From NCBI RefSeq assembly GCF_030845195.1, contig NZ_CP132543.1, positions 1,071,501-1,135,500 of the forward strand: a DNA stretch of 64,000 bases, written 5' to 3'. The notes under the pieces were generated by a model, which ran no database searches, was not told where the DNA came from, and was given only the letters and a program-made list of their open reading frames with translations. How positions within the stretch are numbered: the first letter of the stretch is position 1; the number at the start of each line of letters is the position of its first letter. Below are positions 1 to 64,000 of the stretch, in pieces. Source of the stretch: Sanyastnella coralliicola. GTDB lineage: Bacteria > Bacteroidota > Bacteroidia > Flavobacteriales_D > Sanyastnellaceae. Position numbers and translations under genes: made by a program.

Positions 1-1
1 G

Positions 2-298
2 ATTGGTCTTCAAGAAGATGATAACCTAGATGGTGAATACGATCGTTTCAACGAAGGAACATACAACACAGAGATTCTGGTTGACTGGAAAGGATGGAAA
101 GTGGTTTCCATTCCTTTGAGCTCGTTTAACCTGAGTACGGTAGGAGGCTTCGGAAACATTGACGGTACAGGAAACCAAGACGTTGACCGAATCATCAGCA
201 TCGAATTCCTTCTCCTTTCTGTGGAAGGAACAAGCACCTTCATTGGTTACGGTCTTGATTACGTGAACTTCACTCGATTTACACCTTGGACACCATGA
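2..298 (+). CDS. C-terminal part of a carbohydrate-binding surface protein (partial)
   Basis: An open frame enters from the window edge and stops with TGA at 296-298. The 98 visible residues are rich in Trp, Tyr, Phe and Asp and end in a beta-strand pattern (VSIPLSSFNL, then IISIEFLLLS, then FIGYGLDYVNF). This resembles the galactose-binding-like fold of carbohydrate-binding modules and the end of the second domain of the next protein, where a similar FSIPLSDFS segment appears. No sorting domain follows, so it may be a lipoprotein like its neighbour. The stop overlaps the next ATG (ATGA), so it is the upstream member of the glycan operon. The N-terminus and any signal peptide lie outside the window. 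The function as a glycan-binding protein is inferred. Confidence 0.7.
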   Translation: MGLQEDDNLDGEYDRFNEGTYNTEILVDWKGWKVVSIPLSSFNLSTVGGFGNIDGTGNQDVDRIISIEFLLLSVEGTSTFIGYGLDYVNFTRFTPWTP

Positions 299-1419
299 GA
301 AAGCTACCATACATATTGCTAGCACTCTTGTGGATTGGATGTGGAATCACATTCGAGACAATGACCTTGGAAGACCCAAATCTGGTGGGACCGGAAGATG
401 GAATGCGCTATTTCAAAGCGCCGACTGTCTATAAAGACGCCACAGATAACGTTTGGGGACTAGAGAAGGACGATTGCAAAGACTTCAAGAGTATCAAGAA
501 AGACGAGCGTGGTACCGTTCTGAAGCTTGAGTGGGCGAAGACTTCTTGTGATTGGGTTGGAATGGGAATTGGTTGGAACAACTGGCAACCTAAAGACCTA
601 CTCACAATCATGGAGACCGCTGACTTGGTGATGGATATACGCGCAGTAGAAGACAAAACGAATATTCCAATCATCGTTTTCCTTTTGGAAGACTACGGAG
701 GGGTAATGAGTGCTGCTGTTTCTGGAGGTTACTGTCTTGAAACGTATCCGATTACCGAAGACTGGCAAGAGTTCAGAATGCCAATGAACCGTTTCGATTA
801 CCAAACCTGTGGTATCGATCTGAGTAACGTGAAGCAACTAGTAATGGAGTGTCAAGGATACGGAAGCGTACTCATTGACAACATTCGAATTGAAGAGCAT
901 GAAGAACGTTCTGTCAAGAAGAAAGAATTCCCACCACATACCATTGATGCGGATGACCGCATGGTCATTTTCGATGGTTCATTTGATAAGGTATGGGGTC
1001 TAGGTAAGTACGAAAGCCGAGACTTCAACGTCAGAGGAAATACACTTGAGCTTGAGTGGGATGAATGTGATAATTGCCAGTGGCAGCGCATGGGTACCTC
1101 TTGGGCCGGATGGAAAGGAGTGGACTTCACAGAAAAGTATGACGACCTGAAACTAATGGTCGAAGTAGGTGAGAGAAATATGAAAAATGGAGACCTCTTG
1201 ATGGTCATGGAAGCATATAGTTTCGCTCACAAGAAAAAGGCGCTTTCAGCTTACGTAGAGAAAAGCGGAGATGGGAAACAGACGTTCTCAATTCCACTTT
1301 CAGACTTCTCTACTGAAGGAGAATTCTGGAGTCGTATCAAGCAGTTACGATTTGAATTTGAAGGGAAGGGAAGCGTGAATATTCACCGAATTGAGATTGT
1401 CAAGGATGTTACGAACTAA
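295..1419 (+). CDS. Lipoprotein with two tandem carbohydrate-binding-like domains
   Basis: 374 residues starting at ATG 295, which overlaps the preceding stop; a more upstream in-frame TTG is less likely. The N-terminus is a lipoprotein signal ending in a lipobox-like LWIGC, so the mature protein should be lipid-anchored, probably at the outer membrane. Two homologous domains follow, at about residues 35-200 and 210-370. Each begins with a VWGL segment, has a Cys-rich strand containing W and GW/GTSW (near residues 85 and 265) and ends in a FxMP/FSIPLSxF strand. This fits duplicated carbohydrate-binding modules of the jelly-roll type (CBM11-like is a guess). It lies between a related partial gene and a GH3 gene, so a role in capturing glycan for the operon's hydrolases is likely. 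It is not a SusD by sequence or length. Confidence 0.75.
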   Translation: MRKLPYILLALLWIGCGITFETMTLEDPNLVGPEDGMRYFKAPTVYKDATDNVWGLEKDDCKDFKSIKKDERGTVLKLEWAKTSCDWVGMGIGWNNWQPKDLLTIMETADLVMDIRAVEDKTNIPIIVFLLEDYGGVMSAAVSGGYCLETYPITEDWQEFRMPMNRFDYQTCGIDLSNVKQLVMECQGYGSVLIDNIRIEEHEERSVKKKEFPPHTIDADDRMVIFDGSFDKVWGLGKYESRDFNVRGNTLELEWDECDNCQWQRMGTSWAGWKGVDFTEKYDDLKLMVEVGERNMKNGDLLMVMEAYSFAHKKKALSAYVEKSGDGKQTFSIPLSDFSTEGEFWSRIKQLRFEFEGKGSVNIHRIEIVKDVTN

Positions 1420-3643
1420 CCAAATACTATTATACATTTTAAGCGTGGCGATCATAGCGTGTTCGCCAGTTGAACAACCAAATGAAAGTAATTCTTCCAC
1501 GAAGGAAAATTCCCAAGTGGAGGAGTTACTCTCTAAGATGACCTTGGAGGAAAAGGTGGGTCAAATGACTCAGCTTACCCTTGATATGATCTTGGAAGGT
1601 GAGCCTTACGCTTCTGTGGAACCGCATCATATTGATGAGCCTAGTCTGCAAGAAGTGATCGTTGACTTGAACGTCGGATCCATCTTGAACTGCGGTGGTC
1701 ACAGCTACCCAAGAGAGTTTTGGTTAGATCTTATGACACGCATCCAAGACAAAGCCAAAGAGACACCGAATCAAATTCCTGTCTTGTACGGTATTGATGC
1801 GATTCACGGAGTAACATACACTGACAACAGCACGCTGATTCCACAACAAATCGGTTTGGCGTGTACATGGGATACTTCCATGGTGAAGTCGCTATCTGAA
1901 ACAGCTGCTTATGAAGTTCGCGCGTCAGGAATTCCTTGGAATTTCTCACCTGTGCTTGACATTGCGCGTGACCCTCGTTGGCCTCGTTTCTGGGAGACTT
2001 TCGGAGAAGACGTGAAGCTGGTAACTGATATGGGATCTGCCATGGTTGACGGTTACCAAGGTTCTGGTGATGAGATAGACTCTGTACACGTAGCTGCTTG
2101 TCTCAAGCACTTCTTGGGGTACAGCGTTACCCTTTCTGGTAAGGATCGTACGCAGGCTTGGGTGCCTGAACGTCAATTGCGCGAGTACTTCCTTCCAGGT
2201 TTCGAAGAAGCGATTGAGCGCGGTGCGAAAACCATCATGGTGAACTCAGGAGAAATGAACGGCATTCCGGTGCACGTGAACCCAGCCATCCTGACTGACC
2301 TTTTGCGCAATGAGCTTGGGTTTGAAGGTATGGTAGTGACTGATTGGGAAGACATCAAATACCTCGTTTCTCGTCACAAGGTGGCGGCTACTTATAAGGA
2401 AGCAATCAAAATGGCGGTTGACGCAGGTATCGATATGTCAATGGTCCCAACAGATCTTGAATTCCCTGTGCTTTTGAAAGAGTTGGTAGAAGAAGGAGAG
2501 ATTTCAGAAGCGCGTATTGACGAGTCTGTGCGCCGCATTCTTCAATTGAAGTTTGATCTTGGTCTGTTTGACGCAAAGGTGCCTTCTCTTGATGATTATC
2601 CTGATTTCGCTAGCGCGGAAGCGCGTGCAAGTGCTTTGGAAGCAGCTCGTGCATCTATCGTGATGCTCAAGAATGAAAACGTTTTACCACTAAATGGTGG
2701 AGAACGTCTTCTTGTGGTTGGTGACAACGCAAACTCATTGAACGTATTAAACGGTGGATGGACACGTACGTGGCAAGGAGTAGATCCGCAGTACAACACA
2801 CCAGACATGCCATCATTCCTCGAAGAAGTACAGTCTAGATTTGCTAGCGTTACCTACATGACGAATGACCAATTCTTGGCTTCACGAGGAGTGAGCGCAG
2901 ATCACGTAATCGCATTCTTAGGTGAAACACCTTACACGGAAACACCAGGTGATATTGAAGACCTCGATCTTCCTGAAAATCAGATAGAAGTGATTGGTAA
3001 ACTAGGAGAATTGAGCGTTCCTACGTCATTGATCCTCTCTGAAGGACGTCCACGCACGTTTGGAGAACTTCCTGAGGGAATTGATGCTTTTATTTTAGCG
3101 ATGTTGCCTGGAGATCAGGGGGGTAGAGCATTAGTAGATGTATTATTAGGTGAACACAACCCTGGAGGGCACCTACCATTTACCTACCCAAGATATCCTT
3201 CAGCGCATACTACGTACGACCACAAATACACGGATATGATGCACATCGATTTCTCTACGAATGCAGTGAATCCACTGTACGAGTTTGGGGATGGATTGTC
3301 ATACACAACATTTGAAATGAGCGACCTGAGCTTATCTGCTGATACCTTAGGTGCCAAAGGAACATTAGACGTTTCTGTAGTCATCAAGAATACAGGAGAT
3401 CTAGCGGGATCAGACGTTATTCAGGTTTACGTAAGCGATAGCGTAGCAACGATTACACCAAGTGTGAAGCGACTACGTGCTTACCGCAAAGTGGAACTTG
3501 ATGCGGGAGCTAGCCAGGAAGTGCAGTTCTCCATCCCTGTTCAAGACTTTGCTTTTGTTGGAATCGACAACGACTGGGTAGTTGAACCAGGAGTATTTGG
3601 GGTTGTGATTGGAGATATGAAAGAAACACTGATTGTAAAATGA
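1406..3643 (+). CDS. Glycoside hydrolase family 3 beta-glucosidase, lipoprotein
   Basis: 745 residues from ATG 1406, overlapping the upstream gene by 14 bp. The signal ends in a lipobox (IIAC), so it is probably a lipid-anchored periplasmic or surface enzyme. The GH3 TIM barrel is clear: MTLEEKVGQMTQ near the start, VLYGIDAIHGV, ARDPRWPRFWETFGED, KHFLGY, and VTDWED with the predicted nucleophile Asp near residue 313. The second alpha/beta domain (IVMLKNENVLPL, GGHLPFTYPR) and a C-terminal fibronectin-III-like domain are also present. Length fits the BglX-type three-domain architecture. In this operon it would release glucose from oligosaccharides made by the GH16 enzyme downstream. The codons for residues Phe-Ala-Ser-Ala-Glu near residue 405 contain an exact copy of the iterated 13-mer described separately. 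Confidence 0.93.
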   Translation: MLRTNQILLYILSVAIIACSPVEQPNESNSSTKENSQVEELLSKMTLEEKVGQMTQLTLDMILEGEPYASVEPHHIDEPSLQEVIVDLNVGSILNCGGHSYPREFWLDLMTRIQDKAKETPNQIPVLYGIDAIHGVTYTDNSTLIPQQIGLACTWDTSMVKSLSETAAYEVRASGIPWNFSPVLDIARDPRWPRFWETFGEDVKLVTDMGSAMVDGYQGSGDEIDSVHVAACLKHFLGYSVTLSGKDRTQAWVPERQLREYFLPGFEEAIERGAKTIMVNSGEMNGIPVHVNPAILTDLLRNELGFEGMVVTDWEDIKYLVSRHKVAATYKEAIKMAVDAGIDMSMVPTDLEFPVLLKELVEEGEISEARIDESVRRILQLKFDLGLFDAKVPSLDDYPDFASAEARASALEAARASIVMLKNENVLPLNGGERLLVVGDNANSLNVLNGGWTRTWQGVDPQYNTPDMPSFLEEVQSRFASVTYMTNDQFLASRGVSADHVIAFLGETPYTETPGDIEDLDLPENQIEVIGKLGELSVPTSLILSEGRPRTFGELPEGIDAFILAMLPGDQGGRALVDVLLGEHNPGGHLPFTYPRYPSAHTTYDHKYTDMMHIDFSTNAVNPLYEFGDGLSYTTFEMSDLSLSADTLGAKGTLDVSVVIKNTGDLAGSDVIQVYVSDSVATITPSVKRLRAYRKVELDAGASQEVQFSIPVQDFAFVGIDNDWVVEPGVFGVVIGDMKETLIVK
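2606..2620 (+). repeat. Iterated motif copy (TTCGCTAGCGCGGAA) inside the GH3 gene
   Basis: Exact copy of the core CGCTAGCGCGGAA in plus orientation. It reads Phe-Ala-Ser-Ala-Glu in the GH3 frame, in a linker between the barrel and the second domain. Confidence 0.85.
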
Positions 3644-5412
3644 GACTTTTAGGAGTAGTTGGTTTATTGGCACTCACCCTGTCGCTTAATGCGCAGTGCG
3701 AGCAATTGGTTTGGTCAGACGAATTTGATGGATCTACATTAGATCTTTCAACTTGGGGATTCGACCTAGGAGATGGTTGTCCTAACCTTTGTGGCTGGGG
3801 GAATAACGAGCTCCAGTTCTACACGAATGAAGATGAGAATGTGTTCTTGTCTGATGGAAACCTTCACATTCGTGCCAATTTTGAAGCAGGGGGAGATCCT
3901 GAATGGACTTCAGCGCGCATCGTTACACGTGATCTTCAAACGTTCAAGTCTGGACGTATCGAAGCACGTATCCAGATGCCAGAAGGACAAGGGTTTTGGC
4001 CTGCGTTCTGGCTACTTCCAGAAACTCGTGAATATGGCGGATGGCCGCTATCAGGAGAGATTGATGTGACGGAGGTAATTGGGAACGATGTGTTCACCAA
4101 CCACGGTACACTTCACTACGGACCTAAATGGCCGAACAACCAATTGACCGGAGCGACAGTGAGTGTTCCTCAGTCATTGGCTGATGGATTCCATACATAC
4201 GCTATTGAGTGGGAACACGACGAGATTCGCTGGTACCTGGATGGCCAGTTGTTCAGCGTGAAAACACCTGAAGACCAAGGAACATTCCCTTGGCGATTTG
4301 ATCAAGACTTCCACATCATTCTCAACCTTGCTGTTGGTGGTTGGTTCCCAGGATTCCCTGATGAGACTACCCCTGCTCAGGCAGATTTGATCGTAGACTA
4401 CGTACGTGTTTACCACCTACCGGAGATGGCCATTATAACTGGTCGTCCTTATTCTTTCCTAGGTGATGAGGTGCCATACAACACGAAAGCGGTTGATGGA
4501 ATGGAATACCAGTGGAGCACAGACGGTGGAACCATCGTTTCAGGCGGTAACTCAGCAGACGTAGTTGTGAGCTGGGATTTCCCTGGAGTTCACGATCTAA
4601 ACCTGACAATTGGTTCAGGCGAGTGTCAATCAACAATCACGAAATCAATCCGAGTAGGGAATGAGTGTGAATTGGTGATGTCTGACAATGAAACGCATTA
4701 CGGAGTGCACTGGTCAGCGGCTACAGGAGCAGTTTCTCTGGACCCACTGCCTTCACCAAACGAAGTGAATGGTAGTTCTGTTTCTACCCGTTGGACGAGA
4801 GAAGGAACGACAGGAGACTTCGTACGATTTACGATTGATGGGATTACAGATGCAACACCTATTGCTGAAGGAGAACGCACCCTTGCTCTGAAAACATTCA
4901 CGAACGCACCTGCGGGTACGACACTTGAGTTGAGACTAATGAATGAAGAGCAGTCAGGAGGTTCTGTTTTCGGTGGAAGCTACATCACACTCCAAGGACA
5001 AACCACTGTTTCCTACGAATGGGAACAGGTTTATTTCACGGTGACAAGTGCACCGAACCCAACTGTAGATCCTACGGAGATCAATCAGTTGCAAATGCGC
5101 ATGTTGAGCGCTCAACCCCTCGGATACCTAATCCATACAGATGATCCTACCTTGATCGCTGTGGATTGTGTGCCTGTAGGAGTTGCTGAATTCAAGGAAA
5201 TCGAAGGCACCCTGGCCTTGGTTGAAAATACAATAACATTATCGAATTCATCAGCCGACTTTATGGAGGTGTATGATGCCGGAGGAAGACTAATTGGTAC
5301 TACAGCGGTCGCTGAACGCAGCGCAACTGTTGAGGTTTTCGCCCCTGGTGTTTACATCGTCCATCTAGTCGCTGTTGATGGAGTTCGTACCCAAAAGCTG
5401 ATCAAACCATGA
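3640..5412 (+). CDS. GH16 endo-beta-glucanase (laminarinase type) with PKD-like domain and T9SS sorting domain
   Basis: 590 residues; the ATG overlaps the GH3 stop (ATGA). A signal peptide ends near LNAQC. The GH16 domain covers about residues 22-265 with the family signature GEIDVTE: predicted nucleophile Glu140, Asp142 and acid/base Glu145. Aromatic motifs typical of laminarinases (WSDEFDG, WGNNELQFYT, FWPAFWLLP, HTYAIEWE) are present. A PKD/Ig-like domain (about 268-350) and a jelly-roll-like domain (about 350-510, possible CBM) follow. The last 70 residues look like a type A T9SS sorting domain (FMEVYDAGGRLIG, then APGVYIVHLV and a C-terminal QKLIKP). It is therefore expected to be exported and attached to the cell surface. 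Substrate is probably beta-1,3-glucan; other GH16 substrates cannot be excluded from sequence alone. Confidence 0.93.
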   Translation: MRLLGVVGLLALTLSLNAQCEQLVWSDEFDGSTLDLSTWGFDLGDGCPNLCGWGNNELQFYTNEDENVFLSDGNLHIRANFEAGGDPEWTSARIVTRDLQTFKSGRIEARIQMPEGQGFWPAFWLLPETREYGGWPLSGEIDVTEVIGNDVFTNHGTLHYGPKWPNNQLTGATVSVPQSLADGFHTYAIEWEHDEIRWYLDGQLFSVKTPEDQGTFPWRFDQDFHIILNLAVGGWFPGFPDETTPAQADLIVDYVRVYHLPEMAIITGRPYSFLGDEVPYNTKAVDGMEYQWSTDGGTIVSGGNSADVVVSWDFPGVHDLNLTIGSGECQSTITKSIRVGNECELVMSDNETHYGVHWSAATGAVSLDPLPSPNEVNGSSVSTRWTREGTTGDFVRFTIDGITDATPIAEGERTLALKTFTNAPAGTTLELRLMNEEQSGGSVFGGSYITLQGQTTVSYEWEQVYFTVTSAPNPTVDPTEINQLQMRMLSAQPLGYLIHTDDPTLIAVDCVPVGVAEFKEIEGTLALVENTITLSNSSADFMEVYDAGGRLIGTTAVAERSATVEVFAPGVYIVHLVAVDGVRTQKLIKP

Positions 5413-6674
5413 AGAAGTTTCTGATCATCCTAGCGGCAGTTTTATCCGCTGGAGCAATACACGCTCAAGGACCGACAAAGACTGAAAAACGTCTGATCAA
5501 TGGTCAATGGGAGATTCTTAAAGATGGCGAACCGTTCTACATCAAAGGAGCCGGTGGCCATGTACATATGGATGTTGTTGTAGAATGCGGTGGGAACTCG
5601 ATCCGAACATGGGGTCTTGATAACGCCAAAGCTATCCTAGATGAGGCTCATGAACATGGCTTGACTGTGTTGCTCGGCCTTTGGCTGGCGCACGAACGCC
5701 ATGGCTTCGATTACAGTGATGAATGGGCAGTTCAAGATCAGTTGAACGGATTCCGTCAAGCGGTGCGTGAGTTTAAAGATCACCCAGCCCTGTTGATGTG
5801 GGGTGTAGGTAACGAAGTTGACCTTTTTTATTCAGATATCAACGTGTGGGATGCAACCGAACAGATTGCAGCCATGATTCACGAAGAAGATCCGAACCAC
5901 CTCACGTGCTGTGTTACAGCTGGAATTGATGTAGCAGAAGTTCAGCTCATCAAGGAGCGTGCTCCTAGCATTGATGTACTTGGTGTGAACACGTATGGTG
6001 GAATTGATGGACTGAAATACGATATTGAGCTATTCGGTTGGGATGGCCCGTACATGGTGACAGAGTGGGGACCAACAGGACACTGGGAAGTTCAGAAGAC
6101 GACTTGGGGTGCGCCAATCGAGCAAACTTCCACTGAGAAGGCATCTTCATACTACCAACGTTACCAAAGCGGTATTAAAGAAGACCGTGGTAGCTGCGTT
6201 GGATCTTACGTTTTCCTTTGGGGACAAAAGCAGGAAACGACGCCAACTTGGTACGGTGTATTCCTTGAAGACGGAAGCAAAACAGAGGCTATTGATGTGC
6301 TTTACCAGCACTGGAATGGGATGGATCCGAACAACTTTGCCCCGAGCATTACGGAGTTCAAGGTCAATGGTAAAACTCGATTCGAAAGCGTCAACGTCGA
6401 AACAGGTGATAACATGGACCTAACGCTCGTGACGAAGGATAAGGAGAACGATAAGCTCTCTATCAAGCTGGAGATCATTCCTGAAAGTACAAACACGAAA
6501 GCCGGAGGTGACTACGAGGAGCGTCCTGAAAGCCTGTTTACGAATACTTTCTCAGAGGGAACGGAGTTTTCAGTTCCGGCGCCATCTGACCCGGGAGCAT
6601 ACCGTTTGTTCGTGTATATCCACGATGAAGGAGGGAAGGCCGCTACGGCTAACTTCCCATTTCTTGTTAAGTAG
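5409..6674 (+). CDS. Clan GH-A glycoside hydrolase with C-terminal Ig-like domain
   Basis: 421 residues; the start overlaps the GH16 stop by 4 bp. It has a cleavable signal peptide (IHAQ). The barrel shows the clan GH-A layout: acid/base Glu136 in GVGNEVD and nucleophile Glu219 in MVTEWGP, with early strands GGNSIRTWG and GLTVLLGLWL. Residues about 305-421 form an Ig-like or Fn3-like C-terminal domain. No T9SS sorting domain or lipobox is seen, so it is probably periplasmic. I cannot assign the GH family with confidence; GH2 barrel-like, GH5-like or GH158-like enzymes are possible. Context with GH16 and GH3 suggests action on beta-glucan oligosaccharides. It is the last gene of the operon. 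The iterated 13-mer follows directly after the stop. Confidence 0.85.
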   Translation: MKKFLIILAAVLSAGAIHAQGPTKTEKRLINGQWEILKDGEPFYIKGAGGHVHMDVVVECGGNSIRTWGLDNAKAILDEAHEHGLTVLLGLWLAHERHGFDYSDEWAVQDQLNGFRQAVREFKDHPALLMWGVGNEVDLFYSDINVWDATEQIAAMIHEEDPNHLTCCVTAGIDVAEVQLIKERAPSIDVLGVNTYGGIDGLKYDIELFGWDGPYMVTEWGPTGHWEVQKTTWGAPIEQTSTEKASSYYQRYQSGIKEDRGSCVGSYVFLWGQKQETTPTWYGVFLEDGSKTEAIDVLYQHWNGMDPNNFAPSITEFKVNGKTRFESVNVETGDNMDLTLVTKDKENDKLSIKLEIIPESTNTKAGGDYEERPESLFTNTFSEGTEFSVPAPSDPGAYRLFVYIHDEGGKAATANFPFLVK

Positions 6675-6677
6675 GAT

Positions 6678-6692
6678 TTCGCTAGCGCGGAA
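6678..6692 (+). repeat. Iterated motif copy (TTCGCTAGCGCGGAA), intergenic
   Basis: The only exact copy in this window that lies outside a coding region. It starts 3 bp after the GH-A stop and lies about 20-35 bp upstream of the ribA promoter box. No T-tract follows, so it is not a typical terminator. Confidence 0.85.
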
Positions 6693-6710
6693 AAGCGATT
6701 CGGAAAGCTG

Positions 6711-6718
6711 TACCTTTG
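6711..6718 (+). promoter_or_regulatory. Promoter -7 box (TACCTTTG) for ribA
   Basis: Matches the Bacteroidota -7 consensus TAnnTTTG. No clear -33 TTTG is seen at the usual distance. The ATG of ribA is about 41 bp downstream. Confidence 0.55.
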
Positions 6719-6759
6719 CCCAACGAACAAAATCCTCTTTTTGAGGTTCTTTTAGTCGA

Positions 6760-7347
6760 ATGAGAAAGCTCGCAGAGACCCGTATGCCTACATCATCAGG
6801 CGAATTCCGAATGATGGTGTATGAAAGTGAATTTCCAGATTTCCCTCACACTGTGCTGATGAAGCCAACTGATAATCAGGAGGTTTTCAACGTGCGCATC
6901 CACTCGGAGTGTATGACAGGTGATGTCTTTGGATCATCGCGTTGTGATTGTGGTCAACAGCTACAATACGCTATGCGTCACTTCGGAGAGAATGGGGGAA
7001 TCTTGATTTACCTCCGTCAAGAGGGAAGAGGAATCGGGTTAGTCAACAAAGTTAAAGCCTACAATCTCCAAGACAAAGGAATGGATACCATTGAAGCCAA
7101 CTTAGCTCTTGGCTTCCATGCAGATGATCGTGATTATGCACCAGCGATTCAGATTTTGAATGACTTGGGTGTGAAGAGGATCAACCTCTTCACGAATAAT
7201 CCGGAAAAGGTCAGCTCATTCAAAAACACTGAAATCGAAGTGGTTTCTCGTCAGCCAGTGGAGATTGATCCGGGTGAAGAGAATGCGTCGTACTTGAAGA
7301 CGAAGCAAGACAACATGGGGCACATGTTCTCGCGCATCAAGCTTTAA
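6760..7347 (+). CDS. ribA: GTP cyclohydrolase II
   Basis: 195 residues, the usual size of stand-alone GTP cyclohydrolase II. It opens GTP to 2,5-diamino-6-ribosylamino-4-pyrimidinone 5'-phosphate, the first step of riboflavin synthesis, in the cytoplasm. The zinc site is visible as HSECMTGDVFGSSRCDCGQQ (Cys at about 49, 60 and 62), and the GTP-binding loop LRQEGRGIGL follows near residue 88. The C-terminal part (LGVKRINLFTNNPEK) is also typical. No DHBP synthase domain is fused, unlike many RibBA proteins, so ribB should be elsewhere. The gene converges on the deacetylase gene with no bases between the two stops. Confidence 0.95.
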   Translation: MRKLAETRMPTSSGEFRMMVYESEFPDFPHTVLMKPTDNQEVFNVRIHSECMTGDVFGSSRCDCGQQLQYAMRHFGENGGILIYLRQEGRGIGLVNKVKAYNLQDKGMDTIEANLALGFHADDRDYAPAIQILNDLGVKRINLFTNNPEKVSSFKNTEIEVVSRQPVEIDPGEENASYLKTKQDNMGHMFSRIKL

Positions 7348-8250
7348 TTAGAAGTAGATCTCCTGAGCCAAGCGAAAAGTATTCGCGTGAGCCTCTACAA
7401 TCAGTCGTATATCTTTTGAGTATCCGCCTCCCATGGCGCAAATAACAGGCACGTCGTTTTCATGACATCGTTCCAAAACAATCCTGTCTCGCTCTCTGCA
7501 GCCATCAATGGTCATCCCTAGACGTCCCAATTGATCGCTTTCGAGTACATCAACACCCGTTTGGAAACAGATAAGATCTGGTTCAACCATATCGAATAAT
7601 CGAGGAAGGGTTTCTTTCAGAATTGATAAGTAGTGATTGTCGTCGGTGCCGTCTGGTAAAGGGATATCCAGATCACTTTTCTCCTTGTGCATTGGATAGT
7701 TCTTTGCACCATGCATGGAAAAGGTAAAAACAGATTCATCTTTTTCAAAGATCTCTGCAGAACCATTGCCTTGATGTACGTCCAGATCAACAAATAGAAC
7801 GCGTTTTGCCTTTCCTTGAAGCAAAGCGTTCCGCGCGGCTAGCGCTAAATCATTCAAAAGACAGAAGCCCTCACCATGATCGGTATAGGCGTGGTGTGTG
7901 CCTCCAGCAATGTTCATGGCTATGCCATGCTCAAAAGCATGATCAACACAGTCAACCGTACCCTGCATGATGCGAATTTCACGCTCTACCAACTGCTGAC
8001 TTAGCGGGAATCCTGTACGACGCTCCTCTTTTCGGCTCAAGCGTTGTTCCTTGAGCTTCAGCCAATACTCTTCATCATGAACGCGAAGAATCGAAGCTTC
8101 ATCAAGCAGGGAAGGGGCGAATAAATTGGATTCGGAAATAGTGCCTTCATGGATGAGCTGCTCAGGAAGGAGCTCGTACTTCTCCATAGGAAAGCGGTGT
8201 CCATCAGGAAGGGGGTGTGCGTAAGAAGGGTGCCAGGCGATCTTGAGCAT
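7348..8250 (-). CDS. Histone deacetylase-family (arginase-fold) deacetylase
   Basis: 300 residues from ATG 8250; an upstream TTG in frame lies next to the promoter and is unlikely. The class II/bacterial HDAC-like pattern is clear: GGTHHAYTDHGEGFC with the catalytic His pair, FVDLDVHQGNGSAEIF with zinc ligands Asp and His, FSMHGAKNYP, and QTGVDVLESDQLG with the third zinc ligand. Bacterial members act on acetylated small molecules such as acetoin, polyamines or acetyl-lysine; the substrate here is unknown. It is monocistronic with its own TAGCTTTG promoter 32 bp upstream. An imperfect relative of the iterated motif lies near position 7840 inside the gene. Confidence 0.88.
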   Translation of the reverse strand: MLKIAWHPSYAHPLPDGHRFPMEKYELLPEQLIHEGTISESNLFAPSLLDEASILRVHDEEYWLKLKEQRLSRKEERRTGFPLSQQLVEREIRIMQGTVDCVDHAFEHGIAMNIAGGTHHAYTDHGEGFCLLNDLALAARNALLQGKAKRVLFVDLDVHQGNGSAEIFEKDESVFTFSMHGAKNYPMHKEKSDLDIPLPDGTDDNHYLSILKETLPRLFDMVEPDLICFQTGVDVLESDQLGRLGMTIDGCRERDRIVLERCHENDVPVICAMGGGYSKDIRLIVEAHANTFRLAQEIYF

Positions 8251-8281
8251 TGGGTGCAATTGACAACTGAATGACAAGTTG

Positions 8282-8289
8282 CAAAGCTA
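8282..8289 (-). promoter_or_regulatory. Promoter -7 box (TAGCTTTG) for the deacetylase gene
   Basis: On the minus strand the box reads TAGCTTTG, an exact match to TAnnTTTG. It lies 31 bp from the chosen ATG and just outside the end of the T9SS gene at 8296. Confidence 0.55.
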
Positions 8290-8295
8290 CCTTGT

Positions 8296-10143
8296 TCACT
8301 GCGGTTTTTTAACCAGTCGTTGCTGAGCTATTGACTGCTCTGCAGTGGAAACATCTAAGATGTAGCTTCCAGAGGCCATATTCGAGAAGTCAAGCTGCAA
8401 TTGATTGACACCTTCGGTCAAGTCATAACTGCCAAACCAAACTGGGCGACCATTCAAATCCATGAGTGAAATCAAGACTACTTGCTCGTATTTCATCTTG
8501 ATATCCATTCTGAACCGACCTTTTCCAGGGTTTGGATAGAGGGCCAGGATATCGGCATCAGCCTCATGCGTGAGGGCAATCATGGGTGAATATTCGTTTT
8601 CACCGTTGAAGTCGAATTGGTGTAGTCTATAATAAGCGGTTCCAAACGGACGTGTGCGATCGTTGTAGATGTAGCTGGTCTGCTCTTGAGTAGTTCCTTG
8701 ACCTAGTATTTCTCCGATGACTTCCCAGTTGAAGCCGTCGGTAGAACGTTCAATCTCGAAGTGTGAGTTATTTAGCTCTGTTGCTGTGGTCCAACGAAGT
8801 TCGTTTCGGTCTGGATAAACCGTACCGTCAAACTCAGTCAATTCAACAGGGAGGAAAGCGAATGAGCAATCCAGAGTTACTCCTGTCAGGTCCCAATCGA
8901 ATGAATAGGCTGTGTTATCCGCAGTATAGTTGTCGATGAGCATGACATAGTACATATTCAATTCGGTCTCAGCTACGGTAATGGCCTCAACCCATGCGTC
9001 ACCGCTTGGTGGTTCTGTGGTATCTCCTGCACCAATCACCAAACCTGTAGGCTCGTATAGAGCGGAATATGAACAACGGAGTGGAGCTTCTGAGGGTGGA
9101 CAAACGATTTCGTCAGCGGGGTAAGGCCCCCAGATGGCGAAGTCGTAGTCAATGCCTCCGGTTGGTACTAAGGTGAACTCAATGGTCCCAGAGGTAACCG
9201 GTGAAAAGACAAACCACTGCGATTGATGCTCATAGGTCAAACAATCGTTGTTCGTAGCATTGAGATCTTGGTAATCACCATAGTCATCTGCGTTTCCACC
9301 GAATGTTTCATCAGTACATATGGTTACGGAACCTCCACAATCTTGGTGAAGCGTTGAGAAGTAGGGTTCACAAGTCACTTCGAGTTCGAAGTCTCCGGTG
9401 GCCCCGCCATATCCTTGCACAAGAATAAAGTAGTCAACGCCTTCAAGTGTCGCGATGGATATTTGTGATTGGGTATCGCATGAATCATCATTCCCCATTT
9501 CACAGACTAAGTTGTCGCATTCATCACTGTACAGGTTGATCTTCGTGTCGTAGTCAGATTCACATAAACTGAAAGTGACAAAGTCGCCCGTACCTTCGAA
9601 GTAATACCAAAGTCCTGGTGCGCCGATGCTTGTCCAGCATCCGCTCACGTAATCCCAAGTGGCTGTATCAGTGTTTCCGTTCACAACGTCGCCACAAGCG
9701 ATGGTCTCTGCTCCTGAGCAATCATCGTTGGCTGGGGGAGGATCTCCCACGCCTTCCCATGTTACATATAGGTTGGCGCCACAACCATAATAGTCGTCAC
9801 AACCATATTCATCGATCAGTACCCAAATAGTGCCGTTGAGTGTTGAAGTCCATGACAGTTCTGATTGCCAGCTGCATGCGTCATCATTATAGTCAATGTA
9901 GTTACCGTCTTCATCGTAGAGGGTGATAACGGTATCCCAACTTCCACCACAAGTGCTGAAAGTGTAGGTCTCACCTGAGACAACATCTACGGTGTAGTAC
10001 TCACCACCCCATACACAGTAGGCAACAGATGTAGAGCCTGCTGAAGATGGAGTAGCATCAGCGTAATACACGTTGTCATTGTCACATTGAGCCCATGACC
10101 AAGATGCACAAAGAGATAATATGGCAATCAGCGCTGCTCTCAT
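8296..10143 (-). CDS. Secreted acidic multidomain protein with type A T9SS sorting domain
   Basis: 615 residues with a signal peptide ending SWAQC. Three or more pre-peptidase C-terminal-like domains are suggested by repeated patterns such as GETYTFSTCGGSWDTVITLYD (about 55-130), GLWYYFEGTGDFVTFSLCESDYDTKINLYS (about 170-255) and a third near 270-430 (WFVFSPVTSGTIEFTL). These beta-sandwich domains often sit on secreted enzymes, but no catalytic domain is seen. The C-terminus (ALYPNPGKGRFRMDI, then LMDLNGRPVWFG, ASGSYILDVS, QRLVKKP) is a typical T9SS type A domain. A WTTATELNNSHFEIERS segment before it is common in Bacteroidota surface proteins. The start overlaps the stop of the small exported gene upstream (ATGA), so the two are probably translationally coupled. 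Confidence 0.88.
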   Translation of the reverse strand: MRAALIAILSLCASWSWAQCDNDNVYYADATPSSAGSTSVAYCVWGGEYYTVDVVSGETYTFSTCGGSWDTVITLYDEDGNYIDYNDDACSWQSELSWTSTLNGTIWVLIDEYGCDDYYGCGANLYVTWEGVGDPPPANDDCSGAETIACGDVVNGNTDTATWDYVSGCWTSIGAPGLWYYFEGTGDFVTFSLCESDYDTKINLYSDECDNLVCEMGNDDSCDTQSQISIATLEGVDYFILVQGYGGATGDFELEVTCEPYFSTLHQDCGGSVTICTDETFGGNADDYGDYQDLNATNNDCLTYEHQSQWFVFSPVTSGTIEFTLVPTGGIDYDFAIWGPYPADEIVCPPSEAPLRCSYSALYEPTGLVIGAGDTTEPPSGDAWVEAITVAETELNMYYVMLIDNYTADNTAYSFDWDLTGVTLDCSFAFLPVELTEFDGTVYPDRNELRWTTATELNNSHFEIERSTDGFNWEVIGEILGQGTTQEQTSYIYNDRTRPFGTAYYRLHQFDFNGENEYSPMIALTHEADADILALYPNPGKGRFRMDIKMKYEQVVLISLMDLNGRPVWFGSYDLTEGVNQLQLDFSNMASGSYILDVSTAEQSIAQQRLVKKPQ

Positions 10144-10604
10144 TCAATAATGATCTCGTACGAGGCTGCCGCTCCGTTCAATTTGTCTTGGGGAATCGAT
10201 TCGTATTCTTTTTGGGTCATGAAAATGACCGGACCAGTGCCAGAACGAAGTTCAGGGTGTGCTGCAAGCCAACGTTCGCGAACTGATCTCAACGTGAAGT
10301 CTTTTGGGTATGGACTTCCATCAGGAAGCGGACCCGCCAAGGCAATGAACCATCCCTTCTTCTCTAGAGATCTGAGCATTTGTGTCATGTCCAAACCACC
10401 TTCAGAGGTGACGGAAATTTCTTTGCTTTTAGCAGTATAGTGACAAGTGAGTGTGCGCACGGTCATCGAGCGCATGTCGTCAAAAAGAACTTTGGCATTC
10501 GCCTCGCTAAAGGCGCCAACAGGACGTAGCAAGAAGTTAGCGCGGTCTTGTGCGTTCATGCACAACGCGCCACAAATAAGTAGGGTGGTTATAAGTGTTC
10601 GCAT
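10140..10604 (-). CDS. Small exported protein of unknown function
   Basis: 154 residues from ATG 10604; an alternative start 33 bp upstream would place extra residues before a clean signal peptide (MRTLITTLLICGALCMNAQ). The mature part is about 135 residues with no domain that I recognise. It has a basic middle and ends in ASYEIIIE. No lipobox and no sorting domain are seen, so it is probably periplasmic. Its stop overlaps the start of the downstream T9SS gene by 4 bp, so the two products may work together. Confidence 0.75.
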   Translation of the reverse strand: MRTLITTLLICGALCMNAQDRANFLLRPVGAFSEANAKVLFDDMRSMTVRTLTCHYTAKSKEISVTSEGGLDMTQMLRSLEKKGWFIALAGPLPDGSPYPKDFTLRSVRERWLAAHPELRSGTGPVIFMTQKEYESIPQDKLNGAAASYEIIIE

Positions 10605-10681
10605 CAGGGTGTTTTGCCTCCATATACGAAAGGACACCCTCAGGGTTTCAGGAGCTTACGTTTCCTGTTGTCAGCGCTTTC

Positions 10682-12229
10682 TTACAAGTAGATAGAGTGC
10701 ATTAACTCCATACATAGAATCGCTGCTACGGTTCCTACTGCATAACCTAATACTGCCAGTAGTACACCAACCGGTGCAAGGGCAGGAGAGAAGGCCGAAG
10801 CAACAATAGGAGCAGAGGCCGCTCCGCCAACGTTAGCTTGAGAACCTACAGCTACAAAGAAGAATGGCGCTTTGATAATCTTGGCAACCACCAATAATAC
10901 AGTGATGTGCACAAGCATCCAGAGAATTCCGATCAAAATAACAGCGCAGTATTTTGTCCAGTTATCGATCAGCTCAATGATGTTCATTTTCATTCCGATC
11001 GTCGCCACCAATACATACAATAGGATTGAGCCAATGCGTGATGCACCCGCTCCCTCGTAATTGCGGGCTTTGGTGAACGAGAGAATGATTCCCACGATAG
11101 TGGAAATAATAATGATCCAGAAGAACTTACTACCCAAAGAGCTCAAGTAAACCACAATGGAATCAGGATCACTCGCCTTAATCTCATTGAAATAAGACTC
11201 TAGACCTGGACCGGCCCAGCCGGCCCAAGCATGCGCAATAGCAACGCCACCGAAGGCAAAAGCGAGAATGATTGAAATGTCTGTGAAGGTTGGCACTCGG
11301 GAAATGCTAGCTTGATAGTCTTCCACTTTTTTCTTTAGTGCTTCAATAGCCGAATTATCCGCCTTGAGACGACGATCAAGGGCAATAGACATACCCGCTC
11401 CGATGAGCAAGAACGCCATCCAGATATTCGCTACGAAGACGTCAACGATCACCATTGCTGAGAACTGAGTATCCGGAGTATCGCTGATCTCTTTCAGTGC
11501 TGTTTGGTTTGCACCCCCACCAATCCATGAACCTGCGAGGGTGGAAAGACCACGCCAGAATTCGCTATTCATATTGGTCATGGTCGCATGCGCCGGAATG
11601 GTCGGAAGGTAAGTGGTGTCTTGTGATTCGACTTGGATAGCTACGAAACCAGCCACAGCAGTGTATGAGTCTGTTGCTTCGCTGTATGACGAGCTGTAAA
11701 GACTATCCACTTGAATCTTAATTTCTTCCGCGTTAGCGTTAGTCCAGATAAAAATGTCACCCTGTGTAATCGTATTGCCCGAGGTGAGATTAATTCGGTC
11801 ATAATTCTCTTTCGAAATCACCATCTCATTCTGCACCTCAGCTTGGAGGATATTCCCGTCAATCTTTGAAACGAGCCAAAGAGCTACAGGTCCACCAATA
11901 ACGATACCGATGGTAGCTGTGAAGAACATAATTACCGCCTTCGAACCAAGATTCACAATGGCCTTGAGGTCAATGCTCAGGCAAAGGAGAACCAAACTGG
12001 CTGGAAGTAAGTAGCGAGATGCCACGTAGTATAACTCTGATTGTGTGCTATCTACTAAGCCGAATGAGTTGTAAAAGGCTGGAATAAAGTAACATAGCAA
12101 AAGTGATGGAATGTACTTGTAGAAAGCCTTGGTACTTGGATGGTTCGAAGTGTAGAAAATCAAAGCCAAGGTTGCGAGCAGCAAACCAAGTACAATAGCG
12201 TCATTCGTAATGATAGCGGAAAAGATCAT
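10682..12229 (-). CDS. DUF819-family integral membrane protein
   Basis: 515 residues from ATG 12229; the longer reading adds a hydrophilic His/Ser-rich stretch unlike the family. About 10-12 transmembrane helices are predicted by eye, interrupted by a soluble stretch around residues 145-245. Conserved glycine-rich segments (GSWIGGGANQTALKE and VGSQANVGGAASAPIVASAF) occur in both halves, as in DUF819/YjcL-like proteins, suggesting an inverted-repeat transporter fold. The insert between residues about 145 and 225 is rich in Ser, Thr and Tyr and looks periplasmic. The substrate is unknown. Transcription is divergent from the START-domain gene. Confidence 0.85.
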   Translation of the reverse strand: MIFSAIITNDAIVLGLLLATLALIFYTSNHPSTKAFYKYIPSLLLCYFIPAFYNSFGLVDSTQSELYYVASRYLLPASLVLLCLSIDLKAIVNLGSKAVIMFFTATIGIVIGGPVALWLVSKIDGNILQAEVQNEMVISKENYDRINLTSGNTITQGDIFIWTNANAEEIKIQVDSLYSSSYSEATDSYTAVAGFVAIQVESQDTTYLPTIPAHATMTNMNSEFWRGLSTLAGSWIGGGANQTALKEISDTPDTQFSAMVIVDVFVANIWMAFLLIGAGMSIALDRRLKADNSAIEALKKKVEDYQASISRVPTFTDISIILAFAFGGVAIAHAWAGWAGPGLESYFNEIKASDPDSIVVYLSSLGSKFFWIIIISTIVGIILSFTKARNYEGAGASRIGSILLYVLVATIGMKMNIIELIDNWTKYCAVILIGILWMLVHITVLLVVAKIIKAPFFFVAVGSQANVGGAASAPIVASAFSPALAPVGVLLAVLGYAVGTVAAILCMELMHSIYL

Positions 12230-12353
12230 CGAGCTTGTTTTGGTGTGGCAATATAACGAAGCATGTGCACTTGTAGGAATCAAGTGACTAGCCTACCATT
12301 ATTTAGGCGATTTCGTTTAACTTGGCAGCACCTTACAAACCAAAATCAACGTC

Positions 12354-13361
12354 ATGAAATTTCTAAAAGCACTATTGCTCATCGTAGGGCTTTTGTTTGG
12401 AGTGTACGCTATCCTGTGTGCGCTTGGACCAAGCTCTTTCGACACATCACAAACTACGGTGATCGACGCATCACCATCTAGCATTTACGCAGAGATCTCT
12501 GATTTCAAACAATGGCCAAATTGGAGCCCTTGGGAAGGAATCGACGAAACCATGGTGACTACTTACGACGGTGCAGACGCCGGAGTAGGAGCACAGATGA
12601 ACTGGACTTCAGCTAAAGCCGGAAACGGTGGGATGGAAATCATCGAAGCTGTAGAAAACACCAGCATCAAAAATACATTGAGCTTCGCTGACGCGGAAGG
12701 AAATTCTATGGGTGCTGGTCACACCAACTGGACACTCAAAGAAGTAGAAGGTGGAACAGAAGTAACATGGGATATGGTTGGATTCGACCTACCATTCCTT
12801 ATCCGTGGTATGATTATGATTGGTGGACAATCTGTCGAGGAAGATTACAAGAAAGGGCTAGCCCAGCTAAAGACCTACGTAGAGTCTAAGCCTAAATTCG
12901 CTCCAATGTCAGAGGAGATGTCTGACGTATGGGTGATTTCTGTTCAGCGCGACAACGTCACTGAAGAAGATCTTGCCAATGGCGCAGTTCACGGACCAGC
13001 TTACGGCATGATTGCTACGTTCATGGCAGAAAGTGAAATGGCTCAAGCAGGAATGCCAATCTGTATCTCTCGTCGTTACGAAGACGGAGTGATGGACCTT
13101 TCAATGTCAATCCCTGTCGCGGATAGCGTTGAAGTACCAGAAGGTATGATCATGGAGAAGATTCCAGGAGGAAAATGTTTGTCTACGATCCACAAAGGAC
13201 CTTACGAAGGCATTGCTTCAACTTGGGAGATGATGGAAGCATACATGAAAGAGAACCCTCAAGAGATGCGGTACTTCCCTTACGAAGTATACGTGAACGA
13301 TCCCTCTACTGTAGCACCTGAAGACATCGAGACTAAGATCGTCTATCCAGTAGAAGGTTAA
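12354..13361 (+). CDS. SRPBCC (polyketide cyclase-like) plus GyrI-like domain protein
   Basis: 335 residues. After an N-terminal hydrophobic segment (residues about 4-24, an anchor or uncleaved signal) comes an SRPBCC/START-like hydrophobic ligand-binding domain (about 30-178; WPNWSPWEGIDETM, GGTEVTWDMVGFD). A C-terminal GyrI-like small-molecule-binding domain follows (about 185-335; GKCLSTIHKGPYEGIASTWEMMEAYM). This two-domain arrangement is common in Bacteroidota and is thought to bind hydrophobic small molecules; no enzymatic activity is assigned. An imperfect copy of the iterated motif (CGCTGACGCGGAA, 12686-12698) encodes Ala-Asp-Ala-Glu near residue 115. A strong terminator follows the stop. 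Confidence 0.85.
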   Translation: MKFLKALLLIVGLLFGVYAILCALGPSSFDTSQTTVIDASPSSIYAEISDFKQWPNWSPWEGIDETMVTTYDGADAGVGAQMNWTSAKAGNGGMEIIEAVENTSIKNTLSFADAEGNSMGAGHTNWTLKEVEGGTEVTWDMVGFDLPFLIRGMIMIGGQSVEEDYKKGLAQLKTYVESKPKFAPMSEEMSDVWVISVQRDNVTEEDLANGAVHGPAYGMIATFMAESEMAQAGMPICISRRYEDGVMDLSMSIPVADSVEVPEGMIMEKIPGGKCLSTIHKGPYEGIASTWEMMEAYMKENPQEMRYFPYEVYVNDPSTVAPEDIETKIVYPVEG

Positions 13362-13389
13362 TCCACCTACAGCATAAATAGGTAAAGCG

Positions 13390-13423
13390 AAAAGCCCGCT
13401 CTCCGAGGAGACGCGGGCTTTTC
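13390..13423. terminator. Bidirectional rho-independent terminator
   Basis: An 8-bp GC-rich stem (AAGCCCGC with GCGGGCTT) is extended by an inner CTCC/GGAG stem. A-rich flank on one side and T-rich flank on the other mean it can serve both the START-domain gene and the converging M43 protease gene. Confidence 0.85.
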
Positions 13424-13456
13424 TAATTGACCAAGTAAATTGGTCTCCACCCTATA

Positions 13457-16400
13457 TCATTTAATAATCAACTTCTCTTCAAAGACTTGGTCATGGAGAC
13501 GGATCTGCAGGAAGTAAATTCCGGCAGAGAGTTTCTCGTTGAAGTGGTAGGTAAGCTCCCTCGCGGGAGTGTTATTAGATAGTGTGTTGTTTTCAATGAG
13601 CTTACCACTTCCATCGTAAACTCCGAGTTCTATTACGGGTGAACCTCCAGGAAGGTTCCGGAAAAAGACAGAAATTTTTTCTCCGTTACTTGGATTAGGC
13701 CATACAACCATGGATAGGTCGCCATTTCCGTGCTCCAACATACTATTATCATTACCATACATGAGGGCACAAGTGCTTCCCCATGCACTCCATAGCTCGC
13801 CTATCATCGTGCGAACTTGAATGTCATATGTGATTCCTTCAGTCAATCCACTTACCTCTGTCAGCGTCAACTGATTGAGGAAGCTTTCGAAGATGATCTC
13901 TTCGTTATCTGAGACGAATTTCCATTCATACATCTCTGCGCCTGTAACGTACTCAGCTGAAATAATGCTTCCAACTAAAATGTTACCCAGCGAACAATCG
14001 CTTTCTGTGATCGCAGTGTGTGGAATTTCTTCCGCCATGTTGATCGGACAAGAAGCTCCCCATTCAGACCATACTTCAGCTTCATTCATGACACGTACGC
14101 TCACGTCAACGCTCATGGCGTATCCAAGGTTGGTCACGTTGCTTAGTTCGAAATGTGGGTTGTTTCCTGTGGTGTATTCTTCGGTGAAGATGCCTGCTGC
14201 AACATTGATGAATCTCCAGTTATACATTGATGCACCTGCTACTGGGTCACAACTAATGGTGTTGTCCAATGTCAGATCAAAAGCATCACACGATTGATTG
14301 TCAAGCTGAGTCGCTTCTGGAGCGTCCAAACAGTCATAAGGAATGGTCACCTCCGAATTCAAGCTACATCCATTGTCGTCAAATACTTGAACCGTGTAGA
14401 TTCCAGCCGCTGCATTATCAAGTAAGTTGCCTGTGCTTCCGTTTGACCAAAGAATTTCAAGGTCGCCGGTTCCTCCCATTGGGTTGATGATAGCGCTACC
14501 GTTGTTTCCTTCACATGTTTCCATCGTGACCATCAAAGCGCTTCCGCTGATGGCTGACGGTTCGACTATTGTCAGATCTTCTGAAGTTTGACAGCCGCGG
14601 CTATCTTCTACATCAATGACTAGGGCACCTGCTTCAAGGTGTTCTGCTACCGGACCTGTCTGGTCGTCAGACCATAGGTAGTTGTATGGCCCCGTTCCTC
14701 CAATGGCCGTGGCTGTCGCTGAACCATCGCTCAAACCGTGACATGATATGTCAGATTTGAATACCGACACTTCTAGTACTTCAGGTTCTTCTAAAGTGAA
14801 TTCTGCGTAACCGTCACATCCTTCATCGTCCGTAACAGTAATAGAGTAGGTACCAGGACCTCGTCCGCTGATGCCTGTCCAGCTGTGGCCAGTGCTCCAA
14901 GCGTAAGTGTAGTTTCCTGTTCCTCCAGATACTTCGACTACGGCAGCACCGTCAGTCATTCCGTTACAAGAGATTTCTGTTACGGTAAGGTTGACGTTCA
15001 AGCTAGCTGAAGCAGTGATTTCAAAGTTATCTTCTTGAGCACATCCGTTGGCGTCAGTGATGGTAACGTCATAGTCACCTTCGTTCAGACCTTCGGTGTT
15101 TTCGTCTGAATCACCGTTACTCCAAGAGATGCTGTAAGGAGCGGTCCCACCTGAAGGATTTACAACTGCCGTACCAAGTGCCCCATCACATGAAATGTCA
15201 TTGTCGATGAGGTTTACTTCAAGCACTTGTGGTTCCTGAATAGAAGTGTTTGCCGTTGCTTCACAGCCATTATCGTCTGTAACAGTCACAGCATATACTC
15301 CTTGACCTAGTCCGTTAATCGCGCTTGATTGAGCACCTGTGCTCCATTCATAGGAAAGGCTTCCGCTTCCTCCTGAGGCGAGGGCCTCTGCGATTCCGTC
15401 ATCATCACCGTTACAGGTGATGTCGACCTTGTTGATGTTCACGAAAATCTGTGCTGGTGTATCCAAATCCGCTTCCGCGATAGCGCTACAGCCATTGGCA
15501 TCAGTAATCGTCACGGAGTAAGAACCACCATTCAAGGCACTAATCGAAGTTCCTGAATGACCGGTACTCCAATCATAAGTGAAAGGACCATCACCAGAGA
15601 CATTCGTGCTGATAGAACCATCGTTGGTGTTGAAACAAGAAGGTTCAATCAAGGTCAATGAGATGTCTGGACCATCACCTACAGAAACAAGTCCGTTAAG
15701 TGTATGGGCATCTGAACCTGCAGCGTTTGACACCGTTAGACTGACGTTGTAGGTTCCAGGTGAATCGTATGAAATGTTCGACGGGTTTTGCGCAGTTGAA
15801 CTTGAAGGACTTCCTCCTGGGAAGCTCCAAGACCAAGACGTTGGTGAACCCGAGCTTGTGTCAAAGAAGTTAGCGTAAACCACCCCACAACCATCGTTGT
15901 TGGTCGCGTTGAAGCTGGCAACTGGTGGCTCTTCAACCACCACATCTTCGATACAGAATGGGTGTTCTATCTCGAGACCGAAGTCATCACCACCAGAGAG
16001 CAGTTCGTTTCCTTCAGCATCAAACATGACGTATGAACCTTGAGTAAAGCCCATTCCGTCACCATAGGTATCAAACATCCAAAGCGAGTAACAGCCTCCT
16101 GAAATACAGATGTTTTCAGTGAATGTAGTTCCTTGCTGATTGTTCACGTACGGACCACCTTCGGCAACGGTGTTGCCACCTTCGTCAAGCACGGCCCAAG
16201 TGGTTTCCGATCCGAAGAAGTCAACGGTCACTTCAAGGGTAACGCCGCCAGCATCTGAGATACTGAAGTCGCTGGTTGATTCGTTGTTCCCGCTGTTTTC
16301 GTCGTTCCCGTTGTTCGGATCATCAGACCAAGCAGCGAACACGTGATCGCCCACACCGGCAGTCATGGAACCTAGCGTCACTTCTACAGATGCTCCTGAG

Positions 16401-17587
16401 GCAAGTGAACCAGTCCAATCATAAGTGAAGGCCGTTCCGTTATCGATGCTGTAGTTGATTTCGCAACTCGTCAGCTCAGTGCTACCGAAGTTGGTCAAGA
16501 ATACCACTGGTTCGATGGATGGTGAACAACTGCTCCCCACAGGATTGGCAATCGCAGTAACTCCAGCATCTAAGGCAGATACCGGAACACATCCAAATGA
16601 ATCAAGCAATGAGACGCGGTCAGCAAGCAAGGTGTTGCGCATGCGTTCTTTTTGTCCAGCACTAAACATGTTACGGCAGCTTTCTGACGTGTAATCCATG
16701 TAGTTCTCTACTTGTTGCGTGCCGCTACAGGCCGGACTATTACAACTACCTCCAAGCGGTGTTGGAGGAGTATCACAAACGCGATCACCTTGCGTGCTGC
16801 AGCTGATCTCAGGTTCACAATCGGTAGTGTTATGGAAAGTATGGTACAACCCTAGGTAGTGTCCTACCTCATGGGTAAATGTTCTATTCAAAGCAGTGTT
16901 CGGCTTGATGTTACCGGTCGTTCCGAAGGCATTGTGTAAGACCACAATTCCATCACGAACACTGTTGATTGGGAAATAAGCAAAGCCCTGAATTCCATTC
17001 AAAGCATCGTTATCTTCAATTTCATTCACGACCCAAACGTTCATGTAATCTTCACGAGGCCAAACAGAAAGTTCCTTCACTGTTTCTTCATCTGCTCCGC
17101 TGGCTCCAGTGGCTTGAATCCCCTCTTCAGCGTAGTCAGCAACAACAGAAGCGTCTACACGGTTGATCCCTGTGGTAGAGTTACCGTCAGGATCACGACT
17201 CGCAAGACAAAACTCAATGCCAACATCCACACCATCACCGTCTCCGTTGGATCCAGCAATTTTGCGGAAGTCTTCATTCAGCGCCGTCATGGCACTCATA
17301 ATCTGTTCCTCGGAAATGTTACTCCCTTGACCAATCGCTTCACCTTCATGAAGAATGTGAATCACAACAGGGATTGTGTAGATCTCATCATTACGTGACG
17401 GGTCGGGATTATTATGCATCTGAAGCAGACGTTGCTCCAACGCAAAGAAAGATCGGTGATACACAGGATCCTGCTCCAACATTTCTTCGTGAAGCCCCTG
17501 TGAACCACAATCAAGTTGATCGTCTTGGGCGTAAGTCCCCCAAACAACCAAACAGCATAGGGTGGCGAGAATTGATCGCATGTTCAT
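13457..17587 (-). CDS. Secreted M43-type metalloprotease with PKD domain, six SprB repeats and T9SS sorting domain
   Basis: 1376 residues from ATG 17587 (a second ATG six bases later is possible). The signal peptide ends GTYAQ. The pappalysin-type (M43) catalytic domain spans about residues 25-335 with zinc motif HEVGHYLGLYH and the downstream met-turn region (NYMDYTSESCRNMFSAGQKERM). A CARDB-like segment, a FGDGxG-type beta domain with WAVLDEGG and DTYGDGMG, and a PKD domain (SWSWSFPGGSPSSSTAQNPS) follow. Then come six SprB-type repeats of about 75 residues (pattern ISCxGxxDG, then GGTGxYxYxWSTG, then YxVTVTDxxGC), two Fn3-like domains and a type A T9SS sorting domain (VVWPNPSNGEKISV, AGIYFLQIRL, EEKLIIK). 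A surface-exposed adhesive protease is likely. The codons near 15473-15485 carry a variant of the iterated motif. Confidence 0.92.
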   Translation of the reverse strand: MNMRSILATLCCLVVWGTYAQDDQLDCGSQGLHEEMLEQDPVYHRSFFALEQRLLQMHNNPDPSRNDEIYTIPVVIHILHEGEAIGQGSNISEEQIMSAMTALNEDFRKIAGSNGDGDGVDVGIEFCLASRDPDGNSTTGINRVDASVVADYAEEGIQATGASGADEETVKELSVWPREDYMNVWVVNEIEDNDALNGIQGFAYFPINSVRDGIVVLHNAFGTTGNIKPNTALNRTFTHEVGHYLGLYHTFHNTTDCEPEISCSTQGDRVCDTPPTPLGGSCNSPACSGTQQVENYMDYTSESCRNMFSAGQKERMRNTLLADRVSLLDSFGCVPVSALDAGVTAIANPVGSSCSPSIEPVVFLTNFGSTELTSCEINYSIDNGTAFTYDWTGSLASGASVEVTLGSMTAGVGDHVFAAWSDDPNNGNDENSGNNESTSDFSISDAGGVTLEVTVDFFGSETTWAVLDEGGNTVAEGGPYVNNQQGTTFTENICISGGCYSLWMFDTYGDGMGFTQGSYVMFDAEGNELLSGGDDFGLEIEHPFCIEDVVVEEPPVASFNATNNDGCGVVYANFFDTSSGSPTSWSWSFPGGSPSSSTAQNPSNISYDSPGTYNVSLTVSNAAGSDAHTLNGLVSVGDGPDISLTLIEPSCFNTNDGSISTNVSGDGPFTYDWSTGHSGTSISALNGGSYSVTITDANGCSAIAEADLDTPAQIFVNINKVDITCNGDDDGIAEALASGGSGSLSYEWSTGAQSSAINGLGQGVYAVTVTDDNGCEATANTSIQEPQVLEVNLIDNDISCDGALGTAVVNPSGGTAPYSISWSNGDSDENTEGLNEGDYDVTITDANGCAQEDNFEITASASLNVNLTVTEISCNGMTDGAAVVEVSGGTGNYTYAWSTGHSWTGISGRGPGTYSITVTDDEGCDGYAEFTLEEPEVLEVSVFKSDISCHGLSDGSATATAIGGTGPYNYLWSDDQTGPVAEHLEAGALVIDVEDSRGCQTSEDLTIVEPSAISGSALMVTMETCEGNNGSAIINPMGGTGDLEILWSNGSTGNLLDNAAAGIYTVQVFDDNGCSLNSEVTIPYDCLDAPEATQLDNQSCDAFDLTLDNTISCDPVAGASMYNWRFINVAAGIFTEEYTTGNNPHFELSNVTNLGYAMSVDVSVRVMNEAEVWSEWGASCPINMAEEIPHTAITESDCSLGNILVGSIISAEYVTGAEMYEWKFVSDNEEIIFESFLNQLTLTEVSGLTEGITYDIQVRTMIGELWSAWGSTCALMYGNDNSMLEHGNGDLSMVVWPNPSNGEKISVFFRNLPGGSPVIELGVYDGSGKLIENNTLSNNTPARELTYHFNEKLSAGIYFLQIRLHDQVFEEKLIIK

Positions 17588-17669
17588 TGTTTTCAAGCCT
17601 TGCGGATTTGCATTCTCTTACTGGGAGCGAGGGGGAAAGGTTACGTAGGAGGAATCGGATAATGGGATT

Positions 17670-17976
17670 GTGGACCGTGGACTGTGGACTGTGGACCGGA
17701 GGTGACTTGTGATGGAAGGTCTATGGAAAGTGGTACGAATACTCTACACTGGGTAGCACTGTTGAGGTCTAGTTAAATTTCAACGGACGCCGGATGCCGG
17801 ACGCCGGAATCCTGTAGACCGTGGACCGTGGACCGAAGGTGACCAGTGATTGAAAGTCTAGGGCATGTAGTACGAATATTCTACACTGGGTAGCACGATT
17901 GAAGTCTAATTCACTTATCTAACGGACGCCGGATGCCGGACGCCGGAAAATCACTCCACAGTCCACGGTCCACATC
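17670..17976. repeat. Heptad island 1 with a diverged ~120-bp direct repeat
   Basis: Lies in the 477-bp divergent space between the M43 protease and dnaE. It opens with four GTGGAC(C/T) heptads at 17670-17697. A unit running from a GTGGACC heptad through a unique stretch (TACGAATA, CTACACTGGGTAGCAC) to a CCGGACG-type heptad run is present twice, at 17691-17809 and 17828-17947, with many substitutions. A further CCACAGT/CCACGGT run (the opposite strand of GTGGAC) closes it at 17956-17976. No gene is seen here. Confidence 0.8.
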
Positions 17977-18014
17977 CAGTGGATAACATGTTCAAATCCT
18001 TTAACATTCTCGCC

Positions 18015-18045
18015 CTTGAAAGCCCTGTGCTGTGAGCTATCTTTG
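18015..18045 (+). promoter_or_regulatory. Promoter for dnaE (CTTG-N19-TATCTTTG)
   Basis: The -7 box TATCTTTG at 18038-18045 matches TAnnTTTG exactly. A partial -33 element (CTTG) lies 19 bp upstream. The ATG of dnaE is 19 bp downstream of the box, giving a leader of roughly 12 nt. Confidence 0.6.
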
Positions 18046-18064
18046 ATATTCATCCCTTGCTGAT

Positions 18065-21000
18065 ATGATCCTCATTTTTGATACAGAGACCACGGGACTT
18101 CCGCGAGACTGGAAAGCTCCGATGTCAGATACTGACAACTGGCCACGGCTGGTGCAGTTGGCGTGGCAGCTCCATGAACCAAATGGTAAGCTGGTCTCTC
18201 GAGGGAATATCATTGTTCGCCCTGACGGATTCACGATTCCGTTCAACGCGGCGAAAGTACACGGAATCACCACCGAGCGTGCTGAGCGTGACGGGGAGGA
18301 GCTAACTTCTGTACTTGATGCCTTCCAAGAAGATTTGGCCAAGGCGAAGTACATCGTCGGTCACAATGTGGAGTTCGATATCAACATCGTTGGGTGTGAG
18401 TTGATCCGTGTTGGTCGTCCACCAGAGTTGTTGACGGAAAAGATCGACATTGATTCGAAGGATGAGGCTACTGAGTTCTGTGCGATTCCTGGAGGACGAG
18501 GAGGGAAGTTCAAATGGCCTACACTGACCGAACTGCACCAGAAACTCTTCGGGGTTGGATTCGACGACGCCCACGATGCGGCGTATGATGTGGATGCCAC
18601 TTCTCGTTGTTTCTTCGGGCTAATCACGCACAAAGTGGTGACGCTGGAAGAGATTCCGGATATTTCTCAAGTCAAGTACGAAGCACCCAAGTTAGAGGCG
18701 GCGAATTTTGAAGCGGATAAGCAGGCTACTGATCTCGGTAATGTCGCTAACGCGGAAATCGATCAAGCGCTTGCGGATGAGCCATTCGTGCATTTACATT
18801 GTCACTCCCAGTTCTCCATTCTTCAGGCGGTATCAGACATTAAAAATTTGGTTGCCACAGCGAAAAAAATGGAAATGCCAGCCATTGCCATTAGTGATCA
18901 TGGAAACATGATGGCTGCTTTCACCTTTGTACGCGAAGCGTTGGCCGCCGATATCACGCCCATCGTTGGATGTGAATTCAACCTCTGTCGCAATCGCACG
19001 GATAGAAGTCAAAAAGACGACGGCTATCAAACGGTGGTTTTGGCAAAGAACAAAGCAGGATACCATAACCTGGCGAAGCTCGCCTCCATGGCATACACCG
19101 ATGGATTCTACTACGTGCCTCGAATCGACAAAGAGGCATTACTAGAGTTCAAAGGAGATCTCATTGTGACCACAGGAGGATTGTGGTCTGAGGTTCCTTA
19201 CTTGATTCTGAACGTTGGAGAACAACAGGCAGAAGAGGCTTTCGTCTGGTACAAAGAGCATTTTGGCGACGATTTCTATGCAGAGCTGAACCGCCACGGA
19301 CTGGAAGAAGAGCAAGCAGTGAATGATGTGTTGCTGCGATTCTGCAAGAAGCATGATGTCAAGTACTTCGCTGCCAACAACAGCTACTACACTCGAAAAG
19401 AACAGGCTGAAGCGCACGATATCCTTCTCTGTGTGAAGGATGCTGAAAGCGTAAACAAGCCAAAGAAATATATCGGGAAACGCGGACGAGAGTTCCGTTT
19501 TGGATTCCCGAACGACGAATTCTATGTGAAGTCGCCACAGGAGATGAAGCAGCTATTTGCTGATCTTCCTGAGTCGATCAAAACGACCAATGAAATCGCT
19601 AACAAAATTGAGCGATACGAGTTGGCGCGCGACGTACTTCTTCCAGCCTTCGACATCCCAGAAGAGTTTGTGGATGCGAAAGACGAAGAAGATGGAGGTA
19701 AACGTGGTGAGAACAATTTCCTGCGTCACCTGACCTACGAAGGTGCGAGGAAACGCTACGATGAAATTACTCCAGAAATCGAGGAGCGCTTGGATTTCGA
19801 GTTGGCTACCATTGCCAACACCGGATACCCTGGGTATTTCTTGATTGTACAGGATTTCACCACCAAGGCACGTGAAATGGGGGTGTCGGTAGGACCTGGA
19901 CGTGGATCCGCAGCCGGTTCCGCGGTAGCGTATTGCGTAGGAATCACCAACGTCGACCCTATCAAATACGATCTTCTTTTTGAGCGCTTCCTGAACCCTG
20001 ATCGTGTATCGATGCCTGATATCGATATCGACTTCGACGACGAAGGACGTCAGAAAGTAATTGACTACGTAATCGAGAAGTACGGTGCAAATCAAGTAGC
20101 GCAAATCATCACCTATGGTACCATGGCGGCGAAGTCATCTGTACGTGATACAGCGCGTGTACTTGAATTGCCATTGCCAGATGCGGATCGTCTAGCCAAA
20201 CTCATCCCAGATATCAAGCTGGGGAAACTCTTCAAGCTGGAAGGGAAGGAGCTTAGCGATAAGCTAAAAGGGAATAAAGAGGAAGTAGACAAAGCCAAGA
20301 TGTTCAAAGAATTGGCGAATGGAAATGACCTCGAAGCACGCACGATCAATACCGCGCGTGTTCTAGAAGGAACGGTGCGAAACACCGGAATTCACGCCTG
20401 TGGGGTAATCATCACCCCAGACGATATTTCCAACTTCGTTCCGATTGCCACGGCTAAAGATTCAGCCATGGCCTGTACGCAGTTCGACAACGCCGTTGCA
20501 GAAGACGCCGGTCTATTGAAGATGGACTTCCTCGGACTGAAGACCTTGACGCTGATCAAGGATGCGGTAAAGAACGTGAAGGAGCGCCACGGTGTTGATT
20601 TGGATCCAGACAGCTTCCCATTGGATGACGTTCCGACCTATGAACTCTTCCAGCGTGGTGAAACCGTAGGTATCTTCCAGTACGAATCTGCCGGGATGCA
20701 GAAGTACATGAAAGAGCTGAAGCCGACGGTCTTCGCCGATCTCATCGCCATGAACGCCCTGTATCGTCCAGGACCGTTGGAGTACATTCCTTCGTTCATT
20801 CGACGTAAGCACGGTCAAGAGGAAATTACTTACGACCTCGAAGACATGCGCGAGTACCTGGAAGAGACCTACGGAATTACGGTCTATCAGGAGCAGGTGA
20901 TGTTGCTCTCGCAGAGCTTGGCAGGATTTACAAAAGGTGAAGCCGATACCCTGCGTAAAGCGATGGGTAAGAAGAAGTTGGATCTTCTTGCGAAGCTGAA

Positions 21001-22333
21001 GCCGAAGTTCCTTGACCAAGGAAATGAACGCGGGCACGATCGCGAGATTCTTGAGAAAGTATGGAAAGACTGGGAGGCCTTCGCGAGTTACGCCTTCAAC
21101 AAGTCGCACTCTACATGTTACGCTTGGGTAGCTTATCAAACGGCTTACCTGAAAGCCAACTACCCAGAAGAGTACATGGCTTCTGTGCTTTCGAATAACA
21201 TGAATGATATTAAGTCGGTGACCTTCTTCATGGAGGAATGCCGACGTATGGGAATTCCTGTACTAGGTCCAGATGTCAATGAATCAGCCTACAAGTTCCG
21301 CGTGAACGACGAAGGAGCGATTCGTTTCGGACTTGGCGCTATGCGCGGAGTAGGAGGTGGAGCGGTGAACAGCATCGTTGAAAACCGCCAGGAGTCGCGC
21401 TACACCAGCATCTTTGATTTCTCATGCAAGATCAACTTGAAAGACTGCAATAAGCGTGTGTTCGAAAGCCTCGCCCTCGGTGGAGCTTTCGACAGCTTTG
21501 ATGATGGGAAGCGTTCACAGTACTTCGCTCCAGATGAGAAGGGAAGAACAGTGATTGAAAACGCCATCCGTTATGGAAACGCGATGCAGGAGGCAGAGAA
21601 CTCTTCGCAGACAAGTCTCTTTGGAGAATCAGCTGATGTAGAGATTCCAGAACCACGCATTCCGGAAGCTGAAGAGTGGATGGTCTTGGATAAGTTGAAC
21701 AAGGAGAAAGAAGTCGTAGGAATCTACATTTCCGGACATCCTTTGGATGACTTCCGAGTGGAAATGGAACACTTTTGTACTTCAGGTGGGATGAAGGTCT
21801 TGCTAGACATTGACAGCCATAAAGGCAGAGAACTGTCATTCGGTGGCATGGTCACGGCAGTAGAGCATCGCACGGCCAAGAATGGTAAGCCTTATGGGAA
21901 TTTCACCATTGAAGATTACGAGCACTCAGAGCGCTTCTTCCTCTTTGGTGATGACTACATCCGATTCCGCGAGTACTTGGTTGAACATTGGTTCTTGTAC
22001 TTGAAAGGAACGGTTCGCGAGAAGCCATTTAGAGATACCGGGGAGCTGGAGTACAAGATCTCCCATGTTGAGCTATTGGCAGACGTTCGCGAACGAATGA
22101 ACAGCGAGTTGAAGGTAACTGTTGACCTTGCTCAGCTCGATGACCGATTAGTAACCGATATTGCATCATTGGTTGAGAAATACCCGGGTAACGTTCCGGT
22201 AACCATGGAGATTCGTGACATTAACGCAGCGATTACCATGCCTGCGAAACGCGCTCGAGTGGAACTCGCCAGTGAATTAGTAGATGAATTAGGAAGGATG
22301 GATGCCATCCGATACCAAATATTAACGAAGTAA
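18065..22333 (+). CDS. dnaE: DNA polymerase III alpha subunit with N-terminal DnaQ-like exonuclease domain
   Basis: 1422 residues. Residues 1-190 are a DEDD exonuclease: DTETTG at 6-11, HNVEFDINI near 100 and a HDAAYDV motif near 175. After a linker comes the PHP domain (from about 240, FVHLHCHSQFS), then the C-family polymerase core with GPGRGSAAGSAVAYC and catalytic Asp652/Asp654 in MPDIDIDF. The fingers, tandem HhH region and an OB domain (FGGMVTAVEHRTAKNGKPY near 1260) follow. It is the replicative polymerase; the fused exonuclease should supply proofreading in cis, unlike E. coli where epsilon is separate. It is not PolC, because the exonuclease is not embedded within a PHP domain and the domain order is exo-PHP-pol. 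Monocistronic with its own promoter. Codons 228-231 carry a variant of the iterated motif (18745-18757). Confidence 0.95.
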   Translation: MILIFDTETTGLPRDWKAPMSDTDNWPRLVQLAWQLHEPNGKLVSRGNIIVRPDGFTIPFNAAKVHGITTERAERDGEELTSVLDAFQEDLAKAKYIVGHNVEFDINIVGCELIRVGRPPELLTEKIDIDSKDEATEFCAIPGGRGGKFKWPTLTELHQKLFGVGFDDAHDAAYDVDATSRCFFGLITHKVVTLEEIPDISQVKYEAPKLEAANFEADKQATDLGNVANAEIDQALADEPFVHLHCHSQFSILQAVSDIKNLVATAKKMEMPAIAISDHGNMMAAFTFVREALAADITPIVGCEFNLCRNRTDRSQKDDGYQTVVLAKNKAGYHNLAKLASMAYTDGFYYVPRIDKEALLEFKGDLIVTTGGLWSEVPYLILNVGEQQAEEAFVWYKEHFGDDFYAELNRHGLEEEQAVNDVLLRFCKKHDVKYFAANNSYYTRKEQAEAHDILLCVKDAESVNKPKKYIGKRGREFRFGFPNDEFYVKSPQEMKQLFADLPESIKTTNEIANKIERYELARDVLLPAFDIPEEFVDAKDEEDGGKRGENNFLRHLTYEGARKRYDEITPEIEERLDFELATIANTGYPGYFLIVQDFTTKAREMGVSVGPGRGSAAGSAVAYCVGITNVDPIKYDLLFERFLNPDRVSMPDIDIDFDDEGRQKVIDYVIEKYGANQVAQIITYGTMAAKSSVRDTARVLELPLPDADRLAKLIPDIKLGKLFKLEGKELSDKLKGNKEEVDKAKMFKELANGNDLEARTINTARVLEGTVRNTGIHACGVIITPDDISNFVPIATAKDSAMACTQFDNAVAEDAGLLKMDFLGLKTLTLIKDAVKNVKERHGVDLDPDSFPLDDVPTYELFQRGETVGIFQYESAGMQKYMKELKPTVFADLIAMNALYRPGPLEYIPSFIRRKHGQEEITYDLEDMREYLEETYGITVYQEQVMLLSQSLAGFTKGEADTLRKAMGKKKLDLLAKLKPKFLDQGNERGHDREILEKVWKDWEAFASYAFNKSHSTCYAWVAYQTAYLKANYPEEYMASVLSNNMNDIKSVTFFMEECRRMGIPVLGPDVNESAYKFRVNDEGAIRFGLGAMRGVGGGAVNSIVENRQESRYTSIFDFSCKINLKDCNKRVFESLALGGAFDSFDDGKRSQYFAPDEKGRTVIENAIRYGNAMQEAENSSQTSLFGESADVEIPEPRIPEAEEWMVLDKLNKEKEVVGIYISGHPLDDFRVEMEHFCTSGGMKVLLDIDSHKGRELSFGGMVTAVEHRTAKNGKPYGNFTIEDYEHSERFFLFGDDYIRFREYLVEHWFLYLKGTVREKPFRDTGELEYKISHVELLADVRERMNSELKVTVDLAQLDDRLVTDIASLVEKYPGNVPVTMEIRDINAAITMPAKRARVELASELVDELGRMDAIRYQILTK

Positions 22334-22360
22334 CAAGGCATGACAGCCATACAAGAAAAC

Positions 22361-22375
22361 GTGTCACATTGACAC
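22361..22375. promoter_or_regulatory. Perfect inverted repeat GTGTCA-N3-TGACAC upstream of trxA
   Basis: A 6+3+6 palindrome located 22 bp upstream of the -33 box of trxA and 28 bp after dnaE. No T-tract follows, so an operator is more likely than a terminator. The regulator is unknown. Confidence 0.4.
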
Positions 22376-22396
22376 AAAACTTGGAATGGCAAATGT

Positions 22397-22427
22397 TTTG
22401 TTCAGTGGTTTTAAGAATTTACATTTG
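22397..22427 (+). promoter_or_regulatory. Promoter for trxA (TTTG-N19-TACATTTG)
   Basis: A textbook Bacteroidota promoter: -33 TTTG at 22397-22400 and -7 TACATTTG at 22420-22427, spaced 19 bp apart. The ATG is 30 bp downstream. Confidence 0.75.
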
Positions 22428-22456
22428 ATATTCATATATCACGCAAAGCTTGAATT

Positions 22457-22774
22457 ATGGCTGTAGAATTAACAGATGCGAACTTTGAGGAGCTAGTCCT
22501 TAATGCAGATAAACCAGTAATGATCGATTTCTGGGCAGAATGGTGTGGACCATGTCGTATGGTAGCGCCTATCGTGGAAGAAATGCACGGTGAGTACGGA
22601 GAACGTGCCGTTATTGGTAAAGTAAACGTTGACGAAAATCCAGGGATCTCTGCGAAATTCGGGATCCGTAATATCCCAACGATCGTTTTCTTGAAAAACG
22701 GAGAGTTGGTTGATAAATCTGTAGGTGCAGTACCTAAGAATGTACTGACTGAGAAGATTGATAATCTTCTGTAA
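22457..22774 (+). CDS. trxA: Thioredoxin
   Basis: 105 residues, the usual size of a single-domain cytoplasmic thioredoxin. The redox centre WCGPC has its cysteines at 30 and 33. The buried Asp24, the cis-Pro (NIPTI near residue 74) and the KNGELV turn are in their normal places. It reduces protein disulfides using electrons from thioredoxin reductase. It has its own promoter and terminator, so it is monocistronic. Confidence 0.97.
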   Translation: MAVELTDANFEELVLNADKPVMIDFWAEWCGPCRMVAPIVEEMHGEYGERAVIGKVNVDENPGISAKFGIRNIPTIVFLKNGELVDKSVGAVPKNVLTEKIDNLL

Positions 22775-22797
22775 GATTAATAGAATAAGCTTAAAAG

Positions 22798-22826
22798 ATC
22801 CCTCTTATCTTTAGGAGGGATTTTTT
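22798..22826 (+). terminator. Rho-independent terminator of trxA
   Basis: A 7-bp stem (ATCCCTC with GAGGGAT) and short loop followed by six T residues, 23 bp after the trxA stop. Confidence 0.85.
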
Positions 22827-22841
22827 ATACCCATTCTTTTC

Positions 22842-22857
22842 TCGCCTAACGGCGGAA
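22842..22857 (+). repeat. Long-form hairpin motif TCGCCTAACGGCGGAA, intergenic
   Basis: An exact 16-base match to the copy at 41139-41154 inside bshC. The stem CGCC/GGCG encloses TAAC and is followed by GAA, as in the short iterated motif. It lies between the trxA terminator and the DUF58 gene. Confidence 0.7.
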
Positions 22858-22889
22858 CAAATCTCTTGACCTCACGTTATTCCAGGTAG

Positions 22890-23825
22890 ATGGCATTGAA
22901 TATTGACAGACGTTACTTCCAACAGCTCGGACGACTAGAGTTTCTAGCCAAGCAAGCTGTGGAGGGTTTTATCACCGGACTCCATAAAAGTCCATTCCAC
23001 GGATTCTCTGTTGAATTCGCGGAACACCGTCTGTACAATAAGGGTGAATCTACCCGCCACATCGACTGGAAGCTATACGCTCGAACAGAGAAGCTCTTTA
23101 CTAAGCGCTACGAGGAGGAAACAAACCTTCGCTGTCAGCTGGTCATTGACCATTCGAGTTCGATGTATTACCCTGGTCCGGTCTCTGAAGAAGGCAATCA
23201 GTTCAATAAGATCAAGTTCAGCGTTTACGCTGCTGCTGCTTTGATTGAACTCTTTAAACGCCAGCGCGACGCCGTTGGTTTGAGCTTGTTTGCTGACGAA
23301 CTAGATGTGCAGACCAAGGCACGTTCAAGTCAAGCGCACCATCGCTACCTCTATACGCACCTTGAAGAACTGTTGAACACAGTAGGAGAGAAGGAGCAGA
23401 GTAAGACTTTTGCGGTGGATGCTTTACACGCTATCGCGGAACAAGCGAATAAGCGTTCTCTGGTCATCATCTTCTCAGACATGCTTGACAATAGCGGACA
23501 GGCTGATGAGCTCTTTGATGCTCTGCAGCACCTGCGTCATAACAAGCATGAGGTAATCCTCTTCCACGTAGTAGACAAGAAGACAGAGCTTGATTTCGAT
23601 TTCGATAATCGTCCAATGACTTTCGTCGACCTTGAAAGTGGAGATGAAATCAAAGCTAACCCCGTAGATATCCGCGATACTTACCTTGAACAAATGAGTG
23701 CCTTCCATCAAGAATTAAAGGTGCGCTGTGGTCAAAACCACATTGATTTCATCGAGGCAGATATCAACGCCGGAGTCAATCCAATTCTCATGGAGTACAT
23801 GATCAAGCGACAGAAGTTGTATTGA
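22890..23825 (+). CDS. DUF58-family protein (vWA-like)
   Basis: 311 residues. The N-terminal DUF58 signature is present (GFITGLHKSPFHGFSVEFAEHRLYNKGE and STRHIDWKLYARTEKLFTKRYEEETN). A von Willebrand A-like fold follows, with a MIDAS-type DHSSSM motif near residue 91 and a second conserved FSDMLD near 195. DUF58 proteins usually pair with a MoxR AAA+ ATPase and are thought to act in metal insertion or complex assembly; no moxR gene is nearby here, which is less common. Length is normal. A variant of the iterated motif (23429-23441) encodes Ala-Ile-Ala-Glu. No membrane segment is seen. Confidence 0.9.
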   Translation: MALNIDRRYFQQLGRLEFLAKQAVEGFITGLHKSPFHGFSVEFAEHRLYNKGESTRHIDWKLYARTEKLFTKRYEEETNLRCQLVIDHSSSMYYPGPVSEEGNQFNKIKFSVYAAAALIELFKRQRDAVGLSLFADELDVQTKARSSQAHHRYLYTHLEELLNTVGEKEQSKTFAVDALHAIAEQANKRSLVIIFSDMLDNSGQADELFDALQHLRHNKHEVILFHVVDKKTELDFDFDNRPMTFVDLESGDEIKANPVDIRDTYLEQMSAFHQELKVRCGQNHIDFIEADINAGVNPILMEYMIKRQKLY

Positions 23826-23901
23826 TCTGAGAATTCAACTCTCTGAAAATCACCCCCAAGTATCTTATGCCGAAAAAAAAGTGCGTTTAGAGGCGAACTT
23901 T

Positions 23902-23934
23902 TTTGTGTGATTTACGAAGAATGACTTATCTTTG
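23902..23934 (+). promoter_or_regulatory. Promoter (TTTG-N21-TATCTTTG) for the tRNA-Asp transcript
   Basis: -33 TTTG at 23902-23905 and -7 TATCTTTG at 23927-23934 with a 21-bp spacer. No ORF starts nearby on this strand, so the transcript should carry a structured leader of about 115 nt and then tRNA-Asp. Confidence 0.65.
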
Positions 23935-23961
23935 CCACCGCTTTGGAAGCAAAGCGATGTA

Positions 23962-24044
23962 GTATCACAACTGAGATTTACTCTCGGCTTACTTACAAAG
24001 GTTGTGATACATGATTTACAAATTGATGGTTCGGGTATTCCGAA
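23962..24044 (+). other. Structured leader upstream of tRNA-Asp
   Basis: A perfect 10-bp inverted repeat (GTATCACAAC at 23962-23971 with GTTGTGATAC at 24001-24010) encloses 29 nt, and a second small hairpin (TTCGG-GTATT-CCGAA, near 24030-24044) follows. It does not fold as a tRNA by eye. It could be a processing element or an independent small RNA. Confidence 0.4.
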
Positions 24045-24058
24045 CAGGTTTGTAAAAT

Positions 24059-24132
24059 GGTCTGGTAGTTCAGTTGGTTAGAATACCTGCCTGTCACGCA
24101 GGGGGTCGCGAGTTCGAGTCTCGTCCAGACCG
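24059..24132 (+). tRNA. tRNA-Asp (GTC)
   Basis: A 74-nt cloverleaf. The acceptor GGTCTGG pairs with CCAGACC. The anticodon stem CCTGC/GCAGG closes the loop CTGTCAC with anticodon GTC. The T arm contains TTCGAGT. A G discriminator follows and no CCA is encoded. The last nine bases and the trailer are duplicated at 26065. Confidence 0.95.
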
Positions 24133-24144
24133 CTGAAACTTGAA

Positions 24145-24176
24145 AGAGCTCTCGGGAAACCGGGGGCTCTTTTTTT
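24145..24176 (+). terminator. Rho-independent terminator of tRNA-Asp
   Basis: An 11-bp stem (starting AGAGC, closing GCTCT, with two G-T pairs) capped by a GAAA tetraloop and followed by a seven-T run. A near-identical copy occurs at about 26086. Confidence 0.9.
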
Positions 24177-24183
24177 GTGCAAT

Positions 24184-24414
24184 GTGGAACGCGGAACGCA
24201 GATTGCAGATCGCGGTAGAAAAAGCAACGGATGCCGGACGCCGGATGCCGGAATTGGTAAGCTGTATGCGGTAGGCAGTATGCGGCATACAGAACGCAGA
24301 CCTCGGTGTTATGGGCAACGGATGCCGGACGCCGGACGCCGGGAATAGTAAGCAGTATGCGGTAGGCGGTATGCCGTTCTTTTCGAACCACGAACCACGA
24401 ACCACGAACCAATC
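24184..24414. repeat. Heptad island 2
   Basis: From GTGGAAC at 24184 the sequence can be cut into consecutive 7-mers with profile GCNGNAN (GCGGAAC, GCAGATT, GCCGGAC, GCTGTAT, GCAGTAT). At least 22 are in one register, until a single inserted G near 24343. The end is a different heptad, AACCACG three times (about 24385-24408). It directly follows the tRNA terminator. Confidence 0.9.
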
Positions 24415-24435
24415 TTCTAGGTGATTCAACTACAA

Positions 24436-25938
24436 TTATTCGATAACGACGGGAGAAGTGCTATAGAACCCACTATCAGCTCTTAGCGTTAGAAGATAAT
24501 AGCCGGTTGGGACATCGTCTACTTCAATTTGATAAGTAGGAGCATTGGAATTTGAGACTAGATTCGTTCGAAGAACCAGTCTTCCTCGCAAGTCGATGAG
24601 TTCAGCGGTCAATACACCCGTGATGTTCCTGGAAAGGTCTATGTTAATTTGGTTTGAGGCTGGATTAGGATAAATGGTCATTTCAGAATAAGATGGTTCA
24701 TCGTTTAGCCCAATACTGCATCCGGGAATAATACATCCAAACTCATCGGTTCTGACTATCCATGAATTTCGGTCAGCACCAAAGAGGTCGGTGCCGCCAA
24801 GTACGAAGCCTCCGTCATCAAGTCGTTTTAAATCCATGAATTGATAAACAGGATAGTATTCTTCAGAAGGCAGTTCGTAAGCAAATGTTCTGGTCCAAAT
24901 AGTTTCACCTTCATAGCTCAATTTAGTCAGTGCCCCTTGTTGTTGAATGCCACTAATCGCTGAGCATCCAGCTGCGTAGATTGCATCCTCCTCTAAGATG
25001 ATCTCATTGTATCGGCAATAAGTGCATGTTGGATTTTCCTGGTCGAACTGAGTCCACAATACTTCCCCGTCGGGAGATATTTTTGTGATACTCGGCCAAC
25101 CTCGTTCTTGAATTGGGTACTCTGGATTTACAAAGGAACCAACGTATATCGATCCATCTTCATGAACTTTGAGTGCGGCTTGGAAATTGTCAAAACTCAT
25201 ATCCCATTGATCATCCTCGATTTCAACAGCCCATTCAAGTTCACCTTGGTGGGAGAGCTTCATTACATACGGATCGGTGTCGTTTCCGTCAAAAACGACC
25301 GGTTCATTAGAGCCTCCTAAATAAACACCATCTTCCGTGACATCAATGTGCCACATTAAATCGTCGGTATTGTCTGTATCTACCCAAAACGGTCCATCTA
25401 ATAGTTGACCTTCAAGATCGGTCACGACGAATCCAGGATAAATCAGATCTCCTGAACCCTCAGAAGTATCAGAATCTTCGAGATAATACGCTTCAAGAAG
25501 AATATAGAGTTTGTTATCAAAGACTTTACAAGCGTGAGCAACATGCCAAAGACTATCATTAATGACCGCCAAGTCAATTTCATATTCAATGTTCAAGTTT
25601 GGGTTGACCTTGATCAGCTTCGGCAAATTTTCAATATATCCAGCTCCAGCAATATAGATGTTACCTTCTTCATCCATTGAAGTTCCTGCTCTCCATCCAA
25701 CATACATAAAAATGTCAGTGAGAAGTTGATCTTGCATTTCACCAGAATCTTCGTCGAATTTGGTAATGGCTAGTTCGGGATACCATTCAATGGCATAAAT
25801 GCTTCCGTTGAATTGCTCTAAAGAGCGTACTTCGTTGGTATTTCCGAATTCACCGATGTTGTAATAAAGTTCAAATCCTTGGGCCTGAATTTGTACAGAC
25901 CCAAGGATGAATAATATGGAAATAATCAGTCGAATCAT
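24436..25938 (-). CDS. Secreted beta-propeller-like protein with type A T9SS sorting domain
   Basis: 500 residues; signal peptide ends VQIQAQ. The body is built from repeated strands typical of SBBP/PQQ-like propellers that compare measured or logged values (TKFDEDSGEM, GNIYIAGAGY, VYLGGSNEPV, SIYVGSFVNP, GGFVLGGTDL). The C-terminal 75 residues form a T9SS type A domain (MTIYPNPASNQINIDL, LIDLRGRLVLR, TGYYLLTLRA). No enzyme motif is visible. Its ATG overlaps the TGA of a truncated upstream gene (25935-26093), showing it was once the second gene of an operon whose first gene has been lost. Its own promoter is therefore uncertain. Confidence 0.85.
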   Translation of the reverse strand: MIRLIISILFILGSVQIQAQGFELYYNIGEFGNTNEVRSLEQFNGSIYAIEWYPELAITKFDEDSGEMQDQLLTDIFMYVGWRAGTSMDEEGNIYIAGAGYIENLPKLIKVNPNLNIEYEIDLAVINDSLWHVAHACKVFDNKLYILLEAYYLEDSDTSEGSGDLIYPGFVVTDLEGQLLDGPFWVDTDNTDDLMWHIDVTEDGVYLGGSNEPVVFDGNDTDPYVMKLSHQGELEWAVEIEDDQWDMSFDNFQAALKVHEDGSIYVGSFVNPEYPIQERGWPSITKISPDGEVLWTQFDQENPTCTYCRYNEIILEEDAIYAAGCSAISGIQQQGALTKLSYEGETIWTRTFAYELPSEEYYPVYQFMDLKRLDDGGFVLGGTDLFGADRNSWIVRTDEFGCIIPGCSIGLNDEPSYSEMTIYPNPASNQINIDLSRNITGVLTAELIDLRGRLVLRTNLVSNSNAPTYQIEVDDVPTGYYLLTLRADSGFYSTSPVVIE

Positions 25939-26093
25939 TTGACATGTACCACTTTAGTGGCGGCTACTTTGACATCATCCCAGAACATGGTAATGATGTA
26001 TACCCCAACTGGAGTGTTGCTTAAATCTACGTCATTAGCGGCAATGTTGGTATTCCTAGAATTATCCAGACCGCTGAAACTTGAAAAGAGCTC
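25935..26093 (-). pseudogene. Truncated remnant: C-terminal T9SS sorting domain only
   Basis: Minus-strand frame reading NIAANDVDLSNTPVG, VYIITMFWDD and KVAATKVVHVK before TGA at 25935-25937. This is the conserved end of a type A T9SS sorting domain. Upstream it runs straight into the copied 3' end of tRNA-Asp (from 26065 outward) and meets a stop at 26094-26096. No plausible start exists. The stop overlaps the ATG of the propeller gene (ATGA), so an operon partner was cut off by the duplication. Confidence 0.8.
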
Positions 26094-26125
26094 TTAGGAA
26101 ACCGGGGGCTCTTTTTTTGTGCAAT
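26065..26125 (+). repeat. Duplicated tRNA-Asp 3' end plus terminator
   Basis: From 26065 the sequence repeats the tRNA-Asp 3' end (TCCAGACC G), its trailer, the terminator hairpin and the T-run found from 24124. It has a handful of changes and continues into heptad island 3, itself a copy of island 2. The two copies are 1941 bp apart in direct orientation and bracket the propeller gene. No integrase or transposase lies between them. Confidence 0.85.
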
Positions 26126-26345
26126 GTGGTACGCGGAACGCAGATTGCAGATCGCGGTAGAAAAAGCAACGGATGCCGGACGCCGGAATTGGTAAGCTGT
26201 ATGCAGTAGGCAGTATGCGGCATACAGATCGCAGAACGCAGATCCCGGTAGTACAGGCAACGGACGCCGGACGCCGGACGCCGGAAAAAAAACACCCCCC
26301 TCTACAGAGCCCCCTCCGTCCACAGTCCACAGTCCACCGTCTACC
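26126..26345. repeat. Heptad island 3
   Basis: 23 heptads in unbroken register from 26126 to 26286 (GTGGTAC, GCGGAAC, GCAGATT, GCAGATC, GCGGTAG and so on to GCCGGAA). After an A/C-rich break, a CCGTCCA/CAGTCCA run occupies 26316-26343. The first 85 bp repeat island 2 almost exactly. Confidence 0.9.
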
Positions 26346-26488
26346 GGTAAAGTCGTATCTTTAAACTACACCAAACCAAACACTAACGTCAGATTCAACT
26401 ACCGCTCCTTTCCGTAGCGACGATGTCGTTACCCGTCTTGCTGGTTCTTGGGAGGTGATGGTAGAGAGGATTGAACTAACCTGATCGT

Positions 26489-28402
26489 ATGCGCTACTTA
26501 TTGACTGGCCTGTTGCTCGCTGCCCTTGCTATCCCTGCTTCTTCGCAAGGGGAGAAGAAGGTGCTGATTATTGGAATTGATGGAACAAGATCCGACGCGC
26601 TTCAAGCGGCGAATACCCCAAACATTGACGGACTTATCGCGAACGGATTTTATAGTCCGGATGCATTGAGCAATGACATTACCATTAGCGGACCAGCTTG
26701 GTCTTCCATCCTCACAGGAGTCTGGTCTGATAAGCACTTGGTGACGGGGAACGGATTCTCGCAAGACGACTTTGATACCTACCCAACGCTCTTCACACAT
26801 CTAGAGAATCTGGATCCATCAATTCATACGGCTTCTATCTGTCATTGGTCACCGATCAACAACAATATCATTCAGGGAGCGACTGACTTCAGCTTGAACG
26901 TCTCATCTGATGCTGAGTTGAGTGCACAGACGGTGAATTACCTGTCGACACAGGATCCTGATTGTATGTTTATCCACTTCGATGAGGTTGATGGTGCAGG
27001 ACATGGAAATGGATTTGCTACGGATGTACCGCAGTATATTGCCGCGATCGAGAATGTTGACCAACTCATAGGACCAATCCTCGAAGCGATCGAACAGCGA
27101 CCTAACTATGCCAATGAAGATTGGTTGTACCTCTTGACTACTGATCACGGAGGTTTCGGAACCTCGCACGGTGGGACTACCATCGACGAACAACGTGTTT
27201 TCTTCATTGCCAGTGGAAACAGCGTCCCAAACGAACTACTCGAAGCGCCCACTACAACCATCGATAATGGGGCAGATAATTGCCTCGGCGAGAACATTCC
27301 ACAGCTTGATTTTGATGGAAGCAATGACCGTGTGGAAATCGCTCCAAATGCACTTTTCGACTTCGGAGCCTCTCAAGACTTTACCATCGAATGCCGTGTA
27401 CGTACGCAACAGGCAGCCGATGTGGCGATTGTTGGAAATAAGGATTGGGATTCAGGATTCCTTCCAGGGTTCGTCTTCTCATTTGTACTTCCAAACGGAC
27501 CAGGGTGGAAGGTCAACATTGGAGACGGTTCAAGTCGAGTAGACTTGAATACCGGTGGCGCTATCGCAGACAATGAGTGGCACACGCTGAGTGTTTCTTT
27601 CGATCGCGACGGAATGATGCGGATGTACGAAGACGGCATATTCGTCGCAGAAGACGACATCAGCGGCATCGGGAATATCAATACTGGCGCTGGTTTAGTC
27701 TTCGGAACCGACATTGACCAAGGCTATGACTTCACAGGGTCCATCGCAGAAGTCCGAGTATGGAATTCAGTAGTTGGAGCTCAGGAGATTCAAGACTGGA
27801 ACTGTTCGTCGCTAGACAATACCCACCCAGACTACAGCAGCTTAATTGGCTACTGGAAACTCGATGAAGGAAACGATGCGGTTATCGTGAACGACTCCTC
27901 TCCAAACAACAATCAAGGAAACATCATCGGCGCAGGTTGGGATGAAAACGACGTCATCACGGTAGTTGACTACTCAGGAACTCCACGCATCGCCGATATC
28001 CCATCAACAGCCATGACTCACCTCTGTGTGGAGATTGATCCCCTCTGGGATCTTGACGGAATCAGCTGGGTAGCTCCATGTCAACTCGCTGGTTGCCAGG
28101 GAGATTTGAATGGAGACGGCATGGTGAATATTGCCGATCTTCTCGTCTTCCTCGAACAATTCGGTTGCCAAGAAAACTGCGGCAACGCCGATTTCGATAA
28201 CGATGGAACAGTCGACGCCGATGATATGCTGGTCTTCCTAGCCAACTTCGGTATCCCATGTGACGCCGGCATTCAAGAAGTAGAGTTCGAGGTGAATCGC
28301 CCAGCTTTCCCTCAACAACACAAGGTGGCCTACTTCGGTCAACTCTGCGGCACCACCGGACATGTTTGTAAGCATGGTGGGCAAAGTAAGAACGAAGACT
28401 AA
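26489..28402 (+). CDS. Secreted alkaline phosphatase-superfamily protein with LamG and dockerin-like domains
   Basis: 637 residues; signal peptide ends ASSQ. Residues about 22-260 are a type I phosphodiesterase/nucleotide pyrophosphatase-like domain of the alkaline phosphatase superfamily: metal and nucleophile region GIDGTRSDAL, SGPAWSSILTG, FDEVDGAGHG, LTTDHGGFGTSHGG. Residues about 275-465 are a LamG/concanavalin-like domain (FDGSNDRVEIAP, FTIECRVRT, IGYWKLDEGN). A calcium-binding dockerin-like pair follows at about 545-605 (GDLNGDGMVNIADLLVFLEQFG, then DFDNDGTVDADDMLVFLANFG). The last 35 residues look unrelated to any sorting domain and may result from a frameshift or deletion (see findings). 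Substrate is unknown. Confidence 0.87.
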   Translation: MRYLLTGLLLAALAIPASSQGEKKVLIIGIDGTRSDALQAANTPNIDGLIANGFYSPDALSNDITISGPAWSSILTGVWSDKHLVTGNGFSQDDFDTYPTLFTHLENLDPSIHTASICHWSPINNNIIQGATDFSLNVSSDAELSAQTVNYLSTQDPDCMFIHFDEVDGAGHGNGFATDVPQYIAAIENVDQLIGPILEAIEQRPNYANEDWLYLLTTDHGGFGTSHGGTTIDEQRVFFIASGNSVPNELLEAPTTTIDNGADNCLGENIPQLDFDGSNDRVEIAPNALFDFGASQDFTIECRVRTQQAADVAIVGNKDWDSGFLPGFVFSFVLPNGPGWKVNIGDGSSRVDLNTGGAIADNEWHTLSVSFDRDGMMRMYEDGIFVAEDDISGIGNINTGAGLVFGTDIDQGYDFTGSIAEVRVWNSVVGAQEIQDWNCSSLDNTHPDYSSLIGYWKLDEGNDAVIVNDSSPNNNQGNIIGAGWDENDVITVVDYSGTPRIADIPSTAMTHLCVEIDPLWDLDGISWVAPCQLAGCQGDLNGDGMVNIADLLVFLEQFGCQENCGNADFDNDGTVDADDMLVFLANFGIPCDAGIQEVEFEVNRPAFPQQHKVAYFGQLCGTTGHVCKHGGQSKNED

Positions 28403-28416
28403 GCTGTTGTTGGGTT

Positions 28417-29067
28417 GCGGAACGCGGAACGCAGATCGCGGTTGAATAATGAACGGACGCCGGATGCCGGACGCCGGAATTGGTAAGCTGTATGCGGTAG
28501 GCAGTATGCAGAAAGCGGAACGCAGAACGCAGATCGCGGTGGAATAAGCAACGGATGCCGGACGCCGGACGCCGGAATTGGTAAGTTGTATGCGGTATGC
28601 AGTATGCGGAATGTGGAACGCGGAACGCAGATCGCAGATCGCGGTGGAATAAGTAACGGATGCCGGAATTGGTAAGTTGTATGCGGTATGCAGTATGCGG
28701 AATGTGGAACGCGGAACGCAGATCGCAGATCGCGGTGGAATAAGTAACGGATGCCGGATGCCGGACGCCGGAATTGGTAAGCTGTATGCGGTAGGCAGTA
28801 TGCAGAAAGCGGAACGCAGATCGCAGATCGCGGTGGAATAAGTAACGGATGCCGGACGCCGGAATTGGTAAGCTGTATGCGGTAGGCAGCATGCAGAAAG
28901 CGGAACGCAGATTGCAGATCGCGGTGGAATAAGTAACGGATGCCGGACGCCGGACGCCGGAATTGGTAAGCTGTATGCGGTAGGCAGTATGCGGAATTTG
29001 GAACGCGGAACGCGGAACGCAGATCGCGGTGGAATAAGCAACGGACGCCGGATGCCGGACGCCGGAA
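28417..29067. repeat. Heptad island 4: 93 heptads in one register
   Basis: Starting 14 bp after the phosphatase stop, 651 bp divide exactly into 7-mers of profile GCNGNAN, with interspersed TTGGTAA, AATAAGT and AACGGAT heptads. The landmark GAATTGGTAAG occurs at 28477, 28575, 28666, 28771, 28862 and 28960; the spacings 98, 91, 105, 91 and 98 are all multiples of 7. Long open frames cross this block in several frames, but their proteins merely repeat every seven residues. No gene is present between 28403 and 29368. Confidence 0.95.
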
Positions 29068-29113
29068 TTTATCGTGTTCACCACTCAGTTTATATATAGG
29101 AGGCTTTAGGCCA

Positions 29114-29247
29114 GGTTCTTGGTATTTGGTTCTTAGTGATTTCCGGTGTCCGGCATCCGGCGTCCGTTAGGTTGGTGTTAGAAATAAGGCCCTAGTCTCT
29201 AGTCTCTAGTCCCTGGTCTCTAGTCTCTCGACTCTCGTCCCTTGTCC
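29114..29247. repeat. Heptad island 5: two further heptad families
   Basis: 29114-29169 reads as eight heptads changing from GGTTCTT-type to TCCGGCA-type without a phase break. 29192-29247 is a run of eight CTAGTCT-type heptads (CTAGTCC, CTGGTCT, CTCGACT, CTTGTCC). The 120 bp that follow before the START-domain gene show no feature I can name. Confidence 0.85.
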
Positions 29248-29368
29248 ACAACGTTTCGTATCTTCCGGCTGGCCAAGCTGCTGGCCCCTAACACCAAACA
29301 CTGCTTGTGGCCGATTCAAATCTTGGTTTGGACCAATTCTTGAATAGTCTACAACAAACAACTACTCG

Positions 29369-30001
29369 ATGAGCTGTCTACTGAAATTCGCTTTGTCCTT
29401 GCTTTGTGCTGGATTCGTTTGTGTGGCGAATGGTCAGTGCACCGAAATGAAGCTCCATGATCTTCAACTCGAAGACGACATGAAGGGACTACAAATCCAC
29501 AGTTGTGATCTTCCGGGGTGTGATGTCGATTATTTCGTTGCTGAGATTACCGTGAACGCAGATTTAGCTTCTGTGCAGAAGGTACTAGAAGACGTGGGCA
29601 AGTACAACGAATGGCAAGAACCAGTGACCGACTCTCGATTGGTTCAAAAAACTTCAGAATCGAGTGCGATTATCTATGTACGGATTCGTCCGGAGTTTCT
29701 CTTCTTCAGCGAAACCTTTAAAGGGTACTACAAGGTGCATAAGACAGAAGGAGAGGGGAGTATTCAATATTGTCTTCAGCTGTCTAAAGAGCATCAAGAA
29801 CAAAACATCCCTGAAAGCGACGAGCGAATTGAGGAATCATTAGGGAAGTGGATCATTGAAGAAGTAAGTCCTGACACCACCTTGATTCGCTATGAGTTTT
29901 ATCTCAAGCCTCCGAATCAACCTTGTCGTATCGTTAATAAGGTTTCGAAAGATTCGATTCGAGAAACCTTGTTGAATCTTCAGAAGCTGGTGACTGGGTG
30001 A
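29369..30001 (+). CDS. Exported START/SRPBCC-like domain protein
   Basis: 210 residues with a signal peptide ending VANGQC. The mature part fits a START-like lipid-binding fold: VNADLASVQKVLEDVGKYNEWQEPV near residue 55, then YVRIRPEFLFFSETFKGYYKV and SLGKWIIEEVSPDTTLIRYEFYLKP, with a long C-terminal helix (IRETLLNLQKLV). Proteins of this type bind hydrophobic ligands; the ligand here is unknown. The location is probably periplasmic, because no sorting domain or lipobox is seen. It stands alone between two repeat regions. Confidence 0.8.
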   Translation: MSCLLKFALSLLCAGFVCVANGQCTEMKLHDLQLEDDMKGLQIHSCDLPGCDVDYFVAEITVNADLASVQKVLEDVGKYNEWQEPVTDSRLVQKTSESSAIIYVRIRPEFLFFSETFKGYYKVHKTEGEGSIQYCLQLSKEHQEQNIPESDERIEESLGKWIIEEVSPDTTLIRYEFYLKPPNQPCRIVNKVSKDSIRETLLNLQKLVTG

Positions 30002-30009
30002 GGAGGGTT

Positions 30010-30037
30010 GCGGATCGCGGATTGTGGATCGCGGTTT
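30010..30037. repeat. Heptad island 6
   Basis: Four heptads (GCGGATC, GCGGATT, GTGGATC, GCGGTTT) starting 9 bp after the START-domain stop. Confidence 0.75.
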
Positions 30038-30056
30038 TTCAGTGACATCATCTTTA

Positions 30057-30326
30057 AACGTGAAATGTGATTCTTGAATCTTCATTGTGAACACAGCGTT
30101 TCATTTTGTCATTGTGAACAGAGAAGTTCGAAATGCGATTGTGAACACAGCGTTTCATTTTGTCATTGTGAACAGAGAAGTTTGAAATGCAATTGTGAAC
30201 ACAGCGTTTCATTTTGTCATTGTGAACAGAGAAGTTCGAAATGCAATTGTGAACACAGCATTTCATGTTGTCATTGTGAAATGCAATTCCCTAAAATCGA
30301 TTGTGAACAGAGAACGATGCTCGTTT
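30057..30326. repeat. 27-bp tandem repeat block (10 units, alternating A and B types)
   Basis: ATTGTGAA(C) recurs exactly every 27 bp at 30084, 30111, 30138, 30165, 30192, 30219, 30246, 30273 and 30300, with a degenerate unit at 30057. Two tail types alternate (one ending near CATTTTGTC, the other near GAAATGCG), giving a 54-bp higher-order unit. It resembles the 'CHCEERS' class of intergenic repeats found in many bacteria, which translate into spurious Cys-rich peptides. 27 is not a multiple of 7, so this block is distinct from the heptad islands. Confidence 0.9.
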
Positions 30327-30331
30327 TTGCA

Positions 30332-31438
30332 TCATGGTAATTCTGGACGAATTCCGGTGAGTTGATGAAGTAACTCAATGAGTCTGGTCTCTTCGCCAAC
30401 AAAATGATAGGTGCTATGTTGGTGAGAAATTCTTTCACCCTCCTTTAATTCTCGCGAAGAAGAGGAGGTTTCCAATTCATAATACGGACCTAAAACTGAT
30501 CCATCTGGGTTGGGACCGTCGTTGTAGACGTTCAGAACGTCACCTTCGTAAGGTGCTTCTTGATGATTCCATTCGGAACAAAGAAAAGGCGATGACTTAT
30601 CGGTATCGTAAATAGTTAATGTTAAACACTTCGCTTCACTGTCGTAACTGGCTAAGATATTCCGATCGTGATTCGGCGCTAGCCCGATTTTGGCCTTCAT
30701 CGACCCATCAAGACAAAACAATGCATGATCTCCATGGTCAAATAATCGCTTTGAAAGGTCCGCTTCAAAGTAATTGGTGTTGATTTGGGATCCTGTTGCT
30801 TTCGGAACGATAGCCCAACAAGAAGGGGAGGTCTTGAATTGCCCTAGAATCCAAATATTGAGGAGACCACTTTCTTTGCTCCAAGCCTCAGAAGAGCGAT
30901 TGATAATATGATTGAAGCTACTGAAGGCAACATATTCAAGATGATCCAAGGCTTCAATACCTAACTTTTCTTGAATCTCACGTTGATCATGCAACACGAT
31001 TTCGCGTTCAATTCGGATGTCAAATGCTTGTCCTTGGTAGTTCTTGAACTGACAATCCTTCCTTAATTGAAGTCGATCTTCAAATCGTTCAACTAATTCA
31101 AACGCTTCCGAGTCAACACAAGCTGGTGTCTGCCAATGCTCGAATTCGAAAGGAGCGCCAGGCTCAAAGAACAAAGCAAACTGTCCTGCCTCTGGACCAA
31201 TCCAAAAGCGATCTTCACCACCATAGGCATTGATATGCGCTTGCCATTCACCGGATGCTATGAGTTCATGATTAATCCAGCCAAAGCCTGGTAATTTGTC
31301 ATTAATAGCACTGGTCAAGACACGTCCTTGCAAGGATGGTGAAACTGCCAAGCGCGCGTCATTCCTGCGAAGTTCAACGATCTCGCAATGAGCTTTCAGC
31401 GATTCGATTTCGTTACGGTAGCGGTTGGGCTCAGCCAT
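30332..31438 (-). CDS. DUF6786-like protein (galactose mutarotase-like fold suspected)
   Basis: 368 residues without signal peptide, so cytoplasmic. The pattern NDARLAVSPSLQGRVLTSA near the start, GWINHELI, NAYGGEDRFWIGPEAGQF and the C-terminal NVYNDGPNPDGSVLGPYYELE are familiar from a family of uncharacterised Bacteroidota proteins I recall as DUF6786. The beta-rich layout with GGEDRFW resembles aldose 1-epimerase-fold proteins; catalytic residues cannot be assigned. It is downstream of, and co-oriented with, the sensor-regulator gene, separated from it by 72 bp. Confidence 0.7.
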   Translation of the reverse strand: MAEPNRYRNEIESLKAHCEIVELRRNDARLAVSPSLQGRVLTSAINDKLPGFGWINHELIASGEWQAHINAYGGEDRFWIGPEAGQFALFFEPGAPFEFEHWQTPACVDSEAFELVERFEDRLQLRKDCQFKNYQGQAFDIRIEREIVLHDQREIQEKLGIEALDHLEYVAFSSFNHIINRSSEAWSKESGLLNIWILGQFKTSPSCWAIVPKATGSQINTNYFEADLSKRLFDHGDHALFCLDGSMKAKIGLAPNHDRNILASYDSEAKCLTLTIYDTDKSSPFLCSEWNHQEAPYEGDVLNVYNDGPNPDGSVLGPYYELETSSSSRELKEGERISHQHSTYHFVGEETRLIELLHQLTGIRPELP

Positions 31439-31510
31439 GGAATGTTTGATGTAAATCAGACGTAAGTTAGCTCAAACCATTTTTAAAAATATCCCACAAG
31501 TTTTGAATGG

Positions 31511-34500
31511 TTATCCATTCGTCAAATACGCGGAAGGCCTTTGTCCAAAACGGTTTTCAAAACTTGTAGAGAAATAATTGACGTGTTTAAAGCCTACAGT
31601 GTATGATAACTCCTTGACTGAATTGACTTTCCCTTCTTCTAACAGTCTTCTCGCCGTTTGCAATCGGAACTCTTTGATGTATTGATTTACTGTTAGTCCT
31701 GTGATTTTCTTGACCTTACGAAAGAAATTAGCCCGACTCATATCGAGTGAAAAAGCAAGATCTTCTGCCGTGTAGTTGAAATCAGTTACCAGTTGAAGTG
31801 CTTGTTCTTCAAGCAATCGCAGCCAATTGTGGTCTTCTCGAGACAGTTGCGGACTGTTTCCGTTTGTTTCTTCTGTTGAGGAACCAATCAGATTTTCTTG
31901 CTGGGCAGAGGTACGGTACTCAACCATGCCAAGCAGCTGGTCTATTCGTCTTTTGAGATCAGTCTCTTGGAAAGGCTTTGTGATATAATCATCGACACCA
32001 ATCCGTAAAGCATTTAACTGGTCGCGAAGGTCAGCTCGGGCGGTCAATACCATGGTAGGTAGGTGCCTGAACTCATCACTTGATTTAATTTTTTCTATGA
32101 ATGTAAACCCATCCATAACAGGCATCATCACGTCAGTGATGATGAGGGAAGGGAGGTTCTCAGAAGTTTTTAATAAATGAATGGCCTCTTGTCCATTTTC
32201 TGCAGTCTTGACTCGATAGTGCACAGAAAGCGTTTCCTTCAAGAATTCACGAAGGTCGAAGTTGTCTTCTACTACCAACAACTCATGGTTCAAGCGAGGA
32301 AGACGTACTCCCTCTGACGTGGCTTCGACTATGCTTCTTTCATCCGGTCGTTGTTCTGTCTGGTGAGTCTCATTAAGAATTTCAATTGGAAGCTTAATCC
32401 AGAAGGAAGATCCGGTAGAAAACTTACCAGGACTTTTAACCCCAATCTGTCCTCCAAGTAGTTCGACGTATTCTTTACAGAGTGATAACCCGATTCCTGA
32501 TCCGGGTTGGTAGTTTTCTGTTTTTGCCAAAACGGCTTCTGATTGATTTACCTGGTAGAAGCGCTCAAAAATTAACTCAAGTTCCGAGGTGGGAATACCC
32601 AATCCATCATCACTCACTGTAATGGAGAGAACCTCGTTCTTAATTAAAATTTCGAGCTCAATGTTCCCGTTTCGCGGAGTGAATTTGACGGCATTGGAAA
32701 GTAAATTGTTGACGATTTTGGTGAGCTTAGATTGATCCGTTTTGATGACCACATTTCGCTTTCCTTGAACCGTGTTTGAAAGTATAATTCCCTTTTGTTC
32801 TGCCAACGGTTCAAGATTCCCGATCAGGTCTTCAATCAGTTCGCCTAGATGAAATTCACGTAAATCAACGGGTAATTCCTGCGTTCCAAGTCGAGTGATA
32901 TCAAGCAGCTCTGTGATCAGCTTTAGCAGTTGTTTGCCATTGCGCTGTGCCCTTTCTAAACTCAGTTTCACTTGTCCACTCACTTGTTGTCCGTTCACGA
33001 CAGTATCCAGCGTTCCTTGAATAAGGGTGAGAGGAGTTCGAAATTCGTGTGATACATTCGCAAAAAACCTAGACTTCGCCACTTGAAGCTCTTGGGCTTT
33101 TCTAATCTCCATTAATTCTTCGCTTCGTTCAGTTAGTTCTTTGGTGCGCTGCTGGACTTCTAGCTCGAGTTGTTCGTTAAGCTTTTCTTTCCGTGAATTA
33201 TTTCGGTAGAGGATGACTGAAATAGCCGTGATGAGTAAAATGATAATCACCAAGCCGATAGCAATGGTTGTTTGCTGTTCAATCTTGGCATCGTCGATTT
33301 GTCCTTCCGCTTTCAAGAGGGCATTTTCGGCTTGCTGTTCTCTAACCTTGTATTCAATTTCAAGCTTGGCGAGTTCCTTTTCCGTTTCAATGCTGAACAA
33401 GCTATCCTTGATGGCTACATATTGATGGAAGGTTTCCAGAGCCTTTTGACTATTTCCTAGTTTTTCCTCGCAAAACCCCTTGATTCGATAGATTTCATCT
33501 AGTTTTTGACGGTAATGACTCCTTCTAGAAACAATAAGGCTACTGTCCGCATAAGCAGATGCCTCTTTAATTTGGCCAAGGGAAAAATGCGCGTTTGATA
33601 GGTTGAGATAGGTCTCAGGAAGAGATTCTCTATGACCTAGTTCATTTGCGAGGTTCAACGCGTTTTCGAAATTCGCTAGCGCGGAATGGTGATCAGAATT
33701 TCTCGAATCAATCATTCCAGCATGGTTCAAGTTCGAAATTTGCTGACCAGACAGATTCAATGTTCGAGTTAATGTTTCAGCAAGCTTCAGGTTCCGAGAG
33801 GCCTCTCCAAGTTCGTTCTGCTCAATGAGAATATTTACAATTAAATCGAGGGCTGTCAAAGAATCAATCCGTTCCTCGTGGAGTTGTAATGCGCGAAAGG
33901 CGTTGGTTTCGGCTTCTTCAAGATTGTCTAACTCAAGATGGAATTCAGCGAGATGAAGGTAGCCTCGTGCTTCCAGATATAAGTCTTTGTTTTCAGATGC
34001 AACTTGTTGATAGTCAGCATAACAGGAAAGGGTGGAGTCAAATCGACCCATGCGAAGGAATACTTCTCCCAGATTTTCAAGGTTAGCAGCCTTGTTCTTA
34101 TAATTTGCGTCCTCACCTTGATGGAACCATGATAGATTCAGTAACCGCTTGCTCTCACCATAGTTACCAACCATGCGTTGGATTAAGGCTACTTGATTAT
34201 AAGTCGAACTGAGGTTGAAGCCGTTTTCTTCCGCGATTTCCAGTGCTCGCTTCCCACTTTCCAATCCTTCATCATACTCATGAAGCATACAATGGAGTGG
34301 CCCTTTCGCATTGAGACTGATATTGATGAGTCGTTGGTCTTCCGAAGACTCAGCTATTTGTAGTCCTTTCTGAAACCACGACATGGCCGTGAGTAAATCA
34401 CCTCTGTCATGATGTGCATAACCTACATAGTAACAGACATAGGTCATGTTTTGCTCATCCTTTAGTTGCTCATATGACTTGAACGCTCGTTCAAAGGGTT

Positions 34501-34819
34501 GCTGGCACTCAACGTATAATCTATTATGAAAATAGACGTACGCTCTTAAAAAATGAGCATCCGCAATGGCCTTCAGATCTTGACTCTTCTCTGCTGCTTC
34601 CAAAGACATCGCCGCGTATGCCAAACCCTTCTCGGGTTCCATCAAAAAATGCATGCCGAGTTGGCCATAAACGAAAGATTTTGACGATTCAGATGATGCT
34701 GTATCTAGACGACACAGAAGCTCCTCTTCAGTTTGACCAACGGCACTATTCGAGTATAAGAATAGACACCCGAACAGAAGAAAGACAATTTCCCGAAAGT
34801 TTTTATAGCAGGAGTACAT
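31511..34819 (-). CDS. One-protein hybrid two-component system: TPR sensor, histidine kinase, receiver, AraC regulator
   Basis: 1102 residues from ATG 34819. An N-terminal signal or anchor (IVFLLFGCLFLYSN) leads to about 10 tetratricopeptide repeats (residues 40-480, presumably periplasmic). A transmembrane helix near 510 (TIAIGLVIIILLITAISVIL) and a coiled coil come next. Then HisKA with His591 in ANVSHEFRTPLT, the ATPase domain (NLLSNAVKF, DDGLGIP, GSGIGLSLCKEYVELLGG), a receiver with Asp896 in ITDVMMPVMDG, and an AraC-type HTH at the end (SRANFFRKVKKITGLTVNQYI). Fused sensor-regulators of this kind control polysaccharide and stress genes in Bacteroidota. An exact iterated-motif copy lies in the TPR region. 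Confidence 0.92.
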   Translation of the reverse strand: MYSCYKNFREIVFLLFGCLFLYSNSAVGQTEEELLCRLDTASSESSKSFVYGQLGMHFLMEPEKGLAYAAMSLEAAEKSQDLKAIADAHFLRAYVYFHNRLYVECQQPFERAFKSYEQLKDEQNMTYVCYYVGYAHHDRGDLLTAMSWFQKGLQIAESSEDQRLINISLNAKGPLHCMLHEYDEGLESGKRALEIAEENGFNLSSTYNQVALIQRMVGNYGESKRLLNLSWFHQGEDANYKNKAANLENLGEVFLRMGRFDSTLSCYADYQQVASENKDLYLEARGYLHLAEFHLELDNLEEAETNAFRALQLHEERIDSLTALDLIVNILIEQNELGEASRNLKLAETLTRTLNLSGQQISNLNHAGMIDSRNSDHHSALANFENALNLANELGHRESLPETYLNLSNAHFSLGQIKEASAYADSSLIVSRRSHYRQKLDEIYRIKGFCEEKLGNSQKALETFHQYVAIKDSLFSIETEKELAKLEIEYKVREQQAENALLKAEGQIDDAKIEQQTTIAIGLVIIILLITAISVILYRNNSRKEKLNEQLELEVQQRTKELTERSEELMEIRKAQELQVAKSRFFANVSHEFRTPLTLIQGTLDTVVNGQQVSGQVKLSLERAQRNGKQLLKLITELLDITRLGTQELPVDLREFHLGELIEDLIGNLEPLAEQKGIILSNTVQGKRNVVIKTDQSKLTKIVNNLLSNAVKFTPRNGNIELEILIKNEVLSITVSDDGLGIPTSELELIFERFYQVNQSEAVLAKTENYQPGSGIGLSLCKEYVELLGGQIGVKSPGKFSTGSSFWIKLPIEILNETHQTEQRPDERSIVEATSEGVRLPRLNHELLVVEDNFDLREFLKETLSVHYRVKTAENGQEAIHLLKTSENLPSLIITDVMMPVMDGFTFIEKIKSSDEFRHLPTMVLTARADLRDQLNALRIGVDDYITKPFQETDLKRRIDQLLGMVEYRTSAQQENLIGSSTEETNGNSPQLSREDHNWLRLLEEQALQLVTDFNYTAEDLAFSLDMSRANFFRKVKKITGLTVNQYIKEFRLQTARRLLEEGKVNSVKELSYTVGFKHVNYFSTSFENRFGQRPSAYLTNG
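33672..33686 (+). repeat. Iterated motif copy inside the sensor-regulator gene
   Basis: TTCGCTAGCGCGGAA on the plus strand, antisense to the gene. On the coding strand it reads Ser-Ala-Leu-Ala-Asn in the TPR region, a different frame from the GH3 copy. Confidence 0.85.
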
Positions 34820-35158
34820 AATCAATCAAACCTACCTCGCATCGATGAACTGAGCAAAAAAGTCTCGCGCACAATCGTCTCAATCACCTGTAAATAGAAG
34901 CACTATAGTACCAAAAACAGCAGATATGTCTCTGTTTGCATCAATGAGACCATTGTGCGTTTGGAAGCTCTGAGATTTGCAGCCATGGTATGAAGCTATG
35001 GTTGCGTGAATGAGGACTTATCTATATGCGCCTCCATAGTCATACATACCTGCAAGTAGTCAAAGGTGATTGAACCATTTGATTGATCAGAATCGGTAAA
35101 CCGAATTGCGGACGTAAGGAGAGAGACGATGCAATAGATCAGAAGGTTCAATTCCAAA

Positions 35159-35185
35159 TGGACCTGCGGTTCAACCGCAGGTCCA
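35159..35185. promoter_or_regulatory. Perfect 13+1+13 palindrome in the 410-bp space upstream of the secreted Ca-binding protein
   Basis: Arms TGGACCTGCGGTT and AACCGCAGGTCCA around a single central C. It sits 44 bp before the ATG at 35230. No T-run follows. It may be an operator or a very stable RNA hairpin in the 5' leader. The rest of the space (34820-35158) shows no gene or repeat that I can support. Confidence 0.55.
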
Positions 35186-35229
35186 TCCAATAAGAACGAT
35201 CATAACCTTAATACTTAAAAACCGAGAGA

Positions 35230-36831
35230 ATGAGACGATTACTGAAAAATGTGCTAGCCGTGTTGCTATTCTTTGCGATGGTAGACCTCAGCGCACAAAC
35301 GTGTTACATGGCTTCTGGAAATAGTGAAGATATCTATGAAGTTGAAATTGCGACGGGTATCGTACTGAATACTTACTCCATGTCAATGAACTTTGGAAAC
35401 ATTGCTGGTTTTTATGGAATAGCTCGAAACCCGGTTGATGGACAGATTTATGCCTTGGTCGATGAAGGGAGCGGAGTCAGAAGCTTTGGTCTAGTGGATA
35501 TCGATGCACAAACCGTAACTGAAATCGGCTCGATTAGCTACATCATGGAAACCATGCAGTTTACATCAGATGGAACACTCTATGCAATGACCGCCAGCAA
35601 CGATGATACTCCTTCACGGTTCTGTACCATAAACGTCTCTACTGGGGCGCTGACTATTTTGGCTGATTTTGATCTCTGGGGAGGATTTGCTCAAGCGTTG
35701 GTTTATGACCAATCGAGCGATCAGATGTACAGAATCGAAGGGGGAGGAGGCTCACCTTTTGGAAGTGACTTCTACTGGTGGCAGCAAGTGGACTACGGCG
35801 CTGCGTCCATCCCAAACCAGACTATGATGAATCCTGGTCTGTTAGACTCTTTTCCATGGACTATTGCCATGTGTTATGAGCAGCCAGGCTCTTATTTGGT
35901 GACTGATTTAGACATGCTCTACTCAGTTGATGCATCTGGAAATTTATCAAATCCACGAACGATGGGTATTGCCAACCCAGAAATCGCAGGTATTGTACTC
36001 ACAGAGACAACCGGGGTAGTTAACGGCTGTACCGACCCACTAGCGTGTAACTACAATGAAAATGCAACCAATGACAATGGGTCTTGCTGTTTTGATAACT
36101 GTGTCGAACTCACCGTAGGTGGAGGATCATTTGACAGCGAAATTGAGTGGACTATACTTGATAACAACGGTGCCGTTTTTGCTTCAGGTGGAGCCGGAAT
36201 TACGAGCTACTGTATGCCTGCTGACTGCTACACGTTTGAAATGGTCGACACCTTTGGTGATGGATGGAACGGAGCAACCTATACTTTTACCGAAAACGGG
36301 GTCGTGGTAGCCACAGGAGATCTTGATACCGCTGAAACCGGAGACGGTGAGTCTTTCGGATCTGATGCTTTCGAGATCGGAGGTGGATGTAATCAAACAG
36401 GATGCCTAGACCCAACCGCATGTAACTACAATGAAAATGCCACCACGGATGACGGAAACTGTATCTATGCTCCTGAAAATGATGCATGTGCCGTATGCAG
36501 CGGTGAAACGGATGGAACGGGAACAGTCATTCAAAGTCCTGATACAGACAATGACGGACTTTGCGACGCAGAAGAGATAAACATCTGGGGCACAGATCCA
36601 TTGATTCAAGATACCGATGGCGATGGTCTTACAGACGGAGCGGAAGTGTTCGTTACTTCCACTGACCCCATGAATACTGACACGAACGCTAATGGTTGTG
36701 ATGACCTAAACGAAAATATAGGTAATTGCGGTGACATCAATGAATGTCAAAGCGACCTAAATGGCGATGGTCTAGTTAACGCATCTGACCTTCTTATTTT
36801 CTTATCTGGTTTTGGTTCTACTTGTGATTAA
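35230..36831 (+). CDS. Secreted modular protein with Asn/Cys repeats, TSP3-like and C-terminal dockerin-like repeat
   Basis: 533 residues with a signal peptide (VDLSAQ). Residues about 25-255 look like a propeller or DUF4394-like domain (YGIARNPVDGQIYAL, DGTLYAMTAS). Two copies of the Bacteroidota repeat GCxDPxACNYNENATxDxGxC follow at about 263 and 393, flanking a domain with TFEMVDTFGDGWNGATYTF near 335. A thrombospondin type 3-like calcium-binding stretch (DTDNDGLCDAEE, DTDGDGLTDGAE) follows. The protein ends with one dockerin-like loop (SDLNGDGLVNASDLLIFLSGFG) and four more residues, with no T9SS sorting domain after it. How it is retained is unclear. A good terminator follows. Confidence 0.85.
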   Translation: MRRLLKNVLAVLLFFAMVDLSAQTCYMASGNSEDIYEVEIATGIVLNTYSMSMNFGNIAGFYGIARNPVDGQIYALVDEGSGVRSFGLVDIDAQTVTEIGSISYIMETMQFTSDGTLYAMTASNDDTPSRFCTINVSTGALTILADFDLWGGFAQALVYDQSSDQMYRIEGGGGSPFGSDFYWWQQVDYGAASIPNQTMMNPGLLDSFPWTIAMCYEQPGSYLVTDLDMLYSVDASGNLSNPRTMGIANPEIAGIVLTETTGVVNGCTDPLACNYNENATNDNGSCCFDNCVELTVGGGSFDSEIEWTILDNNGAVFASGGAGITSYCMPADCYTFEMVDTFGDGWNGATYTFTENGVVVATGDLDTAETGDGESFGSDAFEIGGGCNQTGCLDPTACNYNENATTDDGNCIYAPENDACAVCSGETDGTGTVIQSPDTDNDGLCDAEEINIWGTDPLIQDTDGDGLTDGAEVFVTSTDPMNTDTNANGCDDLNENIGNCGDINECQSDLNGDGLVNASDLLIFLSGFGSTCD

Positions 36832-36848
36832 TTAAAACCGTCCTTGCA

Positions 36849-36884
36849 AAAAATGCCGCTGAATTTTCAGTGGCATTTTTTTTT
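36849..36884 (+). terminator. Rho-independent terminator
   Basis: A 14-bp stem with one G-T pair (left arm AAAATGCCGCTGAA) and a run of nine T residues. The T-run merges directly into heptad island 7. Confidence 0.9.
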
Positions 36885-36983
36885 GGTTTTTGGTTTTTGG
36901 TTCTTGGGTATGGAGTTCGGGGAAGCTTTAATTTCCGTCCACCGTCCACCGTCCACCGTCCACCGTAGACCGCAAACCGAGCA
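36880..36983. repeat. Heptad island 7
   Basis: TTTTTGG heptads (36880-36907) grow out of the terminator T-tract. A second array of CCGTCCA x4, CCGTAGA, CCGCAAA and CCGAGCA occupies 36935-36983. Confidence 0.85.
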
Positions 36984-36989
36984 TTAAAT

Positions 36990-37059
36990 GGTGCATGAAT
37001 GCACCGCTAAAGGACTTTGATGTGGACTTTTTGGTCCATTAGCGGCGCATTGATGCGCC
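36990..37059. repeat. Compact three-hairpin element
   Basis: Two near-identical perfect hairpins, GGTGCAT-GA-ATGCACC (36990-37005) and GGCGCAT-TG-ATGCGCC (37044-37059), flank a central arm closed by GCTAA (37006-37010) and TTAGC (37039-37043) with an inner GGAC/GTCC stem. Seventy bases would fold into a symmetric three-armed structure. It is seen once in this window, so a mobile REP-like origin is a suggestion only. Confidence 0.6.
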
Positions 37060-37176
37060 TGACGTTTAGAGCAATTTCTAAATAGCCGTCGACATGTGGG
37101 TTCGTTTTGTTCTGTCACCGCGCTCCGCACCCCGCGTTTCCAACTTCCATATTTTTCCTACACCGGCGCAACCCTT

Positions 37177-37208
37177 TTTGAAAGGTGCGCGTCTTGCTAG
37201 TGACTTTG
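37177..37208 (+). promoter_or_regulatory. Promoter for the ECF sigma operon (TTTG-N20-TGACTTTG)
   Basis: The -33 TTTG (37177-37180) and a -7 box TGACTTTG (37201-37208), one base off TAnnTTTG, are 20 bp apart. The box ends 6 bp before ATG 37215, so the mRNA would start at or next to the initiation codon. Confidence 0.65.
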
Positions 37209-37214
37209 GTGAAA

Positions 37215-37760
37215 ATGACGGATCTACGAGAGATCATAGAAGGATGTAAAAAGAACAAGCGCAAGTCGCAGGACGCTCTGTATGAGCGTTACTCTGGGAT
37301 GCTGTTCGCTGTCTGTCTGCGATATACTCGTAATCAGTTTGACGCCGAGGACGTACTGCAAGAAGGATTTGTGAAGATCTTCAAGAACATTGGGATGTAT
37401 TCACCTGGAAAGTCTTTCGAAGGATGGATCCGAAGAATTATGGTCAACACGGCCATTACATTCTACCGACGAAATCTCAAGCATGCGTACCACGACGATG
37501 TATCGGAGTCACACGAACTCTACGATGACCTTGGTCCTGACCAGAACGCAGAGTTTTCGCAGGAAGAGCTGATGAATGCCATCAACAAATTACCTGCTGG
37601 TTATAAAATGGTCTTCAACATGTATGTAGTTGAAGGCTATAAACACAAAGAAATAGCCGAAGCGCTAGACATCGACATTAATACTTCGAAGTCGCAGCTG
37701 TCTAGAGCTAAGAAATACCTTCAGCGAGAGCTGTTGGAAATGAGTAAGATAAACTTGTGA
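37215..37760 (+). CDS. ECF-type RNA polymerase sigma factor
   Basis: 181 residues from ATG 37215; the longer reading would start with GTG inside the promoter. Region 2 is seen as LYERYSGMLFAVCLRYTRNQFDAEDVLQEGFVKIF, with WIRRIMVNTAITFYRR at its end. Region 4 is INKLPAGYKMVFNMYVVEGYKHKEIAEALDI followed by the recognition helix INTSKSQLSRAKKYLQ. It directs RNA polymerase to a small regulon. It is followed 4 bp later by a membrane-anchored protein, the usual arrangement for an ECF sigma and its anti-sigma partner, and then by an outer-membrane-type protein. Confidence 0.93.
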   Translation: MTDLREIIEGCKKNKRKSQDALYERYSGMLFAVCLRYTRNQFDAEDVLQEGFVKIFKNIGMYSPGKSFEGWIRRIMVNTAITFYRRNLKHAYHDDVSESHELYDDLGPDQNAEFSQEELMNAINKLPAGYKMVFNMYVVEGYKHKEIAEALDIDINTSKSQLSRAKKYLQRELLEMSKINL

Positions 37761-37764
37761 GGAT

Positions 37765-38433
37765 ATGATGAAGCGGCATGATGACCCACTATTTGAGATG
37801 TTCCGTGAAGGGCTGCACAATGCAGAAGTAGCCCCTCCGAAGGGAACGTACGCAGGAATTCGCAGTCAAATGCAAAACCCTGGGTTCTTCTCTTTCGCCT
37901 GGAACAGATTGAACGTTTACACCGGAGGCTTGATCCTAGCGGCCGGTCTCGGAGCAGCCTACCTACTTGGAGGCAATGCTCAGCACCAAGGAGTGCAAGC
38001 ATTCGATGCATCACTTGATCTCAATGCAGGGAACCAACGTATTGCTTACGTAGCACAAAGTGAAGGAGATGTGATAGAGGAGGATGTGTACGTAGCCCCA
38101 AGCACGAACAACACGATCTATACTAAACCTACCCCTATCCGTCCTGATGCTACTCAGGCCCAGCAAGGTGCAGCTGACAATGGACAACCATTGAACAACC
38201 AGCACTTGCAAGTAGCCCAGGTAACGGAAGAGCCCGCAGCCGATTGTGTGCTACATGACGCTGCCGAAGCTATGCCGTGTGTAAAAACACGAGAAGCCGC
38301 TCAGATCCCTGCGAATTGGTTAGACATGGTTAATGAACCGAATCTAGACAACTTGCTTACGCAGCTAGATTCTGACGCAGATGTGATCTACCTCACACTG
38401 CCGGTGAAAATCGAAGTGACTGATGCGGAATAA
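37765..38433 (+). CDS. Putative anti-sigma factor (single-pass membrane protein)
   Basis: 222 residues. The N-terminal 45 residues are soluble and helical (DPLFEMFREGLHNAEVAPPKGTY), followed by one membrane segment (about 53-69, GGLILAAGLGAAYLLGG) and a low-complexity periplasmic part rich in Gln, Asn, Ala and Pro. Position and topology fit an anti-sigma factor binding the sigma encoded just upstream, but no HXXXCXXC zinc motif is present. The short conserved N-terminal pattern is common in Bacteroidota proteins encoded next to ECF sigmas. Start ATG 37765 or the adjacent ATG 37768. Confidence 0.7.
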   Translation: MMKRHDDPLFEMFREGLHNAEVAPPKGTYAGIRSQMQNPGFFSFAWNRLNVYTGGLILAAGLGAAYLLGGNAQHQGVQAFDASLDLNAGNQRIAYVAQSEGDVIEEDVYVAPSTNNTIYTKPTPIRPDATQAQQGAADNGQPLNNQHLQVAQVTEEPAADCVLHDAAEAMPCVKTREAAQIPANWLDMVNEPNLDNLLTQLDSDADVIYLTLPVKIEVTDAE

Positions 38434-38486
38434 GCTATATTAGCCCTCCGAGAGGACTGATAATGCAAATGCTTCAACAAGATCAT

Positions 38487-39446
38487 ATGAGAAAGAGCAG
38501 AGCCTACTGGCTGCTGCTCTTTTCTTTTTTTCTCGCCTTTCAGGCGGAAGCATCTACGACGCCATTCATTCTCGAAAACGACACCATTATTCTCGGCGGC
38601 AAAACACTGATCGTAGAAAGGGAAGTGGTGTATGACAGCTCATCAACCTCCAGCAATCAACTCGAACCCGAAGAAAAAGAACGACCACGTTTGAAATTAG
38701 GGACGTGGAGAATCGGATTCGATGTTTCAGGTTACGCTCCCATCGATGGGATGAAATCAAAAGTGGATGGTTACAGCAGCCTCAATGCTTTTGTTGGTCC
38801 AGACCTAAGAAGAGGAAGCGGAATGGGAATAGGCGGACATATAGAACGTGCCGTAGGAAGAGATGGATTCCTGGTCCACACTGGATTAGCCATCGATTTT
38901 GTCAATGGTTTCAATTATACCCTAGATCAAACCCAACTCGATGACAGCCTGTTATCGTTTGCCTCTTTTGATAAGAATACCTTAGATCAAATCCTCCTCT
39001 TCCGTTACGACATCGGTTCGGAGACAGACACGATCGAAATGACACTCAGTCAAGAGGCAATCCAAACTTCATGGTTACGATTACCAGTAGGATTAGTCTA
39101 CGAAAGAGAGATAAACCGAGAGTTCACCCTTCGCGCAGGCATCTTCGCTGACGTTCGAATGTTCCTGACGGGAAAGTCTCCAGACATCTACCTGTTACCA
39201 GATCGTGGAAGCGAACCGATTCTGTACCAGACAAGTGAGTTGGAAAAAGGCGATATCTACAACCGATTCTCCATCACCCCACGCTTCAGCATCGGCGGAC
39301 GATTCAAAATGGATCGAAGATGGTGGTTCCTAGCCACCCTCAATGGCGGTTTCCCTTTCAACCCAATGAAAGAGAATGAGTTCGTTGAGTACAGAAGTAT
39401 TCTCACGCACGTCAACCTAGGAGTACAATACCATTTCGGCCGCTAA
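38487..39446 (+). CDS. Exported protein, probable outer-membrane beta-barrel
   Basis: 319 residues from ATG 38487, which gives a clean signal peptide (WLLLFSFFLAFQAEA); ATG 38463 is possible. After a charged linker, the protein has alternating hydrophobic beta-strands ending in aromatic residues (WRIGFDVSGYAPI, LVHTGLAIDFVNGFNYTL, LRLPVGLVYEREI, FTLRAGIFADVRMFL, NLGVQYHFGR) and a C-terminal Phe-Gly-Arg, as in outer-membrane barrels (PorT/OprF-like). It is the third gene of the sigma operon and a likely regulon target. A long-form motif relative (TCGCC-TTTCA-GGCGGAA) overlaps the signal-peptide codons. Confidence 0.75.
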   Translation: MRKSRAYWLLLFSFFLAFQAEASTTPFILENDTIILGGKTLIVEREVVYDSSSTSSNQLEPEEKERPRLKLGTWRIGFDVSGYAPIDGMKSKVDGYSSLNAFVGPDLRRGSGMGIGGHIERAVGRDGFLVHTGLAIDFVNGFNYTLDQTQLDDSLLSFASFDKNTLDQILLFRYDIGSETDTIEMTLSQEAIQTSWLRLPVGLVYEREINREFTLRAGIFADVRMFLTGKSPDIYLLPDRGSEPILYQTSELEKGDIYNRFSITPRFSIGGRFKMDRRWWFLATLNGGFPFNPMKENEFVEYRSILTHVNLGVQYHFGR

Positions 39447-39450
39447 CGCG

Positions 39451-39499
39451 GTAGACCGTGGACCGTGGACCGTAGACCGCGTTCCGCAATCCGCGTTCC
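39451..39499. repeat. Heptad island 8: GTGGACC heptads switching to GCGTTCC
   Basis: Seven heptads in one register, GTAGACC, GTGGACC twice, GTAGACC, GCGTTCC, GCAATCC, GCGTTCC, beginning 4 bp after the stop. The family changes half-way with no shift of phase. The stop codon lies within a CCGCTAACGCGG palindrome related to the iterated motif. Confidence 0.85.
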
Positions 39500-39524
39500 T
39501 CTATGACGCAAAGCGGAATAGAAA

Positions 39525-39554
39525 AAGGCAAGGACGTCGTTACATCCTTGCCTT
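39525..39554 (+). terminator. Probable terminator hairpin of the sigma operon
   Basis: A 10-bp stem AAGGCAAGGA/TCCTTGCCTT with a 10-nt loop. The T-tract is weak (ACCTTAACC), so efficiency is uncertain. The following 340 bp up to the next gene contain one CCGGACG unit near 39783 and nothing else I can name. Confidence 0.55.
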
Positions 39555-39896
39555 ACCTTAACCAAAACAACTTTAGAATCTTCTCTAGCCAGGACCTTGC
39601 AGGTTTCTCGGGTAGAGATTAGAACTAAACTCTCTGTATTAAATACGCTTCGAAGTATGTAATTGTTGTATTCCCAATTGATAAAATTTGTAAATGAGAA
39701 TCATAAGTGATTCAGAATCATCTGCGTAATACCCCGTCAGTCCTACAAACCCTGGTAACAAAACCCCACGGAAGCCCGGTGCCGGACGCCGGAATCAGGA
39801 GGCAACCTTATACCCAACAAGCGCGTCATAATACCGGAGTTTCTTGAACTCCTGCGGAATTCTGTGTATTTTTACTCTGACCAATTAGCCCGGCAC

Positions 39897-40943
39897 ATGC
39901 GTCAATTCGCTGTAGTATGTTTATACATTGCTAGCACTTTAGGAGCTAGCGCGCAGGTTCAGAATGGAGGTTTCGAAACTTCTTCTGCCTTGCCGTCCAA
40001 TACAGGTGAATGGACACTCGTTGACGGTTGGAACAATGCCGGTTCGGCTATCGCGTCCCCAGATTACTTTCATAACAATGGTTCATTAGGAGGAGACCTT
40101 CCTGAGACGCCTATTGCTATGATTAATGCCTATGAAGGTGAGGCTATCATGGGCTTTATTGCTACGGGAACGAAAGGAACACAGTATCGTGAGTACATCA
40201 GCACACAGCTTGGTGCTGCGTTGATTCCTGGTGAGAAATATGTGGTGTCTTTCCACATTTCGAACGGGTATGTGACTGACTTCTCAAACGCAGGACTAGG
40301 AACGAGTCACATGGGAGTAGCTTTCACCACGAGTGCACCGGCACAGAATGGCAATCAACCATTGATGTTGACTCCGCAGTTCCGCCGACAGACAGCACTT
40401 TATGATCGCGAATGGCAAGAGTTCACGTTTAGCTTCATTGCTGATGCTGCTTACACCGACATGACCATTGGTGTGTTCGGAGATGACGCGGATAAGACGA
40501 TTGAGTACTTCGACGGTAACAATGCACAATTCGCTTACTACTTCGTAGACAAAGTGAGCATCGACATCGTTAACCCTGAAATTCAAGAAGAATCAAGTGA
40601 AAAAGATGATAGCGAGCCAGATCCGGTGGTTATCATTGATGATGAAATTGAACCTTCATTCTTTATCCCCAATGCCTTCACACCAAACGGAGATGGGGAT
40701 AATGACATTTTCGCTCCTGTTGTGCCAGACGACATGCAAGACTACCGTTTCTGCATTTATAACAGATGGGGTGACTTAGTATTCGAAACATCCGTAACTC
40801 GCATGGGCTGGGATGGAAGCAGTATGTCTGGAGGTCCCGTCTCCACTGACATGTACGTCTGGGAACTGTCGTTCACACGAATCACAGAAGATGGTGAAAA
40901 GCATAAAGAGCGTCACCAAGGAACTGTGAACCTTTTGCGCTAA
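39897..40943 (+). CDS. Secreted protein with CBM-like domain and type B T9SS (CHU_C) sorting domain
   Basis: 348 residues from ATG 39897 with a signal peptide ending GASAQ. Residues about 20-225 resemble a carbohydrate-binding jelly roll (QNGGFETSSALPSNTGEWTLVDGW, YEGEAIMGFIATG, YFVDKVSIDIV). After an acidic linker, the last 85 residues are the CHU_C or gliding-motility-associated domain: FFIPNAFTPNGDGDNDIF, FCIYNRWGDLVFET, MYVWELSFT and HQGTVNLLR at the end. Such type B domains direct T9SS secretion without the cleavage and anchoring seen for type A and often belong to filamentous adhesins. It is followed 31 bp later by bshC but they probably have separate promoters. Confidence 0.87.
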   Translation: MRQFAVVCLYIASTLGASAQVQNGGFETSSALPSNTGEWTLVDGWNNAGSAIASPDYFHNNGSLGGDLPETPIAMINAYEGEAIMGFIATGTKGTQYREYISTQLGAALIPGEKYVVSFHISNGYVTDFSNAGLGTSHMGVAFTTSAPAQNGNQPLMLTPQFRRQTALYDREWQEFTFSFIADAAYTDMTIGVFGDDADKTIEYFDGNNAQFAYYFVDKVSIDIVNPEIQEESSEKDDSEPDPVVIIDDEIEPSFFIPNAFTPNGDGDNDIFAPVVPDDMQDYRFCIYNRWGDLVFETSVTRMGWDGSSMSGGPVSTDMYVWELSFTRITEDGEKHKERHQGTVNLLR

Positions 40944-40962
40944 TCATGACGCAAATGCTGTG

Positions 40963-40970
40963 TACCTTCG
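40963..40970 (+). promoter_or_regulatory. Promoter -7-like box (TACCTTCG) for bshC
   Basis: One base off TAnnTTTG, ending 4 bp before ATG 40975, which would give a leaderless message. Confidence 0.4.
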
Positions 40971-40974
40971 CAGC

Positions 40975-42564
40975 ATGATCATCCAATCTATCGCACATCT
41001 TGATCTCGACTTAATCCCTCAAGGGGTTCGTGATTTGTTGAGTCAACAGGCACAAATCCAGCCTCTTATCAATCAGTTTGCAGATGAAAATGGATTCGAA
41101 AAAGCCATTGCTTCTCGCCGTTTTCATGCTTCTATTCGTCGCCTAACGGCGGAACGCATCCGCTTACAATACGGAGAGCACATTGTTCCAGAAGTCTCAC
41201 AACAGCTGGAGAAATTCGAAGATGAGCAAACGTTCACGGTGACTACTGGTCATCAGCTCAACCTCTTCACCGGTCCGGCCTTCTTCTTTTACAAAATCAT
41301 TCACACCATAAGTCTTGCTCGAAGACTGAATGAATTGCACCCTGGGAAGCACTTCATTCCAGTGTATTGGATGGCAACAGAAGACCACGACCTTGATGAG
41401 ATTGACCACACGACCTTCTTCAGACAAGAGTTGAAGTGGGAGCGAGCGAATGAAGGGGCTGTCGGACGCATGAGCACTGACGGACTTCCTGCGTTAGCAG
41501 CTCAAGTCAAAGAAATCCTGCGCTGGGATGATGATCACCCGAAATGGAAAGTACTTGAGGCCTATGCGAATGCCCAAGACCTAGCATCAGCCACGCGAAC
41601 ACTAGTGAATGAGCTTTTTGGTCACGAAGGATTAGTAGTGATTGATGCCGATGACGCAGAGCTGAAAAGAGCTTTCGCAGGACATATGTGGCGCGATATC
41701 GATGAAGGTGTAGGGAAGCAATACGTAACACAACAGAACCAACAGCTTCAAGAGCTTGGGTACAAGGTTCAAGTGAATCCTCGAGACATCAATCTCTTCT
41801 ACCTTACAGACAATGAGCGTATTCGATTGTCTAGGCAAGGGGAGCAAGTAAAGGGTGTTGATACAGACCATACATGGTCTCTCGACGAGATTCAATCTGA
41901 ACTTCAAGCGCATCCCGAACGATTCAGTCCGAACGTAGTTATGCGACCGCTATACCAAGAGGTCATCTTGCCTAACATCGCCTACATCGGTGGACCTGGG
42001 GAAATGAGTTACTGGATCCAACTGAAGTCTTTCTTTGATGTAATGGAAGTGGATTTCCCAATCCTTTTACCGAGAAACGGTGCATTGATCCTGAGCGCTT
42101 CCGCGCTAGCGAAAGTCAAAAAACTCAGCTTAGAAATCAACGACCTCTTCAACGAGAGACCAGAAGACTTCACCCGCGCATGGCTGGATGCAAATACCTC
42201 CGTAGACTTCAGCTTAGACGAAGCAAAAGCTAGCATCGCTTCCATCTTTGAGGAGATAAAGTCGAAAGCAACAGAAGTGGATCAATCATTGAATAAGAAG
42301 GTAGAGGGGAGCTTGCAGCGACAACTCAAGGAGATTGAGGGAATTGAAAAGTCAATGGAGAAGGCGTGGAAGAACAGGCAAGAGACGTCATTGCGCCAAC
42401 TCGAGAATCTTCATGATACCGTTTTCCCTGGCGGAAGTTTCCAAGAAAGGAAGCAGAATTTCTTTGGATTGGAATCAGGCTTTCAAGCTAACCTAGTGGA
42501 TATCCTGTTGAAAGAAATGCGTCCGTTAGAACCCGGAATTTTGGTGATCGCAGACGAAAAGTAA
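40975..42564 (+). CDS. bshC: Bacillithiol biosynthesis cysteine-adding enzyme BshC
   Basis: 529 residues from ATG 40975; the longer GTG reading overlaps the promoter box. BshC joins cysteine to glucosaminyl-malate, the last step of bacillithiol synthesis. Family landmarks are visible: TVTTGHQLNLFTGPAFFFYKI near residue 86, YWMATEDHDLDEI near 128, a coiled coil near 420-475, and FSPNVVMRPLYQEVILPNIAYIGGPGEMSYW near 320. Length fits the family (about 530-540). A YtxJ bacilliredoxin at 61390 supports bacillithiol use in this organism. The gene carries both an exact short motif copy (42099) and a long-form copy (41139). Confidence 0.93.
   Translation: MIIQSIAHLDLDLIPQGVRDLLSQQAQIQPLINQFADENGFEKAIASRRFHASIRRLTAERIRLQYGEHIVPEVSQQLEKFEDEQTFTVTTGHQLNLFTGPAFFFYKIIHTISLARRLNELHPGKHFIPVYWMATEDHDLDEIDHTTFFRQELKWERANEGAVGRMSTDGLPALAAQVKEILRWDDDHPKWKVLEAYANAQDLASATRTLVNELFGHEGLVVIDADDAELKRAFAGHMWRDIDEGVGKQYVTQQNQQLQELGYKVQVNPRDINLFYLTDNERIRLSRQGEQVKGVDTDHTWSLDEIQSELQAHPERFSPNVVMRPLYQEVILPNIAYIGGPGEMSYWIQLKSFFDVMEVDFPILLPRNGALILSASALAKVKKLSLEINDLFNERPEDFTRAWLDANTSVDFSLDEAKASIASIFEEIKSKATEVDQSLNKKVEGSLQRQLKEIEGIEKSMEKAWKNRQETSLRQLENLHDTVFPGGSFQERKQNFFGLESGFQANLVDILLKEMRPLEPGILVIADEK
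41139..41154 (+). repeat. Long-form hairpin motif TCGCCTAACGGCGGAA inside bshC
   Basis: A 16-base exact match to the intergenic copy at 22842, here coding and read as part of Arg-Leu-Thr-Ala-Glu-Arg. Confidence 0.7.
42099..42113 (-). repeat. Iterated motif copy inside bshC
   Basis: Minus orientation; on the coding strand TCC-GCG-CTA-GCG gives Ser-Ala-Leu-Ala at the start of the coiled-coil region. Confidence 0.85.
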
Positions 42565-42602
42565 AAGCAATCAATTACCTTAGTGTTGAAAATACACTAA
42601 CC

Positions 42603-43025
42603 ATGGCTCATCACTTAGAGAACGCGAAAGACGCAGCAGGAAACAATGCCTCACCGGTACTTCCTGATGAAGTAAAGAACTTCCTTATCGACATCGACGG
42701 AACTATTACTGAAGACGTCCCAAACGAAGAGCCAGAGCGCATGGCCACCTGTGAACCCTTCCCAGATGCATTGGAAATCATGGAGAAGTGGTACGAAGAA
42801 GGACACATCATCACCTTCTTCACGTCGCGCACAGAAGCTCATCGTGAGGTAACTGAAGTGTGGCTAAAGAAGCACAACATCCGCTACCACGCACTACTCA
42901 TGGGCAAACCACGCGGAGGCAATTACCACTGGATTGATAACCACATCGTTCGCGCAACACGTTTCGAAGGTAAGTTCACCGATTTGGTGACGGAGACACG
43001 TGAGATTGAGGTGTTTAAGAAGTAG
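42603..43025 (+). CDS. HAD-superfamily phosphatase-like protein
   Basis: 140 residues without signal peptide. The HAD nucleophile motif DIDGTITED is at about residue 31, motif II is TFFTSRTEAH near 77, a conserved Lys-Pro-Arg-Gly-Gly follows (LLMGKPRGGNYHWIDNH near 100), and an Asp in HWIDNH may serve as the last acidic motif. It lacks a cap domain, so it may act on a large substrate. Homologues in Bacteroidota are often labelled phosphoheptose isomerase, which the sequence does not support. Not clearly in an operon. Confidence 0.8.
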   Translation: MAHHLENAKDAAGNNASPVLPDEVKNFLIDIDGTITEDVPNEEPERMATCEPFPDALEIMEKWYEEGHIITFFTSRTEAHREVTEVWLKKHNIRYHALLMGKPRGGNYHWIDNHIVRATRFEGKFTDLVTETREIEVFKK

Positions 43026-43030
43026 TCATT

Positions 43031-43164
43031 CGGCGTCCGGCGTCCGGCATCCGGCGTCCGTGCTTGTATTAGTTCTTGGTCTTTAGTCCTTAGTCCTTAG
43101 TCTTTAGTCCTTAGTATTTAGACTCTAGTCCCTAGACTCTTGACTCTAGACTCTAGACCCTCGT
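43031..43164. repeat. Heptad island 9, running into the ruvX stop
   Basis: Four CGGCGTC heptads (43031-43058) are followed after 15 bp by thirteen heptads of the CTTAGTC/CTCTAGA class (43074-43164). The second array covers the last codons and TAG of ruvX (stop at 43153-43155). Confidence 0.9.
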
Positions 43165-43563
43165 CTCCAAATACCTTTGGAGGATTACTGCGGCGGAGAC
43201 CATATCCAAATTCTTCTTGTTTCGGCGATTCTTCTTTCGCATTCCGCCAGCGACCATGGCTTGCATGGCATCACGACTGCTGTATGATTCATCAACGCGG
43301 TGCAGGGGAATGGCTGGATATTTCTTGGCTAGGTCTTTACAGAATTGATCGATAATGGCCGAGCTATCTGTGGCTTCACCGAACATGGACGGGTCGCCTA
43401 CGACAAAGTCAGAGATCTTTTCAGAGTTCATTAGACGTTGAATGTGATCCCAAATGTCTTTGGTGTCAATGCCTTCAAGCGGACTAGCGATTATCTGAAG
43501 TTCATCAGTAATAGCTAAGCCGGTACGCTTTCCGCCGTAGTCAAATGCAAGGATTTTACCCAT
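43153..43563 (-). CDS. ruvX: Holliday-junction-resolvase-like RNase YqgF/RuvX
   Basis: 136 residues, normal length for the family. The RNase H-like fold shows FDYGGKRTGLAITDE at the start with the first catalytic Asp, the second acidic position in VDESYSS near 90, and DMVSAAVILQRYL near the end with a third Asp. In bacteria YqgF takes part in pre-16S rRNA 5' end maturation. Its last four codons and stop lie within the heptad array, so the C-terminal sequence may vary between strains. A TACCTTTG box sits 4 bp upstream of the ATG. The gene follows pbpC by 15 bp on the same strand. Confidence 0.92.
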   Translation of the reverse strand: MGKILAFDYGGKRTGLAITDELQIIASPLEGIDTKDIWDHIQRLMNSEKISDFVVGDPSMFGEATDSSAIIDQFCKDLAKKYPAIPLHRVDESYSSRDAMQAMVAGGMRKKNRRNKKNLDMVSAAVILQRYLETRV

Positions 43564-43567
43564 GGGG

Positions 43568-43575
43568 CAAAGGTA
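43568..43575 (-). promoter_or_regulatory. Promoter -7 box (TACCTTTG) for ruvX
   Basis: An exact TAnnTTTG match on the minus strand ending 4 bp before the ruvX ATG and just outside the pbpC stop. It predicts a leaderless transcript in addition to any read-through from pbpC. Confidence 0.6.
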
Positions 43576-43578
43576 GGA

Positions 43579-45909
43579 TTATCGCACCACACCTACTTGG
43601 AAAGCGACGAGATCGCTGTTTCCCGCTTCGTCGAGAATCATCAAGACGTGATTGCCAATGCTTGGCTCCACTTCTAATTGATGGATTCCTCGTGTAGATC
43701 CGAGGTAGTTATCATCTAGGTGCCAATGGAGCAAGGTACCCGAAGGAGCGATGGATTCAAAGACCAAGGGTTGAAGGATTCCATCAAGATCACGCGCTCT
43801 AACAAGCTGATCTCCGTGCTTCGGTTGCATAATGGCCATATGATGCACTTCTGAGGCCGCGTCGCATGCTGGATGCCAATCAGGTAGGTAACTGTATTCA
43901 GGGTGGCTCTGGGCATAGTACCATGCCTCTACAGGAGGAAGCACAAACCACGTTGTATCCACAACTTCGGGAGCGCATTCAAGATGAACGCGGTAGTTCC
44001 CATCAGGTGAAAGGTGAATCTTCTGATGGTATTTGCAGACCTCCGTCCCATAAGAGGACGAAGGGATTAGGGCAGGAGAGGTGCGCAGACAGTTTCGTCC
44101 AGCAATCATCCCTGAGTGGATGCACGTTTCCACCTCTACCAGGTCATCATGAGGGGTAGGGAAGTTCCCACGCTCGGGCAAGGCGTCGAAGATGTCGAAC
44201 ATCAACGGTGCAGCCGCTTGTGCACCAATGACACCTGGTCTTCCTGTGCCATCAGCATTACCCACCCATACGGCCACGGTGTACTTGGCAGTAACGCCCA
44301 CGGCCCATGCGTCTCGAAAACCATAACTCGTGCCCGTCTTCCAGCTAATCGAACGGCTGCCATCCATCATCTCCCATCCCAATTCCGAGACTGGACGTTT
44401 TACGTTTTTCAGTGCTTCAAGACATGCATGGGATGACCCTGGGGAGAATCTGCGCGCAAATTCTTCATTCAATGCCTTCTCAGGATCAACATAAATAGAA
44501 GCGCACTTCGCAGGTGGACGACCAGAGGTTTCGACATAGCTCAACACGTGTTCACCCATCATGCGGTAGGCATTGGCCAATTCCCATAAGGTGACTTCAC
44601 CACCACCTAGTATTAATGACAGCCCATAGTGATCTGCTGATCGATTCAAATGCTCGAAACCAAGCTGATTGAGTTGCTGTTTAAAAGGCGCCACTCCATA
44701 GCGTTGAAGTTCGATTACTGCGGGTACATTTAGTGATCTTGCCAAGGCTTCGTGCGCAGGAACCATTCCGTTAAACTTTTTATCGAAGTTGTTAGGGTTG
44801 AATCCCCTGAGATTGAGCGGAGTATCTTCGATGAGTTCTTCAGGTGAAAGTAGACCTTTATCGAGCATAGCCATGTATAAAAATGGCTTCAGGGCACTGC
44901 CAGGTGAACGAGGAGCAGTGACAATATTTACGTGTCGATTTCTATCAGATTTCGAGGCATTTCCGATGTATGCGACCACCTCTCCGGTTTCTGTTTCAAC
45001 AACAATTGCTGCAGCATTGTGTACCAAATTTGAGCTAAGATGAGTATGGTGTCGATCGACGATATTTTGCGTTGATGACTGTACATTTTGATCGAGCGTA
45101 GAGGGGAAACGTTGTTGACCTTTCTCTTGTTCCAGTTCATTGAGAAGATGCATTGCTTGTTGAGGCAATGGTTTAGGTGCAAGGGGTAGTTCTTCTTCTA
45201 AACTGAGTTCCAAAGTGAGGGCATCGAAGTGTCCTTCTTCGAAGAGCGTTTGAAGAAGTCGATTGCGCTTTTCTTTTAATGAATCTCGATTTTTACCAGG
45301 GTGAATTAAAGAAGGTGCGTTTGGAAGAACTGCTAACGTGGCTGATTCAGCCCAGGTTAATTGATGAGGTGAACAGCCGAAGTACCTCCAGGAGGCTGCT
45401 TCTAGTCCAACAACGTTTCCACCCATCGGTGCGTTGGCTGAATAGAGGGCGAGTACCTCCTCTTTCGAGTATGAAAACTCTAATCGCAGGGCACGGAAGA
45501 TCTCAGTAAATTTTTCGAAATAGGTTCTTCCAGGATTGTCTCGACTCATGCGAATCACTTGCATCGTGATCGTACTACCGCCGCGAACCACTTTTCCCTC
45601 TGTGAGATTCTCCCACAGTGCTCTGGCCAGTGATGGAGGATATACACCGGGGTGTTTGTAGAAGTGGCGATCTTCAAATGCGACAATAGCCGCGGCAAAG
45701 CGCTCTGGGACTGAATCTCCTTTTACAAAGCGCCATTGACCGTCTTCAGCAACCCTCGCTGCGAGGAGCTTATCGTTTCGGTCGTAAAGGCTTGGCGAGT
45801 TAGGTTTATCAAACAAGGGGTTTGGCAAACATCCGATGAACCACACCACAAAGGCCAGCGTAATCACCTGGCGTGTGCGTTTGAGGTATTTGCGGAGAGG
45901 CCTTTTCAC
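43579..45909 (-). CDS. pbpC: Penicillin-binding protein 1C
   Basis: 776 residues starting at GTG 45909 (no ATG is suitably placed). One membrane anchor (about 15-27) is followed by the GT51 glycosyltransferase: AAIVAFEDRHFYKHPGV with the catalytic Glu, then RGGSTITMQVIRM. The transpeptidase has Ser338 in SPGSALKP, a KTGTSYGFRDAW motif near 552 and a C-terminal BiPBP_C domain (about 685-776). It polymerises and perhaps cross-links peptidoglycan in the periplasm. PbpC commonly sits beside an alpha-2-macroglobulin gene, not present here. Downstream ruvX is 15 bp away. Confidence 0.95.
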   Translation of the reverse strand: MKRPLRKYLKRTRQVITLAFVVWFIGCLPNPLFDKPNSPSLYDRNDKLLAARVAEDGQWRFVKGDSVPERFAAAIVAFEDRHFYKHPGVYPPSLARALWENLTEGKVVRGGSTITMQVIRMSRDNPGRTYFEKFTEIFRALRLEFSYSKEEVLALYSANAPMGGNVVGLEAASWRYFGCSPHQLTWAESATLAVLPNAPSLIHPGKNRDSLKEKRNRLLQTLFEEGHFDALTLELSLEEELPLAPKPLPQQAMHLLNELEQEKGQQRFPSTLDQNVQSSTQNIVDRHHTHLSSNLVHNAAAIVVETETGEVVAYIGNASKSDRNRHVNIVTAPRSPGSALKPFLYMAMLDKGLLSPEELIEDTPLNLRGFNPNNFDKKFNGMVPAHEALARSLNVPAVIELQRYGVAPFKQQLNQLGFEHLNRSADHYGLSLILGGGEVTLWELANAYRMMGEHVLSYVETSGRPPAKCASIYVDPEKALNEEFARRFSPGSSHACLEALKNVKRPVSELGWEMMDGSRSISWKTGTSYGFRDAWAVGVTAKYTVAVWVGNADGTGRPGVIGAQAAAPLMFDIFDALPERGNFPTPHDDLVEVETCIHSGMIAGRNCLRTSPALIPSSSYGTEVCKYHQKIHLSPDGNYRVHLECAPEVVDTTWFVLPPVEAWYYAQSHPEYSYLPDWHPACDAASEVHHMAIMQPKHGDQLVRARDLDGILQPLVFESIAPSGTLLHWHLDDNYLGSTRGIHQLEVEPSIGNHVLMILDEAGNSDLVAFQVGVVR

Positions 45910-46055
45910 AAACTAAAAATAGAATAAGACCAGCGTCTTCGGCCTGGATTCAAGCACGAGATCTTATTTAAGCGTTATTCGTCGCATCTTGACAAGGATT
46001 GGTAGCATCGCTGGATTCGGGCAAAATCCTACAAGGGTAGACCAAGTACAAGTGC

Positions 46056-46063
46056 TACCTTTG
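46056..46063 (+). promoter_or_regulatory. Promoter -7 box (TACCTTTG) for the secreted protease
   Basis: Exact TAnnTTTG match, 17 bp before the ATG at 46081. Confidence 0.55.
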
Positions 46064-46080
46064 GAGCAAATGTATGCCCG

Positions 46081-47751
46081 ATGAAAAGTATCATTTCCTC
46101 AATCCTCGTATGTATGACTGTGGTGGCCTTTGGACAACAACCGCCAAGTTTCTTCCATACTTACCTCGATGAAGCTCCAACTGTTGACTTCGCTCCATTC
46201 CACTTTGATCAGCTGATGCAAGAAGCAAACCGCTATGAAGAAGAGGAAGGGCGCACTATGCAAGGCCAGCTTCGCTATGATGATTTTGATTTCTTTTCGT
46301 TGGCTGATCACACTGAACTCAACGACGGGACTTCCATCTGGCGATTGAATTTCCATAGTGATGCGGCGCAAGCGATCTGTGTTTACTTTGATCAATTCCA
46401 CCTACCGGTGGGAAGTAAACTATACATCTACGATGCTGATAAGCAATACTTTGAAGGTCCAATTGGTCACGAAGAAAACAACGACCACGGTAGATTTATG
46501 ACCAACGATATTTGGGGTGAAAACATCGTGGTAGAATACGTTCAAACAGCGGAAGTGATCGGAACACCTTCGTTAAACGTAATGGCCATCGGATACATCT
46601 TCAGATACGCTTACCCGCCAGCAGAATTGAACGGACAACGCGGAGGCTCGCAGCCTTGTGAAGTCGATGTGAATTGTCCTGAGATCGACGGTTGGGAAGA
46701 ACAGCGTGATGCAGTTGTTCGTCTTCGTATTACAGATAGCGGACAACAATTCCTGTGTTCAGGAGCGATGGTCAACAATACAACCCTTGATTGTAAGCAA
46801 TACTTATTGAGCGCTTTGCACTGTGCTGACGGTGTTTCAGATGATGATTTTGCATTCCTTCAGGTGCGATTCAACTATGAGCGTCCATCTGACGACCCAT
46901 GTGGTACAGGGGGCTTTTCAAGCTCAAGAAACCGAACCGGTGTATTCCATGTGGCGGATAGCAATGACAATGGTGCTGGAGGCTTCGAAGGATCAGATTT
47001 CTTGTTGTTGGAAGTAGAAGACGATATCCCAGATGCATGGAACCCGTACTTCGCAGGTTGGGATGCTTCAGGATCTGGATCTGGTAGCGGGGTAGGCATT
47101 CACCACCCAGCTGGAGACATCAAGAAAGTATCAACTTACACGTCAAACCTTCAAAGCGTTTGGCTAGGAGCTCCAGGTAGCCACTGGCAAGTGGTTTGGA
47201 CACAAACAGAAACTGACCACGGTGTGACAGAAGGTGGTTCCTCAGGATCACCAATCTTCAATAACGATGGTTTGATCGTTGGAACACTCAGCGCCGGACT
47301 TTCGGCATGCACCAATGGTGGGGCAGGAGCCGGAACTGGTCCAAACGAGCCTGATTACTACGGTAAGATGAGCTACCACTGGGATTTCAATCCGAATTCA
47401 GACGATCAGAAACTCCACCTTTTCCTCGAGCCCTTTGGTGTGGGGATTAAGGAGTGTCCTGGAACTTACCGTCCGTGTGCAAACGCATTCGTGAATGTGA
47501 CAGAAGCGACTTCTGATCAGTACCTCAACATTTCTCCGAATCCTACCACAGGAGAAATCTTCGTTCGCGTAAGCGAATTGATGGTAAAGCAAATCCAAGT
47601 ATTCGACATGAACGGACGTGTGGTATTCACGCAACAGGCGCAAGGTCCAGTAAACCAACTGGATCTCTCCGACCTTCCAGCTGGAAGCTACGTGCTCGTT
47701 GTAGACACCCAAGCCGGAGATTCATTCAACCAACGCGTAGTGAAGTTGTAG
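46081..47751 (+). CDS. Secreted trypsin-like serine protease with type A T9SS sorting domain
   Basis: 556 residues; signal peptide ends VAFGQQ. After a pro-region with a jelly-roll pattern (SIWRLNFHSDAAQAICVYFDQFHLPVGSKLYIYD), the chymotrypsin/lysyl endopeptidase-like domain spans about residues 200-450. His lies in LLSALHCADG, Asp in GSDFLLLEV and Ser in GGSSGSPIFNNDG. Many cysteines pair within the domain. The final 80 residues are a type A sorting domain (ISPNPTTGEIFVRV, VFDMNGRVVFTQ, LPAGSYVLVV, QRVVKL). It is probably a surface or released protease. The G of its TAG stop is the first base of heptad island 10. Confidence 0.92.
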   Translation: MKSIISSILVCMTVVAFGQQPPSFFHTYLDEAPTVDFAPFHFDQLMQEANRYEEEEGRTMQGQLRYDDFDFFSLADHTELNDGTSIWRLNFHSDAAQAICVYFDQFHLPVGSKLYIYDADKQYFEGPIGHEENNDHGRFMTNDIWGENIVVEYVQTAEVIGTPSLNVMAIGYIFRYAYPPAELNGQRGGSQPCEVDVNCPEIDGWEEQRDAVVRLRITDSGQQFLCSGAMVNNTTLDCKQYLLSALHCADGVSDDDFAFLQVRFNYERPSDDPCGTGGFSSSRNRTGVFHVADSNDNGAGGFEGSDFLLLEVEDDIPDAWNPYFAGWDASGSGSGSGVGIHHPAGDIKKVSTYTSNLQSVWLGAPGSHWQVVWTQTETDHGVTEGGSSGSPIFNNDGLIVGTLSAGLSACTNGGAGAGTGPNEPDYYGKMSYHWDFNPNSDDQKLHLFLEPFGVGIKECPGTYRPCANAFVNVTEATSDQYLNISPNPTTGEIFVRVSELMVKQIQVFDMNGRVVFTQQAQGPVNQLDLSDLPAGSYVLVVDTQAGDSFNQRVVKL

Positions 47752-47827
47752 GAACGCGGAGCGCGGATTGCGGAATGCAGAACGCGGAATGCAGAACGCG
47801 GTCCACAGTCCATGGTCCACGGTCTAC
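47751..47827. repeat. Heptad island 10: eleven heptads, two families in one register
   Basis: Consecutive heptads from 47751: GGAACGC, GGAGCGC, GGATTGC, GGAATGC, AGAACGC, GGAATGC, AGAACGC, then GGTCCAC, AGTCCAT, GGTCCAC, GGTCTAC. The family changes between heptads 7 and 8 without an indel, and the array begins within the upstream stop codon. Confidence 0.9.
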
Positions 47828-47903
47828 GAAAAGACGTGCAACCTTTTGACTCCTACCCTCGACTGTTAAATAGTACCTGCGCACGTGCGCGTATAAAATG
47901 GTG

Positions 47904-47911
47904 TAACTTTG
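47904..47911 (+). promoter_or_regulatory. Promoter -7 box (TAACTTTG) for the giant adhesin
   Basis: Exact TAnnTTTG match ending 9 bp before ATG 47921, so the message would have almost no leader. This argues against the upstream in-frame TTG as start. Confidence 0.65.
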
Positions 47912-47920
47912 CCCCGAGCA

Positions 47921-50900
47921 ATGACTGACCGAGCTAACTGGCTGAAATACTCTCTATCACTGTGCCTGGTTCTATTCGCACAGATCGCCTTTACCCAATG
48001 TGAGGTAGATGCCGGCGATGATATTACTATTTGTCAAGGAGAAACAGTAACCCTAGGAGGTTCCCCTACCATCGTTGAAGGTGGAGGAGGAGTAGGTGTG
48101 CAATGGTCCAATGGCCTTGGAAACGGGGAGAACCCAACAGTCACTCCTAACTCTACGACAACATACACCGTGAACATGACCGGTGGAGGTTGTGGTGGCG
48201 AAAGCGACCAGATCACCGTTACTGTACTACCATCACCAGAAGCAGATTTCAACTTCTCTCCGAACGGAGAATGTGGTGGGACAACAGTGAATTTCACTAG
48301 CACTTCTTCAGGAAATGGGTTGAGCTATGATTGGAACTTCGGCAATCCGGGAGCGCCATCGAATTCTTCAACTCAGCAGAACCCTTCTCATGAGTTTGTG
48401 GCACCTGGTAATGGCAACACGACCTTCACGGTAACGCTCACAGTGACCGATTCCAACGGATGTGTGGATTCATTTTCACAAACAGTGGATGTGCAAGAGT
48501 CACCAGATCCGACGATTACTGACGCCGACATCTTCACGCCATTCGTAATGTGTGGTGCTCAGGGGCAGGTAACTTTCGATTTGACGATTAACAACGGATC
48601 GACAACCACAGGTACCAATACCAATTACTTCATTGATTGGGGCGATGCGAGTGCTCCTTACGATGATCCGTCATTCACCTCGCTGACGCATACCTACACA
48701 TCAGAAGGTTTCTACAACTTGACGGTGACCGTAACCGGTGACAATGGTTGTGAGAATACAGCGAACTACGAAGTCTTCGCAGGGTCGAACCCTTCAATTG
48801 GATTGGCGAACCCTGGGGCAACGATCAACTTATGTGCTCCGAATACGCTGGTCTTCCCATTAACGAACTACGAGAACAACTCTCCAGGTACGGAATACAC
48901 GATTACCTTCTCTGATGGTTCGCCTCCAGAGACGTTTGTGCACCCGCCACCCGCCAGCGTAGAGCATACTTTCAATATCTCGTCTTGTGATTTCACGAGT
49001 TTGGGAGGTTTCGCGAATTCCTTTTATGTGCAGATTATCGCAGAAAACCCCTGTGGATTCTCAGCGGCAACGATTGAGCCTATTCAGACTTCTAGCGCAC
49101 CAACCGCTGCGATGGATGTGTTCCCTGGAACTGAAGGATGTGCAGGTTCGCCATTCACCTTCACGAACGTTTCTACCAACTCGAATTTCAACAACAACGG
49201 GAACTGTACAAACTTAATGACCGCGAACTGGTCTATTGAGCCAGCTTCAGGTTGGACGGTAACCGGAGGTAGCTTGACGGATCCGGATAGTTTCTCGGCT
49301 GTTTTTGATCCGGGAACCTACACCATCACCATGGTAGGAGCGAACCCTTGTGGAGACGACGAGGTAAGCATTGATATTTGTGTCACTACTCCTCCGGAAG
49401 CGCTGTTCGCCATAGATCCTGTTTCGGGATGTGCGCCTTTGGAGGTACCTACAACGAATCTGAGTTCTTCGCTGAACAACTGTGATAACGAATCATACCT
49501 CTGGGAAATTACACCGAATACGGGCTGGTTTGTATCAAGTGGTTCAACTACCGCCATTGACCCAGAGTTCACTTTCACTCAAGAAGGGACCTACACCATT
49601 GAACTCAATGTGACGAACCTCTGTGGAACCGACATTTATACCCAACAAGTGACGGTAGTGGAACCACCAGCGGTGGATCTTTCACCTATACCTAGTGCAT
49701 GTCAGGGAACGAACGTGACACCAATAGTATCCTACGATAATGGGGGAGGGACCATTTCTTCCTACGACTGGGATTTCACTGGCGGAACTCCGGATTCCTT
49801 TAATGGGGCCAACCCTCCGAATGTCTCTTATCCCAATACGGGTAACTACACTGTGACCATCACCATTGAGAATGAGTGTGGTGTAGGGTCAGATAGCGAG
49901 TCGTTTTTGGTTGAAACCGCACCAACGGTTACACTTTCTGCAGTTGACGATGAACTTTGTAACGGGCAAGCAACAACATTAACTGCCAACGGCGCAGTTA
50001 CCTATGATTGGACTCCAGCACCTGGTTTGAATGTGATCAATGGTAACCAAGCAACGGTGAACCCTTCGAGCACAACCACCTATGAGGTTACTGGGTACAG
50101 TGCCGCAGGATGTATTGGAACGGCTTCCATTACTATCGATGTCAATCCACTGCCGGTTGTTGTCCCTGATGGAACATTTGAAATCTGTGCAGGAGACTGT
50201 GTAGACTTGGCAGTGAGTGTTTCTGGGGGACAAGCTCCGTATACCACTTACAACTGGACTCCTGCAGGAACGCTTGATGATCCTTCAAGTCCAACTCCGG
50301 AAGCATGTCCACCGTTTTCTGAGACTTACACTGTGAGTGTTACTGATGCGAATGGCTGCGTCGGACAAACGAATGTGCCTGTAACGGTCAATCCATTGCC
50401 TGCTGTGAATGCAGGAACAGACGTCACCTTATGTGATCAACCAGTTGCTGAGCAATTAACCGGCTTTTCTCCTCTTGGAGGTACATGGACTGGTCCGAAC
50501 GTAACAGCGGGTGGTGAATTCACCCCATCAGGCACTGGGCTAGTCACGCTGACATACACATTCACTGATGCGAATGGTTGTACCAATTCAGATGACCTTG
50601 AAGTAGACGTTATCGCTCCAACAACGGCAGATGCAGGTCCGGATTTAGAGATTTGTCAACTCTCTCCAGCAGAGCAGTTGGTACCTGTGACTCCAGGAGG
50701 AACTTGGTCAGGAACAGATGTAAGTGTTGATGGCTTGTTTACACCAAACACGGTGGGCACATTCACTTTAACTTATGAACTTGGTGGAGGTTCTTGTCTT
50801 TCAACAGATCAAATTGAAGTGGAAGTATTTGAGCTTCCTGTTGTTGATGCCGGGATGGATGACAACATCTGTGAAGGGGATAGCATTCAATTAGGAGCCG

Positions 50901-53900
50901 CAGTTTCAGGAGGCGAATTGCCGTATGCGACTGAAGAATGGTTGGCGTCGCCATTCATCTCTGATGTCACTGATCCGAATACCTATGCTTCACCAACGAC
51001 TACCACGGTGTTCACATTCACGGTGACTGACGATAATGGTTGTGTAGATTCAGATGACGTAACGATAAACGTCCTTTCTAGTCCTGTAGTTGAAGCTGGG
51101 CCAAACATCATCTTATGTAACCAGCCAATTGGGGAGCAACTCACAGGGTTCTCACCTATCGCTGGAGCAGGAGAGACTGGAGAATGGAGTGGACCAGACA
51201 TCGATGTAGATGGTTTATTCACTCCGTCGCAGCCTGGAACATTCACCGTATACTATACATTCACCAACATCGCTGGTTGTACCAACATTGATTCATGTGA
51301 TGTGACAGTGATTGATCCGACCTTGGCTAACGCTGGTCCTGATTTGGGCTTGTGTTTGAATGGTGCTGATGAAGTACTCGCAAATGGCGGTACATGGACA
51401 GGTGACAACGTTACTCCAGAAGGAGTTTTCAGCCCTACAGAAACAGGAACATTCGATCTTACCTATACCATTGGTGTCGGAACATGTGAGACTTCTGATG
51501 ATCTCCAAATCACGGTATTCGAACTGCCAACAGTAGACGCTGGGTTAGAAGAGTTCATTTGTGAAGAAGACAGTACTCAACTTTCCGCGCTAGCGAGCTC
51601 ACCTAACGGAGCCATCACAGACTACACATGGACTGGAGTAGGCTTAAGTGATGCAGCTATTGCAGATCCATGGGCATCACCTGTATCAACGACCACATTC
51701 ACTGTTGAAGTAACTGACGTCGAAGGATGTCAGGCTTCTGATGATGTCACTGTCAATGTGAACGGCCTGCCTGTAGTTGACGCAGGACCAGACCTGACAC
51801 TTTGTGATCAACCTATTGCAGAGACACTCACCGGTTTCTCTCCACTACCAGATATGACTTCGACAGGAGAATGGACTGGAACAGGTATCACCAACGCCGA
51901 TGGCGAATTCACGAGTCCTGGAGTAGGGAACTACACACTTTACTACACTTTCACGGACATTGCTGGATGTGTTAATCTCGATAGTATTCAAGTGGAGGTT
52001 GTTCCACCGGTGATTGCAGAGGCTGGTCCGGTGCAAGAGATGTGCTTGAACAACGGTCAATACGAACTTCTGGGATACACTCCGACTGACAATGTGACTT
52101 GGAGTGGTGATGGAGTGGTTGATGCTGCTGAAGGTATCTTCGATCCGTTGGTTTCAGGTGATGGAACGTTTACGCTTTACTTGGAATTTGGAAGCGGAAC
52201 GTGTTATACGATTGACTCCACAGAGGTAACGGTATTGCCTTTGCCTCAGATTATCGCGACTGACACTTCTCTGTGTGATAATGTTGGGATTTCGCCACTT
52301 CCTGAATTCTCGCCTATCGGCGGAACTTGGGAAGGAGTAGGGGTGTTTGATCCGGTAAACGGAACCTATGATCCGGCTGTTCCTACAGACATTGACAATG
52401 ATATTTTCTACTGGTATACAGATCCAAACACGGGGTGTGCTGATACAGTGAATGTAGTGGTTGGAATTCTTCCTTCACCTCTGGCAGATTTCACTGTAGC
52501 ACCTTTAGGATGTACTAATGGCCCAGTAGATGTGACGAATAACTCTGATGTAGCTGCCACCTACGATTGGGATTGGGGCAACGGAGATACATCCACAGGG
52601 TTTGACCCTGAATACACCTACCCAGATGAAGGAATCTTCGATATTGAGCTTATCGTAGCTCATGACTGGGGATGTTCAGATACACTGGTAATTTCGAATG
52701 AGATCATTGATCCGCCAACAGCGGCATTGACGATTACACCGGATGAAGGGTGTGCTCCGTTGGAAGTGGCCTTCGAGAATAACGCCATTGGACAATACCT
52801 CGATTTTGAATGGGATCTCTCAGTAACGACAACAACTGATACTGTTCCTGCCAATGTGATTTACCAGCAAGGTGATGACGTTCTTGAATACGAAGTGTCG
52901 CTAACGGCAAACAATTTCTGTGGGACTGACATCGCTGTAGACACCGTCACGGTATTCCCACAGCCGGTTGCTGGGTTTGGAACTGATTACGACGAGTTCT
53001 GTACGCCTTGGGATGCACAGATCAATAACACCAGCGTAGGTAACCCTGATATCTATGAGTGGGACTTTGGTGACGGTACTGGTAGCGCTCTCGAGGAACC
53101 TGGTTCTCACGTGTTCTACACAGATTCGCTGCCAACAGATTACACCATCACATTGATCACCACGAATGAATGTGGTGTGGATACTTTCGCTTATACCATC
53201 ACGGTGTTGCCGAATACAGTGACAGCGTTCTTCAATACAGATACGACGCAAGGTTGTGAGCCACTTACAGTAGAGTTTACCGACTTCTCGGAAGGGGGTA
53301 CGGTGATTGCCTATGACTTTGGTGATGACAACCTCTCAAACGATCCGAACCCGGTGCACACCTTCACTGAAGCTGGAGAGTACACGATCTACCAGTATGT
53401 GAACAACGGTTGTAGTTTCGACACAACGACAGCGCAAGTGGTGGTATTTGATTCACCTGAACTCGATTTCACCACCGATGTTCCGAACGTATGTGAGAAT
53501 CAACCAGTTCAATTCATCAACCTATCAGAAGACGTCAATAACGTGATCTGGGACCTAGGTGATGGAACCGAAACGGACCTCACCAACCCAACACACCTTT
53601 ATCAAGATGGAGGAACCTTTGACGTGACCATCACGGCAACGTCCATGTTCAACGAATGTGAAGCGACGTTGACGCAGCCATTCACCGTATTTGCAGCTCC
53701 TGAGACCGAGTTTAGTGTAGCTGATCAGGTAGGATGTAGTCCGTTTGTCGTGAACTTCAACAACGACACGCAGAACGGTAACTTCTATCAATGGGACTTC
53801 GGTGATAATGAGACGGGCAATGGTCCGGATGTGACTCATACTTTCTTCAACGATACAGCGGAACCGGCTTTGTATACGGTGACATTGATCTCAGAAAACC

Positions 53901-54979
53901 TGCAGTTGTGTGCGGATACATTCCAGATGGATATCATCGTATCGCCAACCCCGATCACCGACTTTAGTTTGTCTGAGACAGAGAGTTGTACATTCCCAAT
54001 TACACTTCAGACATTCAATAACACCCAGTTTGCTGATGGATATGAGTGGGACTTCGCTCCATTTGGAAACTCAGACTTGGCAGAACCGGAGATCACCTTC
54101 GATCAAATCGGAACCTGGGACGTTACACTCACAGCGAGTAATGCGTACGGTTGCGAGACTAGCGAAACGGAACCATTCATCGTGCACCCAGCTCCAACAG
54201 CTTCTTATACCGCCAATCCAACCTGGGGTTGTATTGACCTTCCGGTGAGTTTCACCAATGAGTCTGACGGAACGATCATCGATTACCAATGGACATTCGG
54301 TGACGGAGGGGTGAGTACATTGCCAAACCCTACGCACACGTACAGTGACGATGGATATTTCGATGTCCAATTGATCGTTACTACCGATCAAGGCTGTGTC
54401 GATACCATGTTTGTTGACAACCAAGTACAGGCGTACCCATTGCCGATTGCTGACTTTACTTTTAGTCCGGAAGAAACGACGATCTACTCTCCAGAAATCG
54501 ACTTTGTTGACCAGTCATTTGACCCATTCTCATGGTTCTGGGATTTTGGTGACGGTTATTTATCAAGTGAGCAGAATCCGTCACACATTTACGAGCTTCC
54601 GGGAGTTTATCTCATTGAGCTCACGGTACAAAACATCTATGGTTGTGAAGACCGCGCCGTAGGCCAGGTGACTATCGACGACCAATTCAATATCTACGTT
54701 CCTAATGCCTTCACTCCTGATGGTGACAACGTGAACGACGTCTTCCGTCCAGAGATTGTTGGAGAAGGGATGGTAGATTTCTATGAGCTCCTCATCTTTG
54801 ACCGATGGGGCATGGTAGTCTTCGAAACCAATGATATGGATGCTGTCTGGCTAGGAGACTTCCGTGATGGAGGTGAATACTACGTTCAAACAGACACTTA
54901 CATCTGGCAGGTCAAATACCGCCTCAAAGGCGCTGAGGAAAGCGAGATTGTGACAGGGCATGTGAATTTGATTCGGTAG
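47921..54979 (+). CDS. Giant PKD-repeat surface adhesin with type B T9SS (CHU_C) sorting domain
   Basis: 2352 residues from ATG 47921 with a signal peptide (AQIAFTQC). It consists of roughly twenty beta-sandwich repeats. Many are PKD domains (YDWNFG, YEWDFGDGTG, YQWTFGDGG with TYTVTLTV strands). In the middle (residues about 830-1500) lie SprB-like repeats of the form VDAGPDxxLCDQPxxExLTGFSP, GxWxGxxV and GxFTLxYTFTD. Each repeat carries one or two cysteines. The end is a CHU_C domain (NIYVPNAFTPDGDNVNDVF, LLIFDRWGMVVFET, YIWQVKYRL, GHVNLIR). This matches SprB-type gliding adhesins, shorter than SprB itself. It may function in surface attachment or gliding. Confidence 0.92.
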   Translation: MTDRANWLKYSLSLCLVLFAQIAFTQCEVDAGDDITICQGETVTLGGSPTIVEGGGGVGVQWSNGLGNGENPTVTPNSTTTYTVNMTGGGCGGESDQITVTVLPSPEADFNFSPNGECGGTTVNFTSTSSGNGLSYDWNFGNPGAPSNSSTQQNPSHEFVAPGNGNTTFTVTLTVTDSNGCVDSFSQTVDVQESPDPTITDADIFTPFVMCGAQGQVTFDLTINNGSTTTGTNTNYFIDWGDASAPYDDPSFTSLTHTYTSEGFYNLTVTVTGDNGCENTANYEVFAGSNPSIGLANPGATINLCAPNTLVFPLTNYENNSPGTEYTITFSDGSPPETFVHPPPASVEHTFNISSCDFTSLGGFANSFYVQIIAENPCGFSAATIEPIQTSSAPTAAMDVFPGTEGCAGSPFTFTNVSTNSNFNNNGNCTNLMTANWSIEPASGWTVTGGSLTDPDSFSAVFDPGTYTITMVGANPCGDDEVSIDICVTTPPEALFAIDPVSGCAPLEVPTTNLSSSLNNCDNESYLWEITPNTGWFVSSGSTTAIDPEFTFTQEGTYTIELNVTNLCGTDIYTQQVTVVEPPAVDLSPIPSACQGTNVTPIVSYDNGGGTISSYDWDFTGGTPDSFNGANPPNVSYPNTGNYTVTITIENECGVGSDSESFLVETAPTVTLSAVDDELCNGQATTLTANGAVTYDWTPAPGLNVINGNQATVNPSSTTTYEVTGYSAAGCIGTASITIDVNPLPVVVPDGTFEICAGDCVDLAVSVSGGQAPYTTYNWTPAGTLDDPSSPTPEACPPFSETYTVSVTDANGCVGQTNVPVTVNPLPAVNAGTDVTLCDQPVAEQLTGFSPLGGTWTGPNVTAGGEFTPSGTGLVTLTYTFTDANGCTNSDDLEVDVIAPTTADAGPDLEICQLSPAEQLVPVTPGGTWSGTDVSVDGLFTPNTVGTFTLTYELGGGSCLSTDQIEVEVFELPVVDAGMDDNICEGDSIQLGAAVSGGELPYATEEWLASPFISDVTDPNTYASPTTTTVFTFTVTDDNGCVDSDDVTINVLSSPVVEAGPNIILCNQPIGEQLTGFSPIAGAGETGEWSGPDIDVDGLFTPSQPGTFTVYYTFTNIAGCTNIDSCDVTVIDPTLANAGPDLGLCLNGADEVLANGGTWTGDNVTPEGVFSPTETGTFDLTYTIGVGTCETSDDLQITVFELPTVDAGLEEFICEEDSTQLSALASSPNGAITDYTWTGVGLSDAAIADPWASPVSTTTFTVEVTDVEGCQASDDVTVNVNGLPVVDAGPDLTLCDQPIAETLTGFSPLPDMTSTGEWTGTGITNADGEFTSPGVGNYTLYYTFTDIAGCVNLDSIQVEVVPPVIAEAGPVQEMCLNNGQYELLGYTPTDNVTWSGDGVVDAAEGIFDPLVSGDGTFTLYLEFGSGTCYTIDSTEVTVLPLPQIIATDTSLCDNVGISPLPEFSPIGGTWEGVGVFDPVNGTYDPAVPTDIDNDIFYWYTDPNTGCADTVNVVVGILPSPLADFTVAPLGCTNGPVDVTNNSDVAATYDWDWGNGDTSTGFDPEYTYPDEGIFDIELIVAHDWGCSDTLVISNEIIDPPTAALTITPDEGCAPLEVAFENNAIGQYLDFEWDLSVTTTTDTVPANVIYQQGDDVLEYEVSLTANNFCGTDIAVDTVTVFPQPVAGFGTDYDEFCTPWDAQINNTSVGNPDIYEWDFGDGTGSALEEPGSHVFYTDSLPTDYTITLITTNECGVDTFAYTITVLPNTVTAFFNTDTTQGCEPLTVEFTDFSEGGTVIAYDFGDDNLSNDPNPVHTFTEAGEYTIYQYVNNGCSFDTTTAQVVVFDSPELDFTTDVPNVCENQPVQFINLSEDVNNVIWDLGDGTETDLTNPTHLYQDGGTFDVTITATSMFNECEATLTQPFTVFAAPETEFSVADQVGCSPFVVNFNNDTQNGNFYQWDFGDNETGNGPDVTHTFFNDTAEPALYTVTLISENLQLCADTFQMDIIVSPTPITDFSLSETESCTFPITLQTFNNTQFADGYEWDFAPFGNSDLAEPEITFDQIGTWDVTLTASNAYGCETSETEPFIVHPAPTASYTANPTWGCIDLPVSFTNESDGTIIDYQWTFGDGGVSTLPNPTHTYSDDGYFDVQLIVTTDQGCVDTMFVDNQVQAYPLPIADFTFSPEETTIYSPEIDFVDQSFDPFSWFWDFGDGYLSSEQNPSHIYELPGVYLIELTVQNIYGCEDRAVGQVTIDDQFNIYVPNAFTPDGDNVNDVFRPEIVGEGMVDFYELLIFDRWGMVVFETNDMDAVWLGDFRDGGEYYVQTDTYIWQVKYRLKGAEESEIVTGHVNLIR
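51583..51597 (-). repeat. Iterated motif copy inside the adhesin gene
   Basis: Exact 13-mer in minus orientation, coding for Ser-Ala-Leu-Ala between two adhesin repeats, in a position where sister repeats do not encode this peptide. Confidence 0.85.
52310..52325 (+). repeat. Long-form hairpin motif variant in the adhesin gene
   Basis: TCGCCTATCGGCGGAA, one base different from the copies at 22842 and 41139. Confidence 0.6.
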
Positions 54980-55039
54980 AGTGGGTAAGAATATCTTCCC
55001 CAATTCCTCGTTCTCTTCTCGTACCTTCACCTTACAACC

Positions 55040-55525
55040 ATGAATAATATCCTTTCTTTGGCTATGCCACTACCCACACGACGTACCGATATTTACGGAT
55101 TTATAGGCTCTGCAGGACTAGCGCTCGCCTCTATCGTTCTCGTCATTCTCGGTTTTGTGGCTAAGGAGTTTATTGCTGGAATTCTGGGATTTTTAGGAGC
55201 CTGGGCTTATGTATCAGCTGGGGTTTACTATTCCAATGTATGGGATCGTTCTAGCTTGGTGATGGTCGCTGACGAATCCACTTTGGATGCGCAGGAATTG
55301 GGGCAAAAGCAATTTCGATTGAGCAGAACCTATGGCTGGTGGATGGCCTTAATTGGGTTGTTACCATCGTTGCTATTCGGAGGAGTAGGATACATGTGCC
55401 TGAGCGATTTACAAGACTACGAAGGCATCATGCAAGTCTTTATAATGATCATCGGGACTGGGTTAATCATTTCTATGGTGGCCTTCATTATCGGGATGAT
55501 TCGTGTATCGAAATACGTCAACTAG
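55040..55525 (+). CDS. Small four-helix membrane protein (paralogue 1 of a tandem pair)
   Basis: 161 residues, no family recognised. Four hydrophobic segments are visible at about 20-38, 42-62, 95-115 and 128-150. Between the second and third pair is a short soluble stretch with MVADESTLDAQEL. The following gene has the same topology and a matching ESTLLDEDEL at the same place, so the two are diverged duplicates. It follows the adhesin by about 60 bp and could be co-transcribed. Function unknown. Confidence 0.7.
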   Translation: MNNILSLAMPLPTRRTDIYGFIGSAGLALASIVLVILGFVAKEFIAGILGFLGAWAYVSAGVYYSNVWDRSSLVMVADESTLDAQELGQKQFRLSRTYGWWMALIGLLPSLLFGGVGYMCLSDLQDYEGIMQVFIMIIGTGLIISMVAFIIGMIRVSKYVN

Positions 55526-55542
55526 ACGAACACTTTCATTCC

Positions 55543-55956
55543 TTGAAAAACTATGTCGGACTACTAGGCTCCTTTTTCGCCATTCTTTATGCCTTGTCGT
55601 TATTTCTTGAATTGGGGAGTATTTCAGCGTGTTTAGTTAACTGCCTTCATCTGGGTTGGGTAATCCTAGTCTATCTGCACTACAAAGCACCAGCGGTAAT
55701 TCACGAATCAACTTTGCTTGATGAGGATGAATTGAATCTAGATTTAGTACGTACTTGGCATCAAACGAGTTTGGCTCGAATTTTTGTTTCGATCATCACG
55801 TTTGTATACATGATCATCGCCTTGATTGGCATTTTGTTTATCACAGAGATTGGAACGGGTGAACTAGGCTATTCTCAGTTCTTAGTTATTCCAGCCGGAG
55901 TGTTATTGACTATTGCGATGGCCCAACGAATACGTGGGATGAGGTCTGAAGAGTAG
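55543..55956 (+). CDS. Small four-helix membrane protein (paralogue 2, TTG start)
   Basis: 137 residues if started at TTG 55543, 17 bp after the upstream stop; no ATG or GTG is available at the start of the first hydrophobic helix, and the frame upstream overlaps paralogue 1. Helices lie at about residues 5-25, 28-45, 76-98 and 105-125, with HESTLLDEDEL in between. Homology to paralogue 1 is visible in order of segments and the shared EST-L motif. A TTG start, or loss of the original start, makes expression less certain. Confidence 0.6.
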   Translation: MKNYVGLLGSFFAILYALSLFLELGSISACLVNCLHLGWVILVYLHYKAPAVIHESTLLDEDELNLDLVRTWHQTSLARIFVSIITFVYMIIALIGILFITEIGTGELGYSQFLVIPAGVLLTIAMAQRIRGMRSEE

Positions 55957-55965
55957 GAGGGTTGG

Positions 55966-58092
55966 CTACTTTACAAAGGCCAAGTTGGTCAGCTCAACAA
56001 TCGTCTTGAAGTTCCCAAAGGCTACCGTTACTTTGGAACCATTGATCTCGAGAACAGTCCCTCGTTTCTTACCTCCTTTGATCAAGCGAACAGTTGAACC
56101 CACCTTAATATTCTCCTGATGCGGTTTCGGCTTTTTCGGGTTCTTCTTTTCCTCTGCCTTCCGCTTCAACTCTGCCGCACGATGCGCTTCTTCAATACGG
56201 GACTTTTCTACGGTCAGGTACTTTGTCACATCTTCTAGGAGCGCGCGATTGTCCGGCTTCTTCTTGCCTTTGATATTGGCAGTCTTAAAGCGATCAACGA
56301 ATTGGTTTAGCTTACGACCACGGTTAAGAAGATCATTGTTTTTGTCGATGATCTCTTGTTGGGCAGCGAGTCGCTCTTCGTATTTACGGAGCTTGTCCTC
56401 AAAGCGCTGCTTAGCTTTCTTCGCGTCCGTTTCCGCCTTGAGCGTGCGCATGGTTAGCTTGTTATATTCAGACTTCTCGGTTTGAAGGTCAGCGATCAGC
56501 TTATCCATCTTCACCTTTCGGTCATCTAAGCGACTTTTAGCGTCTTCAATGAGCTCTTTGTCGATGCCATTGATCTCTGCCACCTCAAAGGTGAACGAGC
56601 TTCCTGGTTGGCCTATATCCAACTTAAAGATTGGATTCAAGGTTTCTTTGTCGAACAGCATCGAGCCGTTCATAGCGTTCTTCAACTGCGCCGCCTTCAA
56701 CTTAATGTTGGCGTAGTGGGTGGTAATCACACCGAAGCACTTGCGTTGATACAGCGACTCAAAGAATACTTCAGCCAAGGCACCTCCCAATTCTGGATCA
56801 GATCCTGTACCAAATTCATCAAGAAGAAGGAGGGTGCGACGGTTCGTTACGTTCAAGAAGTGCTTCATGCGGTTCAAGCGGTAGCTGTAGGTGCTCAATT
56901 GGTTTTCAATGCTTTGATTGTCACCAATGTCTGTAAGAACCGAATGGAAGATGCTCATTTTGCTGTTCGGGTCAGCCGGAATCAACAGTCCACTCTGAAG
57001 CATCAGCTGAAGCAAGCCACACATTTTCAACGTGATACTCTTTCCTCCTGCATTGGGTCCAGAGATGACGAGCATCCTCGAGAATCGGTCAAGGCGCAAA
57101 GATTGAGGGTGTGTTTCAATGCCTGCTTCTTTGTTCGAGAGTAAGAGAACTGGGTGGTATGCTTTGATCAACTCAATCTCTTGTTCATCTGATACGCCCG
57201 GAAGATGGGCATCCATATCCAGCGCTAACTTAGTGCGGGCGTTGATGAAATCAAGCTCAATCAAGAGTTCATTGTATGCTTCAATCAAAGGCAGGAAACG
57301 ACGAACGTTGCGCGTTAGCTCCATCAAGATCTTGCGAATCTCACGTCGCTCATCATCCAACAACATCTCGAACTCGTGGTTGAGCGGCACATTCGAAGAG
57401 GGTTCGATGTAGGTCACATTACCTGTCTTCGAAGTACCCATGGCCGCACCAGGAATCTTTCTCTTGTGCGTACTCTGAACAGCAAGTACCCGTCGGTCGC
57501 TGATAAACCCTTCTCGTGTGTCAGAAAGGAATCCTTTGTCTGTGAGGTCTTTAAGGACCTTGTTGAAGTTACGATTGATCTTTCTACGGACCGAAGTCAT
57601 CTCTTGGCGAATCTTCTGGAGTCCAGAGGAGGCGTCGTCGCGAATCTTACCACGATTATCAAAGACTTGATCAATCGGTTCAATGATATCCTTGGTGTAG
57701 TAGACACTATCATATAGTGCCCACAATCGAGGGAATTCTTCTTCTTTGGTATCGAAGAAGTAGATCATGCGATTGACTAGGTCTGATGCATCTCGAATGA
57801 AAGTAAAGGCTGTCTCTTCCAAAACGCTATCGCGGATCTTCAGCATCTTGATTTCGCGATGCATCTCTGTATAGTCGATGCCTGGGAAACTATGTCCTTC
57901 CGTTCTTAGAATCTGGAACTCGCGCGTTTCTTCCAACGCTTTGATGATGCTCTTTTTGTCTTTGAGCGGGGTGAGTTCTGCCGCACGAAGTTGGGCAGTT
58001 TCATTGATGCAATGATCGTGCAGCATGATGCGGATCAGGTCAAATTCCAGATCCTTGACCACCTGTTCATCAAAGTGATCCATTAACTGCAT
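55966..58092 (-). CDS. MutS2-like ATPase lacking the Smr nuclease domain
   Basis: 708 residues. MutS core and lever domains (about 1-300) are followed by the ABC-type ATPase: Walker A GPNAGGKS at 345-352, LLLLDEFGTGSDP Walker B, and VITTHYANIK. A long Lys/Glu-rich coiled coil (about 500-640) and a small KOW-like C-terminal domain (VGSTVRLIKGGKKRGTVLEINGSKVTVAFG) follow. The Smr domain that ends classical MutS2 (about 780 residues) is absent. MutS2 proteins act on branched DNA and, in Bacillus, on stalled ribosomes; the latter would rely on the KOW/Smr region. The gene is 3 bp downstream of miaA. Confidence 0.9.
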   Translation of the reverse strand: MQLMDHFDEQVVKDLEFDLIRIMLHDHCINETAQLRAAELTPLKDKKSIIKALEETREFQILRTEGHSFPGIDYTEMHREIKMLKIRDSVLEETAFTFIRDASDLVNRMIYFFDTKEEEFPRLWALYDSVYYTKDIIEPIDQVFDNRGKIRDDASSGLQKIRQEMTSVRRKINRNFNKVLKDLTDKGFLSDTREGFISDRRVLAVQSTHKRKIPGAAMGTSKTGNVTYIEPSSNVPLNHEFEMLLDDERREIRKILMELTRNVRRFLPLIEAYNELLIELDFINARTKLALDMDAHLPGVSDEQEIELIKAYHPVLLLSNKEAGIETHPQSLRLDRFSRMLVISGPNAGGKSITLKMCGLLQLMLQSGLLIPADPNSKMSIFHSVLTDIGDNQSIENQLSTYSYRLNRMKHFLNVTNRRTLLLLDEFGTGSDPELGGALAEVFFESLYQRKCFGVITTHYANIKLKAAQLKNAMNGSMLFDKETLNPIFKLDIGQPGSSFTFEVAEINGIDKELIEDAKSRLDDRKVKMDKLIADLQTEKSEYNKLTMRTLKAETDAKKAKQRFEDKLRKYEERLAAQQEIIDKNNDLLNRGRKLNQFVDRFKTANIKGKKKPDNRALLEDVTKYLTVEKSRIEEAHRAAELKRKAEEKKNPKKPKPHQENIKVGSTVRLIKGGKKRGTVLEINGSKVTVAFGNFKTIVELTNLAFVK

Positions 58093-58095
58093 ACG

Positions 58096-59013
58096 TTACG
58101 CTTCTTGTCTTTTCGTGATGGCATCTTCAATCCAACTGATCATTTCTTCGCTAGCGCGGAAATCGAACCACTGAATATCCGTGTTTTTGCGGAACCAGGT
58201 CATTTGGCGTTTGGCGAAGTTTCTCGTGTGTTGTTTGATCTTTTCGACGGCCGTTTCCTTGTCTAACTCACCGTCGAAGTATTGGAATAACTCTTTATAG
58301 CCCACGGTGTTCAAGGCATTGCGATCTCTTTGTGGAAATACCGCCTTGGCCTCTGCTTCCAAACCGGCTTCCATCATTAGGTCAACTCGTTGATTGATGC
58401 GGTCGTAAATGACTTCTCTTTCGGCAGTTAGGCCGACATACAGCACATCAAAGGCGCGCTCTTTTCCCGCCGTGAGGCGGAGATCAGAATACTTCTGACC
58501 AGAAGCCTTACACACTTCCAAGGCCCGCATTAGACGCTGAGGGTTGTGGATGTCCATAGCAGCGTAGTGCTCAGGATCAAGTGCTTTGAGTTCTTCTTGA
58601 AGAGGCTCAATACCTTTTTCTTCGAACTTCTTAATCAAAGAAGCACGAATGAGCAGGTCACTTGGGAGTTCGTCAAAACCTTTGGTAATGGCTTTGATGT
58701 AAAGACCGCTTCCACCGGTTAGAATCGCTACCGATTTTTCTTTGAAGTACTGATCGAGGAACTCAATGACATCACGTTCGAAATCTCCAGCGCTGTATTC
58801 ATCTTCGATGCTTAAGAAGTCTACAAAGTGATGGACAGCTTGGGCGCGCTCTTCAGGTGTTTGCTTCGCTGTGCCTATGGAAAGCTCCTTGTAGAATTGA
58901 CGAGAATCGGCTGAGACAATCTCAGCATCAAAGTGTTGCGCCAATCGAATAGCCGCAGCTGTTTTACCGATCGCAGTAGGACCAGCGAGAACGATCAACA
59001 GCGGCCTTGACAT
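58096..59013 (-). CDS. miaA: tRNA dimethylallyltransferase
   Basis: 305 residues, normal length. It adds a dimethylallyl group to A37 of tRNAs reading UNN codons. The P-loop LAGPTAIGKTAAA is at the N-terminus, SADSRQFY follows with the catalytic Asp, DFLSIEDEYSAGDFERD and LTGGSGLYIKA are typical, and NALNTVGYKELFQYFDGE carries the tRNA-binding part. Its ATG overlaps the upstream stop by one base (TAATG), and MutS2 follows by 3 bp, forming a three-gene operon. The iterated 13-mer lies near the 3' end, coding Phe-Arg-Ala-Ser-Glu. Confidence 0.96.
   Translation of the reverse strand: MSRPLLIVLAGPTAIGKTAAAIRLAQHFDAEIVSADSRQFYKELSIGTAKQTPEERAQAVHHFVDFLSIEDEYSAGDFERDVIEFLDQYFKEKSVAILTGGSGLYIKAITKGFDELPSDLLIRASLIKKFEEKGIEPLQEELKALDPEHYAAMDIHNPQRLMRALEVCKASGQKYSDLRLTAGKERAFDVLYVGLTAEREVIYDRINQRVDLMMEAGLEAEAKAVFPQRDRNALNTVGYKELFQYFDGELDKETAVEKIKQHTRNFAKRQMTWFRKNTDIQWFDFRASEEMISWIEDAITKRQEA
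58147..58161 (+). repeat. Iterated motif copy inside miaA
   Basis: TTCGCTAGCGCGGAA, antisense to miaA. The coding strand reads Phe-Arg-Ala-Ser-Glu, so it uses a different reading phase from the copies read as Ser-Ala-Leu-Ala. Confidence 0.85.
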
Positions 59014-59600
59014 TAGTAAAGGTCCTTGTCGAGATCGTCTAGACTAGTGAAGTTATCATCATCGCCTCCGTCAAGATCGTCGAGGTATGCATCGAGTTCA
59101 GGATCTCCTGTTTTCTCTGGCTTGCTATCATCTTCAAATCCGAGATCTAGTCCGCCAAACAAATCCATTTCTTTTGAGTCCTGGGCAGGAGCATCACCGT
59201 ATACAAGAGATACCTTAGGATAGATGGTACTTGGGGCAGCCTTTTTAACGGCAACCAACTCGATGTAGAAGCACCACATTCTCAGGAAATCATAGACATA
59301 AATGATCTTCTCAGCAGGGGAGTTGATCATGCTTTCCAAGCTCACCGTCTTCATGGATTTAATGGCCGAAGGTTGCGCTTCTTCAGCGACGCCTCCGCCC
59401 ATATCCATCAACGTGATTTCTTCGCCTCTTTCCCACTGGTCATCACTCATGTAGAACGACGCCATCTCACCTTCTTCGAAATCAAATGCACTTAGGATGG
59501 CTTCGTGAAAGCTCTCGAAAGTATCGTTGGTTTCGATCTCAATATCACGGAAGACATCGTCTTCAGTATCAATGATGACACGGAACTTGTAAATGTTCAT
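59013..59600 (-). CDS. Plasmid pRiA4b ORF-3-like (IS1096 TnpR-like) domain protein
   Basis: 195 residues. The N-terminal 150 residues match the pattern of the pRiA4b ORF-3 family (YKFRVIIDTEDDVFRDIEIETNDTF, SFHEAILSAFDFEEGEMASFYMSDD, YVYDFLRMWCFYIELV). The last 45 residues are very acidic and low-complexity. The function of this family is unknown despite its mobile-element name; no transposase is present here. It is the first gene of the operon with miaA and mutS2 and has a TAGCTTTG promoter 27 bp upstream. Confidence 0.82.
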   Translation of the reverse strand: MNIYKFRVIIDTEDDVFRDIEIETNDTFESFHEAILSAFDFEEGEMASFYMSDDQWERGEEITLMDMGGGVAEEAQPSAIKSMKTVSLESMINSPAEKIIYVYDFLRMWCFYIELVAVKKAAPSTIYPKVSLVYGDAPAQDSKEMDLFGGLDLGFEDDSKPEKTGDPELDAYLDDLDGGDDDNFTSLDDLDKDLY

Positions 59601-59626
59601 GAATGTTCTGCTTCTAAACTTCTTTG

Positions 59627-59634
59627 CAAAGCTA
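59627..59634 (-). promoter_or_regulatory. Promoter -7 box (TAGCTTTG) for the miaA operon
   Basis: Exact TAnnTTTG match on the minus strand, 26 bp before ATG 59600 and immediately next to heptad island 11, which occupies the region where upstream promoter elements would lie. Confidence 0.6.
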
Positions 59635-59646
59635 CGTATTTATGGC

Positions 59647-59765
59647 GTGGAACGTGGATCGTGGAATGTGGAATGTGGAATGCGGATTTCGGATCGCGGA
59701 TTGCGGAATGCGGATTGCGGATCGCGGAATGTGGATTGTGGTTTTTTAGGTCTTTGGTTTTCGGA
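59647..59765. repeat. Heptad island 11: 14 contiguous NYGGANN heptads plus three T/G-rich ones
   Basis: Heptads GTGGAAC, GTGGATC, GTGGAAT x3, GCGGATT, TCGGATC, GCGGATT, GCGGAAT and on to GTGGATT lie in a single register from 59647 to 59737. TTTAGGT, CTTTGGT and TTTCGGA continue to 59765 and encode the last residues of the small membrane protein. Confidence 0.95.
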
Positions 59766-59991
59766 GGAGGATGAAGATGAGGGCAAGAGGGATGAAATAC
59801 ACCAACGCAAAGGAGAGGTATTTCAGAAGAATGAGTCCGAGGAGGATGAATGCGATGAGGCCTATCCAATTGATGATGCCTTTTTTTACACCTCCCTTGT
59901 TCCTAGCATCCCTGATGTAGAGAAACAGATACATGAAGGTGAAGCCAAAGGCTAGAATATACAGTAGAAGAAATGCAAGGAATACGTACAT
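59746..59991 (-). CDS. Small two- or three-helix membrane protein
   Basis: 81 residues, mostly hydrophobic. Segments at about 2-25 and 42-75 (a helix pair) are separated by a basic loop RDARNKGGVKKG. Its C-terminal Arg-Lys-Pro-Lys-Thr and stop are coded by heptads of island 11. No family is recognised. It lies 24 bp downstream of the barrel gene on the same strand. Coding status is likely but not certain because of its small size. Confidence 0.6.
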   Translation of the reverse strand: MYVFLAFLLLYILAFGFTFMYLFLYIRDARNKGGVKKGIINWIGLIAFILLGLILLKYLSFALVYFIPLALIFILLRKPKT

Positions 59992-60015
59992 AGGGGTGCT
60001 TCCCTCACATGTAGG

Positions 60016-60612
60016 TTAGAATCGATAACCGATGGCGAGTTCGAATCGGTAAAGATTTGTGGTGCTGTCATAATCACCAGCACGCTGACGGGCTTCATTG
60101 TACACCGAAGGCGTATTGAAAGAGGCACTGGCGCGACCAAAACCTCCGAGTACCTCAACGTATAGCGGGGTATCTCCACAGGCAGTGCGGTATCCAGCAG
60201 CTAGGCCACCTCCAATCGAATATCCCTTGCGTAATTCAGCTCCCACGCTTGGGTCTTCCATAAGGTATTCTTTCAGTCGACGTGCATGTCCAAAACCGGC
60301 AATGAAGACCCCTCGATGCACGGACTCTTGGTTATCATGCCAAGGGTAAAAACGTACCTCAGGAAGTAAAGCAACACCTTGAACGCTGTATGATTCCCAG
60401 GCGGTGTTGATCATGTCTTGTTGATGGTACGCGTATCGTCCGAATTCTACATGAAGTCCATACGTGAACGAAGAGTTGTTCTCATATTCATATCCAGCTC
60501 CGAAGAGGGGTAGACCAGTCAGGAAGTAGCTGTTCTGCAGGCGCAATCCGTGTTGGGCGTGGACACAAATGACAGTCAGCAGCGCTACGCCCAAAAGCAA
60601 TAGGCGACGCAT
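60016..60612 (-). CDS. Exported protein, probable small outer-membrane barrel
   Basis: 198 residues from ATG 60612, giving the signal peptide LLLLGVALLTVICVHAQ; the longer frame upstream crosses heptad arrays and is not believable. Strands with alternating aromatic residues (FGAGYEYENNSSFTYGLHVEFGRYAY, EVRFYPWHD, GVFIAGFGHARRL, GGGLAAGYRTA, LYVEVLGGFGRA, and LYRFELAIGYRF at the C-terminus) suggest an eight-stranded barrel ending in Phe, as outer-membrane proteins do. Function unknown. Confidence 0.72.
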   Translation of the reverse strand: MRRLLLLGVALLTVICVHAQHGLRLQNSYFLTGLPLFGAGYEYENNSSFTYGLHVEFGRYAYHQQDMINTAWESYSVQGVALLPEVRFYPWHDNQESVHRGVFIAGFGHARRLKEYLMEDPSVGAELRKGYSIGGGLAAGYRTACGDTPLYVEVLGGFGRASASFNTPSVYNEARQRAGDYDSTTNLYRFELAIGYRF

Positions 60613-60663
60613 AGGACAAGAAATTAGGTTGACGTAAATATACGGAATCTGAACGAGACGCTT

Positions 60664-60763
60664 CTCGGGTCGAGGGTCGAGGGACTCTAATCCATAATCT
60701 ATAATCGATAAACTATAACGGTGTCGCACTAACGCCTATAGCCTAACGCCTAACGCCTATTGA
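60664..60763. repeat. Heptad island 12: two A/T-rich and CTAACGC arrays
   Basis: Array 1 (60664-60719) has eight heptads changing from CTCGGGT and CGAGGGT to CTCTAAT, CCATAAT, CTATAAT, CGATAAA and CTATAAC. Array 2 (60729-60763) has CTAACGC, CTATAGC, CTAACGC twice and CTATTGA, offset by 2 bp. The G/C content changes strongly while the 7-bp period holds. Confidence 0.88.
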
Positions 60764-60812
60764 AAAACAAAGCATTTTGCCATTTCGCCGTTAGCCCTTT
60801 AGCCGACGGAGC

Positions 60813-61343
60813 CTATCTGCTGCGGAATACCTGCTTCGGATTCTTGATCGCTTTTTCGATTTGCTTGATGTCGTTCTTCAAGTATCCTTTGGTGTCGAGT
60901 TTCTTGGCTTCCGCGAGGAGAAGGAGACCTTCTTTACGACGGCCTTTGGCTGAGGCGATGGCTGCTAAGTTGAGTTTTACCGCGCCGCGGTCGTGGTCTT
61001 TTTTCAATCCAATCTTGAGTGCGTTCTTGAGATCTTTCTCTGCGTCGTTCAAGTTGGTTTCCATTTTTGTGCTACCACGGAGGAAGAAGTAGTAAGCTTG
61101 TTGACGTTTCCAGAGGTGATTTGGGTTGATGCGATCAATCCATTTTTTCGCCTTGTCAAGCTTTTGTTGCTGCAAGTTGAAGAAGACGAAGATCATGCGA
61201 ATGCTGCGTAGCACGGCGAGAACGGCAATGGCAGAAACGAAGATCATTCCAATACCAGAACCCCAGTGGCCGGTAGCGAAAAGTTGAACTGTATATGCGA
61301 TGGCTGCGAGGGCGAATACACCCTTGATGATCCTTGTATCCAT
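60813..61343 (-). CDS. TPR-like protein with two N-terminal membrane helices
   Basis: 176 residues from ATG 61343; the longer reading starts at a TTG inside the promoter. Two hydrophobic helices (about 7-25 and 30-50) precede a helical soluble part with tetratricopeptide-like character (LDKAKKWIDRINPNHLWKRQQAYYFFLRGS, DLKNALKIGLKKDHDRGAVKLNLAAIASAKG). Very basic overall. Similar membrane-TPR proteins occur widely in Flavobacteriia; function unknown. It is divergent from ytxJ, with the two start codons 46 bp apart. Confidence 0.75.
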   Translation of the reverse strand: MDTRIIKGVFALAAIAYTVQLFATGHWGSGIGMIFVSAIAVLAVLRSIRMIFVFFNLQQQKLDKAKKWIDRINPNHLWKRQQAYYFFLRGSTKMETNLNDAEKDLKNALKIGLKKDHDRGAVKLNLAAIASAKGRRKEGLLLLAEAKKLDTKGYLKNDIKQIEKAIKNPKQVFRSR

Positions 61344-61364
61344 TCTTTGCGTAATTTTGGGCTG

Positions 61365-61372
61365 CAAAGCTA
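61365..61372 (-). promoter_or_regulatory. Promoter -7 box (TAGCTTTG) for the TPR-like gene
   Basis: Exact TAnnTTTG match on the minus strand, 21 bp before ATG 61343, within the divergent space shared with ytxJ. Confidence 0.6.
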
Positions 61373-61389
61373 GTAAAAACAGGCATTAC

Positions 61390-61731
61390 ATGGCGTCAAT
61401 CCAGTGGCAACATCTCGAAAGCGATCGCGACCTTGATCAAGCGATCCAGCGTTCTCACGAACTTCCGGTGGTTCTATTTAAACATAGCACCCGTTGTTCA
61501 GTAAGCTCATTCGCCCTGCGTGTGTTCGAACAGCAATATGGTTATGAGTCAGGACAAATTGAACCTTACTTCTTAGACTTGATCCGTCACCGAGATCTTT
61601 CAAATCGTATTGCCAAGGAATTAGCGGTGCATCATGAATCGCCACAGATGATTGTGGTGAAAGATGGAATGGCTGTTTACGATACGTCACATAGCCAGAT
61701 CAATGCGGAAGTATTGAAGAATTACCTTTAG
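61390..61731 (+). CDS. ytxJ: Bacillithiol-linked monothiol bacilliredoxin YtxJ
   Basis: 113 residues from ATG 61390; an upstream extension would overlap the divergent promoter. Thioredoxin-like fold with VVLFKHSTRCSVSSFALRVF near residue 28, where the Thr-Arg-Cys-Ser replaces a CXXC motif, then DLIRHRDLSNRIAKELAVHHESPQMIVVKDG with the cis-Pro. YtxJ proteins are thought to remove bacillithiol from mixed disulfides and are found in bacillithiol makers. This agrees with bshC at 40975. Confidence 0.9.
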   Translation: MASIQWQHLESDRDLDQAIQRSHELPVVLFKHSTRCSVSSFALRVFEQQYGYESGQIEPYFLDLIRHRDLSNRIAKELAVHHESPQMIVVKDGMAVYDTSHSQINAEVLKNYL

Positions 61732-61732
61732 T

Positions 61733-62023
61733 CTAGACGTTCTGCTGAATCTTCTGAAGACGGGAGAGAAGTTCGAGGCTCTTTCGTTGCAGATCTTTCG
61801 AAATCCCATGGTAATAACGCTGTAGCTCTGGAGAATCCGGATTATAGCTGTGTGCATCAATTTTGATTACCTGGTAATTAATCTCCTCGGAAGCGTCTTT
61901 GATAATATGATTCAGTGGGTCACTGAGATGTGGATGGTGCACCATGTGATGAAAACACTGTTCCACGACATCGTTCATGATGACGTGTACTGCACGTTTC
62001 AATTCAGTTCTATTAGTAGACAT
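61733..62023 (-). CDS. Conserved-looking small helical protein, function unknown
   Basis: 96 residues, no signal peptide. His-rich N-terminal half (CFHHMVHHPHL) and a helical C-terminus (DLQRKSLELLSRLQKIQQ). Codon use and clean start support a real gene. It converges on ytxJ with 1 bp between the stops. Metal binding through the His cluster is only a guess. Confidence 0.65.
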   Translation of the reverse strand: MSTNRTELKRAVHVIMNDVVEQCFHHMVHHPHLSDPLNHIIKDASEEINYQVIKIDAHSYNPDSPELQRYYHGISKDLQRKSLELLSRLQKIQQNV

Positions 62024-62132
62024 AAGGAGGAGATTCTGCTAGTGAACTGAAAATAGGGGTTTTAAGCCTAAAATCCTAATGTTTAGGCCCTTTTTGGAGC
62101 ATTTTATCCCATAATGGGAGCTTTGACGGGAT

Positions 62133-62717
62133 TTAGCTTCCTTTCAGTTTTTCGCCTCGTGAAGATAGCAGCGCTAGTTCTTGAATGCGCTTTTGACGGG
62201 TTTTGTCTGTCTTGGCAAGCTTAACCCAACGGAGAACAAAGCGTTTACTTGAATCATTGATTTGCTCAAAGAAGGCTTCTGCGGTATCGTATGTTTGGAG
62301 TGCTTTGCGGAGATCATCGGGCACTACGAGATTGTCTACGTCGTCCATGAAATTCCAGAGTCCATCGGCTTTTGAGCGTTGTATGGATTGCATTCCAGAT
62401 TCATGCATGCTCCCTACTTCGATAAGGCGAGCAGCACGTTCTTTATATGACTTGGCCCAGTGTTGTTTTCTACGAGGAGAAATTAGCTGCATGGTTTTGG
62501 TTTCGTCTAGCTTTCTGCGAATCCCATCAATCCAACCAAAGGCAATCAATTCGTCGAGGACTTCTTCTCTAGAAACGTATTTCTCAATCTCCTGCTTTTT
62601 GTAGGTCACGAGCCAGATGGCTTCTTCTTGCTGATGATGCTCTAGTAGCCAGTTGCGTAACGCTTCTTGTGAAGTGCATTCAACTTGAATGAAATTCTCA
62701 GTTTTAATACCCGCCAT
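62133..62717 (-). CDS. YdeI/OmpD-associated-like protein
   Basis: 194 residues. The family pattern is clear: LRNWLLEHHQQEEAIWLVTYKK, VSREEVLDELIAFGWIDGIRRKLD, MQLISPRRKQHWAKSYKERAARLIEVG, and the C-terminal VPDDLRKALQTYDTAEAFFEQINDSSKRFVLRWVKLAKTDKTRQKRIQEL. Bacterial YdeI-like proteins have been linked to antimicrobial peptide resistance, but the biochemical role is unknown. Cytoplasmic, monocistronic in appearance. Confidence 0.87.
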   Translation of the reverse strand: MAGIKTENFIQVECTSQEALRNWLLEHHQQEEAIWLVTYKKQEIEKYVSREEVLDELIAFGWIDGIRRKLDETKTMQLISPRRKQHWAKSYKERAARLIEVGSMHESGMQSIQRSKADGLWNFMDDVDNLVVPDDLRKALQTYDTAEAFFEQINDSSKRFVLRWVKLAKTDKTRQKRIQELALLSSRGEKLKGS

Positions 62718-62750
62718 GGGTATGTAACCACCTATGGCATCAAGTGTTCG

Positions 62751-63326
62751 CTACCCTTGTTCGATCTTCAACCCGTATTTATCAAGGAGGGTCAATACTT
62801 CAGGGTAGGAGAATTGAGCACCCTTGATCTTGTTGTGCTCTGGATCGATATTGAAACCCGATGAACCACGAAGGTCAGTTCGTTGAAGGTTTGTTTGATC
62901 GAATATGGCGTTGGTGAGTTTGCAATGACTTAATCGCGCTCCCTCCAAGGAAGTTTCTGCAAGATCAACTCCTTCCATTTGGCAGTTCACAAAAGAGCAG
63001 CGATTCAACTTCATTTGATAGAAGGTGGCCAAGTCTAACTGGCTGTTGTTGAATTGAATGGAGAACCCGAAGTCGTTGCAATGTTCCCACTGAATACCTA
63101 CTAATTTGCATGCACTGAATTCAACCTCTTGGAAAAGGCTTTTAGCCACCTTCGCATTGCTCAAATCACATTCAATGAAGGTGCATTCGATGAATTTCAT
63201 CTCTGAAATGTCAGCCTCGTTGAAGCGACAATTCTGAAAGGTACATGCTTCGTACTCTCTCTTCGCTAGTAGGGTAGAGGTAAAGTCTGCTTTCTTGAAT
63301 TCTTCTTCGTAGGTATAGGATGACAT
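62751..63326 (-). CDS. Pentapeptide-repeat protein, Qnr-like size and pattern
   Basis: 191 residues from ATG 63326; the longer reading begins at a TTG touching the upstream stop. About 25 pentapeptide repeats of the A(D/N)LXX type (CTFQNCRFNEADISEMKFIECTF, then CDLSNAKVAKSLF) form a right-handed quadrilateral beta-helix, and a helix near the end (YPEVLTLLDKYGLKI) resembles the dimerisation helix of Qnr and MfpA. Those proteins protect DNA gyrase from fluoroquinolones; whether this one does cannot be read from sequence. It follows the LytTR regulator by 33 bp. Confidence 0.85.
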   Translation of the reverse strand: MSSYTYEEEFKKADFTSTLLAKREYEACTFQNCRFNEADISEMKFIECTFIECDLSNAKVAKSLFQEVEFSACKLVGIQWEHCNDFGFSIQFNNSQLDLATFYQMKLNRCSFVNCQMEGVDLAETSLEGARLSHCKLTNAIFDQTNLQRTDLRGSSGFNIDPEHNKIKGAQFSYPEVLTLLDKYGLKIEQG

Positions 63327-63359
63327 GGCGCGAAAGATTGAATCCGTGAAGGTATTCAA

Positions 63360-64000
63360 TTACAGTCCGAGACGTCTAAAAACTTCTTCTCGATGTGTTT
63401 TTCCAATCGGGAAATTCTTGCCTGCTAAGGTTAAACTGTTGCCTTCAATTTTGTCAACCTTATCGAGGTTCACAATGTACGATCGATGCACTCGAATGAA
63501 GTTGGAAGGGAGCTTCGTCTCCAATTCGCTCATGGTCATCAAAGTCATCACCTTCTGGTCAGCGGTGTAGAACCGTAAGTAGTTCTTCAAGGCTTCTACA
63601 TATAGGAGTTCTTCAAAGACCACTTTTTCGTAGCTGTTCTTAGAGTCACCTTTGACGAGCAAGTGCTGGGGTGCCTCTTTTGAAGGAGTGAGCGATTCCG
63701 CGCTAGCGACACGACGAACAGCTTCTTCAAAACGATCATAAGAAAATGGCTTCAGGAGGTAATCAGAAACAGCGTATCGGTAACCTTCAATGGCGTATTC
63801 AGTGTAAGCGCTGGTGATAATCACTTTGAACTGCCCCTCGGCCAAATCGAGTAATTGTAGGCCTGTGAGCTCAGGCATTTGAATATCAAGGAAGACCAAG
63901 TCAATCTCCCCGCCTTCTAGAATCCTCCGTGCTTCCCATGGATCACTGGTAGCAGCTACCATGTCAACCATGTCGCATTTCTGAGCATACAATTGAAGTA
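63360..64000 (-). CDS. LytTR-family response regulator (N-terminus outside window)
   Basis: About 213 residues visible; the first ~20 residues with the acidic pair of the receiver lie beyond the edge. The receiver shows the phospho-acceptor in DLVFLDIQMPELTG, then VIITSAYTEYAIEGY and a Lys in DYLLKPF. The LytTR DNA-binding domain covers the last 100 residues (EELLYVEALKNYLRFYT, LPSNFIRVHRSYIVNLDKVDKI). Such regulators pair with a membrane histidine kinase, usually encoded next door, outside this window. An exact iterated-motif copy codes Val-Ala-Ser-Ala-Glu in the linker. Confidence 0.93.
   Translation of the reverse strand, partial: LQLYAQKCDMVDMVAATSDPWEARRILEGGEIDLVFLDIQMPELTGLQLLDLAEGQFKVIITSAYTEYAIEGYRYAVSDYLLKPFSYDRFEEAVRRVASAESLTPSKEAPQHLLVKGDSKNSYEKVVFEELLYVEALKNYLRFYTADQKVMTLMTMSELETKLPSNFIRVHRSYIVNLDKVDKIEGNSLTLAGKNFPIGKTHREEVFRRLGL
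63696..63710 (-). repeat. Iterated motif copy inside the LytTR regulator gene
   Basis: Exact 13-mer in minus orientation, in the interdomain linker; reads Ala-Ser-Ala-Glu in the same reading phase as the GH3 copy. Confidence 0.85.

Follow-up and report, generated by a model that had tools for sequence, protein, structure and literature searches.

Short tandemly repeated heptanucleotides (STRRs) are scattered through the genomes of heterocystous cyanobacteria, much as heptads are in the genome described here, although by description the heptads themselves differ. STRR fingerprinting is mentioned in PMC5088731. As cited in two later papers (PMC4679880, PMC4692102), the survey of Mrázek et al. 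(2007) found heptads to be the most abundant class of long repeat in most genomes, with a sporadic distribution, and proposed slippage tied to a 7-nt polymerase contact. Two sub-kinds are closest to the present case. TAACTGA arrays occupy intergenic DNA in Beggiatoaceae, Cyanobacteria and five Bacteroidetes; those of Microcystis, Gramella, Aequorivita and Elizabethkingia also contain further heptamers, and Cyanothece strains are reported to differ by ‘7 nt increment’ indels. The system uses one heptad, which in Beggiatoaceae mostly stands immediately ahead of start codons in a single orientation (PMC4679880). The first-pass annotation of the DNA studied here knew of no counterpart described for Bacteroidota, but these reports of TAACTGA and mixed heptamer arrays provide one. 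The GGGAATC and GGGGA(C/T)T arrays of Xanthomonas and Nostoc are, like those described here, intergenic heptads at conserved sites, varying in length and sequence between related species; they form one G-tract family, G-quadruplex-capable and with four units preferred (PMC4692102).

The arrays described below are members of the known heptanucleotide class, since every class-defining feature that was tested was found: tandem 7-nt units beyond chance, a mainly intergenic position and change of copy number by whole units. They fall outside both sub-kinds. TAACTGA is absent among the array families counted, and where that system has one heptad, upstream of start codons, there are several families here, on both strands and in every gene orientation. 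Unlike the Xanthomonas and Nostoc arrays they comprise dozens of families, with up to 93 units, mostly two-G or one-G; the commonest have two-G tracts rather than the three or more Gs of a GGGANTN or GGGGAYT unit. Compared with the heptanucleotide repeats of the 2007 survey, as far as the citing papers portray them, the present arrays are degenerate, with many families together in about 17% of intergenic DNA, and the sizes of indels between species have been measured directly. What is new is this unit-quantised change between species, the co-existence of many families, a sister species that uses octads and a polarity like that in Xanthomonas and Nostoc.

The window, a 64-kb stretch of DNA (64,000 nucleotides), lies within one 4.10-Mb contig of the marine flavobacterium Sanyastnella coralliicola (G000), of whose genome about 21% was sampled, with genes called mechanically as long ORFs; comparison was made with a sister species (G001) and a third member of the same genus (G002). 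At 28417–29067, with its G-rich strand on the plus strand, is an island of 651 bp that divides into exactly 93 heptads in a single register. Splitting into heptads and lag autocorrelation both bear out the first-pass description on this point: identity is 0.63 at lag 7, 0.50 at lag 14, 0.44 at lag 21 and 0.42 at lag 28, against 0.17–0.31 at those lags up to 44 that 7 does not divide. The landmark heptad TTGGTAA starts at 28480, 28578, 28669, 28774, 28865 and 28963, so that successive copies are exactly 14, 13, 15, 13 and 14 heptads apart (98, 91, 105, 91 and 98 bp). The island is thus built of higher-order repeats of about 13–15 heptads (period 98, 6.7 copies by TRF). Five are complete from TTGGTAA to TTGGTAA (28480–28962, plus strand), and in the heptad list their lengths vary by whole heptads only, through the number of GCGGAAC/GCAGATC and GCCGGAT/C (GCCGGAY) units. 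Island-style heptads resume on the opposite strand at about 29150–29258. A short GGACGCC/GGATGCC-type block at approximately 29150–29166 on the minus strand forms an inverted pair with the CGGATGCCGGACGCC units of the island, contig positions 1100641–1100668 matching the island in reverse orientation. A CTAGTCT-type array follows on the minus strand at 29192–29258 (period 7, 6.9 copies; the plus strand is the C-rich one), and its ortholog in G001 is shorter. The gene directly upstream of the island (26489–28402), predicted to encode a phosphodiesterase with laminin-G-like and dockerin-like domains, has its stop codon 14 bp ahead of the array.

Across the window, among lags 2–30, stretches reaching 60% identity occur at 7, 14, 21 and 28 only, plus 27, and locally shuffled control sequence gives 0 bp at lag 7. 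The lag-27 signal comes from a separate tandem array of period 27/54 bp at 30082–30280 (TCATTGTGAACACAGCGTTTCATTTTG...), unrelated to the heptads and shorter and diverged in G001. Besides the island there are ten more 7-periodic stretches. Two on the plus strand carry the island's own higher-order unit: that at 24181–24416 is 82% identical to the island and ends in a C-rich CGAACCA block, and that at 26117–26354, where the unit spans about 26117–26287, is 86% identical and ends in a C-rich CCGTCCA block. Several others are successions of blocks: in a region between divergent genes, GGACCGT/GGACTGT and CGGACGC followed by a C-rich block (17643–17979), GGTTTTT then CCGTCCA (36860–37001), GGACCGT then CCGCGTT/CCGCAAT (39437–39513), and GGAACGC then C-rich GGTCCAC (47739–47836). 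Elsewhere, GTCCGGC, TTAGTCC and TAGACTC blocks lie between convergent genes (43025–43181), a plus-strand GGAATGT/GGATTGC array grades into GGTTTTT/GGTCTTT units (59629–59769), and GGGTCGA, TAATCTA and CTAACGC blocks adjoin at 60654–60771.

Heptanucleotide arrays like the island number in the hundreds between the genes of this genome. In the contiguous 384 kb around the window, lag-7 windows cover 7081 of 40,828 intergenic bp, and 51 of 180 intergenic regions (about 28%) carry heptad arrays; lags of 2–30 that are not multiples of 7 account for 0–281 intergenic bp each, apart from lag 27 (641 bp). The intergenic lag spectrum, the check suggested in the first-pass annotation, is therefore dominated by 7 and its multiples in this sample; a spectrum lacking the peak at 7 outside the window, which the annotation had named as a refutation, is not what was observed. 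The arrays are restricted to intergenic DNA, with only 191 bp of coding DNA at lag 7 in about 342 kb, and in 864 kb, where 179 arrays were called, locally shuffled sequence gives no lag-7 bases. Arrays occur in every gene orientation, more frequently in convergent (25 of 51) than in divergent (21 of 85) regions, and between genes on the same strand they lie a median of 60 bp past stop codons. Dozens of families coexist (GGACGCC, GGATCGC, GGTTCGT, GGAACGC, GGACGGT, GGACCGT, GGCGTTA, GGTTGAC, GATTATC and others), and the first five of these, the most frequent, all contain a two-G tract. On the G-rich strand the units share a loose template, approximately RGWNNGY, which carries 3.56 bits per heptad where position-permuted controls carry 2.5; units that diverge from one another through point mutation would be expected to look like this. 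The idea that arrays are kept in one register, correct for the island, needs qualifying for the rest of the genome, where breaks exist but are rare: a test that recovers only about 40% of planted indels called 16 among 1954 heptads, and several of these fall where blocks meet. With so few breaks, 93 clean heptads are unexceptional.

The comparison with G001, in which aligned blocks are mostly 90–94% identical, covered 168 orthologous intergenic regions; the island itself falls outside it, as its counterpart sits at a run of N marking an assembly gap. At 41 orthologous sites, an array is present in both species at 35, in G000 only at five and in G001 only at one. Among indels of at least 4 bp with clean flanks, 22 of 28 within arrays are multiples of 7, compared with 3 of 19 outside (Fisher p=2.7e-5). 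Those within arrays measure 7, 14, 21, 28, 42 and 77 bp, and indels of 7n occur at about 5.4 per aligned kb in arrays against about 0.08 outside. The array at 47739–47836, for example, is 28 bp (4 heptads) shorter in G001, and that at 43025–43181 shows clean 7- and 28-bp indels internally and a 6-bp indel at its edge; several of the other array indels that are not multiples of 7 are likewise at array edges. Without the flank filter, multiples of 7 make up 21 of 45 indels of at least 5 bp in shared arrays and 17 of 119 outside, the latter equal to the one in seven expected by chance. Renewal in 7-bp steps, which the first-pass annotation had offered as one of two possibilities to be checked against related strains, is borne out by these figures, and indels of arbitrary size inside arrays, the refuting outcome it had named for this comparison, are not the pattern obtained. 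The annotation's view that gain and loss occur only in sevens describes most clean array indels of at least 4 bp but not the 1-bp indels, which arise at about the same rate in arrays (4 per 4105 aligned bp) as outside (32 per 38,903). Arrays have 16.3% substitutions and the remaining aligned DNA 5.8%, a difference that owes something to alignment ambiguity. At some sites the family itself has been exchanged: the GGACCGT/CCGCGTT array at 39437–39513 corresponds to GTATGCG ... GCCTACC in G001, and more orthologous sites behave likewise. The arrays are consequently not old, as had been assumed, but young and fast-turning, renewed by whole units before 1-bp indels pile up; with turnover this quick and 1-bp indels at the background rate, 651 bp without a break can be accounted for in the ordinary way.

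We think it probable that whole units are duplicated and deleted by slippage or unequal recombination, and that this process, together with point mutation, both creates the arrays and renews them. Similarity between heptads falls with their separation, from 0.60 for neighbours through 0.54, 0.47, 0.42 and 0.38 to 0.36 at six units, whereas shuffled order gives a flat 0.40. This decay is the signature of neighbour duplication, and amplification is seen at several scales, from 14-bp dimers to the higher-order units of about 91–105 bp. Changes of a few units would come from replication slippage, the higher-order units from unequal recombination or from slippage between longer repeats, and diversity from ordinary point mutation, with duplication passing mutations on to neighbouring units and so creating runs and sub-families. 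In a 7-periodic array, nearby homology would be available only at shifts of 7n, so that each misalignment would gain or lose 7n bp and the register could be kept with nothing reading it; single-base indels would arise, but turnover would leave most arrays clean. The step itself is presumably polymerase slippage or unequal recombination, with 7 favoured by polymerase geometry and by mismatch repair that clears small loops only. Such repair generally handles loops of a few nucleotides well and longer ones badly, and would curb slippage of 1–4 nt while leaving that of 7 nt; each of the three genus members has a full-length MutS. Window positions 18065–22333 encode the replicative DNA polymerase III alpha, whose PHP and polymerase domains are preceded by an exonuclease (RNase_T) domain at the N-terminus; it is possibly relevant as the proposed agent of slippage. 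There are points against this scheme. Slippage alone leaves the strong preference for 7 (8 in G002) over 5, 6, 9 or 10 unexplained, mismatch repair would not by itself account for 7 as opposed to 9 or 10, plain slippage predicts neither the shared RGWNNGY template nor the order of G and C blocks, and the replacement of families at some orthologous sites needs recombination too. Judged from sequence, none of the findings would require a host function for the arrays.

The arrays have a polarity, scored by G content. Followed along its G-rich strand, an array tends to have the nearest gene on its 5′ side, with outward to inward counts of 195:104 in G000 (78:31 within 60 bp) and, more weakly, 78:52 in G001 (45:22 within 60 bp). 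A general skew close to start codons, shown to a smaller degree by array-free regions too (74:51), accounts for some of it, and the two species are not independent. Of the cases in which both polarities occur, 61 of 79 in G000 (61:18) and 27 of 35 in G001 (27:8) have the G-strand block first and the C-strand block second. The GGGAATC and GGGGAYT repeats of Xanthomonas and Nostoc likewise have the nearest ORF on the 5′ side of the G-rich strand (PMC4692102). Our guess is that the outward orientation of G reflects position-dependent tolerance, G-rich sense sequence being avoided just upstream of genes, or transcription-linked formation.

Paired G-then-C blocks could fold into hairpins acting as transcription terminators, insulators or protectors of mRNA 3′ ends, and the 61:18 block order, the inverted copies of one family that make up some pairs (S2 336159; the island and its partner at about 29150–29166) and the greater frequency of arrays in convergent regions are all in keeping with such a role. 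We nevertheless regard it as unlikely, and reject it as a general rule. Folding z-scores are no better in arrays than in array-free regions on average (means of −1.32 and −1.42, medians of −0.5 and −1.0), although values below −3 occur in 11 of 45 array regions and 6 of 45 array-free ones. Many arrays have a single polarity or pair different families, and divergent regions have arrays too. Nor would hairpins explain the block order, because C-then-G would fold equally well and the arrays do not fold more strongly on average.

That a protein or RNA reads the arrays at 7-bp spacing, with selection holding the register, was the other possibility raised at the outset; examples would be a nucleoid protein that binds the repeats or a regulator acting after transcription, such as has been proposed for TAACTGA. 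The conservation of most sites between species (35 of 41), the loose shared template and the polarity relative to genes would suit such a reader. We hold it to be distinctly unlikely, however, since array sequence diverges about three times faster than other aligned DNA, some orthologous sites have exchanged one entire family for another, heptads grow less alike with distance in the way that duplication predicts, octads dominate in G002 of the same genus, and families ranging from GGACGCC to GATTATC share little that could be read.

Unit length is indeed not fixed within the genus. In the intergenic sample of G002, 1834 of 27,563 bp fall at lag 8 and 542 at lag 7, octad content being about three times that of heptads. 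Its octad arrays, which are abundant and intergenic (L172:4962–5561 and 9863–10495; L176:13291–13606), include units such as GGTCCATA and GTTTCCCG/GGGAAACC, and 7- and 8-bp units are mixed within an array. In G000 octads are few, of the GGCGAAAT/GGCTAAAT type (C1, about 883,658 and 2,703,981), some of them near heptad arrays. Other genera and families carry heptads of their own, including TGACTAG, GGAATTT and GATAATG. A GGTTCGT array matches many phyla in a collection of 85,000 genomes, but a universal heptad is rejected, as a shuffled one is as common or commoner in Bacteroidota: (GTTGCTG)3 occurs in 7 of 296 genomes and (GGTTCGT)3 in 2 of 296. Unit identity is therefore a property of the lineage.

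It is conceivable, though very unlikely in our estimation, that unrelated phyla have in common a unit-writing activity, its unit length set by the lineage (mostly 7, but 8 in G002), that adds short units in the direction away from gene ends; if true, this would explain the unit length, the G-outward polarity shared with Xanthomonas and Nostoc and the replacement of families at the same site. The writing of 7–8-nt units near gene ends might fall to a dedicated enzyme or mobile element, through telomerase-like or reverse-transcriptase-templated addition or a REP/RAYT-like transposase. The preference for a unit length, its variation between species of one genus, the outward polarity and the switching of families speak for a writer of this kind, which we consider highly improbable all the same: Y1 transposases are single-copy, the one in G001 lying amid its own non-heptad repeats; reverse-transcriptase matches number one in G000 and none in array-rich G001, so a reverse-transcriptase origin is rejected; arrays found in one species only show no clean insertion with target duplication; and neighbouring heptads share variants, which implies copying from neighbours. 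The G001 transposase, a RAYT-like Y1 enzyme, is carried together with its flanking repeats (ATGCCGTAGGCATTCAA, CAACCCCTCTGGGGTAGAA) by an insertion of about 1 kb (L051:12330–13350, orthologous to about 54980 in the window and absent there). The arrays do not resemble REP/REPIN elements with a RAYT, as the repeats flanking this gene contain no heptads and G000 has a weak Y1 match only.

Three further candidates are dismissed: an assembly artefact because a sister MAG and other genera carry arrays independently, a protein-coding role because 7-bp gain or loss would shift the frame of the antisense ORFs of 267–340 aa that span the array and so break a protein, and a structured RNA family because Rfam gave no match at gathering score and only sub-threshold eukaryotic ones (MIR810, 31.4 bits against a gathering score of 170). 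The presence of arrays in about 28% of intergenic regions argues against a phase-variable contingency locus.

In conclusion, the dominance of heptads among bacterial tandem repeats is a question that has stood since the 2007 survey, and this genus offers a natural experiment for it—two close, heptad-rich species that differ by unit-sized indels and a third that uses octads. The polarity relative to genes that is common across phyla provides a second testable regularity.
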